A DNA stretch of 64,000 nucleotides from Methylocapsa sp. D3K7 (GTDB lineage: Bacteria > Pseudomonadota > Alphaproteobacteria > Rhizobiales > Beijerinckiaceae): assembly GCF_029855125.1 (NCBI RefSeq), contig NZ_CP123229.1, forward strand, positions 744,001 through 808,000, read 5' to 3'. A program made the position numbers and the translations under genes. The notes beneath the pieces are model-generated. The model was not told where the DNA came from. It did no database searches and saw nothing but the letters and a program-made list of their open reading frames with translations. This document shows, piece by piece, positions 1 to 64,000 of this stretch (positions are counted from its first letter, which is position 1; each line of letters begins with the position of its first letter).

Positions 1-69
1 AGGGCCATTTTCAAAGCCACCCGCTTTTTGGGATTATGCTTCAAAAGCCCCAGCCGGGTGCCATGCTGA
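1..69 (+). CDS. 3' end of an upstream ORF, possibly uppS (partial)
   Basis: An open frame enters from the left edge and stops at a TGA at 67-69, overlapping the start region of cdsA. Only 22 codons are visible and they carry no recognisable motif. In Hyphomicrobiales the gene before cdsA is usually uppS (undecaprenyl diphosphate synthase), so this is the natural guess. The visible residues do not resemble the usual UppS C-terminus closely enough to confirm it. The overlap with the ATG at 63 would suit translational coupling. Confidence 0.3.
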   Translation, partial: RAIFKATRFLGLCFKSPSRVPC

Positions 70-926
70 GCAATGCCGACGGGGCAAGGCGCGATTCCGG
101 GAAGCGCCGTTTGCCCGATCTTTTGCCGCGTCTTCTTTCAGCCCTGGTTTTAATGGCGGTGGCGCTCGTTTCGATTTGGCGGGGCGGCCTATTTTTTGAT
201 CTGATTTGGCTCGGCGCCGCTTTGGCGGTCGGCTGCGAATGGCAAAAGCTGATTGCAGCACCGCGTTTACCTGTTCGCTATCTGTTGACTGGCCTTGGTC
301 TCATTCTGGCTGCCTTATTTATCAGCAAGGACTGGTTTGGCGGCGCTTGTGCGCTCCTTGCCGGTTGTAGCATCGCCGCAGCACTCGCGGCGGGCCATTC
401 GAGATGGCTTTGGGCTTTTGGGGGAATCGTTTATGCGGGTTCCCTGCTGGTTTCCGTCGAGGCTTTGCATAGTTCCGCTGACCATGGCATCCGATCAATC
501 GTTTGGCTGTTCGCAGTTGTCTGGGGTACCGATGTTTTCGCCTATTTTGGCGGCCGCCTGATCGGCGGCGCCAAGCTTTGGCCGAAAGTTTCACCCTCGA
601 AAACTTGGTCCGGCACGCTCACCGGCGTCTTCGCTGGCGCCCTCATTGGTGTGGGTGTTGCCACCTATGGGCTTGCCGGTCCGTCCGTGAAACTGCCCCT
701 TTTCGGGCTTGGCCTTGCTGCCGCCGTGATCTCGCAAGCTGGCGATATGTTCGAATCCTGGGTCAAACGGCGCTTTGGTGTTAAGGATTCGAGCCGCCTC
801 ATTCCGGGGCACGGAGGCTTCATGGACCGGCTCGATGGCTTTATCGCCGTAGCCGCCTTCGCCACTCTTTTTGGAGCCGCGCGCGAGCACGCTTCCATAG
901 CAGGCGGGCTTTTCGAATGGTTTTAG
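36..926 (+). CDS. cdsA: Phosphatidate cytidylyltransferase CdsA
   Basis: Makes CDP-diacylglycerol from phosphatidic acid and CTP in the inner membrane, the entry step to all phospholipids. The 296-residue product has a run of hydrophobic segments from about residue 30 onward. Near the C-terminus it carries the CdsA family signature: SxxxK-type region, KRRFGVKD, IPGHGGFMDRLD, with the Asp residues that bind metal and CTP. Length is normal for the family. A second possible start is ATG 63, which overlaps the stop of the preceding ORF; neither start has a clear Shine-Dalgarno. It is first of the envelope cluster cdsA-dxr-rseP-bamA, which is conserved in proteobacteria. Confidence 0.93.
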   Translation: MLQKPQPGAMLSNADGARRDSGKRRLPDLLPRLLSALVLMAVALVSIWRGGLFFDLIWLGAALAVGCEWQKLIAAPRLPVRYLLTGLGLILAALFISKDWFGGACALLAGCSIAAALAAGHSRWLWAFGGIVYAGSLLVSVEALHSSADHGIRSIVWLFAVVWGTDVFAYFGGRLIGGAKLWPKVSPSKTWSGTLTGVFAGALIGVGVATYGLAGPSVKLPLFGLGLAAAVISQAGDMFESWVKRRFGVKDSSRLIPGHGGFMDRLDGFIAVAAFATLFGAAREHASIAGGLFEWF

Positions 927-1078
927 ATGGACTGTGCTCCCCCATGGTGCCAAAGTGCAACTGTGCCGCTCACGCATTTGATGATTCTTAGCAGGCTTTC
1001 ACGAAGTGCCTTTGCAGATCGAACCCTTCGTATTGACCATTTGAACCTAAGCGGCATGAATCCAAGCGACAGGGCGGC

Positions 1079-2302
1079 ATGAACAACACTCGTAAGTCCG
1101 GGCAAGAACCCGCAACGGCCCGCGATGTCCGCAGCGTCGTCATCCTGGGGGCAACCGGCTCGATCGGACGATCGACAGCGGAAATTATTTCCGGCTCTGC
1201 CGGCGCATTCCGGGTCGAGGCCGTTGCCGGTGGCAGCAACCCGTTGGCTCTGGCGAAACTTGCGCGTACTCTCGGCGCCAAATTCGCGGCGCTCGCCGAC
1301 CCCAGCGGTTATGCTGAATTGAAAGAAAGTCTCTCTGGCAGCGGAATAAAAGCGGCCGCGGGCGACGCGGCGGTTGTCGAAGCCGCCCTCCGGCCAGCCG
1401 ACATCGTGATGGGCGCCATCGCCGGAACTGCCGGGGTTGCCCCAACATTCGCGGCACTTTCCGCCGGACGCACCGTTGCACTCGCCAATAAGGAATGTCT
1501 GGTCTGTGCGGGCGCTCCTTTCATGCGCCAGGCCGCCGCCGCCGGCACCCGGTTGCTCCCTGTCGATAGCGAACACAACGCGATTTTTCAGGCGATGGGC
1601 GATGCGAATCTCGATACAATCGAAATGATTACGCTCACGGCTTCGGGCGGCCCGTTCCGCACCTGGACGAGCGAGGCCATCGCGAAGGCAACGCCCGAAC
1701 AGGCCCTGAACCACCCGAATTGGTCGATGGGGCCAAAAATTACGGTGGATTCCGCTGGCCTCATGAACAAGGGGCTAGAGGTCATCGAGGCGCATTATCT
1801 TTTTGGCGTCGATGCGGCCAGACTCGACATTATCGTTCATGCTCAATCGGTTGTGCATGGCCTCGTCGCGTTCACCGACGGCTCGGTCACCGCCGGACTC
1901 GCGGCTCCCGACATGAAGGTGCCCATCGCCCATTGTCTTTCTTATCCGGAGCGGTCCACGACGGCCGCGCGGCGGCTCGACTTGACCGCTACCGGACAAC
2001 TTACCTTCGAGCGTCCGGATTTCGAGCGATTTCCTGCCCTGAGGGTGGCCCTCGACGCCTTGCGAACCGGACGTGGACTCCCCACTGTTTTGAATGCCGC
2101 CAATGAAATTGCGGTCGCGGCGTTCCTGAACCGGCTGATTTCGTTTCATGACATAGCCCGGATGGTGGAGGAGGCTTGCAATGCGGCACTTGCCGACGGA
2201 ACCGCGCATGAGCCAGAAACGGTTGCCGACGCGCTTGCCATGGATCATGCCGTGCGTGAGCGGGCGCGCTCGGTTCTCCGCCAGCGGGCCGCATGTGCTT
2301 AA
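1079..2302 (+). CDS. dxr: 1-deoxy-D-xylulose 5-phosphate reductoisomerase Dxr
   Basis: Catalyses the NADPH-dependent rearrangement and reduction of DXP to MEP, the committed step of the non-mevalonate isoprenoid pathway. The 407-residue protein shows the N-terminal dinucleotide-binding GATGSIG (about residues 26-32). It also has NKECLV, the metal-binding region LPVDSEHNAIFQ, the LTASGGPF loop, and the NHPNWSMGPKITVDSA and MNKGLEVIEAH motifs of the catalytic domain. Length is typical. About 150 bp separate it from cdsA, so it may have its own promoter. Isoprenoid supply here would feed undecaprenyl carriers, quinones and, in this bacterial group, hopanoids. Confidence 0.96.
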   Translation: MNNTRKSGQEPATARDVRSVVILGATGSIGRSTAEIISGSAGAFRVEAVAGGSNPLALAKLARTLGAKFAALADPSGYAELKESLSGSGIKAAAGDAAVVEAALRPADIVMGAIAGTAGVAPTFAALSAGRTVALANKECLVCAGAPFMRQAAAAGTRLLPVDSEHNAIFQAMGDANLDTIEMITLTASGGPFRTWTSEAIAKATPEQALNHPNWSMGPKITVDSAGLMNKGLEVIEAHYLFGVDAARLDIIVHAQSVVHGLVAFTDGSVTAGLAAPDMKVPIAHCLSYPERSTTAARRLDLTATGQLTFERPDFERFPALRVALDALRTGRGLPTVLNAANEIAVAAFLNRLISFHDIARMVEEACNAALADGTAHEPETVADALAMDHAVRERARSVLRQRAACA

Positions 2303-2735
2303 ATCTTGGCGGCGAGATGTTTATAACGGTCGTGCTTATTTTAACTTTGCTTGCTGACGCTATCAAGATTCGACGCCATGGCTCAATATTTACTCTTTTT
2401 TCTTGAATATGGACAAAATTTTACGATGCCTCATCACAGCGTCACCCCATGGTCGACAATCTGACACACTATGCAAAACATATTCTTGAAGTTAAAAAAG
2501 AATGATTATTTGCACGCACGCAGCCAAGTTTAAGATGCCCTGCCGCGTTTGTGTTTTGCGTGACGCTTTCCCAGAGTAAATAGTATTTGGGAGAGTTTTT
2601 GAGTGACGGGAACCGCCGTGGCGGGTTGGAACTCTCCGGCCTTCCCCATCGTTGGCCGCTGGATGATTGGACTGCAAGAAAAACGAGGTGTTCGGGCCAT
2701 GCCGAATGCTTCGTGGAGACGGGCTAGGAGATCAA
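2303..2735. other. Intergenic region upstream of rseP
   Basis: No convincing gene. The first 250 bp are visibly more A+T-rich than the flanking genes, with runs such as TTTACTCTTTTTTCTTG near 2390-2406, as expected for a promoter region ahead of rseP. No riboswitch or repeat was recognised. Confidence 0.5.
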
Positions 2736-3881
2736 ATGTCAGTCCTCATGCAAGTTTGGGCGATCGCGGGATACATCGTACCTTTCATCTTCGTCCTAAG
2801 CCTGGTCGTTTTCTTTCATGAACTCGGACATTTTTTGATTGGCCGTTGGTGCGGCGTTAAGGTTGACGCATTTTCGCTCGGTTTCGGACCCGAAATTTTT
2901 GGCTTTGACGACCGCTACGGGACCCATTGGCGCCTGGCAATTTTGCCGCTTGGCGGTTATGTGAAATTTCACGGCGACGCCAACGGCGCTTCGATGACGG
3001 ATCAAGCCGCCGCGGATTTGATGTCAGCCCAGGAGCGGTCGGTGAGTTTCTTTGCCCAAAAGGTCTGGAAGCGGGCGGCGATCGTCGCCGCTGGCCCGAT
3101 TGCCAATTTTATCTTGGCTATCGTTATCTTCACCGGCATTTTTTATGTAAATGGCCGCGCCATCCTCTTGCCCACAGTGGACAGCGTCGCCGCCGGAAGT
3201 TCGGCCGAAGCCGCCGGTTTTCAACCGGGCGATTTGATTGTTTCGATTGATGGAACCAAGGTCGATAGCTTCGAGGAGATGCAACGAATCGTTCAGACCG
3301 CCAGCGACACGCAACTTGTTTTCGGCATCGACCGGAACGGCAAAGCGATGGAGTTGGTCGCGATCCCGCACCGGCGTGATGTGGTCACCGCATTCGGAAC
3401 CACGCGTGTCGGTATCCTCGGCGTCCAATCCAAGGGCAAGCCGGAGAATTGGCACATCCAGCACTATGGTTTTGCCGACTCCGTTAAGCTTGCGGGATCG
3501 GAGACCTGGTATGTCGTTGCTCGGACCGGCGGTTATCTGAAAGGTTTATTCGCTGGAACGGAAACAACCGATCAATTGTCGGGACCGATTCGGATCGCCG
3601 AAGTGTCCGGCGCGATGGCCAAGGTCGGTCTTGGAGCGCTGCTTAATCTCGCCGCAATTCTGTCAATTTCGGTTGGGATGCTCAATTTGTTCCCGATTCC
3701 CCTCCTCGATGGCGGCCATCTTTTCTACTATGCAGTGGAGGCGGTTCGCGGCGAGGCGATGAATGAAAGAGCTCAACAGTTTGGCTTCAAGGTTGGTCTC
3801 ATGCTGGTCACCAGTTTGATGATCTTTGCCACCTACAACGACGTGCTTCGCCTCACCCGGCAGTTTATGCATTGGGGCTAA
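2736..3881 (+). CDS. rseP: Site-2 intramembrane zinc protease RseP
   Basis: Inner-membrane metalloprotease that cuts transmembrane anti-sigma factors and leftover signal peptides. The start at ATG 2736 is chosen because AGGAG at 2726-2730 lies five bases upstream; an in-frame extension to 2667 has no such site. The resulting 381 residues begin with a membrane segment containing the zinc motif HELGH. A single PDZ domain follows in the middle (region around PGDLIVSIDG), then the C-terminal NLFPIPLLDGGH motif that supplies the third zinc ligand. Alphaproteobacterial RseP often has one PDZ domain instead of two, as seen here. It sits directly before bamA, matching its role in envelope quality control. 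Confidence 0.94.
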   Translation: MSVLMQVWAIAGYIVPFIFVLSLVVFFHELGHFLIGRWCGVKVDAFSLGFGPEIFGFDDRYGTHWRLAILPLGGYVKFHGDANGASMTDQAAADLMSAQERSVSFFAQKVWKRAAIVAAGPIANFILAIVIFTGIFYVNGRAILLPTVDSVAAGSSAEAAGFQPGDLIVSIDGTKVDSFEEMQRIVQTASDTQLVFGIDRNGKAMELVAIPHRRDVVTAFGTTRVGILGVQSKGKPENWHIQHYGFADSVKLAGSETWYVVARTGGYLKGLFAGTETTDQLSGPIRIAEVSGAMAKVGLGALLNLAAILSISVGMLNLFPIPLLDGGHLFYYAVEAVRGEAMNERAQQFGFKVGLMLVTSLMIFATYNDVLRLTRQFMHWG

Positions 3882-3963
3882 GCCACTCGCAAACGTAAGG
3901 ACCTGACTCCGCTTGGCGAATTGGCCGGTCCTCTAATCACATTTCAATCGTCTGGCAAAAGAT

Positions 3964-3992
3964 AAACGGTTAACCCTGTTGGTTAACCGTTT
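3964..3992. promoter_or_regulatory. Perfect 12-bp inverted repeat in the rseP-bamA gap
   Basis: AAACGGTTAACC and its exact complement flank a 5-base spacer. Each arm contains the self-complementary GGTTAACC. There is no T-tract after it, so it is less like a terminator than a protein-binding dyad. The TTAA elements recall CtrA half sites, but their spacing is nine bases instead of the canonical seven. Confidence 0.4.
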
Positions 3993-4201
3993 GCTCACCT
4001 CGATCCGTGTCTTACCTGCCACGCCTTCCCGAAAAAGCTACAATGCAACGAAACTTGTGTTGCGAGGCTTGCCAAAGCCTTTAAAAACAACGCGTGGTAA
4101 TCGTTGAGCGTGTGTTACCAAAACCGGTAAAAGAATCCGCATCAACCAATTAACGCCACAAATATAACCTTAGTCTTCGCGAAATGGGAGCCGGTCTTAC
4201 G

Positions 4202-6646
4202 ATGCGAGTTCAGCGTGTGTTCAGAGGCCGGGTCGCGGTAGCGATGGTCGTATTGGCTTGGCTGGCTGGCGGTACTTTCGCCGCATTTGCCGAAGGTGTT
4301 TCCGTCCAAGGGAACAAACGCGTCGATAGCGAGACGATCAGTGCCTATTTCACAGGTTCGGATCAGGTCGCCATCAATAAGGGCGTCAAGGACCTCTATG
4401 CCACGGGGCTGTTTTCCGACATCCGCGTGAGCAGGGCCGGTGGCCGGATCATCATTAGCGTAACTGAAAACAACGTCATCAACCGGGTTGCGTTCGAAGG
4501 CAACAGCAAGGTCAAGACGGAAACGCTGACCTCCGAAGTTCAATCGAAATCGCGCGGACCTTACAGCCAGGCCATGGTCGATGCGGACATCGAACGCATC
4601 AAGGATGTTTATCGCCGTTCGGGCCGCGCCGCCGCCACCGTCACCGCGCGGACGGTTGATCTGCCCAACGGCAGGATCGACGTGGTGTTCACCATTGACG
4701 AAGGCGACAAGACAGGCGTGAAGGCGATCAATTTTGTCGGCAATACGGTCTACTCTTCCGGCAAGCTCCGCGATCTGATGGACACGACGGAGATGAATTA
4801 CTTCTCATTCTTCAAAACGTCGGACGTTTACGACCCCGACAGGATTGCCTCAGACCTCGAGCGTATTCGCCGGTTCTATCTCAAGAACGGTTACGCGGAT
4901 TTCCGTGTGATCGGTTCCGACGCTCAGTTCGACGCCGAGCAAGGCGGTTACATCGTCACGATCACGGTGGAGGAAGGCGTTCAATACACGGTGGCGACGG
5001 TCAATGTGGAATCACATTTGCCGGACATCGATGGCGCTTCGCTGCTCCCTCTCGTGCGTCTCTCGGCCGGCGACGTCTATAATGGCGACATGGTCGAAAA
5101 GACCGTTGATGCCCTCACCAAGGAAGTGGGCAAGCATGGCTATCCATTCACCCAAGTCCGGCCTCGCGGCGACCGCGATCCCGCCACGCGCACCGTCACC
5201 ATAGCCTTCGTCTTGGAGGACGGCCCGCGGGTGTACGTCGAGCGCATCGATGTGCGCGGAAATACCAGGACGCGTGACTATGTTATCCGGCGCGAATTTG
5301 AAATCGGCGAAGGCGATGCCTATAACCGGGTGTACATCGACCGGGCGGAACGACGGCTCAACAATCTCGGCTATTTCAAAAAGGTCAAGATCACCAACGA
5401 ACCCGGATCGACGCCCGATCGGGTGATCGTGGTCGTCGATGTCGAAGATCAGCCGACCGGATCGTTATCGCTGTCCGGCGGTTATTCGACTTCCGACGGC
5501 TTCATCGCCGATGTCGCCGTCACCGAAACAAACTTCATGGGCCGCGGCCAATATGTGAAGCTGGCGGTTTCCGAGGGGCAGTACAGCCGCGGCGTCAATT
5601 TCAGTTTCACCGAGCCCTATTTTCTCGGGGAACGGCTCGCGGCGGGCTTCGACGTTTACGCGAAAAAGAGCGATGCTTGGCAATATTCCTACTACAACAA
5701 CTTCGTAACGGGAGCGACTCTGCGCCTCGGCTTGCCCGTAACGGAAGAAATCTCCTTCTCGCCAAGATATTCGATTTACCGCACCGACATCTCCATTCCC
5801 AACAATTCCGGGCGCCCATACAACGATTGTACCAATCCAATTTTTGGAACGACGCCAGGATTCAACGGCGCAACCCCGAGCATTTATTACAACTGCTTGA
5901 CGAATGGCGAAGCTTCCTTGGCGCTCAAGGAAGCCCAGGGTCCATTCCTCACCTCGATGGTCGGCTACACGCTTGGCTATAACTCACTTGACAACAATAG
6001 GAGCCCGACGGCTGGCATCTTCGCCGAATTGCGCCAGGATATCGCTGGCGCCGGAGGCGACACACGCTTCGTCCGCACCACCGGCGATATTCGCTATTAC
6101 CACGAGTTATACGATCAATTCGTTGGGCTCGTGCATCTGCAAGGCGGCGATCTGGCGAGCTTTGGCGGCAGCCAAATCCGTATCGTTGACAATTTCAACT
6201 TGGGGCCAAGCCTCGTTCGCGGATTTGCGCCAAGCGGTATTGGCCCGCGCGATATCAGCTCTGGCAATCCCCAGGGCAATCCGCTCGGCGGCACGGTATA
6301 TTTCGGCGCCAGCGCGGAGGTGCAGTTTCCGATCTTCGGCCTGCCTCGGGATCTTGGCCTGAAGGGCGCCCTCTTCGTCGATGCGGGAACTTTGTATGGC
6401 TTTAATGGCCGGACCAATTTCAGTCCGACCGGTGTTTGCTCGGGTGGCCCATTTGTCGCGCCCTTCTCGCAAAGCAATTGCATCACCGTCGGCGGCGACA
6501 CGGCAACGATTCGGACCGCCGCCGGCGGATCGATCATCTGGGCATCGCCGCTTGGGCCGATACGGTTCGATTTCGCCAAGGCCATCACTAAGAACCAATT
6601 TGATCAAACTCAATTCTTCCGTTTCACCGGCGGCACCACGTTCTGA
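4202..6646 (+). CDS. bamA: Outer-membrane protein assembly factor BamA
   Basis: Central component of the BAM complex that folds and inserts beta-barrel proteins into the outer membrane. The start at 4202 is preferred because a GGGAG lies about 11 bases upstream, and it gives a standard signal peptide (basic N-terminus, hydrophobic core, AFA cleavage site). After it come about five POTRA repeats (roughly residues 25-420), recognisable by recurring ...VRGN-TR... and RxFYxxxGY-type blocks. A C-terminal 16-strand barrel follows, ending in aromatic FRFTGGTTF with the terminal Phe recognised by the BAM machinery. The length of 814 residues is normal. About 140 bp separate it from lpxD. Confidence 0.96.
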   Translation: MRVQRVFRGRVAVAMVVLAWLAGGTFAAFAEGVSVQGNKRVDSETISAYFTGSDQVAINKGVKDLYATGLFSDIRVSRAGGRIIISVTENNVINRVAFEGNSKVKTETLTSEVQSKSRGPYSQAMVDADIERIKDVYRRSGRAAATVTARTVDLPNGRIDVVFTIDEGDKTGVKAINFVGNTVYSSGKLRDLMDTTEMNYFSFFKTSDVYDPDRIASDLERIRRFYLKNGYADFRVIGSDAQFDAEQGGYIVTITVEEGVQYTVATVNVESHLPDIDGASLLPLVRLSAGDVYNGDMVEKTVDALTKEVGKHGYPFTQVRPRGDRDPATRTVTIAFVLEDGPRVYVERIDVRGNTRTRDYVIRREFEIGEGDAYNRVYIDRAERRLNNLGYFKKVKITNEPGSTPDRVIVVVDVEDQPTGSLSLSGGYSTSDGFIADVAVTETNFMGRGQYVKLAVSEGQYSRGVNFSFTEPYFLGERLAAGFDVYAKKSDAWQYSYYNNFVTGATLRLGLPVTEEISFSPRYSIYRTDISIPNNSGRPYNDCTNPIFGTTPGFNGATPSIYYNCLTNGEASLALKEAQGPFLTSMVGYTLGYNSLDNNRSPTAGIFAELRQDIAGAGGDTRFVRTTGDIRYYHELYDQFVGLVHLQGGDLASFGGSQIRIVDNFNLGPSLVRGFAPSGIGPRDISSGNPQGNPLGGTVYFGASAEVQFPIFGLPRDLGLKGALFVDAGTLYGFNGRTNFSPTGVCSGGPFVAPFSQSNCITVGGDTATIRTAAGGSIIWASPLGPIRFDFAKAITKNQFDQTQFFRFTGGTTF

Positions 6647-6672
6647 TCTAACGCCGGTTCTGCTTTCCTGCG

Positions 6673-6703
6673 CTCCGCCAGCTGCAAAGCTGGCCGGGCG
6701 GAG
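6673..6703 (+). terminator. Hairpin between bamA and lpxD
   Basis: CTCCGCC pairs with GGCGGAG and an inner CCAGC pairs with GCTGG. No U-tract follows, so it may act as an RNA processing or attenuation structure and not as a full terminator. Confidence 0.3.
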
Positions 6704-6787
6704 AGTGAGCCAACTCAAAGCCAAGCCTGGCACAACGCCCGCGACGCCACCTCTTACCTGCCGCGGGACTGGCGTGGAACGTCCCGC

Positions 6788-7648
6788 ATGAGCGAGCCTT
6801 CTTTTTTTCCCCCCGCCACGCCACTTTTGCTCAGCGATATCGTGGCTTGCACGGGTGCGGGGGTGGTTGAGAATGCCGATTTGTCGGTCATGATCAGCGG
6901 GGCCGCAGCGATCGACGAGGCTGGCCCTGGGGAATTCACTTTTTGTGATTCTCCCGAAAATGCCGAGCTTTTGGAGATGAGCCGCGCCACCGCCTGCTTT
7001 GTCACGCCGGGTGAGGCACGGCGCTTGCCAAAAACGGCGTTGGCACTCGTGGTGGACGACCCCTATCTCAGCTACGTCCTTGCCTTGCAGCGGATGTTTC
7101 CGCAAGCGATCCGGCCAAAATCCGTTTGCGGTACTTCGGGAATCAATCCAGGGGCCTCGATCCATCCGGAAGCCCGGCTCGAACAAGGCGTGATTGTCGA
7201 TCCCGGCGTGATCATTGGGCCGCGCGCGGAAATCGGGTCTGGTTCGATCATTGGCGCGAACAGTGTGATCGGGTCTGGCGTCCGGGTCGGCCGCGATTGC
7301 CTAATTGGGCCGCAAGTCACCTTGGCCCATGCGCTGATCGGCAATAGGGTCATTCTGCATACCGGCACCCGCATCGGCCAGTATGGTATCGATTTCCGCC
7401 ACGCGAGAGCCGCCATCACAGCACCCAGGATTGGCCGGGTGATTATTCAAGACGGCGTCGAAATCGGCGCCAATGCGACGGTCGATCGCGGCGCAACGGG
7501 CGATACCGTCATTGGGGAAGAAACACGAATCGGCAATCTCGCCCGGATCGCGGAAAACGTCGCGATTGGACGCCATTGCGTTGTCTGCGCGCAGACAGGT
7601 CTCTCCGCCGGGGCGCGCCTTGAAGATTTTGCTACATTTGGCCAGTGA
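6788..7648 (+). CDS. lpxD: LpxD-like acyltransferase, C-terminally truncated and lacking the catalytic His
   Basis: Homologue of UDP-3-O-acylglucosamine N-acyltransferase, the third step of lipid A synthesis. Visible features are an N-terminal uridine-binding-like domain (to about residue 105) and left-handed beta-helix hexapeptide repeats from about 118 to 285 (IGPRAEIG, IGANSVIG and so on). At 286 residues it is about 55 short of the usual 340-350. It ends in the helix and so lacks the final coils and the C-terminal helices. The catalytic histidine of E. coli LpxD (His239 in the IAHNV motif) aligns with Glu256 here (IAENV). The second histidine of the site (E. coli His276) lies in the missing part. 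Other frames after the stop do not restore the lost region. It could be a decaying gene, with a working lpxD elsewhere, or a repurposed helix protein. Confidence 0.8.
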   Translation: MSEPSFFPPATPLLLSDIVACTGAGVVENADLSVMISGAAAIDEAGPGEFTFCDSPENAELLEMSRATACFVTPGEARRLPKTALALVVDDPYLSYVLALQRMFPQAIRPKSVCGTSGINPGASIHPEARLEQGVIVDPGVIIGPRAEIGSGSIIGANSVIGSGVRVGRDCLIGPQVTLAHALIGNRVILHTGTRIGQYGIDFRHARAAITAPRIGRVIIQDGVEIGANATVDRGATGDTVIGEETRIGNLARIAENVAIGRHCVVCAQTGLSAGARLEDFATFGQ

Positions 7649-7705
7649 CTTTGGCTCGACGGCAAAAACGATTGAGAAGAGACGGGAACCAGGGAGAAAA
7701 ACGCG

Positions 7706-8176
7706 ATGAGCGACATGGCGCCGGCAACGATCGAGAGTTTCGACATTCTGCGTTTGTTGAAATCCCTGCCCCATCGCTATCCCTTTCTCATGATCGACCG
7801 GGTGATCGAAGCGCGGGGCGATGAATTTGGCATCGGCATCAAGAATGTCAGCATCAATGAGCCGCAATTCCAGGGGCATTTCCCGGAGCGTCCGGTCATG
7901 CCCGGCGTTCTTCTGATCGAGGGCATGGCGCAAACTGCGGGGGTTTTGTGCGTCAACGCGCATTCCCCCGGTAAGCCGCCCCCGCTCGTCTATTTCATGA
8001 GCATCGACAAGGCGAGGTTTCGCAAGCCGGTTCTACCGGGCGACCGGGTCGAGTTTCACATGACCAAGACCAACCGGCGCCGCACTATGTGGTGGTACCA
8101 GGGCCGCGCCTTCGTCGATGGCGTGCTCGTGTGCGAGGCAGAGATCGCCGCCATGCTGGCAGATGGCAGTGCGTAA
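7706..8176 (+). CDS. fabZ: 3-hydroxyacyl-[ACP] dehydratase FabZ
   Basis: Dehydrates 3-hydroxyacyl-ACP in fatty-acid elongation and so competes with lipid A synthesis for 3-hydroxymyristoyl-ACP. The 156-residue hot-dog-fold protein has the catalytic His in [11 protein letters not shown] and the catalytic Glu in [11 protein letters not shown]. Both are intact, unlike the neighbouring LpxD. A GGGAG Shine-Dalgarno precedes the ATG. In most proteobacteria lpxA follows immediately; here a methyltransferase gene does. Confidence 0.95.
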
Positions 8177-8279
8177 CCTTGTGCGCCGGTTGCCGCAGAG
8201 TTACTTCATTGGCTAAATATCTGCCGTAGAATCAAGGGACTCGCGTTTCGCGTGGACGTCGTTCAACAGGGATAGCCGC

Positions 8280-8954
8280 GTGAGAACCAAGGGCAAAAAC
8301 TTCAGTGCCGCGAAGGACCTTCAAAACGTCACGGCAGACACGCGGTTTGGTACCATCCTCGCCGACCCGCCCTGGCGCTTCCAAAACAAAACCGGCAAAG
8401 TCGCGCCCGAGCATCGGCGCCTGTCCCGCTACGCCACCATGACGCTCGATGAGATTTGCGCGCTGCCGGTAATGGGGATAGCGGCGCCAACTGCGCATCT
8501 TTATTTGTGGTGCCCGAACGCGCTGTTGCCAGATGGGCTCCGTGTCATGGCCGCATGGGGCTTTACTTACAAAGCCAATATTATCTGGCACAAAATCCGC
8601 AAAGACGGCGGGTCAGACGGCCGCGGCGTCGGCTTTTATTTTCGCAACGTCACCGAAGTGATTCTGTTCGGCACAAGGGGAAAAGGCGCTCGGACCCTGG
8701 CCCCCGGCCGGTCCCAGGTGAATTATCTGGCGACCAGGAAACGCGAGCACTCGCGCAAACCGGACGAGCAATATCCGCTTATTGAATCCTGTTCGCCAGG
8801 CCCCTATCTGGAGTTGTTCGGCCGGGGTGTCCGCCCGAACTGGGTAACTTGGGGCGATCAAGCGAATGAGTCTTATGCGCCCGCGTGGAAGACCTACGCT
8901 CATAATTCCGTATCGGAACGTGGAAAAGCGGTCGAAGCGGAGAAAAGGATCTAG
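8280..8954 (+). CDS. MT-A70 family adenine N6-methyltransferase
   Basis: S-adenosylmethionine-dependent methyltransferase of the MT-A70 family, whose bacterial members mostly methylate adenine in DNA. The 224-residue product starts at GTG 8280. It carries ADPPW at residues 28-32 (the DPPW catalytic motif), followed by typical family blocks (HLYLWCPNALLPDGL, WHKIRKDGG). The C-terminal part has KPDEQYPLIE and YLELFGR, also usual for the family. No restriction endonuclease gene is adjacent, so it looks like an orphan enzyme. It sits where lpxA normally lies, between fabZ and a quinone reductase gene that follows after only six bases. Substrate and biological role cannot be read from the sequence. 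Confidence 0.85.
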   Translation: MRTKGKNFSAAKDLQNVTADTRFGTILADPPWRFQNKTGKVAPEHRRLSRYATMTLDEICALPVMGIAAPTAHLYLWCPNALLPDGLRVMAAWGFTYKANIIWHKIRKDGGSDGRGVGFYFRNVTEVILFGTRGKGARTLAPGRSQVNYLATRKREHSRKPDEQYPLIESCSPGPYLELFGRGVRPNWVTWGDQANESYAPAWKTYAHNSVSERGKAVEAEKRI

Positions 8955-8960
8955 GACATC

Positions 8961-9935
8961 ATGACCAAGACTATCCGTGTGCATGAGACTGGCGGCCCGG
9001 AGGTCATGAGGATCGAGGACATAGAACTGCCCTCCCCCTTACGCGGTCAGGTGCGTGTCCGCCATCATGCGATAGGCGTCAATTTCATCGACATTTATTT
9101 TCGTAGCGGGGTTTATCCCGTGCCCTCGCTGCCTTTTACACCCGGCAATGAGGGCGCTGGGGAAATCGTCGCCCTCGGCGCGGGTGTCAAAGATTTCAAG
9201 CTTGGTGACCGGGTCGCTTATGTCTCGACCCTGGGTGCCTACGCCGGAGAGCGGCTGATCGCGGCGGACCGTCTCGTTAAATTGCCGAAGAGCATTTCCT
9301 ACGAGACAGCAGCAGCGATGATGCTGAAGGGCCTCACCGCGCAATATCTGCTGCGCCAGACGTTTAAGGTGAAGCCGGGCAACACCGTTTTGATTCAAGC
9401 GGCGGCGGGTGGCGTCGGCCTGATCCTCTGCCAATGGGCGAAAGCGCTCGGCGCAACAGTGATCGGGACGGTTGGCTCGCCCGAAAAAGCCAAACTCGCC
9501 AAGAAGGCGGGAGCCAAGCATGTCATCCTCTACCGCGAGGAAGACTTTGCCGCGCGCGTCAAGGAGATCACCAAGGGAAAACTCTGCGACGTGGTTTATG
9601 ACGGCGTCGGCAAAGCGACCTTTCCGGCTGCGCTCGATTGCCTGCGGCCGTATGGACTATTCGTGAGCTTTGGCTCGGCCTCGGGGCAAATCGAAGCCTT
9701 CAATCTGGGGCTTCTGTCAACGAAAGGCTCCCTCTACGCCACCCGCCCGTCCCTCCACACCTATTCGGCGAAACGTGAGGATCTCGAAAAAATGGCGCAT
9801 GACCTATTCCGCGTGGTGTCGAGCGGCGCCGTGAAAATTCCACTGCACCGGACGTGGCCGCTCGAGGATGTCGTCGATGTTCATCGGGCGCTCGAAAACC
9901 GCGAGACAACCGGCGCGACCGTGCTCATTCCATAA
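8961..9935 (+). CDS. Zinc-independent quinone oxidoreductase (QorA-type MDR)
   Basis: NADPH:quinone oxidoreductase of the medium-chain dehydrogenase/reductase superfamily. The 324-residue protein has the N-terminal GroES-like domain (HAIGVNFIDIYFRSGVYP, PFTPGNEGAGEIVALG) and the nucleotide-binding GVGL-type motif (AAAGGVGLILCQWAKALGA). It lacks the cysteine zinc ligands of alcohol dehydrogenases, consistent with the quinone reductase branch. It starts six bases after the MT-A70 stop, so the two are probably co-transcribed. The physiological substrate is not evident. Confidence 0.9.
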   Translation: MTKTIRVHETGGPEVMRIEDIELPSPLRGQVRVRHHAIGVNFIDIYFRSGVYPVPSLPFTPGNEGAGEIVALGAGVKDFKLGDRVAYVSTLGAYAGERLIAADRLVKLPKSISYETAAAMMLKGLTAQYLLRQTFKVKPGNTVLIQAAAGGVGLILCQWAKALGATVIGTVGSPEKAKLAKKAGAKHVILYREEDFAARVKEITKGKLCDVVYDGVGKATFPAALDCLRPYGLFVSFGSASGQIEAFNLGLLSTKGSLYATRPSLHTYSAKREDLEKMAHDLFRVVSSGAVKIPLHRTWPLEDVVDVHRALENRETTGATVLIP

Positions 9936-9999
9936 GGGATGATGCCCCGAGTCGTGAGGCCGTGTTCAGCTGCTAAAAACAAAATACGAGGAGGAACAG

Positions 10000-10572
10000 T
10001 TGAACGACAAACCAACAACCGGCTCCGGGTTTCTTTTCTTGATGCTGGGCCTGGCCTTGGCATCCTCGGTCGTCATCATCTTTGGTTTAAGGCAACTCTC
10101 TCAAAAAACGGGCGGCGATGGGTTCGAGGCGACCAACGGCTATCTTCAAGTTGAGCAAAGTGTCACGAAAACAGCTATTCGTAAAGCAACTGTAGAAAAT
10201 TTTGCGGATACACTTGTTAGCTGTCTCCCATCCCAAAGTTTAAAAAATGAAACCTTAAACGAACAACAGCTGAGAGAACGTATCAGTGCCGTCCTGAAAA
10301 ATCTTTCGGCGGCGGATACGAACGATAAATGCGGGAACGCACAAAATCGCAATTGGACATTCACATTACCTTGCAAATTGACGATCAACAGGGCGCCAGC
10401 GTGGCTGAGCGGGGCCGTCAAATTGGGAGATTTGAGTATATGCGAAACAACCTTGGCGGAAAGCCTTCACTCCGCCATGAGCCATTGTCCAGCCTCCTCC
10501 GATTTCCCCGGCTGCCTTGTAAATTCAGTTTTGACGAATATTGATGTGCAGCGGGAATTTGACAAGCCGTAA
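10000..10572 (+). CDS. Hypothetical single-span membrane-anchored protein
   Basis: Not recognised. The TTG start is supported by a strong Shine-Dalgarno, GAGGAGG at 9988-9994, five bases upstream. The 190-residue product has one N-terminal hydrophobic segment (about residues 10-30) followed by a polar domain, probably periplasmic. That domain has six cysteines (for example in VSCLP, DKCGN, LPCKL, SICET, SHCPA, GCLV), which could form disulphides. Base composition looks lower in G+C than the neighbours. It lies 29 bp before recO, but a functional link is not implied. Confidence 0.7.
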   Translation: MNDKPTTGSGFLFLMLGLALASSVVIIFGLRQLSQKTGGDGFEATNGYLQVEQSVTKTAIRKATVENFADTLVSCLPSQSLKNETLNEQQLRERISAVLKNLSAADTNDKCGNAQNRNWTFTLPCKLTINRAPAWLSGAVKLGDLSICETTLAESLHSAMSHCPASSDFPGCLVNSVLTNIDVQREFDKP

Positions 10573-10601
10573 GCTGTTCAGAAGGATGGAACATACTTGA
10601 G

Positions 10602-11342
10602 ATGGAATGGCGCGACGACGGCCTGATCCTGGGCACACGCAAGCATGGCGAGACGAGCGTCATCGTCGAGGCGATGACCCGCGCGCATGGCCGCCATTTC
10701 GGGCTTGTCAGAGGCGGCCGCTCCAAGCGCATGCAGCCCTTGTTACAGACCGGCAATCATGCCGAATTCGTCTGGCGGGCGCGGCTCGACGAGCATCTCG
10801 GCACATTTTCGGTGGAGCCCATGGAATTGCGCACCGCGCGTTTGATGGCAAGCGCCGAAGCCCTGCACGCGGTCTGTCTTGTGGCGGCCCTGCTGCGCCT
10901 CGCCGCCGAGCGCGATCCGCATCCAGCCCTTTATGAGACGGCGGTGGGCATCGCCGGGAGCATCGAGAAGCCGGAAAGCCTCCCGCCGCTGATCGTGCGA
11001 TTCGAGGCCGCGATTCTGTCGCAAATGGGGTTCGGGCTCGATCTCGGGTCATGCGCCGCCACAGGCACGACCGAGGATCTCGTTTATGTGTCGCCAAAAT
11101 CCGGACGGGCCGTCTCGAAGGCGGCGGGGGAAGCCTACAAGACGCGGCTGCTGCCGCTGCCGGCGTTTCTGCGCGATGGAAACGGGGAGGCGAACCCGCC
11201 CGCCGCTGACATCAAGGATGGCTTTCGGCTGACCGGCTTTTTTCTGCGGCGCGAACTTTTCGGGCCGCGCGGCCAAGCGCTACCGGAAGCGCGCGGCGCC
11301 TATCTCGCGGAACTGGAAAAGCGCTTCAACCCGAAGACATGA
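10602..11342 (+). CDS. recO: DNA repair protein RecO
   Basis: RecFOR-pathway mediator that helps load RecA on SSB-coated gaps and anneals single strands. The 246-residue product has the N-terminal OB-fold start typical of RecO (WRDDGLILGTRKHGETSVIVEAMT...HGRHFGLVRGGRSK). A helical C-terminal part follows (LRLAAERDPHPALYE, RFEAAILSQMGFGLDL). The Cys4-type zinc site of some RecO proteins is not evident, which is common in alphaproteobacteria. Length is normal. Confidence 0.93.
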   Translation: MEWRDDGLILGTRKHGETSVIVEAMTRAHGRHFGLVRGGRSKRMQPLLQTGNHAEFVWRARLDEHLGTFSVEPMELRTARLMASAEALHAVCLVAALLRLAAERDPHPALYETAVGIAGSIEKPESLPPLIVRFEAAILSQMGFGLDLGSCAATGTTEDLVYVSPKSGRAVSKAAGEAYKTRLLPLPAFLRDGNGEANPPAADIKDGFRLTGFFLRRELFGPRGQALPEARGAYLAELEKRFNPKT

Positions 11343-11356
11343 CCGCCAAACCAGGA

Positions 11357-11524
11357 TTACTTGATCTTGGTTTCCTTGAACTCGACGTGTTTGCGGGCAA
11401 CCGGGTCATATTTCTTGAACGCCAGCTTTTCCGTCTTGGTGCGGGCGTTCTTTTTGGTGACATAAAAATAGCCCGTGTCCGCCGTGGACAGAAGCTTGAT
11501 CTTGATCATTGCGGCCTTGGCCAT
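11357..11524 (-). CDS. rpmG: 50S ribosomal protein L33
   Basis: A 55-codon ORF on the reverse strand encodes a basic protein beginning [20 protein letters not shown] and continuing [13 protein letters not shown]...[18 protein letters not shown]. This is the standard L33 of alphaproteobacteria. It lacks the paired cysteines of zinc-binding L33 forms, so it is the zinc-independent type. It is convergent with recO, with its stop only 15 bases after the recO stop. Confidence 0.95.
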
Positions 11525-11637
11525 TTCAAAGTTCCTTTAACGCGGCGCGCGGCGCGGGGCCAAGCCTTTGTATGTAGGATGAGCCGCGACCATACGAATC
11601 GCGGGTCATTTGTCAAGAAATCCCCGGAAACAGCAAC

Positions 11638-12882
11638 TCAGGGCCTACTGGCAAGGCTGGCGGCGGTTTCCGCGAGCGCGTCGTGAAAAACCTCGACCGC
11701 CGTCAAGAGATCAGCTTCATCGATGATGAGCGGCGGCGCGAAACGAATGACCGTGTCATGCGTCTCTCTCGTCAGGACTCCGCGCCGCATCATCGCAATA
11801 CAAATCTCCTTCACGCAGACGCGCGAGGCGTCCAGTTCCACCGCCGCCCAGAGCCCCTTACCCCGCACCGCGACGATCGCCGGATGGGGGATAGCACTCA
11901 GCGCGCCGAGCAAGGTTTTCCCGAGGACATGACTGCGGAGCGCCAAATCCTCGTCCTTGAGGACCTGGATCGCCTCGCGCCCGACCGCCGCCGCGAGCGG
12001 ATTGCCGCCAAAGGTCGAGCCATGGCTGCCGGGATCGAAAACATCCATGACGGCGCGCCGTGCGACGAAGGCGGAGACGGGCAGTAAACCTCCGCCAAGC
12101 GCCTTGCCCAGGATGAGACCGTCCGGCAAAGCATCCTCGTGCTCGAAACAAAAGTTTTTTCCGGTTCGCCCGAAGCCGGACTGGACCTCGTCGAAAATCA
12201 ACAAGATCCCGTGGCGATCGCAGATCCGGCGCAGACTTGCTAGATAGCCCTTAGGCGGCACGATGATCCCCGCCTCGCCCTGGATAGGCTCGATCAAAAC
12301 GGCGGCGGTATTTGGTCCGATCGAAGCTTCGAGCGCGCTGGCATCCCCAAACGGCACCGTGACAAATCCCGGCGCGAAAGGCCCAAAACCGCGCCGGTAG
12401 GACGGCTCACTCGAAAAGCCGATCAGTGTTGTCGTGCGGCCGTGGAAATTTCCCTCGGCCACGATGATCTCAGCTTGGCCCTCTGGGATCGAAAACCGGT
12501 CATAACCGTGACGGCGGGCGGCTTTGATCGCCGTCTCGACCGCCTCCGCGCCGGTGTTCATCGGCAGACAGGCATCAAGTCCGGTAAGCGCCGCGAGTTC
12601 CTCGCAGAAGAGCCCGAGATTATCCGAATAAAAGGCCCTTGAGGCGATATCCAATCGTTCCAGCTGATTTTTCAGCGCCTGGACAAGACGCGGATGCAGA
12701 TGGCCAAAACTCGCCGCTGAATAGGCGCTCATCATATCGATATAGCGCTTACCGCCCGTATCAAAGAGATGCGCGCCGGAGCCGCGCGCCAAGACGACCG
12801 GAAGCGACGCGTAGTTTTTCGCGCCAAACCGCGATTCCCGCGCAATGACGCCTTGCGTGGTCATAAAACTTTGCAAGGACAT
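11638..12882 (-). CDS. rocD: Ornithine aminotransferase (class III, PLP)
   Basis: Transfers the delta-amino group of ornithine to 2-oxoglutarate, giving glutamate semialdehyde. The 414-residue enzyme shows the class III aminotransferase landmarks. These are NTGAEAVETAIKAAR, the FHGRTTTLIGFS segment, IEPIQGEAGI, the PLP Asp in IFDEVQSGFGRTGK, and the PLP lysine in ILGKALGGGLLPVSA. The overall pattern (YSAASFGHLHPR, SHGSTFGGNPLA) matches ornithine-oxo-acid transaminases best. It is transcribed divergently from an Lrp/AsnC-type regulator, the usual arrangement for amino-acid catabolic genes under local control. Confidence 0.88.
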   Translation of the reverse strand: MSLQSFMTTQGVIARESRFGAKNYASLPVVLARGSGAHLFDTGGKRYIDMMSAYSAASFGHLHPRLVQALKNQLERLDIASRAFYSDNLGLFCEELAALTGLDACLPMNTGAEAVETAIKAARRHGYDRFSIPEGQAEIIVAEGNFHGRTTTLIGFSSEPSYRRGFGPFAPGFVTVPFGDASALEASIGPNTAAVLIEPIQGEAGIIVPPKGYLASLRRICDRHGILLIFDEVQSGFGRTGKNFCFEHEDALPDGLILGKALGGGLLPVSAFVARRAVMDVFDPGSHGSTFGGNPLAAAVGREAIQVLKDEDLALRSHVLGKTLLGALSAIPHPAIVAVRGKGLWAAVELDASRVCVKEICIAMMRRGVLTRETHDTVIRFAPPLIIDEADLLTAVEVFHDALAETAASLASRP

Positions 12883-13032
12883 GGCGGCCTCCTGTCAGTC
12901 TCTCGGTATGGCAATTATCGCATGAAAATGTGCGTTTTTGCCCCGGAAATACGGCCGGTTGCGCGCAGAATATCCGCGACAAAGGGCTTTTCACGCGCGA
13001 AAATGCGCTGGCATTCGACAAACGAGAGACCG

Positions 13033-13530
13033 ATGGCGCGCCGGCATATCATTGACGAAATGGATCGCAAAATCCTCAAGCGGCTGCAACTCGACGCAAG
13101 GATCAGCAATGTCCACCTCGCGGAAGCGGTGCATTTGTCGCCGAGTGCCTGCCTGGAGCGGGTCAGATCGCTCGAAAAGGATGGCCTGATCCGGCGCTAT
13201 ACGGCCGACTTCGATCTTTCAAAAATTTCCAGCAATGTGATGCTGCTCGTTGAGGTGATTCTCGAAAATCATCGCGAAACCGATTTCGAGCGTTTTCTTG
13301 CGGCGATTCGCAAACGTGACGAAGTTTTGGAATGTTTTAAAATCGGTGGAAGGATTGATTATCTGATGCGGGTTCTGTGCCGCGACATCGATCATTACAA
13401 CGAATTGAGCGATTATATGAGCCGTGGCGATTTGGGTGTCGAGAAATTTCACGGCCATGTCGTCCTCGCCATCGACAAGGTTTTTCAAGGTTATCCGCTC
13501 GACCTGCTGGTCGAGCCGGCGGAGCCGTAG
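13033..13530 (+). CDS. Lrp/AsnC-family transcriptional regulator
   Basis: DNA-binding regulator responding to an amino acid. The start at ATG 13033 (GAGAG just upstream) gives 165 residues, the usual family length. The N-terminal winged HTH is clear (IDEMDRKILKRLQLDARISN, LAEAVHLSPSACLERVRSLEKDGLI), followed by the RAM ligand-binding domain. Divergent placement next to rocD makes ornithine or arginine catabolism the likely target and effector system (inference). The 150-bp gap between the two genes would hold the operator. Confidence 0.92.
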   Translation: MARRHIIDEMDRKILKRLQLDARISNVHLAEAVHLSPSACLERVRSLEKDGLIRRYTADFDLSKISSNVMLLVEVILENHRETDFERFLAAIRKRDEVLECFKIGGRIDYLMRVLCRDIDHYNELSDYMSRGDLGVEKFHGHVVLAIDKVFQGYPLDLLVEPAEP

Positions 13531-13691
13531 TGAGCCACGGGAGGCTTGCCGGTACCGCCAGGCTGGAGCGGCACCTTGCAACTTGCTCCGCGAGCGGCGC
13601 CCATATAATAATGCTGTAGTGCAGCATAGCCAAAGCCGCACGCGGGCCGCTGACCGGTGTGAAGCTTCTTGCCACTGACAAAGGACGATTG

Positions 13692-14642
13692 ATGACGAGC
13701 ATTCCGCAATGGCTTCAATCCGAACCCGGGGATTATGTTTTGGAGGCGCAATTGCCGCTGAAACATCGTTTTCTCCGGTGGCTGGGCCGTCAAACATGGA
13801 TCTACCGGGGCCAGGACCGGCTGCTCCGGCTCGTTTACAATCCCGATGCAAACAAGCATTTCAAGTTCGAAGTCGGCTTTTTTGGCCAGCGGTATCGCGG
13901 CGACCTCGGCCATTTCATCGATTGGAACGTCTTCTGCTATGGCTCTTACGCCTATCACGAGCTGTTGCTTCTGCGCGACATCGCCAGCGAATTAAAAGCG
14001 CAGCGGGTTGCCCCTATTTCCTTCTATGATGTTGGCGCCAACGTCGGCAATCACACACTGTTCATGGCGCCGCATGTGGACAAGGTCTTCGCCTTTGAGC
14101 CCTTCGCTTTGGTTCGCGCTTTCATCGAAGATAAAATCGCCCTTAACGGGCTCACCAACGTTACCGTATTTCCTTTCGCGCTCGGCGAGACTGACGGCGA
14201 TGTTCCCTATTATCCCTCGCCAGATGGAAACTCCGGCGCCGGAACGCTGATCGAGAATCGGCTGAGCACATTCGCGGACCCGGCGATCGTTCAAATCCGC
14301 CGGGGCGATAGCTTTTTGAAAAAAGAAAGCCTCCCGCGGATCGACCTCATCAAGGCCGATGTCGAGGGCTTTGAAGCTTTTGTCTTTCGCGGCTTGAGCG
14401 GCCGCATACGCCAAGACAAGCCTGCCATAATTTTGGAAATTTCGGACGACAGCCGGAAAGGCTTCGGCTCGGAGGATTCGTTCAGGCAAGCTTTTTATGA
14501 AGGCGCCTTGTTTGCCGAGGTTGCCGGCGGCAACGGCCGGCCCTACAAACTAAAATCCTTCAAATACGGCACGGCCGCGGAAGTGCTTGTCATGCCTCCC
14601 GAAATGTCCGGAATTATGAAAAAGCTAACCCACGGCGCCTAG
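13692..14642 (+). CDS. FkbM-family SAM-dependent methyltransferase
   Basis: Methyltransferase of the FkbM family, often O-methylating glycans or secondary metabolites. The start at ATG 13692 is chosen because AAGGA at 13681-13685 precedes it; an upstream GTG at 13659 has no such site. The SAM-binding motif I is DVGANVGNHTLFM, followed by FAFEPFALV (acidic end of strand 2). The family-typical IDLIKADVEGFEAFVFRGL comes later. Acceptor substrate unknown. It stands alone between the Lrp gene and lipB. Confidence 0.85.
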   Translation: MTSIPQWLQSEPGDYVLEAQLPLKHRFLRWLGRQTWIYRGQDRLLRLVYNPDANKHFKFEVGFFGQRYRGDLGHFIDWNVFCYGSYAYHELLLLRDIASELKAQRVAPISFYDVGANVGNHTLFMAPHVDKVFAFEPFALVRAFIEDKIALNGLTNVTVFPFALGETDGDVPYYPSPDGNSGAGTLIENRLSTFADPAIVQIRRGDSFLKKESLPRIDLIKADVEGFEAFVFRGLSGRIRQDKPAIILEISDDSRKGFGSEDSFRQAFYEGALFAEVAGGNGRPYKLKSFKYGTAAEVLVMPPEMSGIMKKLTHGA

Positions 14643-14684
14643 CCGTATTGGCCTCAGCCGTTTCCGGTTTTTCCGGAGAAGAGG

Positions 14685-15398
14685 TCAGACTAGCGCCGTC
14701 TTCCCAAAAATAGGCTCGAAGGTGGCCCGCAGCGCGGCGTCAACTTCTCCCATGTTGGCCAAAGCATCGAGATCGTGGAGGCTCGTGATTCCAAGATGCG
14801 GGGTCGAAATCCCGCAAGGGACGATTCCCCTAAAATGCGAAAGATCTGGTGAGACATTGAGCGCGACACCATGAAAAGTCACCCAGCGGCGGACCCTGAT
14901 GCCGATCGCCGCGATTTTGTCTTCGGCCGCCTCGCCGCCGGTCCCTGATGGCTTATCCGGCCGCGCGGCCCACACTCCGATGCGGCCGGACCGCCGCTCT
15001 CCCGTAACGCCGAAAGTCCGCAAGGAGGCAATGATCCACGTCTCCAGCGCGCAGACAAACGCGCGCAGGTCGGGGTTCCGGCGATTGAGATCGAGCATGA
15101 CATAGGCGATGCGCTGTCCCGGCCCATGATAGGTGTACTGGCCACCACGGCCGCTCTTATGCACCGGAAATCGCGGCTCCAAGAGATCCCCCGCCCGCGC
15201 CGATGTTCCGGCCGTGTACAGCGGCGGATGTTCCAGCAGCCAGACGAGTTCCGGCGCCGCGCCTGCTGCTATCGCCGCGACCCGCGCCTCCATGTACGCC
15301 ACCGCGTCTACATAGGGTATAAGCCCCTCGGAAACCCGCCATTCGATGGCTGCGATTTCACGGGACAACATCGATGACGGCGGATTTTGCTGCGGCAT
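14685..15398 (-). CDS. lipB: Octanoyl-ACP:protein N-octanoyltransferase LipB
   Basis: Moves octanoate from ACP to lipoyl domains, the first step of endogenous lipoate synthesis. The 237-residue protein has [11 protein letters not shown], the [12 protein letters not shown] loop, the catalytic Lys in [17 protein letters not shown] and the catalytic Cys in GIVPCGI. It includes a short insertion typical of alphaproteobacterial LipB ([14 protein letters not shown] region). Convergent with the FkbM gene. Confidence 0.95.
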
Positions 15399-15541
15399 GA
15401 TCTCAAGATAACGGCTGGCAAGCCAATCCGCATCCCCTCACCAAAGAACGAAGGGTCTGCGCGCTTGCCACCCTGGCGCCGATTTGTTAGACGACGCGCC
15501 TGCCCGTGCAGCGCCTTCGCGCAATTCACGGCGCGGACGAT

Positions 15542-15626
15542 GCGGCCATGGCGGAATTGGTAGACGCGCTAGCTTGAGGTGCTAGTTGGGAGACCAGTGG
15601 AGGTTCGAGTCCTCTTGGCCGCACCA
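15542..15626 (+). tRNA. tRNA-Leu (anticodon GAG)
   Basis: An 85-base cloverleaf with acceptor stem GCGGCCA/TGGCCGC, D-loop GGAATTGGTAGACGC, anticodon stem CTAGC/GCTAG with loop TTGAGGT (anticodon GAG), a long variable arm as expected for leucine, T-loop TTCGAGT and an encoded CCA. Confidence 0.96.
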
Positions 15627-15694
15627 TAATTTTAGAGGAGATGGCGCCGAATTTACTGGTGATTCGCTTGGCTCCGGTGCGACGTTTGGGGCGG

Positions 15695-16654
15695 TCACGG
15701 CCATACCTTAGGTATCCCTCCCCCAGCGTCGCCGCCTCCCCTGCCCGCCCGCGCCTTGGCAAACACTTTGGCGATGATCTTGTCCGTTTCCGACGTCCAG
15801 CCATCCGGCGCCTGCCTTACCGACGGCGGCGCGGCGCCAGGCGCGAGCGTGACAATTTTATAGCCGCACCGTTTCAATTCTCGCAGAAGAGCAGGCAACA
15901 TCGCGGCGGTTTGCTGCTTTGTGTCGTGGAGCAGCAAAATCCCGCGTTTCTCGTGATCAAGCCGTTCGAGGGTCAAGGCAAGCTCTTTCTCAGGCGACAT
16001 CGGGAGCCAGTCCGAGGCCCAAAAATCGGCGCCAAAAATCCCGATATTCTGGGCTGTCAGCCAATCGACAAGTTCCGGTGTGTCAGCAAATCCTGGAAAG
16101 CGGAAGAAAGGAACCTTTGGGGAGCCGCTGGCCTTACCATAGGCAGCCTTGTCATCCGCCGCGATGCCTTTGAGGATGTCCTCCTGCGCCGCCTTTTGAC
16201 TCATTTGGCGCAAGGTCTGAGCGGGATGCGAAAAGGTATGATGGCCAACGGTGTGCCCTTCAGCGACTTCACGCTTGACGATGGAGGGCAAAGCCTCGGC
16301 GTTCCGGCCGACGAGGAAAAACGTCGCCTTCACGCATTCGGCCGCCAAGGCGTCGAGAACTCTCGGCGTGGTGTGCGCGGATGGCCCATCATCGAACGTC
16401 AGTATGATTTCGTGGTCTTCGAGGGCCAAGCTGCGCGGATAGGACTTGAAGCCGACCTGCAATCCGCCCTTTGTGCCAACTTCAATCGTGCGGGCAACGC
16501 CCAGCGCATCCGGCAAACATGCCTTGGAAGTTGCAACTGCCGGTGTCAGGAGAGATCCGCTCATGATGACGTAAATCCACCAAGCCACAGAGTACATTTT
16601 AAGCAGTCTAAATCGTAACCCGCTATTGCGAAGAAACTGCGTCACCTCGAACAC
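15695..16654 (-). CDS. Exported polysaccharide deacetylase (NodB domain, CE4)
   Basis: Carbohydrate esterase family 4 enzyme, likely deacetylating a surface or extracellular polysaccharide. A NodB domain spans about residues 80-300. Motif 1 is TFDDGP (catalytic and metal Asp), motif 2 is HTFSHP (zinc His pair), motif 3 is RFPGF and motif 5 is ILLLHD. A hydrophobic N-terminal segment around residues 20-45 looks like a signal peptide. The start is uncertain: GTG 16654 or ATG 16597 (which begins at the signal peptide), neither with a clear Shine-Dalgarno. The substrate (chitin-like, peptidoglycan or exopolysaccharide) cannot be told from sequence. Confidence 0.88.
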   Translation of the reverse strand: MFEVTQFLRNSGLRFRLLKMYSVAWWIYVIMSGSLLTPAVATSKACLPDALGVARTIEVGTKGGLQVGFKSYPRSLALEDHEIILTFDDGPSAHTTPRVLDALAAECVKATFFLVGRNAEALPSIVKREVAEGHTVGHHTFSHPAQTLRQMSQKAAQEDILKGIAADDKAAYGKASGSPKVPFFRFPGFADTPELVDWLTAQNIGIFGADFWASDWLPMSPEKELALTLERLDHEKRGILLLHDTKQQTAAMLPALLRELKRCGYKIVTLAPGAAPPSVRQAPDGWTSETDKIIAKVFAKARAGRGGGDAGGGIPKVWP

Positions 16655-16853
16655 AACGATTTTAATGTGAATCCATCAAAAAACATAACGTGATCAATTC
16701 CAAGGGATTTAGGGGGACGCGGGCGGAAAGCCAGTTCCCTTTTGTCCGACCCCGCTCTAGCCGTTCGGGATACTGTTCCCGTTTCGTGTTTGCTCCGTCT
16801 GAGAAAATGGCCCATGACCTCATGGTTTCCAAATATAAGGCAAAATCGCGCGC

Positions 16854-18293
16854 ATGACCAAAATTGACGAGCGCCCCAGTGCCACGGCACCCGAATTGGA
16901 GCCAATCGGAGGCGATACGGCGCCGATTTACGATGAAAACGGTGCGATTGAGCCAGATTTCCTGCGCGATGTGACAGCCGCCATCGAGACCGGAAACAGC
17001 GCCTCGCTGCGCGCCCTGGCGGGACGCCTGCACGAAGCCGATCTCGGTCTGCTCGTGGTCTCTCTCGAACCCGAGCTGCGCCCCAAGCTCGTCGAGATGA
17101 TGGGAGACGAGTTCGATTTCGCCGCCTTGACGGAGATGGATGATCGCACCCGCGACGAGATCCTCGCGGAACTTCCGAACGCGACCGTTGCCGAAGGCGT
17201 CCGCGAGCTTGAAAGCGACGATGCCGTCACGATCCTCGAAGATCTGGAGCCAGAGGATCAGGCCGAGATTTTGGAGGCACTGCCGGCGGCCGACCGGGTT
17301 CAACTGCAACGCTCGCTCGATTACCCGGAATATTCCGCCGGCCGCCTGATGCACACGACTTTCGTGACCGCGCCGCCGTTCTGGACGGCAGGCCAAGCGA
17401 TCGATGTCATGCGCGACACCGATGAAGAGCATTTGCCGGAATCCTTCTTCGAAATCTTCATTGTCGATCCGGCCCACCGGCTATTGGGAAATATCTTTCT
17501 CGACACGCTCATGCGCGCCAAGAGCCGGGCCAAGCTCGAAGAGATAATGAATGTGGAGCGCCGCCGGGTCGCGGTGACGGAGCAACGCGATGACGTCGCG
17601 CGCCTGTTTCAGCGCTACAATCTCGTCTCGGTTCCGGTTGTCGACGAAGCGGAACGGCTTGTCGGGGTGATCACCATCGACGACATCGTCGACGTCATCC
17701 AGGAAGAAGCCGACGCCGAAGTGAAGGCGCTCGGTGGCGTCTCCGAGAACGAAGAACTATCCGACACGGTTTGGTGGACAGCCAAAAGCCGTTTCGTATG
17801 GCTCTTCGTCAATCTGATCACCGCTTTCATCGCCTCTTCCGTGCTCGGCCTTTTCGAAGGCTCGCTGCAAAAGATGGTGGCACTCGCCGTGCTAGCACCA
17901 ATCGTCGCGAGCCAGGGTGGCAATGCGGCGACTCAAACGATGACGGTCGCCGTCCGCGCGCTTGCCACACGAGAACTTTCCCGCGCCAACGCGGCCCGCG
18001 TCATTCTGCGCGAAATCATGGTCGGTGCTTTGAATGGCGTCGCATTTGGCGTGATCACCGGGATCGTCGCCAGCATCTGGTTCGGGCTTGCAGGGGTCGG
18101 CGTGGTGATCGCGCTTGCCATGCTGACCAACCTCATCGCCGGCGCCTTGGGCGGAATTCTCATCCCGCAAGTGCTGCATCGTTTCGACATCGATCCCGCC
18201 GTGTCGTCGAGCCCCTTCGTCACGACCGTTACCGATGTGGTGGGTTTTGCGTCGTTCCTGGGGATCGCGACTCTATGGTTTGGATTGGGATGA
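16854..18293 (+). CDS. mgtE: Magnesium transporter MgtE
   Basis: Mg2+-gated inner-membrane channel. The 479-residue product has the cytosolic MgtE N-domain (helical, about residues 40-150) and tandem CBS domains (about 155-280; LMHTTFVTAPPFWTAGQAIDVMR and LVSVPVVDEAERLVGVITIDDI). It ends with five transmembrane helices (about 310-479) including the family motif APIVASQGGNAATQT. Length is as expected. No Mg-sensing M-box leader is apparent upstream. A stem-loop follows the gene. Confidence 0.95.
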   Translation: MTKIDERPSATAPELEPIGGDTAPIYDENGAIEPDFLRDVTAAIETGNSASLRALAGRLHEADLGLLVVSLEPELRPKLVEMMGDEFDFAALTEMDDRTRDEILAELPNATVAEGVRELESDDAVTILEDLEPEDQAEILEALPAADRVQLQRSLDYPEYSAGRLMHTTFVTAPPFWTAGQAIDVMRDTDEEHLPESFFEIFIVDPAHRLLGNIFLDTLMRAKSRAKLEEIMNVERRRVAVTEQRDDVARLFQRYNLVSVPVVDEAERLVGVITIDDIVDVIQEEADAEVKALGGVSENEELSDTVWWTAKSRFVWLFVNLITAFIASSVLGLFEGSLQKMVALAVLAPIVASQGGNAATQTMTVAVRALATRELSRANAARVILREIMVGALNGVAFGVITGIVASIWFGLAGVGVVIALAMLTNLIAGALGGILIPQVLHRFDIDPAVSSSPFVTTVTDVVGFASFLGIATLWFGLG

Positions 18294-18341
18294 GGCGAGA
18301 TGTTCCGATGCGTCGCCATCGATTGCATGGTAATAAATTAG

Positions 18342-18379
18342 CCCCGCCGCCCGCCCTGGAGTACCGGCGGGCAACGGGG
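18342..18379 (+). terminator. Stem-loop terminator candidate after mgtE
   Basis: CCCCG and GCCCGCC pair with GGCGGGC and CGGGG, with a two-base internal loop on each side and a ten-base apical loop. It lies 48 bp after the mgtE stop and is followed by AAAATTCTTTG, a weak T-rich tail. Confidence 0.55.
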
Positions 18380-18430
18380 AAAATTCTTTGATGCTCTAAA
18401 CATTGCTACTGTAGTAAATTCATTGAATCT

Positions 18431-18456
18431 TGACGTCCCCTGTTCAGGGGATGTCA
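18431..18456. promoter_or_regulatory. 26-bp near-perfect dyad upstream of the LuxR-type gene
   Basis: TGACGTCCCCTG and CAGGGGATGTCA flank two bases, with one mismatch between the 12-base arms. No T-tract follows. It lies about 230 bp before the LuxR-type regulator start and after the mgtE terminator, so it is more likely an operator than a terminator. LuxR-type proteins typically bind 18-20 bp dyads. Confidence 0.4.
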
Positions 18457-18686
18457 TCACGAAATCGGCGTAAGCATCATGATTTTTTTGCGGGTTTGGA
18501 TGTTTTTGGGATCGTTCTTCCCCTAAGTTGGGTATGTATCCTCTGCAATTTGGGTGTACACTCCACCCCCATATTTATGATAACTGTTGGCAATCGGCAC
18601 GATGAAGAACTGAAGCCCAACCGTCCGAGCTTTTTGCGGTCTCTGGCACAGCAACGGCTTTAGTCGGATGCCCGTCGAGGAAATAC

Positions 18687-19838
18687 ATGGGGGCGGTCGA
18701 ACATCTCAAGACCTTATGCTGCCTTGGGTTGCCGCCCGAGAGCGCCATGGTTGCGGTCACGCCTTTGTTGCATGAGATTATTCCGCACGGCTGGTCGCGG
18801 CTCGCCCTTTTGGCTCCCGACGCGACCGTCACGAGCAACTACGCCGAAAATCCAGGGATGACACCCTTATATCGCGAGCGCCTGTGGCGATTCATGGATG
18901 ATCCGACGGCGCTCGTTTCTCTTTGGATCCCGGGCTTCCGCGCGGTCGGCATCGGTTGGACACTGCACCGGCAGAATGCCGACTATCTGCAAAGCCAATA
19001 TTACAAGGAAATCGAAGCGCCGCTCGATGCCTGTTGGCTCTTGGGCGCGATGATCGGCGAAGGCAGCCGGTCTATTGCCTATGTCGCGTTGACACGGCCA
19101 AGAAGTGCACGGCCCTTCGTGGCGGACGATGTGCAGCGTCTCGACCGGCTCCGGCCTTGGCTCGCGCATGCTTTTCGTCCCGTTTCCGAGCGTGCAGAAA
19201 TGGCGGAACAATCTTCGCTAGGGACCGCCGGACCCGCGCTCATGAGCGGGCAGATGATCGTCAACCCGGACGCCACGATTGTCTACCAAACCTCTGGCCT
19301 CGAACATCTGCTCCGGATGCTGGCGGGGGAGCCGGGCAATTATACCCGCTTCATGCCGGCTCAAGACCGCTTACCCGACCCGATATTAAAGCTTCTCCGG
19401 CAGATCACCGGCGCCGCAAACGGATCTTCCAACACGCCGCCTCATTTGCGCATTTTAACAGCCCACGGAGTTCTCACGCTTGATGCCAACTGGCTCGTTC
19501 CTCCCGACGCACTTCCCTCGGACATCGCCAGAAACCCGAAGAATTGTCTTGTCACGGTCAGCGTCGAACTGCGCGAGCACGCCATCGCCCATGCCGCGCG
19601 CGTGCTGCGAGATAGCGGCGCCACGCCCGCTCAGGTCAAAGTCGGTGTTCATCTCGCTTTGGGCAAATCCAAACCAATGATTGCCGATGAACTCGGCCTT
19701 CAGCTCTCCTCGGTCGCAGACCTCACCAAAAAACTTTATCAGAACCTCGATATTCACAATTCCGCCGAGCTCGGCATGAAGGTTTGGCTGAGCCAAATGC
19801 AATATGGGACCGGCCAGCATCCGTGGCGCGCCAGTTAA
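18687..19838 (+). CDS. LuxR-type (GerE-fold) transcriptional regulator
   Basis: A 383-residue protein with a degenerate but recognisable LuxR C-terminal HTH at about residues 310-370. The layout is GATPAQVKVGVHLALGKSKPMIADELGLQLSSVADLTKKLYQNLDI, read in pieces against the standard pattern (T-x-R-E, L-x-G-x-S-x-x-E-I-A, V-x-x-x-L-x-x-I-x-x-K-L). The long N-terminal part resembles the PAS/GAF-like sensor regions of similar solo regulators but has no identifiable ligand motif. CGAGGA precedes the ATG. No autoinducer synthase gene is present, so it would be a solo regulator. Target genes unknown; the dyad at 18431-18456 is a candidate site. Confidence 0.7.
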   Translation: MGAVEHLKTLCCLGLPPESAMVAVTPLLHEIIPHGWSRLALLAPDATVTSNYAENPGMTPLYRERLWRFMDDPTALVSLWIPGFRAVGIGWTLHRQNADYLQSQYYKEIEAPLDACWLLGAMIGEGSRSIAYVALTRPRSARPFVADDVQRLDRLRPWLAHAFRPVSERAEMAEQSSLGTAGPALMSGQMIVNPDATIVYQTSGLEHLLRMLAGEPGNYTRFMPAQDRLPDPILKLLRQITGAANGSSNTPPHLRILTAHGVLTLDANWLVPPDALPSDIARNPKNCLVTVSVELREHAIAHAARVLRDSGATPAQVKVGVHLALGKSKPMIADELGLQLSSVADLTKKLYQNLDIHNSAELGMKVWLSQMQYGTGQHPWRAS

Positions 19839-19985
19839 TTTTTGCCAACGTTAGCGCCGCTTCCGCATAAGCGTATGTAGAACTCGGGCCGCCAATGGCA
19901 TGGCCATTAAATGTTCTCTTATTGTTCTTGCTAATCTCGACGCATCCGGTTAAGCTGTCCCGGAACTAGAAGACGGGGGCTTGCC

Positions 19986-21524
19986 ATGGTCGTCAGAGTC
20001 GCGACGGTTGCGTTCGAGGGCATCGAGGCGCGCCCGGTGGACGTGCAGGTACAGATCGCCAACGGCAATGTGGTGTTCACGGTGGTTGGCCTCGGCGACA
20101 AGGCGGTCGCTGAATCGCGCGAGAGAGTCCGCGCCGCGCTGAATGCGTCGGGCCTCGCGATGCCCGCCAAGCGCATTACGGTCAATCTCGCACCCGCCGA
20201 CCTTCCAAAGGAAGGCAGCCATTATGATTTGCCGATCGCGCTCGGCATCATGGCCGCAATCGGCGCCATTCCGCCGGACGCACTTGCCAATTTCACCGTT
20301 CTCGGCGAACTGGCGCTTGACGGAACGATCACCCCGGTCGTTGGCGTGCTGCCGGCCGCGATCGCCGCCAATGCGCGCGGCCACGGCCTGATTTGCCCGT
20401 ATGCGAGCGGTGCCGAGGCAGCCTGGGCAAGCCAGGAAATCGAAGTTCTGGCACCTATTTCCCTCATCCAGCTCGCCAATCACTTTAAGGGGACGCAAGT
20501 CATGACCCGGCCCCGGCCTTCCGTCCGGGGACAAGCGGGAGCGCAGCCGGATTTGCGTGACATTAAGGGCCAGGAAAGCGCCAAGCGGGCGCTTGAAATC
20601 GCCGCCGCCGGGGGGCACAATCTCTTATTGAACGGACCGCCCGGCGCCGGAAAATCGATGCTCGCCGCGCGCCTGCCTTCGATTTTGCCGCCGCTCATGC
20701 CGCGTGAACTGCTCGAGGTTTCGCTGATCCACTCCATCGCCGGGGATCTCGCGGGCGGCGCCTTGACCGATCGAAGGCCGTTCCGGGCACCGCACCATTC
20801 GGCCTCGATGGCAGCCCTTGTCGGAGGTGGAACGCGGGCGCGGCCGGGTGAAATCTCGCTTGCCCATCATGGCGTTTTGTTTCTCGACGAATTGCCAGAA
20901 TTCCAGCCGCAAGTTCTGGACAGCCTGCGCCAGCCGCTCGAAACCGGCGAAGTGGCGATCGCGCGAGCCAATCACCGAATTGTCTATCCGGCGAGGTTTC
21001 AGCTCGTCGCGGCGATGAACCCTTGCCGTTGCGGCCACGCAAGCGAGCCCGGCTTTACCTGTAACCGGCAACCCAATGCCCGCTGTATTGCCCAATATCA
21101 GGCGCGGCTTTCGGGCCCGTTGCTCGACCGCATTGACCTCCATGTTGAAGTGCCGGCGGTCGCCGCTGCCGATCTCATGCTGCCGCCAGCAGCCGAGGGT
21201 TCACGGGAGGTCGCAGCGCGCGTTGCCGCCGCTAGGGAGATCCAGGTCGCGCGTTATGCTGATCTTGGTCTGCCCGGGATCGGCTCCAACGCCGCCGCGC
21301 CCGCCAATGTGATCGAGGCGGCCGCGCAAATGAATACGGGGGGACTCAGCCTAGTCCGGGAGGCTTCGGACCGGTTGCATCTTTCCGCGCGAGGATTTCA
21401 CCGTATCTTGAAGCTTGCCCGCACGATCGCTGATTTGGACGGCGCCGCGGACGTGGGGCGCATTCATCTCGCCGAGGCACTGACCTACCGCATTGATACC
21501 GCCCGTCAGCTCCGCGCTGCGTGA
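19986..21524 (+). CDS. comM: YifB/ComM-family AAA+ ATPase (Mg-chelatase-like)
   Basis: AAA+ protein of the ComM family, a hexameric helicase that promotes branch migration in natural transformation. Of 512 residues, the N-terminal LonC-like (ChlI) domain covers about 1-170 (TVVGLGDKAVAESRERV, INLAPADLPKEGSHYDLPIALGI in parts). The AAA+ core has Walker A GPPGAGKS (about 218-225), Walker B LFLDELPEF and the PCRCGH cysteine motif. The C-terminal Mg-chelatase lid helices (LHLSARGFHRILKLARTIADLDG) end the protein. Length and order are normal. It appears to be monocistronic. Confidence 0.93.
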   Translation: MVVRVATVAFEGIEARPVDVQVQIANGNVVFTVVGLGDKAVAESRERVRAALNASGLAMPAKRITVNLAPADLPKEGSHYDLPIALGIMAAIGAIPPDALANFTVLGELALDGTITPVVGVLPAAIAANARGHGLICPYASGAEAAWASQEIEVLAPISLIQLANHFKGTQVMTRPRPSVRGQAGAQPDLRDIKGQESAKRALEIAAAGGHNLLLNGPPGAGKSMLAARLPSILPPLMPRELLEVSLIHSIAGDLAGGALTDRRPFRAPHHSASMAALVGGGTRARPGEISLAHHGVLFLDELPEFQPQVLDSLRQPLETGEVAIARANHRIVYPARFQLVAAMNPCRCGHASEPGFTCNRQPNARCIAQYQARLSGPLLDRIDLHVEVPAVAAADLMLPPAAEGSREVAARVAAAREIQVARYADLGLPGIGSNAAAPANVIEAAAQMNTGGLSLVREASDRLHLSARGFHRILKLARTIADLDGAADVGRIHLAEALTYRIDTARQLRAA

Positions 21525-21564
21525 CTCACCGGGCAACACAGACGCCGTTTGGCGGAGCTAAATT

Positions 21565-22083
21565 TTATTGCACCCTAAACCTTGGTGCGGTTTGCTCCTT
21601 GGCGCCTCCCGTGCCAGCCCCAAGACTGTTCAGATCGCCAATTCCGCCGACTCCGGAACCAATTCCGCTGCCGTTGATACCGCCGGTATCCAGGCCAAGC
21701 TCAATCTTGTCTCTAATACCGCCAGTTCCCGCTCCGAGGCCCCGGCCAACGCCATTAACCCCACCTGTCGAGGATCCCCACGAAGCGCTGTCCGAGATTC
21801 CTCCCGACCCGACACGCGTAGAGCCAGCAATGCCACCGGTAGCATTGCCAACACCCTGACCTATGCCGTTGGTCCCGGAACCGACGCGTCCGGTTCCGAC
21901 AACCAGCGGCGTGTGCTGGCCGGCGCCGCCCGCCCCGAAGCCAATACCCGTCCCGGCAACACCTCCGCCCCGATTGATGACGACAACAGGAGCCGGACCG
22001 GCGTTTGGCGCCTGCGCCTGCGCAAACACCGTGGAACCGCCAACAAAGGCCACTGCCAGGGCTACAGTCAATCGACGGCGCAT
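21565..22083 (-). CDS. Exported glycine-rich repeat protein
   Basis: Starting at the ATG at 22083 gives 172 residues. A clear signal peptide (RRRLTVALAVAFVGGSTVFAQAQ in pieces, AQA cleavage) leads into a low-complexity region of GTGGI, GVGGI, GSGT and GAGTGG units, with few charged or aromatic residues. No catalytic motif is present. Such proteins may be surface or cell-wall-like structural components; the function is unknown. Convergent with comM. Confidence 0.65.
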   Translation of the reverse strand: MRRRLTVALAVAFVGGSTVFAQAQAPNAGPAPVVVINRGGGVAGTGIGFGAGGAGQHTPLVVGTGRVGSGTNGIGQGVGNATGGIAGSTRVGSGGISDSASWGSSTGGVNGVGRGLGAGTGGIRDKIELGLDTGGINGSGIGSGVGGIGDLNSLGAGTGGAKEQTAPRFRVQ

Positions 22084-22356
22084 TTTTTTCTCCGTATGCC
22101 GGGCCAGGATGAAGGATAGCGGCGAAATCACAACAATACCGGGCGCGTTACCGGCGAAAGCAAACTGCCGGGCTGTTCACATTTCTATCAGACTCGTGAA
22201 AAAAGCCTGTTATTTCCGGACTCATCGGGCACGTTGATAGAAGATTGCGGCAAAGTTTCGCCGGAAGATATTTGTGCCGCCTTTTCCGCCGCCACTATCG
22301 CTTGAGCGGTTGCCTGTCCCATGTCATTGCACAATATCAGATTCAACGAGAGCCAC

Positions 22357-23547
22357 ATGCCAAAGAGGTCCTTGGACGCGTTCGCATTCCGCAAATTGGA
22401 AGCTCTCGATCGCGCCAGTCTCAAGCGCTCCCTCACCGAGAGCGTTCGCGAAAGCGGGATCTGGGTCGAGCGCGACGGCCGCCGCCTGCTCTCTTTCTCC
22501 TGCAATGATTATCTCAACCTTTGCCACCACCCGGCGCTCATCGCCGCCGCCACGGCGGCGATCCGCCAATATGGCGTGGGCGCCGGCGCTTCCCGGCTTG
22601 TCACTGGGAATCATCCCTTATTTGGGGATCTTGAGACGCGTCTCGCGCGGCTCAAGGGAACCGACGCCGCCTGCGTGTTCGGTTCTGGCTATCTCGCCAA
22701 CAGCGGCATCATACCGGTGCTTGCCGGCGAGCGGGATCTGGTTTTGATCGATGAGCTGGCGCACGCATGCCTCTGGGCTGGAACAAAATTGGCGGCGGCT
22801 GAAACGTTGATCTTCCGCCACAATCAAGTTGACCATGCGGCTGAGTTGCTCGCCAAAAGCCGGGGGCGTTTCCGGCATGCGCTGCTTGTCACAGATAGCG
22901 TTTTTTCCATGGACGGCGATCTTGCCCCTTTGCAAGAGCTGAGCAAAATCTGCGTGGATTTCGATACATGGCTGATGACCGATGACGCACATGGTTTGGG
23001 CGTCCTCGGCGGCGGTCGCGGCGCTATTTTTACCGCGGGTCCCGGCGTGGATGTGCCGTTGCAAATGGGAACCTTATCCAAGGCGGCAGGCGGCTATGGC
23101 GGCTATTTGTGCGCATCGCGGCCCGTCATCGATTTGGTGAAAACCCGCGCCCGTACCCTGATTTACTCGACCGCCCTCCCACCCCCGATGGCGGCGGCGG
23201 CAATCGCGGCGCTGACAATTATTGAAACCGAACCTGAATTGACCGCAAAACCTCTCGAAAAGGCGAAGTTGTTCACCTCCCTTCTCGGCCTTTCCAAGGC
23301 CCAAAGTCCGATCGTCCCCCTCATCCTGGGGGAACCAGACGCCGCCCTGCGAGCAGCGCGTGGACTGGCTGACCAGGGGTTCCTGGTCACTCCGATCCGG
23401 CCCCCGACGGTTCCGACAGGCACCGCACGGTTGCGCTTCACCTTTACCGCCATGCACCCGGACGAAGAGATTGTTCGCCTCGCCGATGCCGTGCGCGCGT
23501 TGACGGAAACACTCAAAGGCCCGACCAAATGTCCGCCGTCTTCATAA
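22357..23547 (+). CDS. bioF: 8-amino-7-oxononanoate synthase BioF
   Basis: PLP enzyme condensing pimeloyl-ACP/CoA with alanine in biotin synthesis. The 396-residue product (ATG 22357 after GAGAG; an upstream in-frame ATG at 22321 lacks a ribosome site) shows SCNDYLNL, YGVGAGASRLVTGNHPLF, the Asp of MTDDAHGLGVLG and the PLP lysine in GTLSKAAGGYGG. Its 3' end overlaps bioD by 19 bases, so the two are translationally coupled. bioA and bioB are not in the window. Confidence 0.94.
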   Translation: MPKRSLDAFAFRKLEALDRASLKRSLTESVRESGIWVERDGRRLLSFSCNDYLNLCHHPALIAAATAAIRQYGVGAGASRLVTGNHPLFGDLETRLARLKGTDAACVFGSGYLANSGIIPVLAGERDLVLIDELAHACLWAGTKLAAAETLIFRHNQVDHAAELLAKSRGRFRHALLVTDSVFSMDGDLAPLQELSKICVDFDTWLMTDDAHGLGVLGGGRGAIFTAGPGVDVPLQMGTLSKAAGGYGGYLCASRPVIDLVKTRARTLIYSTALPPPMAAAAIAALTIIETEPELTAKPLEKAKLFTSLLGLSKAQSPIVPLILGEPDAALRAARGLADQGFLVTPIRPPTVPTGTARLRFTFTAMHPDEEIVRLADAVRALTETLKGPTKCPPSS

Positions 23548-24206
23548 CCGGCACTGGAACGGATGTGGGGAAGACTTTTGTCGCGGCAGGCCTTATCCGC
23601 TGTTTGCGGAACCTGGGGCAACGGGTCAACGTCTTGAAACCCGTGGCCAGCGGCTTCGATCCGGCCGCGCCTTCCGGCAGTGACCCGGCCCTTCTCCTCG
23701 AAGCGCTTGGCCGCGATGTCAATGCGGCGGAACTCCAGCGAATTTCACCCTGGCGTTTTCGCGCTCCCGTTTCCCCGGACATGGCCGCCTATGCCGAGGG
23801 AAAAGCGATCGATTTTGCCGAGGTCATCGATTTTTGCAGCAGCGCAATCGCTCACAACACTGGCGCTCTATTGATCGAAGGGGTTGGGGGCGTCATGGTC
23901 CCGCTCGACACGCAGCATACCGTGCTCGACGTGATGGTGGCGCTCCAACTGCCAGTCATTCTTGTCGCCGGAAGCTATGTCGGGACGCTCAACCATACAC
24001 TTTGCTCGCAGGATGTAATCTTGCGCCAGGCGCTCGATCTTCGAGCGATCGTTGTCAGCGAGACGGTGAATGCGGGCGTCTCCCTGGAAGCGACCCTGTC
24101 GAGCCTCGCCAATTTCACACGCGCGGCGTTATTTGGTTTGCGCCGTCAAGATGGGGACGCACAAAACGCCACAGTCTTCCAGCAATTGGCAAAAATAATC
24201 GCCTAA
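23529..24206 (+). CDS. bioD: ATP-dependent dethiobiotin synthetase BioD
   Basis: Closes the ureido ring of biotin from 7,8-diaminopelargonate, CO2 and ATP. The 225-residue product begins with the modified P-loop GTGTDVGKTF. It continues with NVLKPVASGF, the LLIEGVGGVMVPLD segment and VAGSYVGTLNHTL, all typical. It overlaps the end of bioF, with a probable ribosome site (AAAGG) inside bioF. Ends just before a convergent small gene. Confidence 0.95.
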   Translation: MSAVFITGTGTDVGKTFVAAGLIRCLRNLGQRVNVLKPVASGFDPAAPSGSDPALLLEALGRDVNAAELQRISPWRFRAPVSPDMAAYAEGKAIDFAEVIDFCSSAIAHNTGALLIEGVGGVMVPLDTQHTVLDVMVALQLPVILVAGSYVGTLNHTLCSQDVILRQALDLRAIVVSETVNAGVSLEATLSSLANFTRAALFGLRRQDGDAQNATVFQQLAKIIA

Positions 24207-24251
24207 AAGGACCGCCCGGCCCGATGCCGGAGGGACTTAAATCGATGCGGC

Positions 24252-24644
24252 CTATTGCCGCCTCACCGCCGGGGACGCGGCGGATGCGGATTTTTTCGTT
24301 CCGAGGCGTTTGTGGGCATTCCTATCATTATGGGTGATTGCCCGCTCGAGTTCGCCTTGCAAAGCTTGAAGCTCCTCTTTGTTCCGGAGCTTCGGGCGTT
24401 CGGGATCGGTACCCGTCACCGGTTGATAGGCAAGACTATCGGGAGGTCGCCGGGTCTCGCGGACAAAATCCTTCGCCTCTGGAACATCGGCCCAGAGTCT
24501 CGTACTCATCAAAGTATCCAGAGGCGACCCTCCGGTCTTCGCCTGTTGCGCGCCGGCAAGTTGGCTCCACATAAGAAAAATCCCGGCGAGCGCCGCCGTT
24601 AATCCCAGCCGTGCCTTAGGGTGAGACATTGGGTTTCGTGTCAT
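24252..24644 (-). CDS. Small exported hypothetical protein
   Basis: A 130-residue product with a signal peptide (hydrophobic stretch about residues 12-30, cleavage near AGAQQ) and a polar mature part of about 100 residues. It contains LMSTRLWADVPEAKDFVRETR and a predicted helical LRNKEELQALQGELERAI. Family not recognised. It resembles conserved exported proteins of unknown function in Hyphomicrobiales, but this is an impression only. The start could also be the ATG five codons in. Confidence 0.6.
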   Translation of the reverse strand: MTRNPMSHPKARLGLTAALAGIFLMWSQLAGAQQAKTGGSPLDTLMSTRLWADVPEAKDFVRETRRPPDSLAYQPVTGTDPERPKLRNKEELQALQGELERAITHNDRNAHKRLGTKKSASAASPAVRRQ

Positions 24645-24811
24645 CTCAGCGTACCATTGCTGGTTCGTTGCTTGGTTGCCTATCGGGACATTCCAAGCTT
24701 AATGTGTCGGAACCGCGACGAAATGCTTTTCGTGGCGATGGATTACGCACTTCCTGGAAGGGCTTTCGCCCAATCGTTCGAAAGCGTGGCTGTTCTTAAA
24801 GGTCCCATGCC

Positions 24812-26875
24812 GTGTCAAACGCCACTCCATTCGTACCTGACCCGTATGGAAATGCGGACGAATCAATGAGCACGGAAAAAACCTCTGAGGCTGGGATTGA
24901 ACCCGCTCCCGCGACGGGCAGCCGCCCCCCGCGTCCAAAACCTGCCAAATTGTCCGCCGGTGCGGCATCAAAGCGCGTCAAGGCGCCCTCGAAAGAGGCC
25001 CGCACCGCCACCAGCAAAGCTTCCCCGCAGAGCGTTGTCAGGGTTCGCCGCGCGGCGGCTCCGCCAACCCAAGATTCTCCTGGCGCTTCCCAAAAAAATC
25101 AGGGAGCGGCCGGACCTGACTTCGAACGTCTGTCCTATAATTTTTCACGTCTCATGGAACAAGGTGGTAAAGCCTTTGCCGCCTACTTTAAGCCTCGGGA
25201 GAGCGGCGGCAAGACGGATGTGACTGTTGAACTGACCGATGCTCTGCGTTCCTTCAGCCGCATCGCCGAACATTGGTTGAGCGACCCAGCCCGCACCCTC
25301 GAAGCGCAGTCCTCCTTGGCGGTTAAATTTCTTGGCCTTTTGTCGCATAGTTTGCGGCGTATGCAGGGCGGGCAGGACAACCCTTTTGTTCCTCATGAAC
25401 CCTCTGACAAAAGATTCGCCGCCGCCGAATGGCGAGACAATCCCTATTTTGATTTTTTGCGGCAGGCCCATGCAATCATTTCAACTTGGGCCGAGGATCT
25501 CGTCCAGCGTTCGGGCGGCGTCGATCCTCATACCCGCGACAAGGCAAGGTTTTACCTCCGGCAGTTAACCAGCGCGCTCTCGCCATCGAATTTTCTCGCC
25601 ACGAACCCGGAGCTCATCAAGGAAACATGGGAAACGAGCGGTGACAATCTCGCGCGCGGTGCCGCGCTATTGGCGCAGGACATGGAAGCCGGCAATGGCA
25701 CGCTCAAAATCACCCGCTGCGATACCTCAAAATTCGAACTTGGCGTCAATATCGCGACAACGCCCGGAAAAGTTATCTTTCGCAACGATCTCATCGAGCT
25801 TATTCAATATGCGCCGGCGACCGAAACGGTGTGCAAGCGGCCTTTGCTGATCGTGCCTCCCTGGATCAACAAATTCTACATTCTCGACCTCAACCCCGAA
25901 AAAAGCTTCGTTCGCTTCGCGGTTTCGCAAGGCCTCACGGTTTTTATGATTTCGTGGGTGAACCCCGACACGCGCCATCGCGACAAGGGTTTTGAAGCCT
26001 ATATGAGGGATGGAATTTTGGCTGCCCTCGCTGCCATCGAAAAGGCAACGGGCGAGAGGAAAGTAAGCGCGATTGGCTATTGCATCGGCGGCACACTGCT
26101 TGCCATGACACTCGCCTATATGGCTGAGACCAATGACGAGCGGATCACGAGTGTGTCATTCTTTACGACCCAGACCGATTTCAGCCAAGCTGGCGATCTC
26201 AAAGTCTTTGTCGATGAAGAACGGTTGCGGGCGCTTGAGAAAAAAATGGCGGCGACCGGCTATCTCGAGGCAAGCGGAATGGCTTCAGCCTTCAACATGC
26301 TCCGGCCGGAAGATCTCATCTGGTCGTTTGTCGTCAACAATTACATGAAAGGGAAGGCCCCGCTCGCATTCGACCTCTTGGCCTGGAACTCGGATTCGAC
26401 GCGTATGACGGAGGCCAACCATCTCACCTATCTGCGCCATTGCTATCTGGAAAATAGGCTCGCGAAAGGAAAGGCGAGGTTCGCTGGCAAAATTCTCAAC
26501 CTCTCTAAAATCACCGTGCCGGTTTACCATTTGGCAACTCGCGATGATCATATCGCCCCGGCTAAATCCGTCTTCATAGGTGCTAAGCTGCTTGGCGGCA
26601 AAGTTCGCTTCGTCCTCGCCGGCTCAGGCCACATTGCAGGTGTCGTCAATCCGGCCGGCAGTCCGAAATATCAATATTGGCGCGGCAAGGCACCCGATGG
26701 CGAGTTCGAGGATTGGCTCGAGAACGCGACTGAGTACAAAGGCAGCTGGTGGACCGATTGGATCAAATGGATCAAGCGCCAATCGCGCAAAGAAGTGCCC
26801 GCGCGGGTGCCCGGGAACGGGGAACTACCGCCAATCTGCGACGCTCCCGGCGACTATGTTCGGGTGCGGTATTAA
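24812..26875 (+). CDS. phaC: Class I poly(3-hydroxyalkanoate) synthase PhaC
   Basis: Polymerises 3-hydroxyacyl-CoA into storage polyester at the granule surface. The 687-residue product (GTG 24812 after AAAGG; ATG 24866 is an alternative) has a basic, Pro/Ala-rich N-terminal extension of about 90 residues, longer than usual. A PhaC N-domain follows, then the alpha/beta-hydrolase core. Catalytic residues are visible: Cys424 in the lipase-like box GYCIGG, Asp578 or 579 in RDDHIAP, and His607 in GSGHIAGV. The phaZ depolymerase lies about 7 kb away. phaA/phaB and phasins are not in the window. Confidence 0.95.
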   Translation: MSNATPFVPDPYGNADESMSTEKTSEAGIEPAPATGSRPPRPKPAKLSAGAASKRVKAPSKEARTATSKASPQSVVRVRRAAAPPTQDSPGASQKNQGAAGPDFERLSYNFSRLMEQGGKAFAAYFKPRESGGKTDVTVELTDALRSFSRIAEHWLSDPARTLEAQSSLAVKFLGLLSHSLRRMQGGQDNPFVPHEPSDKRFAAAEWRDNPYFDFLRQAHAIISTWAEDLVQRSGGVDPHTRDKARFYLRQLTSALSPSNFLATNPELIKETWETSGDNLARGAALLAQDMEAGNGTLKITRCDTSKFELGVNIATTPGKVIFRNDLIELIQYAPATETVCKRPLLIVPPWINKFYILDLNPEKSFVRFAVSQGLTVFMISWVNPDTRHRDKGFEAYMRDGILAALAAIEKATGERKVSAIGYCIGGTLLAMTLAYMAETNDERITSVSFFTTQTDFSQAGDLKVFVDEERLRALEKKMAATGYLEASGMASAFNMLRPEDLIWSFVVNNYMKGKAPLAFDLLAWNSDSTRMTEANHLTYLRHCYLENRLAKGKARFAGKILNLSKITVPVYHLATRDDHIAPAKSVFIGAKLLGGKVRFVLAGSGHIAGVVNPAGSPKYQYWRGKAPDGEFEDWLENATEYKGSWWTDWIKWIKRQSRKEVPARVPGNGELPPICDAPGDYVRVRY

Positions 26876-26969
26876 AAAGCGGGAGACAGTCAGCATTTGG
26901 CGGAACGCCGCTATAGTCATAGAAGCCGCCGGCAAATAGTGATGTCGCACTCATCTTCTAAAAAGCATC

Positions 26970-27818
26970 TCACTCTGGAGATGGAGTTGACTTGCACTTG
27001 GTTGGATCGCGCTCGAAGACATGAATGTAATCAACGTCCAGAAAAGACGGATTTGGTGTGTTCTCGATTGACCAGCCGCTTCCAAGTGCCAAATTGACCA
27101 GGATCATCATAGGGAATTTGTGCTGCTCCGGAGTCGGCGTCTGCCAAATCTGATGGCGGTCACAATAGAAGGTCATGAAGTCTTTTTCGATTTCCACGCC
27201 GAAGGTATGAAAACCGGCGTCGAGCGTGCCGCTTGGACGGTTTTCCGTGTGATGCTCGCCAACATGGGTGTGATGGACACTGTCCCAGACGATATATCCC
27301 GAATGAAAAATATCGGGGAATTGTCCATAGAACTCGATCACATCAACTTCCAGGCTCGTCCCAAGCGGCGTTTCCGGAGGCCGGGTTTCACCAAGCCAGA
27401 ATGCCGGCCAGGTCCCAGGCCCCTTGGGAATCTTCATCCGGACTTCAAAGTAACCATAAAGCTGCGAGAAGCCATCGTTCCATTGATCGGCTGACGCCAA
27501 AAGCCCTGAATGCCATTTGCCGTTGGCTTCCTTGCGTGCCTCGATGCGCAACAGGCCATCCTTAACCGTGAACGGAAAATCCGGCTGCGGATTGGAAAAA
27601 CCGGCATCTCCAAAGTCGCCGTGCCAAGGCGTGTGGGCGATCCAACGGTTGCCACCGATTTTCCAGGCGGAAACTTTTAGATCATTGAAATCTTCCGTGA
27701 ATGTCGGACGCAGACCGCAAAGGTCAAGTGCTGTACCGTTGACGCTCTGCGCTTGCGCGACCCCGGCCATCATATGACAAACCATACACGCAACAATCTC
27801 TACCTTGGGTCGGATCAT
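26970..27818 (-). CDS. Secreted glycoside hydrolase family 16 protein
   Basis: Endo-acting beta-glucanase-type enzyme. The 282-residue product has a signal peptide (residues 1 to about 23, ending AQAQ) and a GH16 jelly-roll domain. The catalytic signature ExDxxE is seen as EVDVIEFYG, with the nucleophile and acid/base glutamates intact. Flanking blocks (GYFEVRMKIPKGPGTWPAFWL, FHTFGVEIEKDFMTFYCD, PMMILVNLALG) fit the laminarinase/ExoK branch. It may trim the bacterium's own exopolysaccharide or attack external beta-1,3-glucans. It ends about 95 bp from phaC, in convergent orientation. Confidence 0.9.
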   Translation of the reverse strand: MIRPKVEIVACMVCHMMAGVAQAQSVNGTALDLCGLRPTFTEDFNDLKVSAWKIGGNRWIAHTPWHGDFGDAGFSNPQPDFPFTVKDGLLRIEARKEANGKWHSGLLASADQWNDGFSQLYGYFEVRMKIPKGPGTWPAFWLGETRPPETPLGTSLEVDVIEFYGQFPDIFHSGYIVWDSVHHTHVGEHHTENRPSGTLDAGFHTFGVEIEKDFMTFYCDRHQIWQTPTPEQHKFPMMILVNLALGSGWSIENTPNPSFLDVDYIHVFERDPTKCKSTPSPE

Positions 27819-27883
27819 GAATGATTACCCTCGGCGAATTGGCTGTTTCCTGGCGTAACGGAAGGTGTCGATGCCAACAATTT

Positions 27884-27957
27884 TGGAGCGGGCGAAGGGA
27901 ATCGAACCCTCGTATGCAGCTTGGGAAGCTGCCGTTCTGCCATTGAACTACGCCCGC
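27884..27957 (-). tRNA. tRNA-Gly (anticodon CCC)
   Basis: A 74-base cloverleaf on the reverse strand: acceptor GCGGGCG, D-arm GTTCAATGGCAGAAC, anticodon stem GCAGC/GCTGC with loop TTCCCAA (anticodon CCC), T-arm GAGGGTTCGATTCCCTT and encoded CCA. Confidence 0.95.
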
Positions 27958-28116
27958 CGGGCCATGCCTCTATCGAGAGATGAATGCCCCCATAGGATGA
28001 ACATGCAAAGTCTCTTACCGAAGACTAGCGCGTCCCCTACCGTGTTTCAATACAGCGACGGCGTCCTGCGCGCGGCTTTTTTACCTTTTCCATGCGCTCC
28101 TCGCATAAACGAGGAG

Positions 28117-28686
28117 TCATTCGCCAGGCGCTTGTGAACCATTGGCTGCATTGGTCTCCGGCGGACCTGCAAACAAGGCGACAAGCCCTGCCAGGGGATT
28201 GCGTGGCGGCTGCGGCACTGGCGCCGGAGCGGGGAGCTCCGGTGTGACAGGAGACGCCGACGCGGTGCGCAACGCCCCAAGCATTTTTTTGTGCTTGGCC
28301 AAATAGTAATAGCCACCGCGGTAAAGCGCCGTGGCGCGGTCTTCGTTCCCGTCGGCAAGCCGGTAAGCATTGGCAAGATAAGGGATAGCGTAAGTCAGAT
28401 TGACTTGTGGATCGAGAAGACCGCGCTCGGGGCCATTATACCCCATGCTGCGCGCCGTCCCATATTTGATCTGCATCAGGCCATAGCAATGACGATGAAC
28501 GAGGCCAGGATTATAGCCGCTTTCGCGCATCACCGTGCGATGGACGAGAGACTCCGGAACTCCATGCAGCTTGGCGTGATGAGCGATCAACGTGTCATAG
28601 GCCGTTGAGCGGGCCGCGAGATCGGCGGCACTGGCGCCTGAAATCATGAACAGCGCGGCGGCAGCGGTTGACGGAATGCGCAGCAT
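28117..28686 (-). CDS. Lytic transglycosylase (SLT domain)
   Basis: Periplasmic muramidase-like enzyme that cleaves peptidoglycan glycan strands. From the ATG at 28686 the product has 189 residues. A signal peptide ends near GASAA. The Slt-type catalytic domain has the catalytic Glu in MRESGYNP, then YGLMQIKYGTARSMGY and LLDPQVNLTYAIPYLANAY. A short Pro/Ala-rich C-terminal tail ends it. It lies 62 bp downstream of sdhB on the same strand, so it may be read through from the sdh operon. Confidence 0.88.
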   Translation of the reverse strand: MLRIPSTAAAALFMISGASAADLAARSTAYDTLIAHHAKLHGVPESLVHRTVMRESGYNPGLVHRHCYGLMQIKYGTARSMGYNGPERGLLDPQVNLTYAIPYLANAYRLADGNEDRATALYRGGYYYLAKHKKMLGALRTASASPVTPELPAPAPVPQPPRNPLAGLVALFAGPPETNAANGSQAPGE

Positions 28687-28748
28687 AGACAAAGCCTCCA
28701 TCCGCCGGATGTGATCGGGGATTGAGGCATCAGAATGGCATTAGGGGC

Positions 28749-29528
28749 TCAGATCAGGCGCGCGATGAGCATATTCTTGATTTCAGCGATCGCTTTTGCT
28801 GGATTGAGACCTTTTGGACACGCCTTGGCGCAATTTAAGATCGTGTGGCAGCGGTAAAGCCGGAACGGATCCTCGACATTGTCGAGCCGTTCGCCAGCCG
28901 CCTCATCACGAGAATCAATCAACCAGCGATAGGCCTGTAACAGCACTGCCGGACCGAGGTAGCGATCGCCATTCCACCAATAACTCGGGCAAGATGTCGA
29001 GCAGCAAGCGCACAAAATACATTCATAAAGCCCGTCGAGCTTGGCGCGATCGGCGGGCGACTGCAGCCGCTCCTTCTCCGGCGGCGGCGACTGCGTCTTG
29101 AGCCAGGGTCCAATCGAAGCATGCTGGGCGAAAAATCCGGTGAGGTCGGGCACCAGATCCTTGACCACCGGCAGATGCGGCAAGGGATATATTTTAACGG
29201 CGCCCTTGATGTCATCCATATATTTGGTGCAGGCGAGCGTATTAGTGCCGTCGATATTCATCGCGCAGGACCCGCAGATGCCTTCCCGGCACGAACGCCG
29301 GAACGTGAGCGCCGGATCGATCTTGGATTTTATCCAAATGAGCGCGTCGAGAACCATCGGGCCGCAATCGCTTCGATCGACATAATAAGTGTCGACGTGC
29401 GGGTTTTGCGCGTCATCGGGATTCCAACGGTAAATCTTGAATTCCGTCTGAGCCTTGGAGTCGCCATGCCTCGGCCAGGTCTTGCCGGTCCCGATGCGCG
29501 AATTGGCGGGAAGTGTGAACTCGACCAT
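28749..29528 (-). CDS. sdhB: Succinate dehydrogenase iron-sulfur subunit
   Basis: Carries electrons from the flavoprotein to quinone through 2Fe-2S, 4Fe-4S and 3Fe-4S clusters. The 259-residue product shows the N-terminal ferredoxin-type cysteines ([12 protein letters not shown] ... CTKY). It also has the two C-terminal cluster motifs ([17 protein letters not shown] and [17 protein letters not shown]). Last of the sdhCDAB cluster, 20 bases after sdhA. Confidence 0.97.
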
Positions 29529-29548
29529 GTGTTTTTTTAACCTGTTGA

Positions 29549-31387
29549 TTAATAGACCCGCGCCTTCGGCTCGATATAATGCATCTCGTTGCTCATCGTG
29601 AAACTATGCACGGGACGGTAATCGATCGACACCGTCCGGGCATCTGGGTCGATGGCGGCGAGCGTATGCTTCATCCAATTCTTATCGTCACGGTCGGGAT
29701 AATCCTCTCGGGCATGGGCACCACGGGATTCGGTGCGGCCTGCCGCGCCGTCCATGGTGACAACCGCTTGGACAATGAGATTGTCGAATTCCAAAGTCTC
29801 GATCAGATCGGAATTCCAGATCAGCGACCGGTCGGTGACGGAAATCTGATCCCTCGCCGCCCACACATCATGGATCAGCTGCGAGCCTTCCTCCAAGACT
29901 GGCCCGGTGCGATAGACCGAGCAATGAGACTGCATCACTTTCTGCATCCGCAGACGCAGTTCCGCGGTCGGCAGTCCTCCCTTGGCGTAGCGGAAACGGT
30001 CGAGTCGTGACAACGCTCTGTCCGCCGAGTCGGCTGGAAGCTCAGCCTGTTTGACCCCCGCCTGCACCAGTTCGGCCGCCCGCAATCCGGCTGCGCGGCC
30101 AAAGACGACAAGATCGATCAGCGAATTCGAACCCAGTCTGTTGGCGCCGTGGACGGAGACGCAGGCCGCTTCGCCAATCGCCATCAAGCCGGGCACGATG
30201 AAATCGGGATCTCCCCCTTTCTTGATCATGACCTCGCCATGGAAATTCGTCGGAATCCCGCCCATGTTGTAATGGGCCGTGGGCAGCACCGGGATCGGCT
30301 CCTTGGTTACTTCGACACCGGCGAAGATCCTGGCGCTTTCGGAGATGCCAGGCAGGCGTTCATGCAAGATTTTCGGATCGAGGTGTTCCAAGTGCAAATG
30401 AATGTGGTCTTTGTGTTTGCCCGTGCCCCTGCCCTCGCGGATTTCAATTGTCATCGCGCGTGACACCATATCGCGCGGCGCGAGATCCTTCACCGAAGGC
30501 GCATAGCGCTCCATGAAGCGTTCGCCTTCGGAATTGGTGAGATAACCGCCCTCGCCGCGCGAGCCTTCGGTGATGAGGCACCCGGCCCCATAGATCCCAG
30601 TTGGATGAAATTGAACGAATTCCATATCCTGCAAGGGTAGCCCGGCCCGCAACACCATCGCGTTGCCATCACCGGTGCAGGTATGCGCCGATGTCGCCGA
30701 GAAATACGCGCGGCCATAGCCGCCGCTCGCCAGGATCACAAGTTGCGAGCGGAAGCGATGAATGGTTCCATCATCCAGCTTGAGGCAGACGACACCGCGG
30801 CAGCGCCCGTCTTCCATGATCAAATCGATGGCGAAGAATTCAACAAAGAATTCGGTCTCGTGACGCAGCGCCTGGCCATACAGCGTGTGCAGCATCGCAT
30901 GGCCGGTGCGGTCGGCCGCCGCGCAGGTGCGCTGCGCCGGAGGCCCCTTGCCAAAGTCGGTGGTCATGCCGCCGAACGGACGCTGGTAGATCCGGCCATC
31001 CTCGGTGCGCGAAAACGGCACGCCCCAATGCTCGAGTTCATATACGGCGGCCGGCGCATTGCGGCAGAGATATTCGATTGCGTCTTGATCGCCGAGCCAA
31101 TCCGACCCCTTGACGGTGTCGTACATGTGCCATTTCCAATTGTCCGGCCCCATATTGGCGAGCGACGCCGCGACGCCGCCTTGCGCCGCGACGGTGTGCG
31201 AGCGGGTCGGAAAGACCTTGCTGATACAGGCCGTGCGCAGCCCCGCCTGGGAACAGCCGACGGTTGCCCGCAGTCCGGCCCCCCCTGCCCCAACGACGAC
31301 GACGTCGAAAGTATGATCGGTAATCGGATAGGCGGCGCCATTACGCACCGGAGCGGTATCGCCATTACCTTTGGTGTTGGAAGTCAT
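29549..31387 (-). CDS. sdhA: Succinate dehydrogenase flavoprotein subunit
   Basis: Oxidises succinate to fumarate in the TCA cycle and complex II. Starting at the ATG at 31387 gives 612 residues, normal for the family. Features are the FAD-binding [12 protein letters not shown] and the covalent-FAD histidine in the SHTVAAQGG segment. The active-site region THAR-like stretch is seen as [16 protein letters not shown], followed by [10 protein letters not shown] and [21 protein letters not shown] longer in-frame start at 31435 is possible but unnecessary. Confidence 0.97.
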
Positions 31388-31480
31388 GCCATCGTCTTTC
31401 GATATATCCCTGCGAGCGGCCGCGGTCCTTCGCATGAAGGAAGCTTTTTCCCTCCGCTTCGATATTCCAATGGTGGTGCC

Positions 31481-31840
31481 TCAACTGAAGCTCAGTTTCA
31501 AGGCTGCGTAAACGCACGCCAAACCGATGCTAACCGAGAAGCCTAGATTGGCGATAAGCGACCACTCTTTCAAATGTGCGTCATGCACGTAATCATCGAT
31601 AATGGATTGCATCCCCAGCTTCATATGGAAAACGCCGGTCAGGATGAAAAGAAGCAGAATGATTGCCGGAAATGGATGCCCGAGTTCGGCGCGCGCTGCC
31701 GCATAGTCCTTGCTGGACAGCGACAAGACGATCGCAACCAAGCCTATTGTCAGCGGGATCAGGGCAACCGAAGTCACCCGCATGTTCCACGCGTCCGAGG
31801 TGCCGGATTTGGCCGAACCGGAAAAACGCGGCGTGCTCAT
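31481..31840 (-). CDS. sdhD: Succinate dehydrogenase membrane anchor SdhD
   Basis: Small membrane subunit anchoring complex II. The 119-residue product has three hydrophobic segments (about residues 20-45, 55-78 and 90-115). The haem-ligand histidine and quinone-site region is visible in FHMKLGMQSIIDDYVHD. The position between sdhC and sdhA is standard. Confidence 0.93.
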   Translation of the reverse strand: MSTPRFSGSAKSGTSDAWNMRVTSVALIPLTIGLVAIVLSLSSKDYAAARAELGHPFPAIILLLFILTGVFHMKLGMQSIIDDYVHDAHLKEWSLIANLGFSVSIGLACVYAALKLSFS

Positions 31841-31954
31841 CGCGACGTAACCCCCAGAGACTCTGTCGCCATGACTGACCTCTCCTCAAATCTTTCCGGC
31901 AAGGGCTTCTCCCCGATTGTCGTTGCAAAGGCTTCTTCTTAGCCGCAAGGACAC

Positions 31955-32374
31955 TTATGAGACCAGATAAGCAATTCCCCATACACCCGCCGTTAGCACA
32001 ATACCGCCGATTAAAGTGGCCTGTGCTAGCCATTCACGCTGGGGATGCGAGAACCCATGCCCGGATTCCCAAATAATATGACGTATTCCGCCGAGTAGAT
32101 GATGGAACAAAGCCCATGTAAAACCGAACAAGATTAGTTTTCCAGGGAGCGAATTGACACATGAAGCGGCGGTGGCATAGGTCTCAGCGCCCATCGACGC
32201 GGCGATCAAGAGCCATGCCAGCAATAGCGTGCCGGCATAAAGCGCGGCGCCCGTTATCCGATGCGCAATCGACATGATCATCGTCAGCATCGGGCGGTAA
32301 ATTTGCAGATGTGGAGAAAGCGGGCGGCTTTTTTTCAGGGCGTTCCCGCCAGGCTCCCCATAGGTCATGTACAT
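31955..32374 (-). CDS. sdhC: Succinate dehydrogenase cytochrome b556 subunit SdhC
   Basis: First gene of the sdh operon. The 139-residue product begins with the family motif RPLSPHLQIYRP, then three membrane spans. The haem-ligand region LFHHLLGGIRHIIWESGHGF is intact. It starts at an ATG overlapping a second in-frame ATG two codons later. The operon promoter should lie in the 300-bp region 32375-32675 shared with the divergent esterase-like gene. Confidence 0.94.
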   Translation of the reverse strand: MYMTYGEPGGNALKKSRPLSPHLQIYRPMLTMIMSIAHRITGAALYAGTLLLAWLLIAASMGAETYATAASCVNSLPGKLILFGFTWALFHHLLGGIRHIIWESGHGFSHPQREWLAQATLIGGIVLTAGVWGIAYLVS

Positions 32375-32675
32375 TTACCCCAACTCATCCGGAATAGATG
32401 ATAATTTCCCTAATCCAATTGGCCCCTCCCGGCAACGCGAACATTAGAAAAATTCAAAAACCTTGCCGGGTCGCCGATTATCCCGGCCGGAAGCTTGGTG
32501 TCCCAAATCTAGCCCGCCGGGATTCGAAAATGAAAAAAAGCAGACACCAGGTTCCTGTCCCGTCCCGGCGACCCATTCGAAAAATGACCCGGTAAATGAG
32601 TCAGCTTGCAAATGTGATCGCTGAAGGGCAAAAGCTAAACGGGCAGGAAGGCGTAACCAGACCCGGTGAAACGAC

Positions 32676-33614
32676 ATGATTGTGCGAGGCCGCAAATTTG
32701 TCGCGTCTATCCTGGGCGGCGGTTTTCTTGCCGGAGGCCTGCTCTTTCTGGCGATCGCCGGAGTGCCATCGGCCGCTTTGGCGGCGGCGGGCCGTGTCGT
32801 GATTGTGTCAGGGGGGACGCCGCGCAGCGCGATCCTCATCCAGCACCGGCGCCTCAAACAGGGCCGGCGGCCGGTCATTATCATCTTGCGCGGCGGCAGA
32901 CCGAAGGGCCTCCGTCTCCGGCGGACGTTCGGCTTCGAAGACTTGGCCCGTTCATCGGGTGCGGTCCTTGCCTATCCCGAACCTCTCCTGGGCCGCTGGG
33001 CCGAAGCGCCTGGCCCGGATGCGAACAGGGACTTAACTTTTATCCATGATCTGATCGCCAAATTCGTCGCCGAGGGAATTGCCGCTCCGGGCAAGGTGTT
33101 TCTCGTTGGCACAACGACGGGCGGAATGCTCGCCTTGCGCCTGGCCTGCGAGCAAAAAAACAGTTTTTCGGGACTGGCTATTTTGGCCGCGAGCCTGCCC
33201 GCCGATCTTCAGGAGACCTGCAAGCTCCCGCGTCCACTGCCACTTTTGATGATCGCCGGCACGCAAGATCCGGTGGTTCCCTTTCATGGCGGCCCCGCCA
33301 ATCTGCCACACGCCAAGGTGGAGCTCGCCTCAATCGACACAACCCTCGCCCTGTTTGGCAAAGCCGCGGGCTGCTCGGGAGGCATCACCACCACGGTCTT
33401 TCCCGACAGGGACACCCGCGACGGCACCCGCGCCTATCTTGACAAGCTGAACAATTGCAAGGCACCCGTCGAATTGGTCCGGATCGAAGGCGGCGGCCAT
33501 TCCCTGCCAGGCCTTTCGAACGAATCAATTCCAGGTGCTGGGCAAGGGCTCGGCAACGGCGATGTCAACAGCGCGAAGCTGGTCTGGGATTTCTTCCGCC
33601 CGCTCGGCGGCTAA
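32676..33614 (+). CDS. Exported alpha/beta-hydrolase related to LpqC/PHB depolymerase, nucleophile Ser replaced by Thr
   Basis: A 312-residue protein with an N-terminal signal or anchor segment (about residues 8-37) and an alpha/beta-hydrolase domain of the esterase/polyhydroxybutyrate depolymerase LpqC type. The nucleophile elbow, G-x-S-x-G-G in the family, reads G-T-T-T-G-G at 145-150, so the catalytic Ser is Thr147. The other triad members look present (Asp in AGTQDPVVPF, His in EGGGHSLPG). It may be a poor esterase, a threonine-nucleophile enzyme, or a binding protein. It is convergent with phaZ, so a link to polyester metabolism is possible but unproven. Confidence 0.78.
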   Translation: MIVRGRKFVASILGGGFLAGGLLFLAIAGVPSAALAAAGRVVIVSGGTPRSAILIQHRRLKQGRRPVIIILRGGRPKGLRLRRTFGFEDLARSSGAVLAYPEPLLGRWAEAPGPDANRDLTFIHDLIAKFVAEGIAAPGKVFLVGTTTGGMLALRLACEQKNSFSGLAILAASLPADLQETCKLPRPLPLLMIAGTQDPVVPFHGGPANLPHAKVELASIDTTLALFGKAAGCSGGITTTVFPDRDTRDGTRAYLDKLNNCKAPVELVRIEGGGHSLPGLSNESIPGAGQGLGNGDVNSAKLVWDFFRPLGG

Positions 33615-33617
33615 TTT

Positions 33618-33645
33618 AACCCAGGAGAGACGGCGTTCCTGGGTT
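33618..33645. terminator. Bidirectional terminator candidate between the esterase-like gene and phaZ
   Basis: AACCCAGGA and TCCTGGGTT form a perfect 9-bp stem with a 10-base loop in the gap between two convergent genes, touching the phaZ stop. T-rich flanks are short on both strands. Confidence 0.5.
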
Positions 33646-34862
33646 CAATTCGTCATTTGAATCATATCCCGCACGGCGGGATAGACTTCCGCGTTCCAGC
33701 GGCGGCCGCTGAAGACACCATAATGGCCGACACCGGTCTGCACGCGGTGTTCCTTCAAATGCTGGCGCAGCCCCGAGCAAAGGTCTTGCGCGGCAAGCGT
33801 TTGACCAAGGCCGCAAATATCGTCCCGCTCCCCTTCCAGCGTCAGGAGGGCGGTGCGCTTGATGGCACGCGGATCAATGCGGCGGCCATGCACCTCGAGC
33901 TTCCCGCGCGGCAAAAGATGGTCTTGAAAAACCGCTTGCACCGTTTCGAGATAGAATTCAGCTGGCAAATCCATGACAGCGAAATATTCCTCGTAAAATT
34001 CTTGTATGACCTGAAGCTTGGTTAAATCATTGGCGGCACGGGCCTCCGCCATATCGTCAAAGGAACGCATATGACGCTCCAAATTCATGCTCAAGAAGGC
34101 TGCGAGCTGCATGAATCCCGGATAAACGGGACGCCCGACGCCCATATAGGGACGGGGGACGTCGGAAATCAAATTCTGCTCGAACCACGTGATCGGCCGT
34201 TTGACGGCGAGTTCATTGACCTTCGTGGGACTGATTCGCGTATCGATTGGACCCGCCATCAAAGTCATGCTGCGCGGCTGCGCCTCGTCGCGATCTTCCG
34301 CCATCAGCGCGGCGGCGGCGAGGACAGGAACGCAGGGCTGGCAAACCGCAACGACATGCGACCCAGGCCCTAACACTTGCAGGAATTTGATCACATGGCT
34401 GGTGTAATCGCTTAACCCGAAGCAGCCCTCCGCTGGCGGCACGTCGCGGACATTATGCCAGTCGGTAATGTAGACATCATGGTCGGCAAGCATCGTTTTG
34501 ACGGTCGCGCGCAGCAAGGTCGCGAAATGCCCCGACATGGGAGCGGCCAATAATACCTTTGGCTGGATAGCAGCAGTTTCTTTCCGGAAATGAAGCAGCG
34601 TGGCAAACGGCGTAGAAAAGACAGCCTCCTCTATCACCGGGCAAACGCAATTCTCGACAGTGACAGAGTCGATCCGGAAGGGAAGCCGCGTATGGGTTAT
34701 CGCGACTTCGGCGAAGGTTTCTAGGACACCAGCGAATTTGCGGATCGACCAATCCGGCTGAAACAAAGGCCATGGCAGGCGCAACGTCCGTCCCGAAGCG
34801 GCGGCCAGCGGCCGCAGCAGCTCAAGAATGTTCGCGTGCCGACTATAAGCTTGATAAATCAA
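33645..34862 (-). CDS. phaZ: Intracellular polyhydroxyalkanoate depolymerase PhaZ
   Basis: Mobilises stored polyhydroxybutyrate granules. The 405-residue product matches the intracellular Cys-nucleophile depolymerases (Ralstonia PhaZ1 type). It begins YQAYSRHANI, has VLLAAPMSGHFATLL and VYITDWHNVRDVP, and the nucleophile elbow in VAVCQPCVPVLAAAALM. The C-terminal His is in the VGHYGVFSGRRW block. No signal peptide, as expected for a cytoplasmic granule enzyme. With phaC at 24.8 kb it suggests a full storage cycle. Confidence 0.94.
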   Translation of the reverse strand: MIYQAYSRHANILELLRPLAAASGRTLRLPWPLFQPDWSIRKFAGVLETFAEVAITHTRLPFRIDSVTVENCVCPVIEEAVFSTPFATLLHFRKETAAIQPKVLLAAPMSGHFATLLRATVKTMLADHDVYITDWHNVRDVPPAEGCFGLSDYTSHVIKFLQVLGPGSHVVAVCQPCVPVLAAAALMAEDRDEAQPRSMTLMAGPIDTRISPTKVNELAVKRPITWFEQNLISDVPRPYMGVGRPVYPGFMQLAAFLSMNLERHMRSFDDMAEARAANDLTKLQVIQEFYEEYFAVMDLPAEFYLETVQAVFQDHLLPRGKLEVHGRRIDPRAIKRTALLTLEGERDDICGLGQTLAAQDLCSGLRQHLKEHRVQTGVGHYGVFSGRRWNAEVYPAVRDMIQMTN

Positions 34863-35014
34863 ATGGTTTCCACCATAGTTTAGGATGAAGGCACAAGCAG
34901 AAACGCTTTGATTGCCGGAGGATTTTGCCGTATAGCCGTTTCTGCCAAGCTACATGAGTTTGTTTTGCTTCTCAAGCATGCTTTACGAGAAGTTAACGTT
35001 CGAAGGGGGACTTT

Positions 35015-35668
35015 TTGGCCAGCGCCACACTCACGATCAGCAGCAAGAATTATTCCTCATGGTCGCTCCGCGGCTGGTTGCTGACCAAATTTTCCGGCCT
35101 TCCCTTTACTGAGGACGTCATCTCACCGGATGACCCCTCGATGCGCGACGAGCTTCTGATGCTGTCCTCCTCTTTCCTGGTGCCGTGCCTCGTCCATGAT
35201 GGTGTCAGGGTGTGGGATACGCTGGCGATCGGGGAATATCTTAACGAGATCAAGCCCGAGGCGCATTTGCTGCCCGCCGATATCGAGAAGCGGACGCGCT
35301 GCCGCTCCATTTGCGGCGAAATGCATTCGGGTTTTGGTTCGATGCGCTCGGCCTTGCCGATGAATTTGCAAGGTGATTTCCCGGGATTCAAAGTATGGAA
35401 GCGGGCGCAAGCCGACATTGATCGCATCACAACGATTTGGCGGGAGTGTCTGGGCCTTTACGGAGGCCCCTTTCTGTTAGGCGGCCGCTCGATGGCCGAT
35501 GCGATGTACGCCCCAGTAGTCACTCGCTTCTTGACCTACCACATCGAATTGGACGCGGCCTGCGAGGCCTACTGCAAGCAGATCATCGCCATGCCCGAGA
35601 TGGTGGAGTGGCTTGAGGCCGCCAAACAAGAGCCACGTCAACTGGACGAACTCGAGGTTGAATTTTGA
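35015..35668 (+). CDS. Glutathione S-transferase family protein
   Basis: A 217-residue GST. The TTG start is supported by AAGGGGGA immediately upstream (35003-35010). The N-terminal thioredoxin-like domain has SSKNYSSWSLRGWLLTKFSGLPF, where Ser/Tyr residues take the place of the catalytic residue, and VPCLVHDGVRVWDTLAIGEYL with the usual cis-Pro and Glu-Ser-like glutathione-binding turn. A helical C-terminal domain follows (FLLGGRSMADAMYAPVVTR). Physiological substrate unknown. Confidence 0.9.
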   Translation: MASATLTISSKNYSSWSLRGWLLTKFSGLPFTEDVISPDDPSMRDELLMLSSSFLVPCLVHDGVRVWDTLAIGEYLNEIKPEAHLLPADIEKRTRCRSICGEMHSGFGSMRSALPMNLQGDFPGFKVWKRAQADIDRITTIWRECLGLYGGPFLLGGRSMADAMYAPVVTRFLTYHIELDAACEAYCKQIIAMPEMVEWLEAAKQEPRQLDELEVEF

Positions 35669-35717
35669 GGCCATGCCGCCCGCATGTTGCACAAGACGTT
35701 TGGCCGCCGATTCGCTT

Positions 35718-35843
35718 CTAGGAACGCCGCTTGGCGCTGGACGTCGGCCTCGAAGCCAGGGAAGACAAGGGGTTTGTGATCTCGCGGCGAAAAACCAGCA
35801 GAGCCGTTATCGCCAGAACGATGATTGATGGCACAACACACAT
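35718..35843 (-). CDS. 41-residue single-span membrane peptide
   Basis: A very short ORF with an excellent ribosome site: AGGAGG (reverse complement of 35852-35857) eight bases before the ATG. It encodes a hydrophobic segment (VVPSIIVLAITALLVF) followed by a basic, Ser-rich tail (RREI...SSAKRRS). One inner-membrane helix with a cytosolic positive tail is predicted. No family recognised. It is downstream of repeat copy A and of the small membrane gene at 36080-36310 on the same strand, and convergent with the GST gene. Confidence 0.55.
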   Translation of the reverse strand: MCVVPSIIVLAITALLVFRREITNPLSSLASRPTSSAKRRS

Positions 35844-35943
35844 GACGCAATCCTCCTACAGCAAGTTGGCGCCGGTTAAGCGAAGCAGCCTTCCTTCGGG
35901 CTTTGCCCAACCTGTGCAACTTGACTCAAATTGAGGCCCGCAA

Positions 35944-36069
35944 TTCGTCAAAACTTCGATAACAATGCGCCCAGATTGAAAATGAATCGTGGCTGTGACA
36001 TCGGCGCAACACAGTAGAGCGAAGGCGACATCGAATGGCGGCAACCGATTGTGGATGTGCGGTGAGGCG
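35944..36069. repeat. Diverged direct repeat, copy A
   Basis: Shares TTCGTCAAAA-TTCGATAA, TGTGA-ATCG--GCAACA and TGCGG-GAGGCG blocks, in the same order, with a segment at 36728-36823. On the reverse strand copy A lies in an open frame (36077 to 35856) encoding CCADVT...RIVIEVLTNC. The repeat may therefore be a duplicated small gene instead of a non-coding element. Confidence 0.5.
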
Positions 36070-36079
36070 CGGCTCAACC

Positions 36080-36310
36080 CTATCCAGGTAGGATCGAGTC
36101 CAATTTCGCCAAGGCCTTAAGGACGTGATCGCCGTACGGCCAACGCCCAACAACAGCCTCGGTTCGCTTAGGTTCCAGACCCCACGCAAATAATAAGACG
36201 GAGATCACCAAAAGCGGCACCGCAATCCAAATGAAGGACCCCGCGAAGGCCGCGAGGACAGCGACTGCCAATGCAATTCCCAAGGTGGATGTTTGTTTCC
36301 TGCTTGCCAT
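36080..36310 (-). CDS. Small membrane protein, paralogue of the gene at 37163
   Basis: A 76-residue product from the ATG at 36310, preceded by GGAGGG at seven bases (an upstream in-frame ATG at 36343 lacks this). It has one long or two short hydrophobic helices (about residues 10-45) and a polar C-terminal motif: FAWGLEPKRTE, WPYGDHVLKALAKLD. The same motif recurs in the gene at 37163-37390, so the two are paralogues. No characterised family is recognised. The conserved tail probably faces the cytosol. Confidence 0.65.
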   Translation of the reverse strand: MASRKQTSTLGIALAVAVLAAFAGSFIWIAVPLLVISVLLFAWGLEPKRTEAVVGRWPYGDHVLKALAKLDSILPG

Positions 36311-36440
36311 TGTGAAACCCTCCCATGAGTGCTGTTTTGCCAATTATACGCCCCTCCCCCGTGGCAAAAACAATCGCCCACGGCACGCCATCACGAGCCT
36401 GGCGCTTGCCGCCGGTGGGATGACAAGGCGGCAGGGAATC

Positions 36441-36650
36441 TCAATAAGATGCTCTTTTGATGTGCTTGGCGCGCCCTGCATAGCGATCCAGCGCCGTGCA
36501 AAAATCGGTAACGCCCTCCCACATCCCTTCGTCCGACTTACAGACGGGATGCGAACTATGGATTGCACATTGCGGGTAAGGGTCGACCATCATCGCCAGC
36601 ATTTCGGCCAGTGCCTTAGTCTTACGATCCCGGCGCGATGAAGGACTCAT
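36441..36650 (-). CDS. Possible small cysteine-containing protein
   Basis: A 69-codon frame from the ATG at 36650, preceded by GGAAC. It encodes a basic N-terminus, KALAEMLAMMVDPYPQCA, two further cysteines and a basic tail. It has the look of a small regulatory protein, but codon evidence is slim and no family is recognised. Confidence 0.3.
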   Translation of the reverse strand: MSPSSRRDRKTKALAEMLAMMVDPYPQCAIHSSHPVCKSDEGMWEGVTDFCTALDRYAGRAKHIKRASY

Positions 36651-36727
36651 AACTTTGTTCCGTTGCTGGATATTACCTATCCGGCGGCCAAAGGAATTTC
36701 GCCATACCGGCACATTAAATTCAGCAT

Positions 36728-36823
36728 TTCGTCAAAATTTCGATAATATTTCTCCGTGTACAATATAAACGGCCGGTGTGATATCGATGCAACAGGTCAT
36801 GGCTGGTTCCATGCGGCGAGGCG
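36728..36823. repeat. Diverged direct repeat, copy B
   Basis: Second copy of the segment at 35944-36069. Between the first two shared blocks it is one base shorter than copy A, and between the second and third it is about 29 bases shorter. On the reverse strand the matching reading is split between two frames (TCCIDITPAV in one, IIEILTKC in the other), suggesting a decayed duplicate of a small gene. Confidence 0.45.
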
Positions 36824-37162
36824 TTTCAGGGATCAAAACAAAATCAGATTCGATCAAAAATTAAGTAACGATATGTAAATAGTTGATTTCGATGGTATCC
36901 GTGTGCTCGAAGAAAGAGGATGATGATCAGGGTTCCCAAGTCCGGTCTCTGCGTTTGGCAGCGCTGCAATGGTAAAGACATTGGATTTCCAAGGCGTATT
37001 GGCGGCAAGTCATTGGCGCCGCCGGCCGGTTCTTCGGCCTTGGAAAGGCGGCCTCGCTTGGGAAATTCCGGGACATCCGCCTATGGCTCTTTGACCACGC
37101 GTTAAGGTGCTGGTCGAAATCGGCAATTGTGGTACATTTTGAAGTGGCTGGGAGGAATGATA

Positions 37163-37390
37163 ATGGCTTTAAGTGGTAGAACTAAACTGGGAATAACCAT
37201 CGCGGTCGCGGTTATCGCCGGGCTTGCATCCGTTTTTCTTTCGGTGCTGCTTTTGTTGCTTGCCGCGCTCTTAATCGCGTGGGGCCAGATACCCGAGCGC
37301 ACGGAAACCTTTATTAAAGGATTGCCCTATGGCGATTCGCTGCTCAGGGCATTGGCAAAATTAGATATGGCGCTCACTGACCGGATTTGA
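37163..37390 (+). CDS. Small membrane protein, paralogue of the gene at 36080
   Basis: A 75-residue product from the ATG at 37163, with GGGAGG just upstream. It has a hydrophobic region of one long or two short helices (GITIAVAVIAGLASVFLSV, LLLLLAALLIAWG) and a conserved tail IPERTE ... LPYGDSLLRALAKLD. The pattern W-G-x-x-P-x-R-T-E ... P-Y-G-D-x-x-L-x-A-L-A-K-L-D is shared with the 36080-36310 gene. The two genes are divergently oriented about 850 bp apart. Function unknown. Confidence 0.65.
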   Translation: MALSGRTKLGITIAVAVIAGLASVFLSVLLLLLAALLIAWGQIPERTETFIKGLPYGDSLLRALAKLDMALTDRI

Positions 37391-37405
37391 GAAAGCCCGA
37401 GAATG

Positions 37406-37439
37406 CTTTTCGATCGGGTGGAGCCGTCCGATCGAAAAG
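37406..37439. terminator. Perfect 12-bp hairpin after the small membrane gene
   Basis: CTTTTCGATCGG and CCGATCGAAAAG flank a 10-base loop, 15 bp after the preceding stop codon. No U-tract follows, so it may be an intergenic palindromic element that also stabilises the transcript end. The rest of 37440-37841 shows no convincing gene. Confidence 0.45.
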
Positions 37440-37841
37440 GAAGGGCTCTGAGTCAAAGTGTTGCAACATGTTCTGATCGAAACCTGATCCGCTTTTTCGA
37501 AACATGCCCTGGTGCTGGGATCCTCAACTATTTGGACCGCCGTTACCGATACGCTTCGGCCTGTTGAGCCGGCAGGATCGGTGGTCCTCGGGACTCTATC
37601 GGTTCTTCCTCCGAAGAAGCACAAGGAGGATGGCAGCAATACTCATCCCCAGGCCGGTCATCCCGTGCATCCCGTTCCTGACGGCTTATCCCAGAAAACA
37701 CAAGGCATAGCATTGCGGCATCCTATTACTAGCCGCAGCATGACCTTGAGTTCGCCATAGCGCCCAGACGCACCGCCATCGAAAAGGCGGCATCAAGTTT
37801 ACAAACAGCGGCTAACCCGGCATGGCAAAGCGGACACCGCA

Positions 37842-38324
37842 TTGAGACTTTGGCGTTCCAACCCCCAGCTTCTTGACGGCTTTGCCTCCACTGGCACAAG
37901 CAGCGACCCCGAAGACGTTAAGGCCCGTCTGCCAACTTGGTTGCGCGCGGAACTACGAACTCAACTGCAAGGAAAAGTCATCTCCGGCGGCGATCCAGTA
38001 ACCCAAGAGCAAGCTGACGATTTCATCGACGAAGCGATAAGCTGCGGTATGCTTGATTCCGAAGGCACCTTGACCTTCCGTGTCAAGGGATCACGCGAGC
38101 AAATTATCGCGCAAATCCTGGAAGTCTGCGAGCTCTGGAATGAACCGATGACCAAGGCGAGGGCCGAAGCAATGGCCATTTCTGCCATTAAGGCATCACG
38201 CGGCTGGCGGGCATCTGCTTGGCTCTCGAAGGCCATTTTGATCCTCGCTATAATTTTGGCTGTCCTATTTATCGCTGGTATTATCACTGCTGAGGCCGGT
38301 CCCTTTCATTTGCCGGTAACATAA
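37842..38324 (+). CDS. Hypothetical protein with C-terminal membrane anchor
   Basis: A 160-residue frame from a TTG codon; no strong ribosome site, so the start is uncertain. The N-terminal 120 residues are soluble and mixed in charge (DPEDVKARLPTWLRAELRTQL, EQADDFIDEAISCGMLDSEG). One strongly hydrophobic helix at about 128-152 anchors the C-terminus. No family recognised. It lies in the gene-poor accessory stretch. Confidence 0.5.
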   Translation: MRLWRSNPQLLDGFASTGTSSDPEDVKARLPTWLRAELRTQLQGKVISGGDPVTQEQADDFIDEAISCGMLDSEGTLTFRVKGSREQIIAQILEVCELWNEPMTKARAEAMAISAIKASRGWRASAWLSKAILILAIILAVLFIAGIITAEAGPFHLPVT

Positions 38325-38375
38325 GCAAAGACAAGATCGTAGTTTCGGTCTGCACGGGGCATCAGCTATTCAGTT

Positions 38376-38609
38376 TCAATGGATAACGAACCCACGCCGA
38401 TCGTCTCGCAGTCCATCTAATCGTGGAATATGTGGAAGGGGGACACCACAGGCGCTGGACTTATCTTGTGAACGATCCCTGGCTTCGTCTTGGTGACAAT
38501 GCGGGACGATCATTTCTTGCCCAGTGAGATAACTCCCGTGTAGATAAACCGCATCGGAAGCTCGTTCATCGAGGCGCTTGAGCGCATCGACAATTTTGCT
38601 CCATGTCAT
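38376..38609 (-). CDS. Possible small hypothetical protein
   Basis: A 77-codon frame with a good ribosome site, AAGGAG, 11 bases before the ATG. The N-terminal half looks protein-like (TWSKIVDALKRLDERASDAVYLHGSYLTGQEMI). The second half is basic and low in hydrophobic residues, so the true protein may have been shortened by a frameshift. Not recognised. Confidence 0.4.
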   Translation of the reverse strand: MTWSKIVDALKRLDERASDAVYLHGSYLTGQEMIVPHCHQDEARDRSQDKSSACGVPLPHIPRLDGLRDDRRGFVIH

Positions 38610-39152
38610 TGCTCATCACTCCTTTTTCCGCTGAGTAAATCATACGAGCCCTTGGCCGGAAGCGTCACTGACCACTCGGCAGTTATTCAAGTCTTATTTG
38701 GCTCTAAACGCATAAACAAACCATATTTGCCGTCGTCCAATTTCATATATGGGGCATAAACGCCTCCTTCTCCTGGCCTATTGATGAAACGAAAACTGAT
38801 GCGGCATCGCCTCTTGGCCAAGAGTGCCAAGCCACTGTGATTTCATTTCTCTTAGCCTTCAGACTTTGGATTTTGTGTCGCTGGAATAAGAAGATGCTGG
38901 CACTGGTTGCCTCTGAAAAGAGGCATCATCGCAGATGCCTCGTACAACAATAAGCATTTCGGGGCGTTTGTTGCGTTCCCAATCAGTAGAGAGTTGCCCC
39001 ATTGAGCGGCAGCGCCATTTTTATGAAATTTATATACGGCAGGCTTCTGTGCACACTCGAATCTATATGCGGCTTGCGATAGATCATCGCAGTGAATTTT
39101 GCCTAGCGTATCATCTTCTAGCAGCCAGCATTACGCTTCATAGGATTGTCCA
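38610..39152. other. Gap upstream of the kdp operon
   Basis: About 540 bp with no convincing gene. It should contain the kdp promoter and the KdpE operator, but no clear KdpE-box was identified by eye. Composition is less G+C-rich than the kdp genes. Confidence 0.4.
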
Positions 39153-39248
39153 ATGCCTGTCTTTCTCCTCGACTTGATCTATGTCGCGATGGGTGTTGCC
39201 GCCTTTGCGATCACCGCGCTTTACCTTGGCGCTTGCAACAATTTGTGA
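39153..39248 (+). CDS. 31-residue membrane peptide ahead of kdpF
   Basis: A short ORF (31 codons plus stop) encoding a single hydrophobic helix: PVFLLDLIYVAMGVAAFAIT and LYLGACNNL. It ends 10 bp before the kdpF start. Many alphaproteobacterial kdp operons have a similar tiny membrane ORF before kdpF, so it is probably a KdpF-like accessory of the potassium pump. Too short for firm homology. Confidence 0.6.
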   Translation: MPVFLLDLIYVAMGVAAFAITALYLGACNNL

Positions 39249-39258
39249 GGGCTCACCC

Positions 39259-39348
39259 ATGACCTTCGATATGGTCCTCGGCGCGATCGTGACGATCGGC
39301 CTGCTCGTTTATCTCGTCGCCGCCTTGATTCGTCCCGAGCGTTTTTGA
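39259..39348 (+). CDS. kdpF: K+-transporting ATPase subunit KdpF
   Basis: A 29-residue single-helix peptide (TFDMVLGAIVTIGLLVYLVA) ending in LIRPERF, the usual KdpF C-terminal pattern. It stabilises the KdpABC complex in lipid. Twelve bases before kdpA. Confidence 0.85.
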   Translation: MTFDMVLGAIVTIGLLVYLVAALIRPERF

Positions 39349-39360
39349 AGAAGGTTACCC

Positions 39361-41088
39361 ATGACCGGCAATGGTCTCATTCAGATCGCGCTTTACTGCG
39401 TGATCGTCACACTTCTCGTGAAGCCGTTCGGCTTCTATATGACTCGCGTCTTCAACGGCGAGCGCACGTTTCTGTCGCCGCTGCTGCGTCCGTTCGAGCG
39501 GATCTTCTATAAGCTCAGCGGCGTCAAGGAAGTTGAGGAGCAAGGCTGGCTCAGCTATGGCCTAGCCATGTTGACTTTCTCCGTGGCGGGCTTCGTCGTC
39601 CTTTATGCTTTGCAACGCCTGCAGGCGGTACTCCCCTTCAATCCGCAGCACCTCGACCCGGTCTCTCCCGATCTCGCCTTCAACACGTCGGTGAGTTTTG
39701 TGACCAACACCAATTGGCAATCCTATGTGCCCGAGACGACCATGAGCTATCTAACCCAGATGGCCGGTCTCACCATGCATAATTTCGTGTCGGCTGCGAC
39801 CGGCATCGCGCTTGCCATCGCGCTCATCCGAGGCTTTGCCCGCCGCTCGGCGCAAACGATTGGCAATTTCTGGGTCGATATGACCCGTACCGTTCTTTAT
39901 GTGCTTTTGCCGATTTCAATCGTTGTTGGACTCTTTTTCGTGTGGCAGGGCATGCCGCAAAACCTCAATGCCTATACCGAGGTCACGACACTTGAGGGCG
40001 GCAAGCAGCTGATCGCTCAAGGTCAGGTGGCCAGCCAGGAAGTCATCAAAATGATGGGCACCAATGGCGGCGGCTTCTTCAACGCCAATTCGGCTCATCC
40101 CTACGAGAACCCCAACGCACTGACCAATTTCGTCCAGATGGTGCTGATCTTTTCGATCGGCGCGGCGCTGACCAATGTGTTCGGCCGGATGGTCGGCAAG
40201 CAGCGGCAAGGCTGGGCGATTTTCGCCGTCATGGGCATTTTGTTTCTGGCCGGCACTTTCACCGTCTATGCCGTTGAAAGCGGCGGCAATCCGGCCTTCG
40301 CCGATTTTCCCATCAACACCACGCCTGGCCCGCTTCAGGCCGGCGGCAATATGGAAGGCAAGGAGGTGCGGTTCGGCATTGCCAATTCCTCCCTCTTCAC
40401 GACCATCACGACAGACGCCTCCTGCGGCGCCGTCAACACCATGCACGACAGCCTGCTGCCGCTCGCAGGAATGGTGCCGATGGTGAATATCATGCTCGGC
40501 GAGATCATCTTCGGTGGCGTCGGCTCGGGCCTTTATGGCATGCTGCTCTTCGCGATCGTCGCCGTCTTTGTCGCGGGTTTGATGGTCGGCCGCACCCCGG
40601 AATATCTCGGCAAGAAGATTGAGGCGAGGGAGGTCAAGATGGCGATGCTCGCCATTCTTATCCTGCCATTGTGCATGCTTGGCTTCACGGCTCTTGCAGT
40701 GGTCGTCACCCCAGGCCTCGCCGGCATGGCCAATTCCGGCCCGCATGGCTTCAGCGAGGCGCTTTATGCCTATACATCGGCCACGGGCAATAATGGCAGT
40801 GCTTTCGCTGGGCTTTCCGCCAACACGCCATTCTATAATACGACACTCGGTCTTGCGATGTGGCTCGGACGTTTTTTCGTCATCGTCCCGATGCTCGCCA
40901 TAGCCGGTTCGCTCGCGGGTAAGAAGATCGTGCCGGCCTCGGCTGGAACTTTCCCGACGGATGGCGGGCTATTCGTCGGTCTTCTGATCGGCGTGATCTT
41001 GATCATCGGCGGCCTCACCTTCTTTCCAGCCCTCGCTCTCGGACCGATCGAGGAACATCTCGCGATGCTCGCTGGTACGCTTTTCTGA
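39361..41088 (+). CDS. kdpA: K+-transporting ATPase subunit KdpA
   Basis: Potassium-selective channel-like subunit of the Kdp pump. The 575-residue membrane protein has the four selectivity-filter-like loops: [26 protein letters not shown], the [10 protein letters not shown] region and [12 protein letters not shown]. All match the family. First large gene of kdpFABCDE. Confidence 0.97.
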
Positions 41089-41118
41089 TCACCGCCAACG
41101 GACTTTGGGACAAATCCA

Positions 41119-43254
41119 ATGAAAGACAGAACCAATGCACGCCGCAGCGTGAGCTCCTTGTTCGATCCGGCGATCATCGTGCCAGCGATCGGGGACTCCT
41201 TCCGCAAGCTGCACCCCCGGACCCTGATCCGCAATCCGGTGATGTTCGTGGTCGAAATCGTGACGGTTCTCACGACGATCCTCTTCCTCCGTGATCTCAT
41301 CACCGGCGGCGAAAATCTGAAATTCACCTTTCAGATCATTGTCTGGCTTTGGATCACCTTGCTTTTCGCCAATTTCGCTGAGGCCGTTGCGGAAGGCCGC
41401 GGCAAAGCCCAAGCGGCCACTCTGCGCAAGGCGCGCACGGAAACGCGGGCAAAACGGCTCATCGATCCTAACGGGACGAGCGGCATGCGGGCCGTCGTCG
41501 AAGGCGTGTCAGCGACGGAATTGGAACCCGGCGACGTCGTTCTTGTCGAGCCAGGCGATCTCATTCCGAGCGACGGCGATGTGATCGAAGGTGTCGCCTC
41601 CGTTAACGAATCCGCAATCACTGGTGAATCGGCGCCTGTCATTCGCGAGGCAGGCGGCGATCGCTCCGCCGTCACCGGTGGCACGATGGTTCTTTCCGAC
41701 TGGATCAAGGTTCGCATCACCGCCGCGCAAGGATCGACGTTCCTCGACCGGATGATCGCGCTCGTCGAAGGCGCGGAACGGCAGAAAACACCAAACGAGA
41801 TCGCGCTCAACATTCTCCTCGCGGGATTGACGCTTATCTTCGTTTTCGCGGTGGCGACCATTCCGAGCTTTGCCAATTATGCAGGAGGTACCGTCAGCAT
41901 CGTCATTCTCGTCGCGCTTTTCGTCACCCTCATTCCGACGACAATCGGCGCATTGTTGTCGGCGATCGGGATCGCCGGAATGGACCGTTTGGTGCGATTC
42001 AATGTCCTAGCCATGTCGGGCCGGGCGGTCGAAGCTGCTGGCGACGTCGACACGCTCCTTCTCGACAAAACCGGGACGATCACTCTCGGCAACCGCCAAG
42101 CCACGGAATTTATTCCGCTTCCCGGTGTCAGCGAAAAGGAACTTGCGGACGCGGCGCAACTCGCCTCTCTCCCGGATGAGACACCGGAAGGCCGCTCGAT
42201 CGTCGTGCTCGCTAAGGAGAAATACGGCATCCGGGGCCGCGAGATGCATGAGCTTCATGCGAAGTTTGTGCCGTTTTCCGCTTACACGAGATTGAGCGGG
42301 GTCGATACGGAGGCAACCATTATCCGCAAGGGAGCCGTGGATGCGATCTTGGTCTTCGTCCGTTCCTCAGCCGCGCTGCCCGAAAACAATACAAGTGCTG
42401 GTGCACCAGCGACGCTCCCCTTCTTGGTCTCGGATGCGCAGGTTCAGGCTTTGACCGCAAGCGGCGATAAGGTTGCAAAATCGGGAGGAACGCCGCTGGC
42501 CGTGGCGAAGGATGGGCGGCTGCTTGGGATCATCCATCTGAAAGACATTATCAAGGGCGGCATCCGGGAGCGGTTCGCTGCGCTCCGCCAGATGGGCATA
42601 CGGACCGTGATGATCACCGGGGACAACCCTCTGACGGCGGCGGCGATCGCGGCGGAGGCGGGCGTCGATGATTTTCTTGCCCAAGCGACGCCAGAGACAA
42701 AGCTGAAACTCATTCGCGACGAGCAGGCGCAAGGCAAGCTTGTTGCCATGTGCGGCGATGGCACCAATGATGCTCCGGCCCTGGCTCAAGCCGATGTCGG
42801 GGTCGCCATGAACACCGGCACGATGGCGGCGCGGGAAGCCGGCAATATGGTCGATCTCGACAGCGACCCGACGAAGCTTATCGAGATCGTTGAAATCGGC
42901 AAGCAGCTCCTCATGACGCGCGGCGCGCTGACGACATTCTCGATCGCCAATGACGTCGCCAAATATTTTGCCATCATTCCGGCAGCGTTCGTCGTCTTCT
43001 ATCCGCAGCTGCAGAGCCTCAATATCATGCATCTCGCCTCGCCGCAGAGTGCCATTCTGTCGGCGATCATTTTCAACGCTCTGATCATCATCGCATTGAT
43101 CCCCTTGTCACTGCGCGGGGTCGCCTACAAGCCTGTCGGCGCGGCAAGCATCTTGCGGCGCAATCTTCTCGTCTACGGGCTCGGCGGGATTATCGTTCCG
43201 TTCATTGGCATCAAGCTCATCGACATGGCCGTCGGCCTGGCCCACCTCGCGTGA
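41119..43254 (+). CDS. kdpB: K+-transporting P-type ATPase subunit KdpB
   Basis: Catalytic P-type ATPase subunit. Of 711 residues, the phosphorylated Asp316 lies in DKTGTIT. The TGESAPV actuator loop, the ITGDNPLTA and [17 protein letters not shown] hinge motifs and the expected membrane helices are present. The length is slightly above the 680-690 usual, from an N-terminal addition. ATP hydrolysis drives K+ uptake through KdpA. Confidence 0.97.
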
Positions 43255-43303
43255 TGACAAGTGACAAACTCAAAGACAATCTACGAGCTTTAAGGACACT
43301 CAA

Positions 43304-44269
43304 ATGATCAAGCATCTTGTCCCGGCCATCATGCTGACTTTATTGATGACAGTCGTGACCGGGCTTGCCTATCCCCTCGCAATGACAGGCATGGCTGGTC
43401 TCCTTTTTCCTCATCAAGCCAAAGGCAGTTTGATCGAACGCGACGGAAAGATCATCGGCTCTGAACTGATCGGGCAGAATTTTGCTACCGATGGATATTT
43501 CCATGGCCGGCCGTCCGCCACGACCGATACCGATCCGAACGATCCCGCCAAAACCGTGCCCGCGCCCTATAATGCAAGCAATTCAGCGGGTTCGAATCTA
43601 GGACCCACATCAAAATCGCTTGTGGACCGGGTCAAAGGTGATTCCGATTTGCTGGCGGCAACAAATCCTTCCGCCAAGGTTCCGGTCGATCTTGTCACCA
43701 CCTCGGCCAGCGGGCTCGATCCCGACATTACGCCCGCCGCCGCCTTGTTCCAGGTCCCGCGTGTCGCAAAGGCGCGTAACGTCCCGGAGGACCGGTTACG
43801 CAGTTTTGTCGAGGCCAACACAGCGGGCCGTCTCCTCGGCTTACTGGGTGAGCCGCACGTCAATGTACTGAAGCTCAATCTCGCGCTTGAGAAGGCTTTT
43901 CCGGCGCATGAAAACACTGCGAGCAAAGAGAAGCTGTCAGCGACTGAGGCAACGCCGTCACCCTCGGCACCCGAGGCCACTCCCCCCGTGCCCCAAACGC
44001 CTGAACTCCCCGTTGCCGAAGCGCCGCCTGTTGCAGCAACGCCGGCGCCAGAGCCCGCGGCCATCCCCCCTGCGGTCCCGACCGTAGAATCGGGGGCAGC
44101 TGCCGTGTTCCCTTCTGAAATTTCTCCCGTCCACGCCGGCGAAAAGCGCGAGACGGCGCTCCTCAAAACCTGCGCCGATCAATATCGCGCCAACGCCGCG
44201 ACCAACACAAATGGCGGTCTGAAACGGAACGTTTATTTGAAAGAATGCAAGAAGCGCTTGAAGGGCTGA
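43304..44269 (+). CDS. kdpC: KdpC subunit with unusual C-terminal extension
   Basis: KdpC helps ATP binding in the Kdp pump. Residues 1-202 form a complete KdpC: N-terminal membrane anchor (to about 33), FHGRPS, the [11 protein letters not shown] block, SGLDPDI and [11 protein letters not shown]. The family normally ends here, near 190-200 residues. This protein continues to 321 with a Pro/Ala/Glu-rich linker (about 205-268). It ends in a short module (about 275-320) with two cysteines, [12 protein letters not shown] ... [15 protein letters not shown]. That module resembles small exported domains common in Hyphomicrobiales. AAGGA precedes the ATG. Confidence 0.93.
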
Positions 44270-44418
44270 ATAACGTATCCTGCTCAACATGTGAGGGAAA
44301 AGTGTTGAGGTTTTCAAAGCGGAGATTTGCTCGTCAGGAGTCGTTTTCTTCTCTATGAAGGATAGGGCGCTTCACGTTATCCTAGCGTAAAGCATTCTCA
44401 TCGCGGGCACTGCCACCT

Positions 44419-47130
44419 ATGGAGAAACGCGACAACGGCGACCGGCGGCCCTCCCCCGACGCTCTTTTGCGTGAAGTGCAAAAAGCAGAACAGGGCCGGC
44501 TAAGAATCTTTCTCGGTGCTGCGCCCGGCGTTGGCAAAACCTATGAAATGCTGACTGCGGCGAGGGCAAAAAAAGCCGAAGGCATTGATGTTGTCATCGG
44601 CGTCGTCGAAACGCACGGGCGCAAAGAAACCGAAGCGCTGCTTCAGGGGCTCGAAATCGTCCCGCGCCGGAGCGTCCCTTATAAGGGACATACGCTCGCC
44701 GAAATGGATATCGACGCCATTTTGGCGCGCAAGCCGAGCCTCGTTCTGGTCGATGAGCTTGCCCACACCAATGCGCCAGAGAGCCGGCATCCCAAACGCT
44801 ACATGGATGTCGAGGAACTGCTCGCCGCCGGAATCGACGTCTATACGACACTCAACATCCAGCATGTCGAAAGCCTGAATGATATCGTCGCCGGCATCAC
44901 CAAGATCAGGGTCCGCGAGACCGTGCCGGACTCGATCATCGATCTTGCTTGCGACATCGAACTGGTTGACCTAACGCCAGAAGATCTGATTGCTCGTCTC
45001 AACGATGGCAAGGTCTATGTGCCCGAACAGGCTGAGCGCGCCACGAGGAATTATTTTTCGCCAGGCAATCTCACAGCCTTGCGGGAGCTTGCGCTGCGCC
45101 GCACCGCGCAAAGGGTCGATGCCCAAATGGTCGACTACATGCGCGCGCATCGCATTGAAGGGTCATGGCCCGCGAGCGAGCGCGTGCTGGTTTTGGTCGA
45201 TTCCGCAAGCGGCGCCAATGCGGTCGTGCGTCACGCCAAACGCATGGCCGATCGACTGCGCGCGCAGTGGACCGCGATCCATGTCGAAACGCCCGCCGAT
45301 GCGCGCGCAAGCGAGGCCGACCGTGACAGGATCGCCCAGGCTCTCCGCCTCGCGCAAAGACTAGGCGCCGCGGCGATTTCCATTCCCGGAGAAGATGTAG
45401 CATCGACCGTCGCCGACTATGCCAGCGCCAACCATTTTGCCCATATTATCGCTGCGAGATCTGAACGCTCGCGCTGGCGGGATTATTTTCGTGACTCCTT
45501 TACCGAAAAACTGATCCGCGCCACAGGGGACGCGAGTGTTCATATTGTCGCGCGCACGAAGGATACCCAATTTAAGAATACCGTCGAAAGCGATAGCAAG
45601 GTTGTAAAGCCAGACCGCACCGAGATTAAGGCTTATTTTGTAAGTCTTGCCTATGTCGCGGCCGCGATCCTTGTTGCCGCCCTGCTGAGACGGACGCTTG
45701 GCGTCTCGAACCTCGCACAAGTGTTCCTGATCGCGGTCCTCGCAAGCGCCGTAACCTTCGGACTGTGGGCCTCGCTCTTTGCCTGCCTCGCCAGCGTTCT
45801 TTCCTACAATTTTTTCTTTTTGCCCCCCCTCTATACATTCACCATCGCCGATCCCGAGAACGTCGTCGTCTTGTTCTTTTTTACGGTCGTGGCGCTGATC
45901 GCGAGCAATCTCGCCGCACGGGTCCGCGCCCAGGCGGTCGCGGCGCGCGAGCGGACCCGGATCACGGAGGAGCTTTATCTTTTCAGCCGCAAGCTCGCTG
46001 GCGCCGCGACGCTTGACGACCTCCTCTGGGCAACCGTGCATCAGATTGCCTTAATGCTGAAGGTTCGTGTCGTCGTCCTTTTGCCCGAGAATGGCGGCCT
46101 TGTTGTCAAGGCTGGGTTTCCGCCCGAAGACATGCTCGACGAGGCAGATCTCGCCGCGGCGCGCTGGTGCTTTGAAAGAAATCAAGCGACTGGGCGTGGC
46201 GCCGATACATTGCCCGGAGCCAAGCGCCGCTTCATGCCCTTACGCACTGGGCGCGGCGCCGTCGGCGTGGCTGGAATCGATAGCGACAAGCCGGGACTGC
46301 TTTTGACACCAGAGGAATCGCGGCTGCTGGACGCCTTGTCGGATCAGGCAGCTTTGGCGATTGATCGCGTCAATCTCGCCCAAGACATTGACCGCGCCCG
46401 TCTGGCAGCCGAAACAGACCGCCTGCGCGCGGCGTTGCTGACCTCGATTTCCCATGATTTGCGCACCCCGCTAGCGTCGATCGTGGGTTCGGCGAGCAGC
46501 CTTATCACGCATGGACAAGAATTCGATACAGCCGTTCAAGCAAGCCTCTTGCGCACCATTTTGGAGGAGGCCGAGAGGCTCAACCGCTTTATTGGCAATC
46601 TTCTCGACATGACACGCCTCGAATCGGGACCGCTCACGCCGCACACCGGAGCAGCCGATCTCTCCGACATCATCGGTGCAGCCTTGCAACGAGCCGATAA
46701 GATCTTGCAAAATAATTCGGTCGTATTCGATCTCGAAAGCGGTCTGCCATTGCTCGATCTCGACATGGTGTTGATGGAACAGGTTTTGTTCAATCTGTTC
46801 GACAATGCGGCAAAATACGCGCCGCAGGGCTCCCGGATCACGGTCACGGCGAGGCATGAGGGAGAGTCTGCCGTGATCCGGGTATTCGATGAAGGCGAAG
46901 GCATTCCGGAGGCCGATCTCGAGCGGATCTTCGACAAGTTCTATCGTGTTCGCCAATCCGACCGGCAGCGTGCCGGCACTGGGCTCGGCCTTGCTATCTG
47001 CCGCGGTTTCGTCGAAGCCATGGGAGGATCGATCTCGGCCGCCAACCGGAGCGACAGGACTGGCGCGGTTTTCACCATCAGGCTGCCTGTGCCAGTCAAA
47101 CCGTGGCTTGCGGCGGAGGTTTCGTCGTGA
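44419..47130 (+). CDS. kdpD: Sensor histidine kinase KdpD
   Basis: Potassium and turgor-responsive kinase controlling kdp expression. Of 903 residues, the N-terminal KdpD domain has Walker A GAAPGVGKT (33-41) and DELAHTNAP. A universal-stress-like domain follows, then four short membrane helices (about 410-500), a GAF-like region, and the HisKA domain with His679 in SHDLRTPLA. The catalytic domain has NLFDNAAKYAP and GTGLGLAI. Length and order are standard. It overlaps kdpE by four bases. Confidence 0.96.
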   Translation: MEKRDNGDRRPSPDALLREVQKAEQGRLRIFLGAAPGVGKTYEMLTAARAKKAEGIDVVIGVVETHGRKETEALLQGLEIVPRRSVPYKGHTLAEMDIDAILARKPSLVLVDELAHTNAPESRHPKRYMDVEELLAAGIDVYTTLNIQHVESLNDIVAGITKIRVRETVPDSIIDLACDIELVDLTPEDLIARLNDGKVYVPEQAERATRNYFSPGNLTALRELALRRTAQRVDAQMVDYMRAHRIEGSWPASERVLVLVDSASGANAVVRHAKRMADRLRAQWTAIHVETPADARASEADRDRIAQALRLAQRLGAAAISIPGEDVASTVADYASANHFAHIIAARSERSRWRDYFRDSFTEKLIRATGDASVHIVARTKDTQFKNTVESDSKVVKPDRTEIKAYFVSLAYVAAAILVAALLRRTLGVSNLAQVFLIAVLASAVTFGLWASLFACLASVLSYNFFFLPPLYTFTIADPENVVVLFFFTVVALIASNLAARVRAQAVAARERTRITEELYLFSRKLAGAATLDDLLWATVHQIALMLKVRVVVLLPENGGLVVKAGFPPEDMLDEADLAAARWCFERNQATGRGADTLPGAKRRFMPLRTGRGAVGVAGIDSDKPGLLLTPEESRLLDALSDQAALAIDRVNLAQDIDRARLAAETDRLRAALLTSISHDLRTPLASIVGSASSLITHGQEFDTAVQASLLRTILEEAERLNRFIGNLLDMTRLESGPLTPHTGAADLSDIIGAALQRADKILQNNSVVFDLESGLPLLDLDMVLMEQVLFNLFDNAAKYAPQGSRITVTARHEGESAVIRVFDEGEGIPEADLERIFDKFYRVRQSDRQRAGTGLGLAICRGFVEAMGGSISAANRSDRTGAVFTIRLPVPVKPWLAAEVSS

Positions 47131-47819
47131 CCGGGGGACCGCTTCGCATTCTCGTTGTCGATGACGAACCGGCGATCCTTCGCTTTTTGCAGGCAAGCCT
47201 TGAGAGCCAGGGTTATACCGTCGCAACAGCAGCCAACGCCCGCACCGCTCTCGACCTGGTCAAAAGACACGCCGCCGACCTCGTTGTCCTCGACCTGGGT
47301 CTGCCCGATGTGGACGGCCTTGATGTCATCCGTCATATCAGGGAGGGCGGTGAAACCTTGCCCATCATAATCCTGTCGAGCCGTGAGAACGAAACCGCCA
47401 AAGTCAGAGCGCTCGATCTCGGCGCCGACGATTATGTCACGAAGCCGTTCGGGATCGATGAACTCCTGGCGCGCATCCGCACGGCGCAGCGGCATCGTTT
47501 GCAGCAGGAGGGCGAGAAGCCATTGTTCCATGCAGGCGATCTCTGCGTCGATCTTGTCCGGCGGGTGGTCACGGTGCGCAACGAGGAAGTCAAACTTTCG
47601 CCACGCGAATACGAGGTTCTGCGTCTCTTGGTGGCCCATGCCGGAAGGGTTCTGACCCACGATTTTATCCTGCGGGAAATTTGGGGCAGCAATGCCGACG
47701 TGCAATATTTGCGTATCTACATTCGTGCTCTGCGCCAGAAGATCGAGGCGGACCCGGCGCGGCCTTCCCATATCCTCACCGTCACCGGCGTCGGCTATCG
47801 TCTGCGCGAGCCGGAGTGA
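47127..47819 (+). CDS. kdpE: Response regulator KdpE
   Basis: OmpR-family DNA-binding regulator of the kdp operon. The GTG start at 47127 overlaps the kdpD stop (GTGA), a coupling typical of kinase-regulator pairs, and gives 230 residues, the family length. The receiver domain has DDEP, the phospho-acceptor Asp56 in VLDLGLPD and the KPFGIDELLARI end. A winged-helix effector follows (LSPREYEVLRLLVAHAG, YLRIYIRALRQKIE). Confidence 0.96.
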   Translation: MTGGPLRILVVDDEPAILRFLQASLESQGYTVATAANARTALDLVKRHAADLVVLDLGLPDVDGLDVIRHIREGGETLPIIILSSRENETAKVRALDLGADDYVTKPFGIDELLARIRTAQRHRLQQEGEKPLFHAGDLCVDLVRRVVTVRNEEVKLSPREYEVLRLLVAHAGRVLTHDFILREIWGSNADVQYLRIYIRALRQKIEADPARPSHILTVTGVGYRLREPE

Positions 47820-47895
47820 AGAATTGTTCCTAAGAGTCCGCGCGCCATTGCTGGAACATGCGTGATCAGCTAAAAACCCTTGCGAAGGTATAGCC

Positions 47896-48351
47896 ATGGA
47901 TCTCGCCGACCTTATCGAACCGGACCGGGTGGTTTTTGCCGCCCGCGCCAGCAACAAACAACAATTGCTTCAGGATCTCGCATCGCGCGCCGCCACCCTC
48001 CTCAGTCTCGATGCGCGGGGGATTTTCGATGCCTTGCAGGCCCGCGAGGGGTTGGGCTCCACCGGCCTTGGCAATGGTTTTGCGCTGCCGCATGCCCGCA
48101 TCGACGGACTGAGCCGGCTTTTCGGCATGTTCACGCGACTGAACCGGCCAATTCATTTCGACTCGATTGACGGCAAGCCGGTTGATCTCGTGTTTCTTTT
48201 GCTCATCCCGGCAATTGCAGGGAGCGAACACCTTGGCGCACTTGCCGCGATTTCACGGCAATTGCGGGACCAGCAGTTCACGACGGAACTTCGCAAGGCG
48301 AGCAACGCCACAGCCCTTTGCAAGCTTTTGTGTGCTCCACGGCATGCATGA
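47896..48351 (+). CDS. PTS EIIA protein, PtsN-like (EIIA-Ntr)
   Basis: A 151-residue EIIA-Ntr domain protein with the phosphorylatable His66 in GNGFALPHARIDGL. The rest of the fold is typical (VDLVFLLLIPAIAGSEHLGALAAISRQLRD). It lies 76 bp after kdpE on the same strand. In E. coli and rhizobia, unphosphorylated EIIA-Ntr binds KdpD and affects kdp expression. Clustering here suggests a dedicated copy linking phosphorelay state to potassium uptake (inference). A second, general ptsN would normally lie with rpoN elsewhere. Confidence 0.88.
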   Translation: MDLADLIEPDRVVFAARASNKQQLLQDLASRAATLLSLDARGIFDALQAREGLGSTGLGNGFALPHARIDGLSRLFGMFTRLNRPIHFDSIDGKPVDLVFLLLIPAIAGSEHLGALAAISRQLRDQQFTTELRKASNATALCKLLCAPRHA

Positions 48352-48504
48352 CCTAGGAACTATAGGGTGCTGCTACCCCGGATGACGCGATCAACCTGGC
48401 CTACGGCAGCGCCGCCAGCACTGTTTTACCGCCAGATAATGAAGGAAAGATCTTTCGCGAGCAGTCCTGACATGCCACTGCCTCGTTCGTTCGGTTTGCG
48501 GGCA

Positions 48505-48550
48505 CCAATCGTACCAAAATGTTTCACGTGAAACGTTTTGGTACGATTGG
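48505..48550. other. 46-bp palindrome containing a parS-like centromere site
   Basis: The core at 48520-48535, TGTTTCACGTGAAACG, differs at one base from the canonical parS consensus bound by ParB. It is centred in a longer palindrome whose 15-base outer arms (CCAATCGTACCAAAA and its exact complement) are perfect. The only mismatch in 46 bp is the outermost pair of the parS core. parS sites normally lie near the chromosome origin and nucleate ParB spreading for segregation. Confidence 0.8.
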
Positions 48551-48699
48551 CCGGAAATTTCTTGAAAGTTCTTGCACATCTGGCTGCTCTGTCGAGATGT
48601 GCGATCTACTTACAAACCTGTCTGGTTGGCGGTTTACGGCGTTGGAAAATCTTCATCACGATACCGGCCAGGAACGCCCTTTCGAGCCCAGTTGAGCAA

Positions 48700-49524
48700 T
48701 CACCGGAACCCCTCGAAGGACACCGGGGTCCATCCCGCGAACTCCATTTCAACGGCGAAAGCCGTCCCGCGCGCGATCAACTGATCTTTCTTGCCTGTGC
48801 CGCTGACTTGCGTTGCCGCGTTGCTGGCGACATCGGCGACCGTGACTCCAGCGACAACGGCGCGGCCATTGTGTTGGAGGCCGCGAATGCGTCCTGCAAC
48901 GGGAGAGACCACCTCTGTCACACCGATAACCCCCAAAGGCTCGTTCGCGCTCACTGTCTCGCCGATCATTCTTCCCGTCGAAAAAATCCCGGTTTCCAAT
49001 GCGGCGGCGAGGTGAGAGTCTTCCAGACTTCTGTCCTGCTCGCTGCGTGAGGGAGTGCGCGCAGCACCGCTCCGGAGGATGGCACCAACGTCTGGGCCAA
49101 AAGTCTCGATGACAAGATCGCAATCGGCGCCGGCGATCGCTCCTGGCCCCAAGGCGATCGTTAGCTCGGCATAGCTTTTGATCCGTTCGCGGCGGCGTTC
49201 TCTTGGCGGTTGGGCATCGATGATCACATCCCAGGGCCACCGTTCGACAACTTCGGCGAGAGGATGCGTCAGAACGGGAATAAACATGCGATTGCCGAGG
49301 CCGATCAGAAAGTCGGAGCTGAGGTCCGCGCGGCGCGCCTGGACGCCGTCGAGCATCGCCGCACCGTCGTACCAGGCATCGGCAAAGGCCATTTTCCGCC
49401 GCAGCGTTGTTGGCGGTGCCGGCTGGTGAATTGCAACGCTGTAGCCAGACAGGAGGAGCATGCGCGCCACCGCTGAAGCCGTTTCGTCGATTCCGAACAC
49501 AAGAACACATTTTTGGTCGGTCAT
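48700..49524 (-). CDS. YqeB/EF2563-like molybdenum-hydroxylase accessory protein
   Basis: A 274-residue protein from the ATG at 49524 (upstream in-frame starts reach 49578). It resembles the EF2563/YqeB family, which occurs with selenium-dependent molybdenum hydroxylases. The N-terminus has a Rossmann-like start (VLVFGIDETASAVARMLLLSGYSVAI) and the RRKMAFADAWYDG segment. Later parts are VPVLTHPLAEVV, the family motif ALGPGAIAGADCDLVIET and the C-terminal barrel-like VTEVVSPVAGRIRGL. No molybdenum hydroxylase or selenophosphate gene is nearby. The assignment rests on motif recall. Confidence 0.6.
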   Translation of the reverse strand: MTDQKCVLVFGIDETASAVARMLLLSGYSVAIHQPAPPTTLRRKMAFADAWYDGAAMLDGVQARRADLSSDFLIGLGNRMFIPVLTHPLAEVVERWPWDVIIDAQPPRERRRERIKSYAELTIALGPGAIAGADCDLVIETFGPDVGAILRSGAARTPSRSEQDRSLEDSHLAAALETGIFSTGRMIGETVSANEPLGVIGVTEVVSPVAGRIRGLQHNGRAVVAGVTVADVASNAATQVSGTGKKDQLIARGTAFAVEMEFAGWTPVSFEGFR

Positions 49525-49654
49525 AGGTCCGGCTTTTGGCAAGGACATGTCAGATACGCGTAACCAAGCAAATTTCAAGCCGCACCCCGGCTGCTCTGCA
49601 CCCGTTGCGCAATGGCATCAGCATCGGCGTCTTCGCGTGGTGTCTTACCCAAAG

Positions 49655-49906
49655 TTAGCAATTGGATCCCCAACAGTTGTTATTATCGTCAAAACCGTGC
49701 GTTCGAGAATAAAATCCGTAGTCCTTGTCGAACGGCACCCAATATTGTTGAGGGGTCACCGCTATTGCCGGGCCTTGATAGCCGTATCCTTGATAGCCAT
49801 AGCCTTGATAGCCGAAGCCGTAGGGCTGCGCTGGATAATACTGTTGGGCGCTCGTCCCCATGGTCATAAGCAACAGTGCGATTGCCGCGATTTTAAAATT
49901 TCCCAT
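49655..49906 (-). CDS. Small exported protein with YQGYG repeats
   Basis: Starting at the ATG at 49906 (AAGGAA upstream) gives 83 residues. A signal peptide (NFKIAAIALLLMTMGTSAQQ) leads into tandem YQGYG units rich in Tyr, Gly and Gln. The C-terminal part has VPFDKDYGFYSR and ends NNCWGSNC with two cysteines. Probably a cell-surface or periplasmic small protein; function unknown. Confidence 0.65.
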   Translation of the reverse strand: MGNFKIAAIALLLMTMGTSAQQYYPAQPYGFGYQGYGYQGYGYQGPAIAVTPQQYWVPFDKDYGFYSRTHGFDDNNNCWGSNC

Positions 49907-50143
49907 TTTCAAATTCCTTTTCTGGGCTACGTCATGCGCATATCCGGTAGTTGGAGAAACTAAGTCCTTAAACCCGGGCAAAATATCCGGATCGTAATAG
50001 CCGGTTCCGGCCTCCGACTTCCTCGCGGAAGCTCCATATATAGAGCAATCTGTATGTACTATGTAGAGGAGGCCACTGCATCTCCTAAACCCAAGTTGAA
50101 GCCAGGACCGCTGTGAGCGCGGCGGTGATAGGATTTGAGACTT

Positions 50144-50656
50144 CTATGGCGATGGATGAGGCGGAAGAGTATTTGCCGTTGGGATTGGCGGCGGGACGTG
50201 ATTGGCGACGGGCGGCAAGGACTTCAAATAGATCGCGATGGACTGCGCATCCACAAGGTCCAATTTGTTGAACTGCGACCGCCACGGCATAGCCGGCGAA
50301 AGAATCCGGCCCATCGGTGTGCTGCCCTCTTTCAGAGCCTTGACGATATCATCGATGCTCCAACTGCCGATACCTGTCTGCACATCCGGCGTAATATTGG
50401 GAGGATAAACTCTGCCTAAGGGTCCAGCAGGGATCGGATGATTGCCGCCGGTCAAAAGCTGTCCGGTCAAAACATTTCCATCCTCACTGCGCGGCGAATG
50501 GCATCCGACGCACCCCGTGATCATGGCGAGATAGGCCCCTCTTGCGCGCATGTCATCGGCTTCCCCATGTGCCATGCGCGAAGAGGACGCCGATAGAGTC
50601 ATCGCGGCGAGGAACGCAAAAAGTCTCGCCACCAACGTCGGCCGGCGGTGCCACAT
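50144..50656 (-). CDS. Exported mono-haem c-type cytochrome
   Basis: Starting at the ATG at 50656 gives 170 residues; upstream in-frame starts exist and none has a clear ribosome site. A signal segment (ARLFAFLAAMTLSASS) is followed by a class I cytochrome c domain. It has haem motif CVGCH, YPPNITPDVQTGIGSWSIDDIVKAL and a Met ligand candidate in PAMPW. It resembles the cytochrome subunits of membrane dehydrogenases, but no dehydrogenase gene is adjacent. A Pro-rich tail ends it. Confidence 0.8.
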   Translation of the reverse strand: MWHRRPTLVARLFAFLAAMTLSASSSRMAHGEADDMRARGAYLAMITGCVGCHSPRSEDGNVLTGQLLTGGNHPIPAGPLGRVYPPNITPDVQTGIGSWSIDDIVKALKEGSTPMGRILSPAMPWRSQFNKLDLVDAQSIAIYLKSLPPVANHVPPPIPTANTLPPHPSP

Positions 50657-50836
50657 GGGAAGGCAACGAGTGGAAGATGGGTGGCGGCACCAATTGGAGC
50701 TGATACGCTTTTGGCCACCGATAACTGCCATCAGCGTCATCCCTTCACATACCGGCAAAGGTGTCGACGCGATCACCATAGGGTCACCAAAAACGGGCGG
50801 GAGCCCAGTGTTTGATGTCTAACTCATCGATTTTGA

Positions 50837-50912
<76 letters not shown>

Positions 50913-51041
50913 ATCAAAGCGGATTGCCCTTCACGCGCTCTGGTGGCGGGAACAAGCAACCCCGGCTTTAGCAAACGATCGGCCCCCTGTCCAGCGGGCG
51001 CCCACCGGAAGCCCTGCGAGGAAAAAACTTCGACCAAGCGT

Positions 51042-53111
51042 CTATTGCGGCGATCCGGCAAGGCCGCGTTTGCGCAACAATGCGCCGGGCGCCGCGGCGC
51101 GGCCGCGGAACGCCTGATAGGCGTCTTCCGGGTCGCGGCTGAATCCAGAAGAATAAACATGGTCATGCAGCCTTTGCGCGAGCGCGGGATCGAAAATATC
51201 GCCGCTCGTCTCAAACGCTTCGAACCCGTCAGCATCCAGAATTTCCGACCAGAGATAGCTATAATAGCCCGCCGAATAGGAATCTCCCGAAAAGATATGC
51301 TGAAAATGCGGCGTGCGGTGGCGCATGATGATCGATGCAGGCATGCCAAGCTTTTCGAGCTGCTTTGTTTCAAAGGCGGTGATATCAATCGCATCCGCGC
51401 CAGGTTCGAGATGCAATGCCAGATCAACCAGAGCCGAAGCCGCATATTCGACCGTCGCGAACCCCTGGTTGAACAAGCGCGCCGCAAGCAGCCGTTGCAG
51501 CAGCGCCTCCGGGATTGCCTCGCCGGTCTCTTGGTGGACAGCGAAGCGGCGCAGCACCTCCGGCTGCTCCAGCCAGTGCTCGTAAAGCTGCGAGGGAAAT
51601 TCGACGAAATCGCGGGAAACATTGGTGCCGGAGAGCAACGGATAGGTCACATCGGACAACATGCCGTGCAACGCATGGCCGAACTCATGAAAAAGTGTCC
51701 GTGCATCGTCGAAGCTCAAGAGACAGGCTTCGCCCTGTCCGGCCTTGGCAAAATTCAGCACATTGACGACGATCGGCAGCACGTCTCCATCGAGCTTTTG
51801 CTGGGCACGAAAACTGCTCATCCAGGCGCCGCTGCGTTTTGACGGCCGCGCGAAATAATCGCCGATGAACAGCGCCGCCTCTTGTCCGTTGGACCTTATG
51901 ACGCTCCAGCACCGCACGTCGTCATGATACAGCGGCACGTCCTTGCGCTCGGTGAAGGAAAGTCCGAACAGGCGGTTGGCGGTGAAGAACGCCGCCTCAA
52001 TCATTTTGTCGAGCTGGAAATAGGGTTTGATTTCGGCTTCATCGAGGTCAAAGGAAGCCTTGCGGCGCTTTTCGCTGTAATAGCGCCAATCCCACGGCGC
52101 GACCGCGAAGTTGCCGCCCTCGCTGGCGGCGATGTCTTGAAGAGCCCCCTCCTCGCGCTGCGCCTGCGCCAGGGCCGGCGCCCAGACCTGATGCAAAAGC
52201 CCAAGCGCCGCTTGCGGGGTTTTTGCCATCGAGTCGGCAAGCTTAAAATGGGCGAAACTCTCATAGCCGAGCAGCTTTGCGCGCTCCGCCCGCAGTTGCA
52301 CCATTTCGGCGGCGATGGCGCGGTTGTCGGTCAACCCGCCGGTTTCGCCGCGCCGCGCCCAGGCGGTGAACGCTTTTTCCCGGAGATCGCGGCGCGCCGA
52401 GAATTGCAAAAATGGCTCGATGCTCGATCGCGAAAGGGTGATGCCATGCTTCCCCGGAACACCCCGGTCGGCCGCTGTTTGCACCGCGGCGGAAACGAGC
52501 GAAGCGGGAAGTCCCGCAAGATCGTCAGCGTCCGCGAGCACCAGCATATAGGCCTTCTCATCGGCGAGAACGTTTTGCCCGAATTTGATGCCGAGCGTGG
52601 CGAGGCGTTCGTTGATTTCCGCCAGCCGCGCCTTGCTTGCGTCCGGCAAGCCGCCGCCATTGCGCACAAAGGCGGTGTGATAGCGATCGAGAACCCTCAG
52701 CTGTTCGGCGTCAATGCCGAGTTCGTCTTTACGCGCATGAAGCGCGGCGATCCGGCGAAACAGCAGATCGTTCAGATAAATTTCACTGTGATGGCGGGCG
52801 AGACGCGGGCCGATCTCGCGTTCCATCTCTTGTAGCTCTTCATTGGTATCGGCGGCGGCGAGATTGAAGAAAACGCCTGCCACGCGATCCAAATCGGTGC
52901 CGCTCCGCTCAAGCGCCGCGATTGTATTTTCGAACGCCGGCGGCTCAGAATTGTTCGCGATGGCTTGCACTTCGGCTTGCGCCCTCGCCAGGGCTGTCTC
53001 GAAAGCTTCCCCGAAATCGCTTGGCCTCAAGCGATCGAACGGGGGAGCTTCAAAAGGCCCGGTCCATGGTGCGAGCAGCGGGTTTGCCTCGGGAGAATTT
53101 TTCTGATCCAT
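51042..53111 (-). CDS. M3-family zinc metallopeptidase (oligopeptidase A/Dcp type)
   Basis: Cytoplasmic oligopeptidase degrading short peptides. From the ATG at 53111 the product has 689 residues (an upstream GTG/ATG at 53189 adds 26 without family similarity). The zinc site is HEFGH in ARTLFHEFGHALHGMLS, with the downstream Glu in SRDFVEFPSQLYEHW. The N-terminal helical part is typical (FENTIAALERSGTDLDRV). No signal peptide. It could be prlC- or dcp-like; the two are hard to separate by eye. Confidence 0.92.
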   Translation of the reverse strand: MDQKNSPEANPLLAPWTGPFEAPPFDRLRPSDFGEAFETALARAQAEVQAIANNSEPPAFENTIAALERSGTDLDRVAGVFFNLAAADTNEELQEMEREIGPRLARHHSEIYLNDLLFRRIAALHARKDELGIDAEQLRVLDRYHTAFVRNGGGLPDASKARLAEINERLATLGIKFGQNVLADEKAYMLVLADADDLAGLPASLVSAAVQTAADRGVPGKHGITLSRSSIEPFLQFSARRDLREKAFTAWARRGETGGLTDNRAIAAEMVQLRAERAKLLGYESFAHFKLADSMAKTPQAALGLLHQVWAPALAQAQREEGALQDIAASEGGNFAVAPWDWRYYSEKRRKASFDLDEAEIKPYFQLDKMIEAAFFTANRLFGLSFTERKDVPLYHDDVRCWSVIRSNGQEAALFIGDYFARPSKRSGAWMSSFRAQQKLDGDVLPIVVNVLNFAKAGQGEACLLSFDDARTLFHEFGHALHGMLSDVTYPLLSGTNVSRDFVEFPSQLYEHWLEQPEVLRRFAVHQETGEAIPEALLQRLLAARLFNQGFATVEYAASALVDLALHLEPGADAIDITAFETKQLEKLGMPASIIMRHRTPHFQHIFSGDSYSAGYYSYLWSEILDADGFEAFETSGDIFDPALAQRLHDHVYSSGFSRDPEDAYQAFRGRAAAPGALLRKRGLAGSPQ

Positions 53112-53462
53112 GAAGGGGCAACCAATTTTGTGAGATGCTCCCTCTTCATAGCAAAGGAACTGGTATCTCGCCAAACGCGCCTTCTTCAACGCACTCGGCC
53201 ACCCATAAAAAGCTGGAAAGTGGAAAGGCCCAGGACCTCTTTCCCTGGGCCATTGCGATGGGACACGAGTCAGTTGGTCAACTGAAACGTCGTGCTTCCC
53301 AAAAGCGCCTTCAGCGCCGTTCGAGATGCGCTGAAAGTATTGTTATTTGCAATAATATAACGAAAAATGGGCCGGTTGGATGCACTCAGCCGCGGTTAAG
53401 CGTCGCAGTTAAAATTACTACACCGATAGTATCTGGCGGCAGTCCTCAGAGGGCCGAGGGAC
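53112..53462. other. Gap between the Mrp gene and the M3 peptidase gene
   Basis: About 350 bp with no convincing ORF, repeat or strong hairpin. It should hold the peptidase promoter on the reverse strand. A more A+T-rich patch lies at 53335-53430. Confidence 0.4.
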
Positions 53463-54533
53463 TTACTCGATCACGATTTTCGGCGCAGCGCGGGCGCGGC
53501 CCTTTTCGAGACTGGCTTTGACCTGCGCCGCGATGTCCCGATAGATCTTTGCGTGTGCACCATCTTCGGTCGCTGCGACCGGGCGCCCCGCATCGGACTG
53601 TTCACGAATCGCGATGTCAAGCGGCACTTCGCCGAGGAAAGGCACGCCAAATTTGGCGGCTTCCTCTCGCGCGCCGCCATGCGCGAAAATGTCCGAACGA
53701 CCGCCGCAATGGGGGCAAAGAAAATAGCTCATGTTTTCGACGATGCCCAGCACAGGCACATCGACCTTGCGGAACATGGCGATGCCGCGCCGCGCATCGA
53801 TCAGAGCAAGATCCTGCGGGGTCGATACGATGACTGCGCCAGCGAGCGGCACATTCTGTGCCAGGCTCAATTGCGCGTCGCCGGTGCCGGGTGGCATATC
53901 AACGACCAAGCAATCAAGCTCGCCCCAGGTGACATCGCGAAGCAATTGCTGAATCGCCGAAACGACCATCGGCCCGCGCCAAATCATCGCCTCTTGCTCG
54001 CTGACGAGGAAGCCAATCGACATCGCCTTGAGACCATAGGCGGTGAGTGGCTTGAGCGAGCGTCCATCAGCCTCAGGCTTTCCCTGGAGGCCAAGAAGGC
54101 GCGGGAGTGAAGGCCCATAAATATCTGCGTCGAGAATGCCCACCCGCCAACCTTGTGTCAAAAGGCCAAGCGCGAGATTGACACTGGTCGTCGATTTGCC
54201 GACACCCCCCTTGCCCGAGGCGACGGCGATGATGTTGGAAATTCCCGGAATCGCGATGCCGCGCGGCGGCGCGGCTTTCGGCGGCGCCTGTTTTTCGGCG
54301 GTTAGGCTTACCAGCGCATTGGCGACACCGTCCAGCTTCCTGACCGCGGCCTCGGCAGCAGCGCGCATCGGCTCGAGCGCCACCGATTGGCTAGGATCGA
54401 TTGCGATCGACAGATAAACCCTTCCGTCCTTGATCGAAAGACCCGCGAGCGCGCCAGACTGCGGCAGCGCTGTCTTGCCATCGGGACCTGGAACTGATTG
54501 CAGCGCTGTGAGAACGTCTTGTTCACTAGGCAT
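53463..54533 (-). CDS. Iron-sulfur cluster carrier ATPase (Mrp/ApbC, NBP35-like)
   Basis: P-loop ATPase that holds and transfers [4Fe-4S] clusters to apoproteins. The 356-residue product has an N-terminal MIP18/DUF59-like domain (about residues 1-90) and the deviant Walker A GKGGVGKST. It also has LDADIYGPSLPRLLG, DMPPGTGDAQL and the bridging-cluster CxxC in YFLCPHCGG. Domain order and length are typical. A known alternative name is ApbC. Confidence 0.94.
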   Translation of the reverse strand: MPSEQDVLTALQSVPGPDGKTALPQSGALAGLSIKDGRVYLSIAIDPSQSVALEPMRAAAEAAVRKLDGVANALVSLTAEKQAPPKAAPPRGIAIPGISNIIAVASGKGGVGKSTTSVNLALGLLTQGWRVGILDADIYGPSLPRLLGLQGKPEADGRSLKPLTAYGLKAMSIGFLVSEQEAMIWRGPMVVSAIQQLLRDVTWGELDCLVVDMPPGTGDAQLSLAQNVPLAGAVIVSTPQDLALIDARRGIAMFRKVDVPVLGIVENMSYFLCPHCGGRSDIFAHGGAREEAAKFGVPFLGEVPLDIAIREQSDAGRPVAATEDGAHAKIYRDIAAQVKASLEKGRARAAPKIVIE

Positions 54534-54693
54534 CCCGAAGCAGCTCCGCGTGGTGAGAGAGGTGGTTTATAGGGGCCCAGCGCAAACAGTTCAAGATCAA
54601 GGCGTTCAAGCAAGGGCAAACGCTGCTCTTTGCCCTATTTGTGCGAACCAGAATTGATCCTATATAGGCGCCGCCACTTTTGAAACGAACGGA

Positions 54694-55545
54694 ATGAAAG
54701 CAACGTTAGAGGAGATTGTGTTGGACTTGAAAAGCGACCGTGTGCGGCTCTTGTCCGGACTATTGGTCCTCTGTTTGGAGAGTTTCTTGCTCTCAAGTTT
54801 CGTTTGGCCGCAAACTGCTTCCGCCGTGGAAGGCGTTAAGGGCCTCTGGCGAACCGTGAGAATTGCCAGCGAAGGCGCCCGGCCTCCCTATAATTATCTG
54901 GAGCATAACAAGCTCGCCGGTTTCGAAATCGACCTGGCGCATGATTTATGTACACGGATGAAGGTGTCCTGCAGCTTCACGACGCAGGATTGGGACGGGC
55001 TGATTCCCGGCCTTCTCGCACATCATTACGATGCGATCATGGCAGCGATGGAAATCACCGACTCGGCCCGCAAGAAAATAGCTTTCAGCAAACCCTACAT
55101 TCGCATGCCATCAGCGTTTCTGATCCCGAAACAGCACATGACCCTGGATACGACTCCAGCGGGCATGGTTGGGAAAGCCATTGGCGTCGAGTCGGGCGGA
55201 ACTCATCAGGCTTATGTCGAAGATATTTACAAACAATCGGAAATTCACGCCTATGCGTCTCTTGAGGAAGCCATTCTCGATCTCGCCGAGGGGCGGCTCG
55301 ATACCATAATCGGCGACAAGGATGCACTCACGGATTACATGAAGAAACGCAAGGAGGCGCAATGCTGCATCCTTGGTTCTGATGTGCCGCGCGATCCAGT
55401 CTATTTTGGCGATGGGATCGGCATTGGTCTGCGCGTGGAAGACAAGACCCTCAAAGCCATGTTCGAGAAAGCTCTCGATTCTTGCGTGGCGGATGGCACT
55501 TTCACCAAAATCCGCGCCAAATATTTCGACTTCAATATCAACTAA
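54694..55545 (+). CDS. Extracellular solute-binding protein, family 3 (amino-acid type)
   Basis: Periplasmic binding protein of the lysine/arginine/ornithine or octopine type. The 283-residue product has a hydrophobic signal region (about residues 18-45). The SBP_bac_3 pattern follows: ARPPYNYLEHNKLAGFEIDLAHDLCTRM, the WDGLIPGLLAHHYDAIMAAMEIT region and FSKPYIR. ABC permease and ATPase genes are absent beside it, so it is an orphan binding protein. Ligand not certain. Confidence 0.88.
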   Translation: MKATLEEIVLDLKSDRVRLLSGLLVLCLESFLLSSFVWPQTASAVEGVKGLWRTVRIASEGARPPYNYLEHNKLAGFEIDLAHDLCTRMKVSCSFTTQDWDGLIPGLLAHHYDAIMAAMEITDSARKKIAFSKPYIRMPSAFLIPKQHMTLDTTPAGMVGKAIGVESGGTHQAYVEDIYKQSEIHAYASLEEAILDLAEGRLDTIIGDKDALTDYMKKRKEAQCCILGSDVPRDPVYFGDGIGIGLRVEDKTLKAMFEKALDSCVADGTFTKIRAKYFDFNIN

Positions 55546-55844
55546 CAAAGTTATTTAGGAGCGGAGCTGTTTAGCAACTCAGGCAAAAGCCGTGTTGTTC
55601 GCCGTCTTAGCCGAGACTCAAAATAGGAAACTCCCATCGCTCTTCCTGTCGCGCGGAGAATTTTTATGAACATTATTGATAGTTCACTATTTTATCTACG
55701 CAATAACTAATAGCTATCTAGTATGTATTGTTATTTGTTAGCAATGGCATAGACCCATTCACTCTCAAGGTTACGCTCTGGACCTCGCCCATCCTCTCTG
55801 GTAAATCTGGCAGTACCGTAGCCATTGTGTGCAGAGGAGTTCGA
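55546..55844. other. A+T-rich gap before the beta-propeller gene
   Basis: About 300 bp, strongly A+T-rich at 55660-55740 (repeated TA/TT runs such as ACTAATAGCTATCTAGTA), unlike the flanking genes. No ORF is convincing. It could carry the promoter and may mark the edge of transferred DNA. Confidence 0.4.
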
Positions 55845-58079
55845 ATGAGAAACGCAGCGCGTGCTCGAATCATTGCTTTCACTTGGATTGGTTTAATCGC
55901 GATACCGTCAACTTCTGCGATGGCCGCGAACAGCGCCAGCTTCGTCAAGGTAGACGCGTCCACAGTGGGCAATTGGATCGGGCACTACGGCGCCGACGGA
56001 TACAATGTGAGCCAGGACACCACTGTCAAAACCCCTGCCTATGCCCAGATCAACCTCAGTGGAGCCTCCAACTATGTATGGTCGGCTTCCCCATCGGGCA
56101 CCGCCGCCTTGCAGAGGCCTGAAAACCCAAGCGGCAGGATCGCCAGTACATGGTACGCGCCCGACAGTTTCTTTATCGATGTCAACTTGACGGACGGTAA
56201 AACTCACCAAATCGCGCTCTATAATCTTGATTTCGATTGGTCCATACGCTCGCAGACAATCAACGTGCGCGATGCCTCGACCAACGCCATTTTGGACAGC
56301 CGGACTCTTGCTGCCGGCGCAGCCTTCCATAACGGCGAATATCTCGTTTGGAATGTACAAGGTCACGTCAAATACGAGATCATCAGAACCGGCGCTTTCA
56401 ACGCAGTGATCAGCGGGATATTCTTTGACGCTCCGAATGGCACACCGGCTGGCTCATTGAGCATTCCAACCTATCACGCCACTCTCGCGAATGACGGTCA
56501 GAACCTGAAAGAAACGATACTCACGCCGACAAATGTGAGCAGCGCAAGTTTTGGTAAAATTGTGAGCGTGCCTCTCACGGGAGATGTTTATACCCAGCCT
56601 GTGTTCCAAAGCGGCGTGAACATTCCTGGGAAAGGAACGCATGACACGGTTTTCACCGTGACAAACCTAGGCGTCGCCTATGCGATCGATGCCTATTCTG
56701 GTGCTGTCCTATGGACGTCCTCTCTTATGCCTCCCGGTTCCACCGCCCTCGTTGGGGTGTTCACCACACCCGTTATAAGCTCTCTTACGAACGCGATGTA
56801 TGTTATGGTGATAGGTGGTAACTCCGATAACACCTACACATATGCGCTTTTTTCTCTCAACCTCACTGATGGCAAACCCTATGCGCCCCCTGCGGTGATT
56901 GGGCAAATCAGCAACACGAACACCTACGTCAGCGGACCCACCACCGCGTCCGGAAAGAAGTTCAACGGCAATCTGGTATCGCGGAATCTGGTGCTTAATC
57001 CCATCAACAATGCCGTCTATGCATCCTTCTCGGCCGGCGGCGACAAAGGGCCGTTCAATGGCTGGATCGTCGGCTACAACTCGGTCAAGAATGGCTCCGG
57101 CAATCTGAGCCAGGTTGCCGTCTGGTGCGCGACGCCGAACGGCAACAGTGGCGGCTACGCTGACGGCGGCGATGGCGCGGGAGGTATATGGATGTCCGGC
57201 GGCGGCATCGCCGTGGATGCTCTGGGGGATATGTATCTTGCAACTGGCAACGGATCCTTTGAACAGACACTTGTCACGGTTCCATACAATGGCCGATTGT
57301 CGACGAACATCCCCAACTTGAAAGTGCCGAGCGGAATGGACTTTGGAGATTCGGTGATCAAGCTTCGGCCGGACTCTGACGTGAATCAGTCCAGAGGCGA
57401 CAACCCAAATGGCTGGGGGCTCCACGTCGCCGATTATTTCACGCCGGCTGACCAGAGTTTCCGGCAAGGTGCAAATGATCTTGATGTGGGGACGAGTTCG
57501 CCAGTTCTCTTGTCTTCCGCAGCTGGCAGCACGGCGCATCCAAATCTCCTGGTCATGTCCTCCAAGGAGGGAGAGATTTGGCTTATCGACCGGAACAATA
57601 TGGGGGGCTTTAACTCGCTCACCGATAGCGCCGTGCAGAAAGTCACCGGCCAAATTCTACCCATGTTCAGCACTCCGGCCTATTATTCTCTCTCAAACCC
57701 AAGCCCGGTGCTCTACTATATTGCAGTTTCGTGGGGATCCACTGGCGACTTTGCCAAGGCTTTTGCCGTTAACAATGGCGCGTTGAGCGGAACGCCTGTT
57801 TCCGTCGGAACTTATCGCTTCTCCAAGCCCGGTTCGACTCCGCAAATCTCTGCCAACGGCGGTTCGAACGGGATTGTTTGGGCGCTTGATCCTGGTGCGA
57901 ACGTGCTCCTGGCTTTGAATGCCGGGAGCCTTGCGATGATGTTCTTCAACAGTGGGACGGCGGCGAATGCGCTACCGAGCGCGATGCCTATTTCCGGAGC
58001 GTTCCCGACACCCATGGTTGCCGCTGGACACGTGTATGTAGGAACGAAAGGTTATCTGACGATCTACGGCCTCCACTAG
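55845..58079 (+). CDS. Large secreted protein: N-terminal beta domain plus PQQ-like beta-propeller
   Basis: The start at ATG 55845 is chosen for AGAGGAG five bases upstream. The 744-residue product has a signal peptide (about 1-28, ending SAMA). An N-terminal beta-rich domain spans about residues 35-205 (GNWIGHYGADGYNV, STWYAPDSFFIDVNLTDGKTHQIALYNLDFD, YLVWNVQGHVKY). A PQQ-like propeller follows from about 215 to the end (AYAIDAYSGAVLWTSSL, GGIAVDALGDMYLATGNGSFE, EIWLIDRNNMGGF). The N-terminal pattern recurs, from memory, in secreted proteins of Acidobacteria and Bryobacter-like bacteria. No PQQ-dehydrogenase catalytic motif was seen. Probably extracellular binding or adhesion. Confidence 0.75.
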   Translation: MRNAARARIIAFTWIGLIAIPSTSAMAANSASFVKVDASTVGNWIGHYGADGYNVSQDTTVKTPAYAQINLSGASNYVWSASPSGTAALQRPENPSGRIASTWYAPDSFFIDVNLTDGKTHQIALYNLDFDWSIRSQTINVRDASTNAILDSRTLAAGAAFHNGEYLVWNVQGHVKYEIIRTGAFNAVISGIFFDAPNGTPAGSLSIPTYHATLANDGQNLKETILTPTNVSSASFGKIVSVPLTGDVYTQPVFQSGVNIPGKGTHDTVFTVTNLGVAYAIDAYSGAVLWTSSLMPPGSTALVGVFTTPVISSLTNAMYVMVIGGNSDNTYTYALFSLNLTDGKPYAPPAVIGQISNTNTYVSGPTTASGKKFNGNLVSRNLVLNPINNAVYASFSAGGDKGPFNGWIVGYNSVKNGSGNLSQVAVWCATPNGNSGGYADGGDGAGGIWMSGGGIAVDALGDMYLATGNGSFEQTLVTVPYNGRLSTNIPNLKVPSGMDFGDSVIKLRPDSDVNQSRGDNPNGWGLHVADYFTPADQSFRQGANDLDVGTSSPVLLSSAAGSTAHPNLLVMSSKEGEIWLIDRNNMGGFNSLTDSAVQKVTGQILPMFSTPAYYSLSNPSPVLYYIAVSWGSTGDFAKAFAVNNGALSGTPVSVGTYRFSKPGSTPQISANGGSNGIVWALDPGANVLLALNAGSLAMMFFNSGTAANALPSAMPISGAFPTPMVAAGHVYVGTKGYLTIYGLH

Positions 58080-58129
58080 AGCATGTCTTCGCCAGCTGAA
58101 ATGGATTGAATTCTCGTTTAAACAAGTGT

Positions 58130-58161
58130 GGGGGGATTGATGCTCATGGCATGATCCCCCC
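58130..58161 (+). terminator. Stem-loop after the beta-propeller gene
   Basis: GGGGGGAT pairs with ATCCCCCC, with an inner ATGC/GCAT stem, 50 bp after the stop. The U-tract is absent, so termination efficiency is uncertain. Confidence 0.5.
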
Positions 58162-58296
58162 TGCTTCCTCCGGAATGCCACCTATAATAAAATTGGCCGG
58201 GAAATGAACGAACGCCTGATGCGAAATGGCTTTACGCTTTAATTGACACCCTCGGGCGCCGGTTGCTTCCATCGACGAATTGCTCTACCGGCGCTG

Positions 58297-58536
58297 CTAT
58301 TCATTAGCCGTGTTCACCCACCACGAAACAATAAGTGCGGATGCCGAAACTGCTGTAAGAATGACAACGGTCCGATCGAATCCGAGCACGCTAGAAATGT
58401 CGAACCAATGTCTCCACATTCGGATGACACTTGCGAGCATCACAAGCGTACAGAAGGCAAAAAGCCAAGATGCGAGATTGTTGCGGCTTTTAAAGATTCT
58501 GGTTTTTAAGGCGGCGCGAGCATTCCTTGCGGTCAT
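58297..58536 (-). CDS. Small membrane protein, about two helices
   Basis: A 79-residue product from the ATG at 58536, with AAGGG nine bases before. It has a basic N-terminus (TARNARAALKTRIFKSRNNLA) and two hydrophobic helices: WLFAFCTLVMLASVIRMW and TVVILTAVSASALIVSWW. No family recognised. It lies alone between the beta-propeller gene and a long gene-poor stretch. Confidence 0.5.
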   Translation of the reverse strand: MTARNARAALKTRIFKSRNNLASWLFAFCTLVMLASVIRMWRHWFDISSVLGFDRTVVILTAVSASALIVSWWVNTANE

Positions 58537-58581
58537 AGCGCTAAACCCTTGCAATAGCACAATCTTAGATGGCTCGATCAT

Positions 58582-59141
58582 AGGGTCGGCCGATCACCTA
58601 TGCCGGGAAGCATTTGTTATGCCTCTCCGCGATACGTATTGCGGCCAGGGTCAGAGGCAGATTGTCGCGGTCCAGATTTAATGGTCTCGCAAATATGCGT
58701 AACCCGAAGTCGCCTTATTGACGCTGACGCGGACGATTCAGAGCGGGATATCGCTCAAATAGCGGCGACCATCTTTGCATAGGAGGCCACCAGAGTGATG
58801 CATTGGCTTGCGCTCGACGAAAATTGCCGGCCCTTTGCCTTGGTCAGACTACGAAGATTTCGGAACGTTGCCCAAAAGGGTGAGACCAGGGCATCCCTTT
58901 TCGTGCTTCTAACGATCCCCTCGGCGGGGTTATGACGGTGAATTAAAAGGAGAGCTGAAGAATGGCACACTCCGCTTACCGGCTTAGTTGCCAGGTGACG
59001 GCATTTGCATAAGGAGATCGAACCAAACCGATCGCCGGAACCGGTTGTGAAGTCCAATTGGGATAGATTTCCCGCAGATCAGGTCATTTCATCAAACTTT
59101 TGCGCAAACTTTTGGGTGGCATGTCGGCAGCAGCTTTCAAA
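58582..59141. other. Gene-poor stretch
   Basis: About 560 bp. The open frames here are short, lack ribosome sites and overlap each other. No repeat was recognised. Confidence 0.35.
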
Positions 59142-59175
59142 AAAACCTCGGCAAATCCGATGATGCCGAGGTTTT
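59142..59175 (-). terminator. Strong Rho-independent terminator of the Pro/Ala-rich protein gene
   Basis: AAAACCTCGGCA and TGCCGAGGTTTT form a perfect 12-bp stem with a 10-base loop. On the reverse strand it is followed by a run of seven T, the classic layout. It lies 54 bp after the stop codon at 59230. Confidence 0.85.
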
Positions 59176-59229
59176 CAATTCTGAATTTATCCCACAACCG
59201 GGCTCACGGATGCTTAGGAACAGGAAAAT

Positions 59230-60576
59230 TCAATGCGTACCCAACTGCATTAATTTGGCAGTTGTGCTGGTGATTGAGTTCACCGCGCTCTGCACAAAAC
59301 CAAAAGGCCCACTGCTGGCCGGGCTTGGCTGAGCCGCCTGCGTTGTTGTTGCAACCTGAGGATCGGCGCCCGGTGCCGGATTGGCTGGGAGCGGAACCCC
59401 ATTTGCTGCCTTGGTATTGTTTGCAAGCTGATGAGACTGCCCGTTGCTGCTCGAATGTTTTGCCGCGACGGTTTTGAGCGGCTTTGTCACGTGCTTAACC
59501 GCCTTCGCTGCCGTCGGTTTGCTTGCCACGGGAGGCGGCGGCGCCACAGGCGGCGCTTCGTTCGTCGTCGCTTGCTGAGGCGCCGCTGCGGTAGGGATTT
59601 GCACGGCCTCTGGCGCGGTCACACCGGTCTTCGCCGGGTCCGGTTCGACGGACGCCGCCGCAATGGGCGGTTCTGCTATTGCGGGCGCCGGGGCTGGTGG
59701 CACAGGGGGTAGCTCGATTTGAGCCTGAGACGATCTGGTGGGCGGCGATGTCTCGTCAGCTTGCGTCACCCCCACAGACTGATCATTGCCATCGGCGAGG
59801 GGCACTGACGAGAGTTCCTCAGGCTTGCTGAGAATAGCAACATCTTTCGCCTGAATGTCCGCGTCTGTCGAGGCATCCCGTTGTCGCGCGGGAGAGCCGT
59901 TCTCGGCCCTTATGACTGCGATTTCGGCAGGATTGGACATCCGGCTACCAAGGCCAGAACTCACGATTATGCCTGTGATTCCAGCAATTATGAGCGCCCC
60001 CATAGCATATAGCGGCCGCCGTGATCTACCTTGCTCGCCGTCATCACCAACGAGGTGTGAAACGGGCTGTCGTTCCTGATCCAGCCACCTTTGTCCCCCG
60101 CCATGATCCACGCTCGGCAAAGCGTTCGACTCGCCGGCATCAGCAACCGATCCTGTGGCTTGTTCTCGCAACCCGCTCAGCAAGCCAGCTTCGATCGCGG
60201 CGAAATCGCCGCTGATAAGGGCGCGCGTGCTAGGTCTTTTGTAGGCGACCGTTGATCTCTCAGCGTCCAGGGGCGTCACCGCCTGCGGCTGTTTGGCGGC
60301 CAACAAACCTGCCTCTATTGCAGGGAAATCACTGGCGATTGCACGTATCTGCACATCAATCGGCTTCGGTGTGCAGGGTTCCCCTGCATCCCCCGGCGTT
60401 TGCACCAAGAGGTCAGCTGCGGGTTCGAATTGCGGCTCGATCTTATCACCAATGATGCGAACCAGCTCAGCGAGCGGGTCACCGATCTTTTGGTCGGAGG
60501 AAAATGGCTGGCTTAGGCGCTTTTCAAATTCATCCAAATCGATCATCGGGCGCCGTTTTGTAACAACATCGCTCAT
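59230..60576 (-). CDS. Pro/Ala-rich single-span membrane protein of unknown function
   Basis: A 448-residue product with an ideal ribosome site (AGGAGG eight bases before the ATG). The cytosolic N-terminal half holds DPLAELVRIIGD and two copies of a short motif, DFPAIEAGLL and DFAAIEAGLL, about 45 residues apart. One membrane helix lies near residue 195 (PLYAMGALIIAGITGIIVSSGL). A long Pro/Ala/Thr-rich periplasmic region follows, with a Lys-rich patch (KAVKHVTKPLKTVAAKHSS). The layout recalls envelope proteins with SPOR domains, but no SPOR domain is seen. Function unknown. Upstream, about 520 bp away, is the fixLJ pair. Confidence 0.7.
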   Translation of the reverse strand: MSDVVTKRRPMIDLDEFEKRLSQPFSSDQKIGDPLAELVRIIGDKIEPQFEPAADLLVQTPGDAGEPCTPKPIDVQIRAIASDFPAIEAGLLAAKQPQAVTPLDAERSTVAYKRPSTRALISGDFAAIEAGLLSGLREQATGSVADAGESNALPSVDHGGGQRWLDQERQPVSHLVGDDGEQGRSRRPLYAMGALIIAGITGIIVSSGLGSRMSNPAEIAVIRAENGSPARQRDASTDADIQAKDVAILSKPEELSSVPLADGNDQSVGVTQADETSPPTRSSQAQIELPPVPPAPAPAIAEPPIAAASVEPDPAKTGVTAPEAVQIPTAAAPQQATTNEAPPVAPPPPVASKPTAAKAVKHVTKPLKTVAAKHSSSNGQSHQLANNTKAANGVPLPANPAPGADPQVATTTQAAQPSPASSGPFGFVQSAVNSITSTTAKLMQLGTH

Positions 60577-61096
60577 ACTTTCGGCCTCCTGTTGTGGCGG
60601 TGTGGCGACCGCGCGGGGCGATTATGGCACCCCGCAAACTGCGGACCGCGCCGACTGCGATTCTCGGGAGGCTGACCCTCCAAGTGACGAGCCACAGAAA
60701 ACAATCGCCGCCAGTCCGGCTACCATCAGCGTCGAAGCAGCCTTCGCTGGCCTTTCGTTATTAAGCTTTCATCAAGAAAGCAGAATTGTGGCCGAGCCTT
60801 TTCCTTTCAGGCGGAGGCTAAGCCATGAGCAAGCGATTTGAGCCCATCCAGCGATCAGCCTGAGCGAGGAAGTGATACCCTCCTCGCACCTATTTTTGTC
60901 TCCTTAGCAACCACCTGCTAGGAGCTCAGATGAACTGATTTTCGGTTCCAATAAATGCAAGGATGATCGCCAGTGTGAGCCAACTATGGCAAAGCAGGCG
61001 GGGGCTGGTGAGCGAGCCGACAGCAAAGTACTCATACGATTATAAAACGATTCGTTGGCTCCATCGCTGTGCAAACCCATCGCAAGTGCCAAGGTT
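60577..61096. other. Gap between fixJ and the Pro/Ala-rich protein gene
   Basis: About 520 bp. No convincing gene or FixK/FNR-type dyad (TTGAT-N4-ATCAA) was found by eye. Promoter of the reverse-strand gene is expected in the part near 60577. Confidence 0.35.
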
Positions 61097-61714
61097 TTAG
61101 TTCGGAAACGCCCCAGCCTTAATTGCAAGCCGGACCAACTCGGAAATATTGCATGCGCGCATCTTCGTCATCAGCTTGGCGCGGTAGACCTCGACCGTTC
61201 GCGGGCTCAGATCGAATTCGCGGGCAATTTCCTTGTTGGTTTGTCCATTCACAAGGCAATTCAAAACCTGCGCTTCGCGCTGACTGAGCGATGCCAGCCG
61301 TAATGTCAGATCCGTACCCCACCCGCTTTTTGCAGCAGCAAGCCACTTCGGCAAGAGCGCCGAACGCACCACTTCGACGAGCGCCTCACCATCAAAGGGT
61401 TTTTCCAAGAAATCGGTAGCGCCAAGTTTCATCGCTTTAACGGCCAGCTGCACATCGCCATAACCGGTCATGACAATCACTGGAACGGCGTGTCCCATGG
61501 CACGGAGCCTCCGCAAAAGCTCAATGCCGTCTAATCCTTGCATGCGGATATCGGTAAGTATGCATCCACTGTGCAGGGGCGGCGGAGCTGCGAGGAAGAT
61601 TTCGGCAGAGTCGAACAACTGAGCCGTTAACCCCGACGAAGCAAGCAAGAACGATAGCGAGTCGCGCAAAGCGGCATCGTTCTCGATCACATAAACGCTG
61701 CCGGTGGCAGACAC
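61097..61714 (-). CDS. fixJ: Response regulator FixJ
   Basis: Partner of FixL; phosphorylated FixJ activates low-oxygen genes, typically fixK. Starting at a GTG at 61714 gives 205 residues, the FixJ length. GAGGAG from the end of fixL lies seven bases upstream. The receiver has phospho-acceptor Asp55 in LTDIRMQGLDG, Thr in VMTGYGD, and KPF. The LuxR-type HTH is LSQREAQVLNCLVNGQTNKEIAREFDLSPRTVE in pieces. An in-frame ATG at 61801 would overlap fixL and is less likely. Confidence 0.92.
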   Translation of the reverse strand: MSATGSVYVIENDAALRDSLSFLLASSGLTAQLFDSAEIFLAAPPPLHSGCILTDIRMQGLDGIELLRRLRAMGHAVPVIVMTGYGDVQLAVKAMKLGATDFLEKPFDGEALVEVVRSALLPKWLAAAKSGWGTDLTLRLASLSQREAQVLNCLVNGQTNKEIAREFDLSPRTVEVYRAKLMTKMRACNISELVRLAIKAGAFPN

Positions 61715-61718
61715 GATC

Positions 61719-63260
61719 CTACTCCTCGTTAACGGATGGAATTGTGAAGCGAAAGGTGGTCCCGCCAAAAGGGTTTGTTTCCACCCAGAGGCGTCCGCCA
61801 TGGGCCTCTATTATGGTCTTGCTGATCGAAAGACCGATTCCCATGCCGGTTTCTTTTGTCGTCATGAAGGGTTCGAAGAGCCTCGGCAAATAGTCCTCAG
61901 GCACTCCGTGACCCGTGTCGGATACCAAGATTTCGACCATGAAACTTGAGTCGAGAGTCGCTGCGACAGTAAGCTCGCGCCGGACGGTGTCCTGCATGGC
62001 TTCGAGTGCGTTTCGCAGGAGATTGACCAGCACCTGTTGAATTTGCACCGTATCGACCAGGACGCAGTTAACCTCTGACGCGACCTGAACATGAACCACG
62101 ATACCCATATCATGCGCACCCGCGAGAGCCAGGTCACATGTTTCCTCTAGAAGATGGGCAATCCGCACAATCCTTTTGTCGCTCTCATTGCGAGAGATGA
62201 AATCGCGCAAATGCCTGATAATATCCCCAGCACGAAGCGTCTGCCTGGCGGCTTTATCGAGTGCTGCGCGAATGGTCGCCGCGTGCGAATCGTCATTCCC
62301 TTCGAGCAGACGCTGGACGCCAACAAGATAGTTGTTGATGGCCGCAAGCGGCTGATTAAGCTCATGCGCAAAGCTCGAGGCCATCCCCCCGAGCAAGCTG
62401 AGACGAGATAGGCGAAAGAGATTGACTTGTAGTTCATGCAGCTTTGCTTGCGTCTTTTGCTGTTCGGTCAGATCACGTATGAACCCAATAAAATGCCGGT
62501 GGCCAAATTCCGTAATACTCCCGCAGTCCGCCCGAACCACTTCGCCGATAGCAAGCAGCATCGGAAATGTGGTCCCATCCTTGCGTTGGCCGGTGAGCAC
62601 TCGATCAAAATGAATTACAGGAGGTTTGTTGGTTCGCCGATCATGCTCGAGAGAGCTATCATGCCGGTTGCGATCGATCTCAAGCGACAATTTGTTGATG
62701 TTTCGGCCAACTATCTCTTCGGCCCGGTAGCCAAATAAGCGTTCGGCAACGGCACTAAAGGATGTTACGATACCGGCCTCATCGATCACGATCATCGCAT
62801 CGGGCACCATGTCGAGGATCGATTGAAGGCGCTGATTGTTCGAGCGCAATTCGTCTTCTGCGCGTCTCCGGCTATCGATGTCAAAGACGACGCCGCTCAG
62901 TTCACGTCCGCCAACACGGCGGTCAGGGGACATCGACCCTTTCACATGGAGCCAGTTTGCCTTGCCCCCGGCGTGAACAACCCTAAATTCGAGATCAAGG
63001 AAGCCCGTCATCTGAACGGTACGCAATGCCGCGATAACACGTTCTCGATCTTCGTAATGTAGTAACGATGTGAATAACTTGCAATTTAATGGCTTACCAC
63101 GACGGATATTGAGAAGTCTTGCACAGTATTTTGAATAGGAGATCACGTCACGGTCGAGGTCCCATTCCCAAATTCCAACTCCTGCTGCTTCATAGGCAAC
63201 CTCATATTCTTGGTTATAACGATCCACAAATCCGCGAGAAATTTTACCTATGTTTCTCAT
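61719..63260 (-). CDS. fixL: Oxygen-sensing histidine kinase FixL
   Basis: Soluble kinase with two PAS domains, no membrane span. Residues about 20-135 form PAS-A; residues about 148-265 form the haem PAS. His200 and Arg220 fall in DRNRHDSSL and HFDRVLTGQRKDG, matching by position and sequence the haem-ligating His200 and Arg220 of Bradyrhizobium FixL. Position 206 is His instead of Arg. After IGE there are about eight extra residues before the last PAS strand. The kinase core has His299 in SSFAHELNQPLAA, N-box NLLRNALEAM and G-boxes DTGHGVP and GMGIGLSISK. It sits immediately before fixJ. Confidence 0.9.
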   Translation of the reverse strand: MRNIGKISRGFVDRYNQEYEVAYEAAGVGIWEWDLDRDVISYSKYCARLLNIRRGKPLNCKLFTSLLHYEDRERVIAALRTVQMTGFLDLEFRVVHAGGKANWLHVKGSMSPDRRVGGRELSGVVFDIDSRRRAEDELRSNNQRLQSILDMVPDAMIVIDEAGIVTSFSAVAERLFGYRAEEIVGRNINKLSLEIDRNRHDSSLEHDRRTNKPPVIHFDRVLTGQRKDGTTFPMLLAIGEVVRADCGSITEFGHRHFIGFIRDLTEQQKTQAKLHELQVNLFRLSRLSLLGGMASSFAHELNQPLAAINNYLVGVQRLLEGNDDSHAATIRAALDKAARQTLRAGDIIRHLRDFISRNESDKRIVRIAHLLEETCDLALAGAHDMGIVVHVQVASEVNCVLVDTVQIQQVLVNLLRNALEAMQDTVRRELTVAATLDSSFMVEILVSDTGHGVPEDYLPRLFEPFMTTKETGMGIGLSISKTIIEAHGGRLWVETNPFGGTTFRFTIPSVNEE

Positions 63261-63639
63261 TTATTCTGGATACTTCTCCAAATGCGCGCAATTCAATCCC
63301 GCTCACTGACGCTTATGGTTGCGCGGTCGCCGGGATCCCAAAGCATTTGATTTGAATGTACAATTGATAGTAGTTAAATGCAAAATACCATTTTGAAATA
63401 TTATTAATCTCGCGACGCACCACAACACGCCGGATACGATGCCGGAGCTGGACAAATCGCTCCCTGCTAATCCCACCGGCTCATTTCGCTACCGGAATTA
63501 CCATAACGGGGCAGTTTCATTTTCGAGTAGAACCGGTTAAGCGGCTGTGCTTCCGCCAATCGCGGCCCGTGTTCGGCCCGGAAGCGACTATCGGCAAGAA
63601 TGTAGGTCAGCGACAAAAGCCCAAGACGAGGCCGTAAGC
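63261..63639. other. Gap between fixL and the cysC-type gene
   Basis: About 380 bp. The part near 63350-63410 is A+T-rich and likely carries the fixL promoter on the reverse strand. No gene or repeat recognised. Confidence 0.4.
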
Positions 63640-64000
63640 TCAAATCGACCAATCGTCGCCGAGGTCATCGATATCGTCGATAAAGCCATCAGCGGCAAGC
63701 AACGCGATGACCTGTGCTGCCGATTCTTCAGCGGTTTGCCCCTGGCGCGCAACAATGAGTTCCGGCGCTTCAGGCGGTTCATAGCTCTGGCCGATGCCGG
63801 TGAAATTTGCGATCTCTCCCGCCATTGCCTTTTTGTAAAGCCCTTTCGGATCGCGAGCGATACACGTCTCAAGCGGTGTATCCACGAAAATCTCGATGAA
63901 TTCACCTTTTGCAAGCAAGTCGCGCACCATGGCCCGCTCGGCCCGGAATGGCGAAATGAACGAGCAAAGCGCAATGAGTCCGGCGTCTGTCATGAGCTTC
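63640..64000 (-). CDS. Adenylylsulfate kinase domain (CysC or C-terminal part of CysNC), partial
   Basis: The C-terminal 120 residues of an APS kinase enter from the right edge on the reverse strand; the frame stays open to base 64000. Motifs are [42 protein letters not shown] and the [18 protein letters not shown] segment. All are typical of CysC and of the kinase half of bifunctional CysN/C (NodQ-like) enzymes. The missing N-terminal part decides between the two. It makes PAPS for sulfate activation. Confidence 0.9.

Follow-up and report, generated by a model that had tools for sequence, protein, structure and literature searches.

The 286-codon gene at positions 6788-7648 (+) of the window, by which we mean the whole stretch of 64,000 nucleotides that was analysed, is probably a pseudoenzyme derived from LpxD (UDP-3-O-(3-hydroxyacyl)glucosamine N-acyltransferase) which selection has maintained for something other than catalysis, in a lineage where lipid A is no longer made. 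Its descent is shared with LpxD and it occupies the same gene place; the catalytic motif is missing while purifying selection acts on the protein sequence. We favour the pseudoenzyme reading because the catalyst, the docking end and residues of the N-domain have been lost, yet selection persists without the pathway.

The gene is a single open frame flanked by bamA (4184..6646, +) and fabZ (7706..8176, +), both of which are intact by profile match, as a preliminary description of this DNA had stated. Its 286-residue product matches the LpxD profile NF002060 with 261 bits (cut-off 207) and PF04613 with 62 bits (cut-off 30.8), the latter as an N-terminal domain at residues 34-101 (6887..7090, +), and the hexapeptide repeats match PF00132. 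With the equivalog profile TIGR01853 it scores 223.5 bits, under the cut-off of 242.5, and the match stops at model position 256 of 325. Solved structures of LpxD include those from P. aeruginosa (3pmo and 6uec), E. coli (3eh0) and C. trachomatis (2iu8). The conserved N and Y of the LpxD N-domain, which presumably bind uridine, are Ser55 and Asn58 here. The near-invariant Asp of the IDN motif, which has a catalytic role, is replaced by Gly249 (7532..7534, +). Glu256 (7553..7555, +) stands where the catalytic histidine is expected, a residue whose E. coli equivalent is His239. The preliminary description had already called the protein an LpxD homologue without this histidine, and the alignment bears it out, with Glu256 falling on His242 of P. 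aeruginosa LpxD (3pmo). In that enzyme, according to passages of PMC6820557, His242 is the catalytic histidine and the C-terminal ACP-recognition part is the ARD. The stop codon of the window gene (7646..7648, +) comes early enough to remove the end of the helix as well as the C-terminal ACP-recognition helices. A shortening by about 55 residues had been proposed; the shortening stands but its size is larger, 59-78 residues when measured against 20 LpxC-positive homologues of the family (345-364 aa).

Alignment of relatives at the histidine position, as had been proposed earlier, shows the same kind of loss across nearly all of the genus (g1). An lpxD-like gene is present in 15 of 15 genus genomes, with no stop within the match in any, and 14 of them have E, A, P, G or S instead of the histidine. 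The remaining copy, in G587 (L135, 12465-13325, −), keeps both the Asp and the His and is truncated at its end like that of the window, perhaps as an intermediate stage. A sequencing error, which had been raised as a way to restore the His codon and the C-terminus, is excluded by this distribution and by the short end common to near kin. An assembly error was likewise rejected: G172 and G585 have the same Glu and end similarly early (296 and 292 aa), yet many synonymous changes separate them from the window. The observation made on the lpxD gene, Glu256 together with a missing C-terminus, is therefore real and confirmed.

Conservation was scored at 84 columns where at least 95% of 32 homologues, each LpxC-positive or bearing lpxA/lpxB, agree. 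The LpxC-less side consisted of 15 proteins, a set without the mostly intact G021 and G061, the fragments G125 and G165, the histidine-keeping G191 and G136, and G584-G588. This set keeps 38 of the 84 near-invariant columns in at least 14 of its 15 proteins (37 of 58 up to residue 248), and what is kept in the LpxC-less proteins comprises helix glycines and hydrophobics, the RG and DT.GE places, R169, R217, Q221, E244 and R262. The catalytic His and Y58 are kept in none of the 15, the IDN Asp and N55 in one each; in the GQDGFGFA loop D199 is kept in two, F201 in one and G202 in two. H209 is retained in 0/15 and K211 in 2/15, and the second conserved C-terminal His is kept in two and gapped in eight. 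The ACP-docking end is absent in the window protein, its near kin, g4 and g36. Across the LpxC-less species the place of the catalytic histidine holds E, A, P, G, S, R or C; a conserved Glu acting as a new catalyst was rejected on this variation.

At the level of the locus, bamA lies directly 5' of lpxD in all 25 loci compared, and lpxD stands between bamA and fabZ in every g1 locus that reaches far enough. Two LpxC-positive loci of g22 (G116 and G092) show the order cdsA-dxr-rseP-bamA-lpxD-fabZ-lpxA-(gene or genes)-lpxB-qor, in which the quinone reductase gene qor is 3' of lpxB. In the window, lpxA and lpxB are absent 3' of fabZ and an MT-A70 methyltransferase gene and a quinone reductase gene are found there, as previously described. 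The MT-A70 gene (8280..8954, +), whose product has no NCBIfam match at E 0.001, stands where the lpxA-lpxB stretch was lost, as it does in G172, G585 and G587, and qor follows at 8961..9935 (+). None of the 14 g1 loci examined contains lpxA or lpxB; qor is downstream of fabZ in 12 of them, with no qor within the stretch taken from G198 and with bamA and lpxD alone in that from G586. Three g36 loci have qor after fabZ, and in both g4 loci lpxD is still 3' of bamA, with neither fabZ nor qor seen. An apparent retention of lpxI in g22 was rejected since the reading seems antisense to another gene, and we make no claim about LpxI.

Calculation of dN/dS, another check suggested at the outset, indicates purifying selection on lpxD. 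Pairwise omega is 0.129-0.261 in g1 and g4, 0.197 in g22 and 0.452 in g36, all of them pairs from LpxC-less groups, and 0.142 in one LpxC-positive pair; bootstrapping of eight g1/g4 pairs gave upper 95% limits of 0.183-0.359. Pairs among G000 (the window's genome), G172 and G585 have omega of 0.17-0.26, none with an upper limit above 0.35, and because the Glu is common to all three, these genomes very probably split after the loss of the histidine. Values for BamA, dxr and FabZ are 0.039-0.147, save for a single, hardly diverged pair (0.008 and 0.198). Constraint on lpxD is relaxed: when one pair with a nearly unchanged BamA is set aside, its omega exceeds that of bamA by a factor of 1.4 to 3.4, and it reaches 0.452 in the g36 pair.

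This relaxation, the eroding active site and C-terminus and an in-frame TGA within the LpxD match of the g36 fragment G125 are what would be expected if the gene were a functionless relic, slowly decaying and open by chance. We regard such a relic as improbable, because the constraint seen among G000, G172 and G585 very probably postdates the loss of the histidine, and because all 15 genus copies are open where a neutral simulation predicts about 4 to 10 stops per copy. In that simulation, a simple equal-rates model run at the observed dS in four sets of 1000 runs, a stop-free frame was left in 0.9%, 2.7%, 0 and 0 of the 1000 copies of each set. Constraint is most evident in a 32-residue block, GRVIIQD..VEIGAN..DRG...DTVIGE (codons at 7433..7528, +), which in 7 of 7 pairs has the lowest dN among the four regions compared. 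Since dS in the block amounts to 0.64-0.99 of the gene-wide value, the constraint is on the protein. The steady position of lpxD between bamA and fabZ in g1 could also reflect conservation at the nucleotide level, with the gene serving as a leader, promoter or coupling element for fabZ. This has very little to recommend it, given the dS of the block and the fact that g4 keeps the gene although no fabZ follows.

The genome of the window is a single contig of 4,151,390 bp, rated 99.5% complete. The proposed search for a second lpxD was carried out over the whole genome and returned one PF04613 match, the 6788-7648 gene itself; an intact second lpxD elsewhere is thus rejected. Profile searches of the same genome found no LpxC, no LpxB and no LpxA over the cut-off, the best LpxA match in a search that covered this genome alone being the lpxD-like gene (49 bits against a cut-off of 231). 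On these grounds the genome very probably makes no lipid A, judged from its gene content, and it presents the gene pattern of a lipid A-free Gram-negative, namely absence of LpxA, LpxC and LpxB from a complete genome. The earlier suggestion of lipid A genes elsewhere and a decaying copy here finds no support in these searches or in the purifying selection on the only LpxD. The suggestion that lipid A synthesis is unusual in this lineage holds: LpxC and LpxB are absent from all 10 genus genomes searched, in which assembly gaps were rejected as the cause since five of the 10 consist of one to three contigs and are 99-100% complete.

Of 30 genomes examined, 27 have LptD, among them all 10 of g1 and both of g4; no match came from G031, G178 and G191. 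In the window's genome LptD lies at L121 7772-10804 (C1:3278571-3281603), beside SurA-like, PdxA and rRNA-dimethylase genes. Its retention, and the chance that plasmids are absent from the assembly, would suit a continued synthesis of lipid A by genes too divergent to be matched or on a replicon missing from the assemblies. We consider this very unlikely, because LpxC and LpxB are absent from the well-assembled g1 genomes as well as from the others, and the same search detects LpxC in 172 of 199 family genomes (0 of 10 in g1 of that draw). It is very likely, as far as genes can tell, that the outer membrane of this group is without lipid A but with LptD kept, and therefore another lipid may use that machinery.

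LpxD was found in 192 of the 199 family genomes, and in every one of the 172 whose completeness is 90% or more. Seventeen genomes of that completeness are without LpxC, two of which, G023 and G031, hold lpxA and lpxB, so that the missing LpxC match is probably an assembly gap. The other 15 are also without LpxB and all keep LpxD, in each case beside bamA; the histidine is gone in 14 of them and kept in G061. G061, G136 and G191 retain the LpxD histidine though LpxC and LpxB were not found in them. One g36 genome, G035, gave two weak LpxC matches (best E 1.9e-45), perhaps a remnant LpxC, with no LpxB and an eroded LpxD.

Retention of lpxD after the loss of lpxC is not the usual outcome, since it is seen in 15/15 of these family genomes versus 5/48 in the rest of the class (nominal Fisher p 1.3e-10, with relatives not independent). 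The class-wide draw consisted of genomes at least 95% complete, 340 of 389 with LpxC; its 48 LpxC-less genomes outside the family comprise 19 that were listed and 29 deduced from gaps in the numbering. PF04613 matched in eight of the 48, five of them LpxD with the histidine present in all, and three below the cut-off, which we take to be MurE-like proteins. No LpxD was found in the other 43, which again speaks against a relic in our family.

The number of losses was estimated on a BamA tree of 41 rows, from which G102 and G031 (short BamA) were left out; G584-G587 were labelled LpxC-less by kinship (and by locus except for G586) rather than by an LpxC search, and G023 was labelled LpxC-positive. 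The LpxC label needs three changes on this tree and the histidine label four, or six losses by hand count if it was never regained. A single clade for all LpxC-less genomes is rejected (AU p 6e-53), and a single clade of g1, g4 and g36 is compatible with the tree (p 0.495). Because the LpxC-less family genomes are not one clade, the lipid A pathway was lost at least twice in the family, unless regained, and the loss of lipid A itself looks like at least two separate events.

Genes that could supply other outer-membrane lipids are candidates in a group at C1:2760695-2771278 (L120 1896-12479). This group holds genes for a ketoacyl synthase, a MaoC-type dehydratase, an SDR reductase and a family-2 glycosyltransferase, a desaturase with a sphingolipid Delta4-desaturase N-domain (PF08557, 35.9 bits against 23), a 404-aa protein with a GNAT hint under the cut-off, an oxoamine synthase, an OlsA-like acyltransferase (204 of 300 bits) and OlsB (338 of 320). 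Among solved structures the oxoamine synthase comes nearest to a serine palmitoyltransferase (216 bits), followed by 2-amino-3-ketobutyrate ligase (207). The NCBIfam models, in contrast, place it closer to BioF (344 of 426) than to serine palmitoyltransferase (298 of 500), with neither cut-off reached, and for this reason a sphingolipid in place of lipid A is a lead and not a result. A BioF-like gene with a partial domain lies in the window at 22486-23493 (410 bits against a cut-off of 426), and the PF00155 matches of the genome include two oxoamine synthases besides it, one of them a 5-aminolevulinate synthase. Hopanoids are another candidate replacement for lipid A, Beijerinckia and Methylocella being reported to make them in the portion of PMC12583986 seen.

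The acyl transfers that the oxoamine-synthase and ornithine-lipid gene group would need, and the purifying selection, raise the alternative that the window protein retains enzymatic activity, now directed to a different acceptor, such as the amine of a sphingoid or ornithine lipid, and using another catalytic residue. We think this unlikely. No common new catalyst occupies the variable histidine place, nearly all 15 proteins have lost the N and Y of their N-domain together with most of the loop on the acceptor side, the ACP-docking end has gone from the window, its near kin, g4 and g36, and the ornithine-lipid genes bring their own acyltransferases, OlsB and the OlsA-like protein.

A new use for the helix fold had been offered as one possibility in the preliminary description; it is the best remaining reading, and what that use might be we infer as follows. 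As a pseudoenzyme, the protein would still form the homotrimeric left-handed beta-helix of the LpxD type and could act as a scaffold or adaptor through R169, R217, Q221, E244 and R262, polar residues that are conserved in the family with or without lipid A synthesis and are assumed to lie at the surface. The role would most plausibly be in envelope or fatty-acid homeostasis, beside bamA. It seems plausible that lpxA, lpxB and lpxC were lost first and that the active site then eroded separately in several lineages, while the scaffold role held the rest of the protein. Several facts count against the pseudoenzyme reading: constraint is relaxed, the G125 fragment has its in-frame TGA, g4 is without fabZ or qor at the site, so that the neighbourhood hints at little beyond bamA, and the histidine loss is not universal, the residue being kept in G587, G061, G136 and G191. 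The keeping of a dead LpxD without lipid A suggests a second job of the protein. Tentatively, and with somewhat less confidence than would be needed to prefer it, LpxD may have a second, non-enzymatic envelope job in this family, independent of lipid A, which alone kept the gene after the loss. If true, that job can be studied apart from the essential role of the enzyme. The retention of LpxD without the rest of the pathway also opens two questions to testing, namely why so many bacteria need lipid A and whether its enzymes have structural duties besides catalysis.

Named kin of the window's genome are the Methylocapsa MAG bog_942 and the MAG USCa_AHI, which marks the organism, a soil bacterium, as a Methylocapsa-like alphaproteobacterium. 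The latter is presumably the Canadian high-Arctic MAG AHI that an extract of PMC10672854 places in a clade of USC-alpha methanotrophs, and the group probably includes atmospheric methane oxidisers as USC-alpha kin. Among the titles and abstract openings listed from open-licence literature, none mentions lipid A loss in Methylocella, Methylocapsa or Beijerinckia or an LpxD pseudoenzyme, and in the part of PMC9145241 seen, LPS is named solely in the abbreviation list of a legend. A survey of 61 genomes reports, in the text excerpted from PMC3087551, that LpxA and LpxD always occur together or are missing together. The window's genome, with LpxD but without LpxA, is an exception to this rule, and the whole genus and its neighbours keep LpxD without LpxC and LpxB.

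Among known systems, active LpxD shares with the window protein the PF04613 N-domain, the hexapeptide beta-helix repeats and the place between bamA and fabZ. The window protein differs in having neither the catalytic His, the IDN Asp, the N and Y of the N-domain nor the C-terminal ACP-recognition helices, and in coming from a genome where LpxA, LpxC and LpxB were not found. LpxA is a related beta-helix acyltransferase, which residues 137-285 of the window protein match weakly (62.9 bits against a cut-off of 231); unlike LpxA, however, the protein has the LpxD N-domain and occupies the lpxD place. Sphingomonas is described, in the passages seen of PMC10964400, as a Gram-negative naturally without lipid A. 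The likeness lies in the absent lipid A pathway, here judged from genes, and in a gene group with a serine-palmitoyltransferase-like enzyme; the difference lies in LpxD, which is retained here and is absent from 43 of the 48 LpxC-less class genomes outside the family, a set that may include Sphingomonads. A general parallel is with pseudoenzymes as outlined in the excerpt of PMC10211241, where, as in the window protein, the fold family is kept, the catalytic motif is gone and selection goes on.
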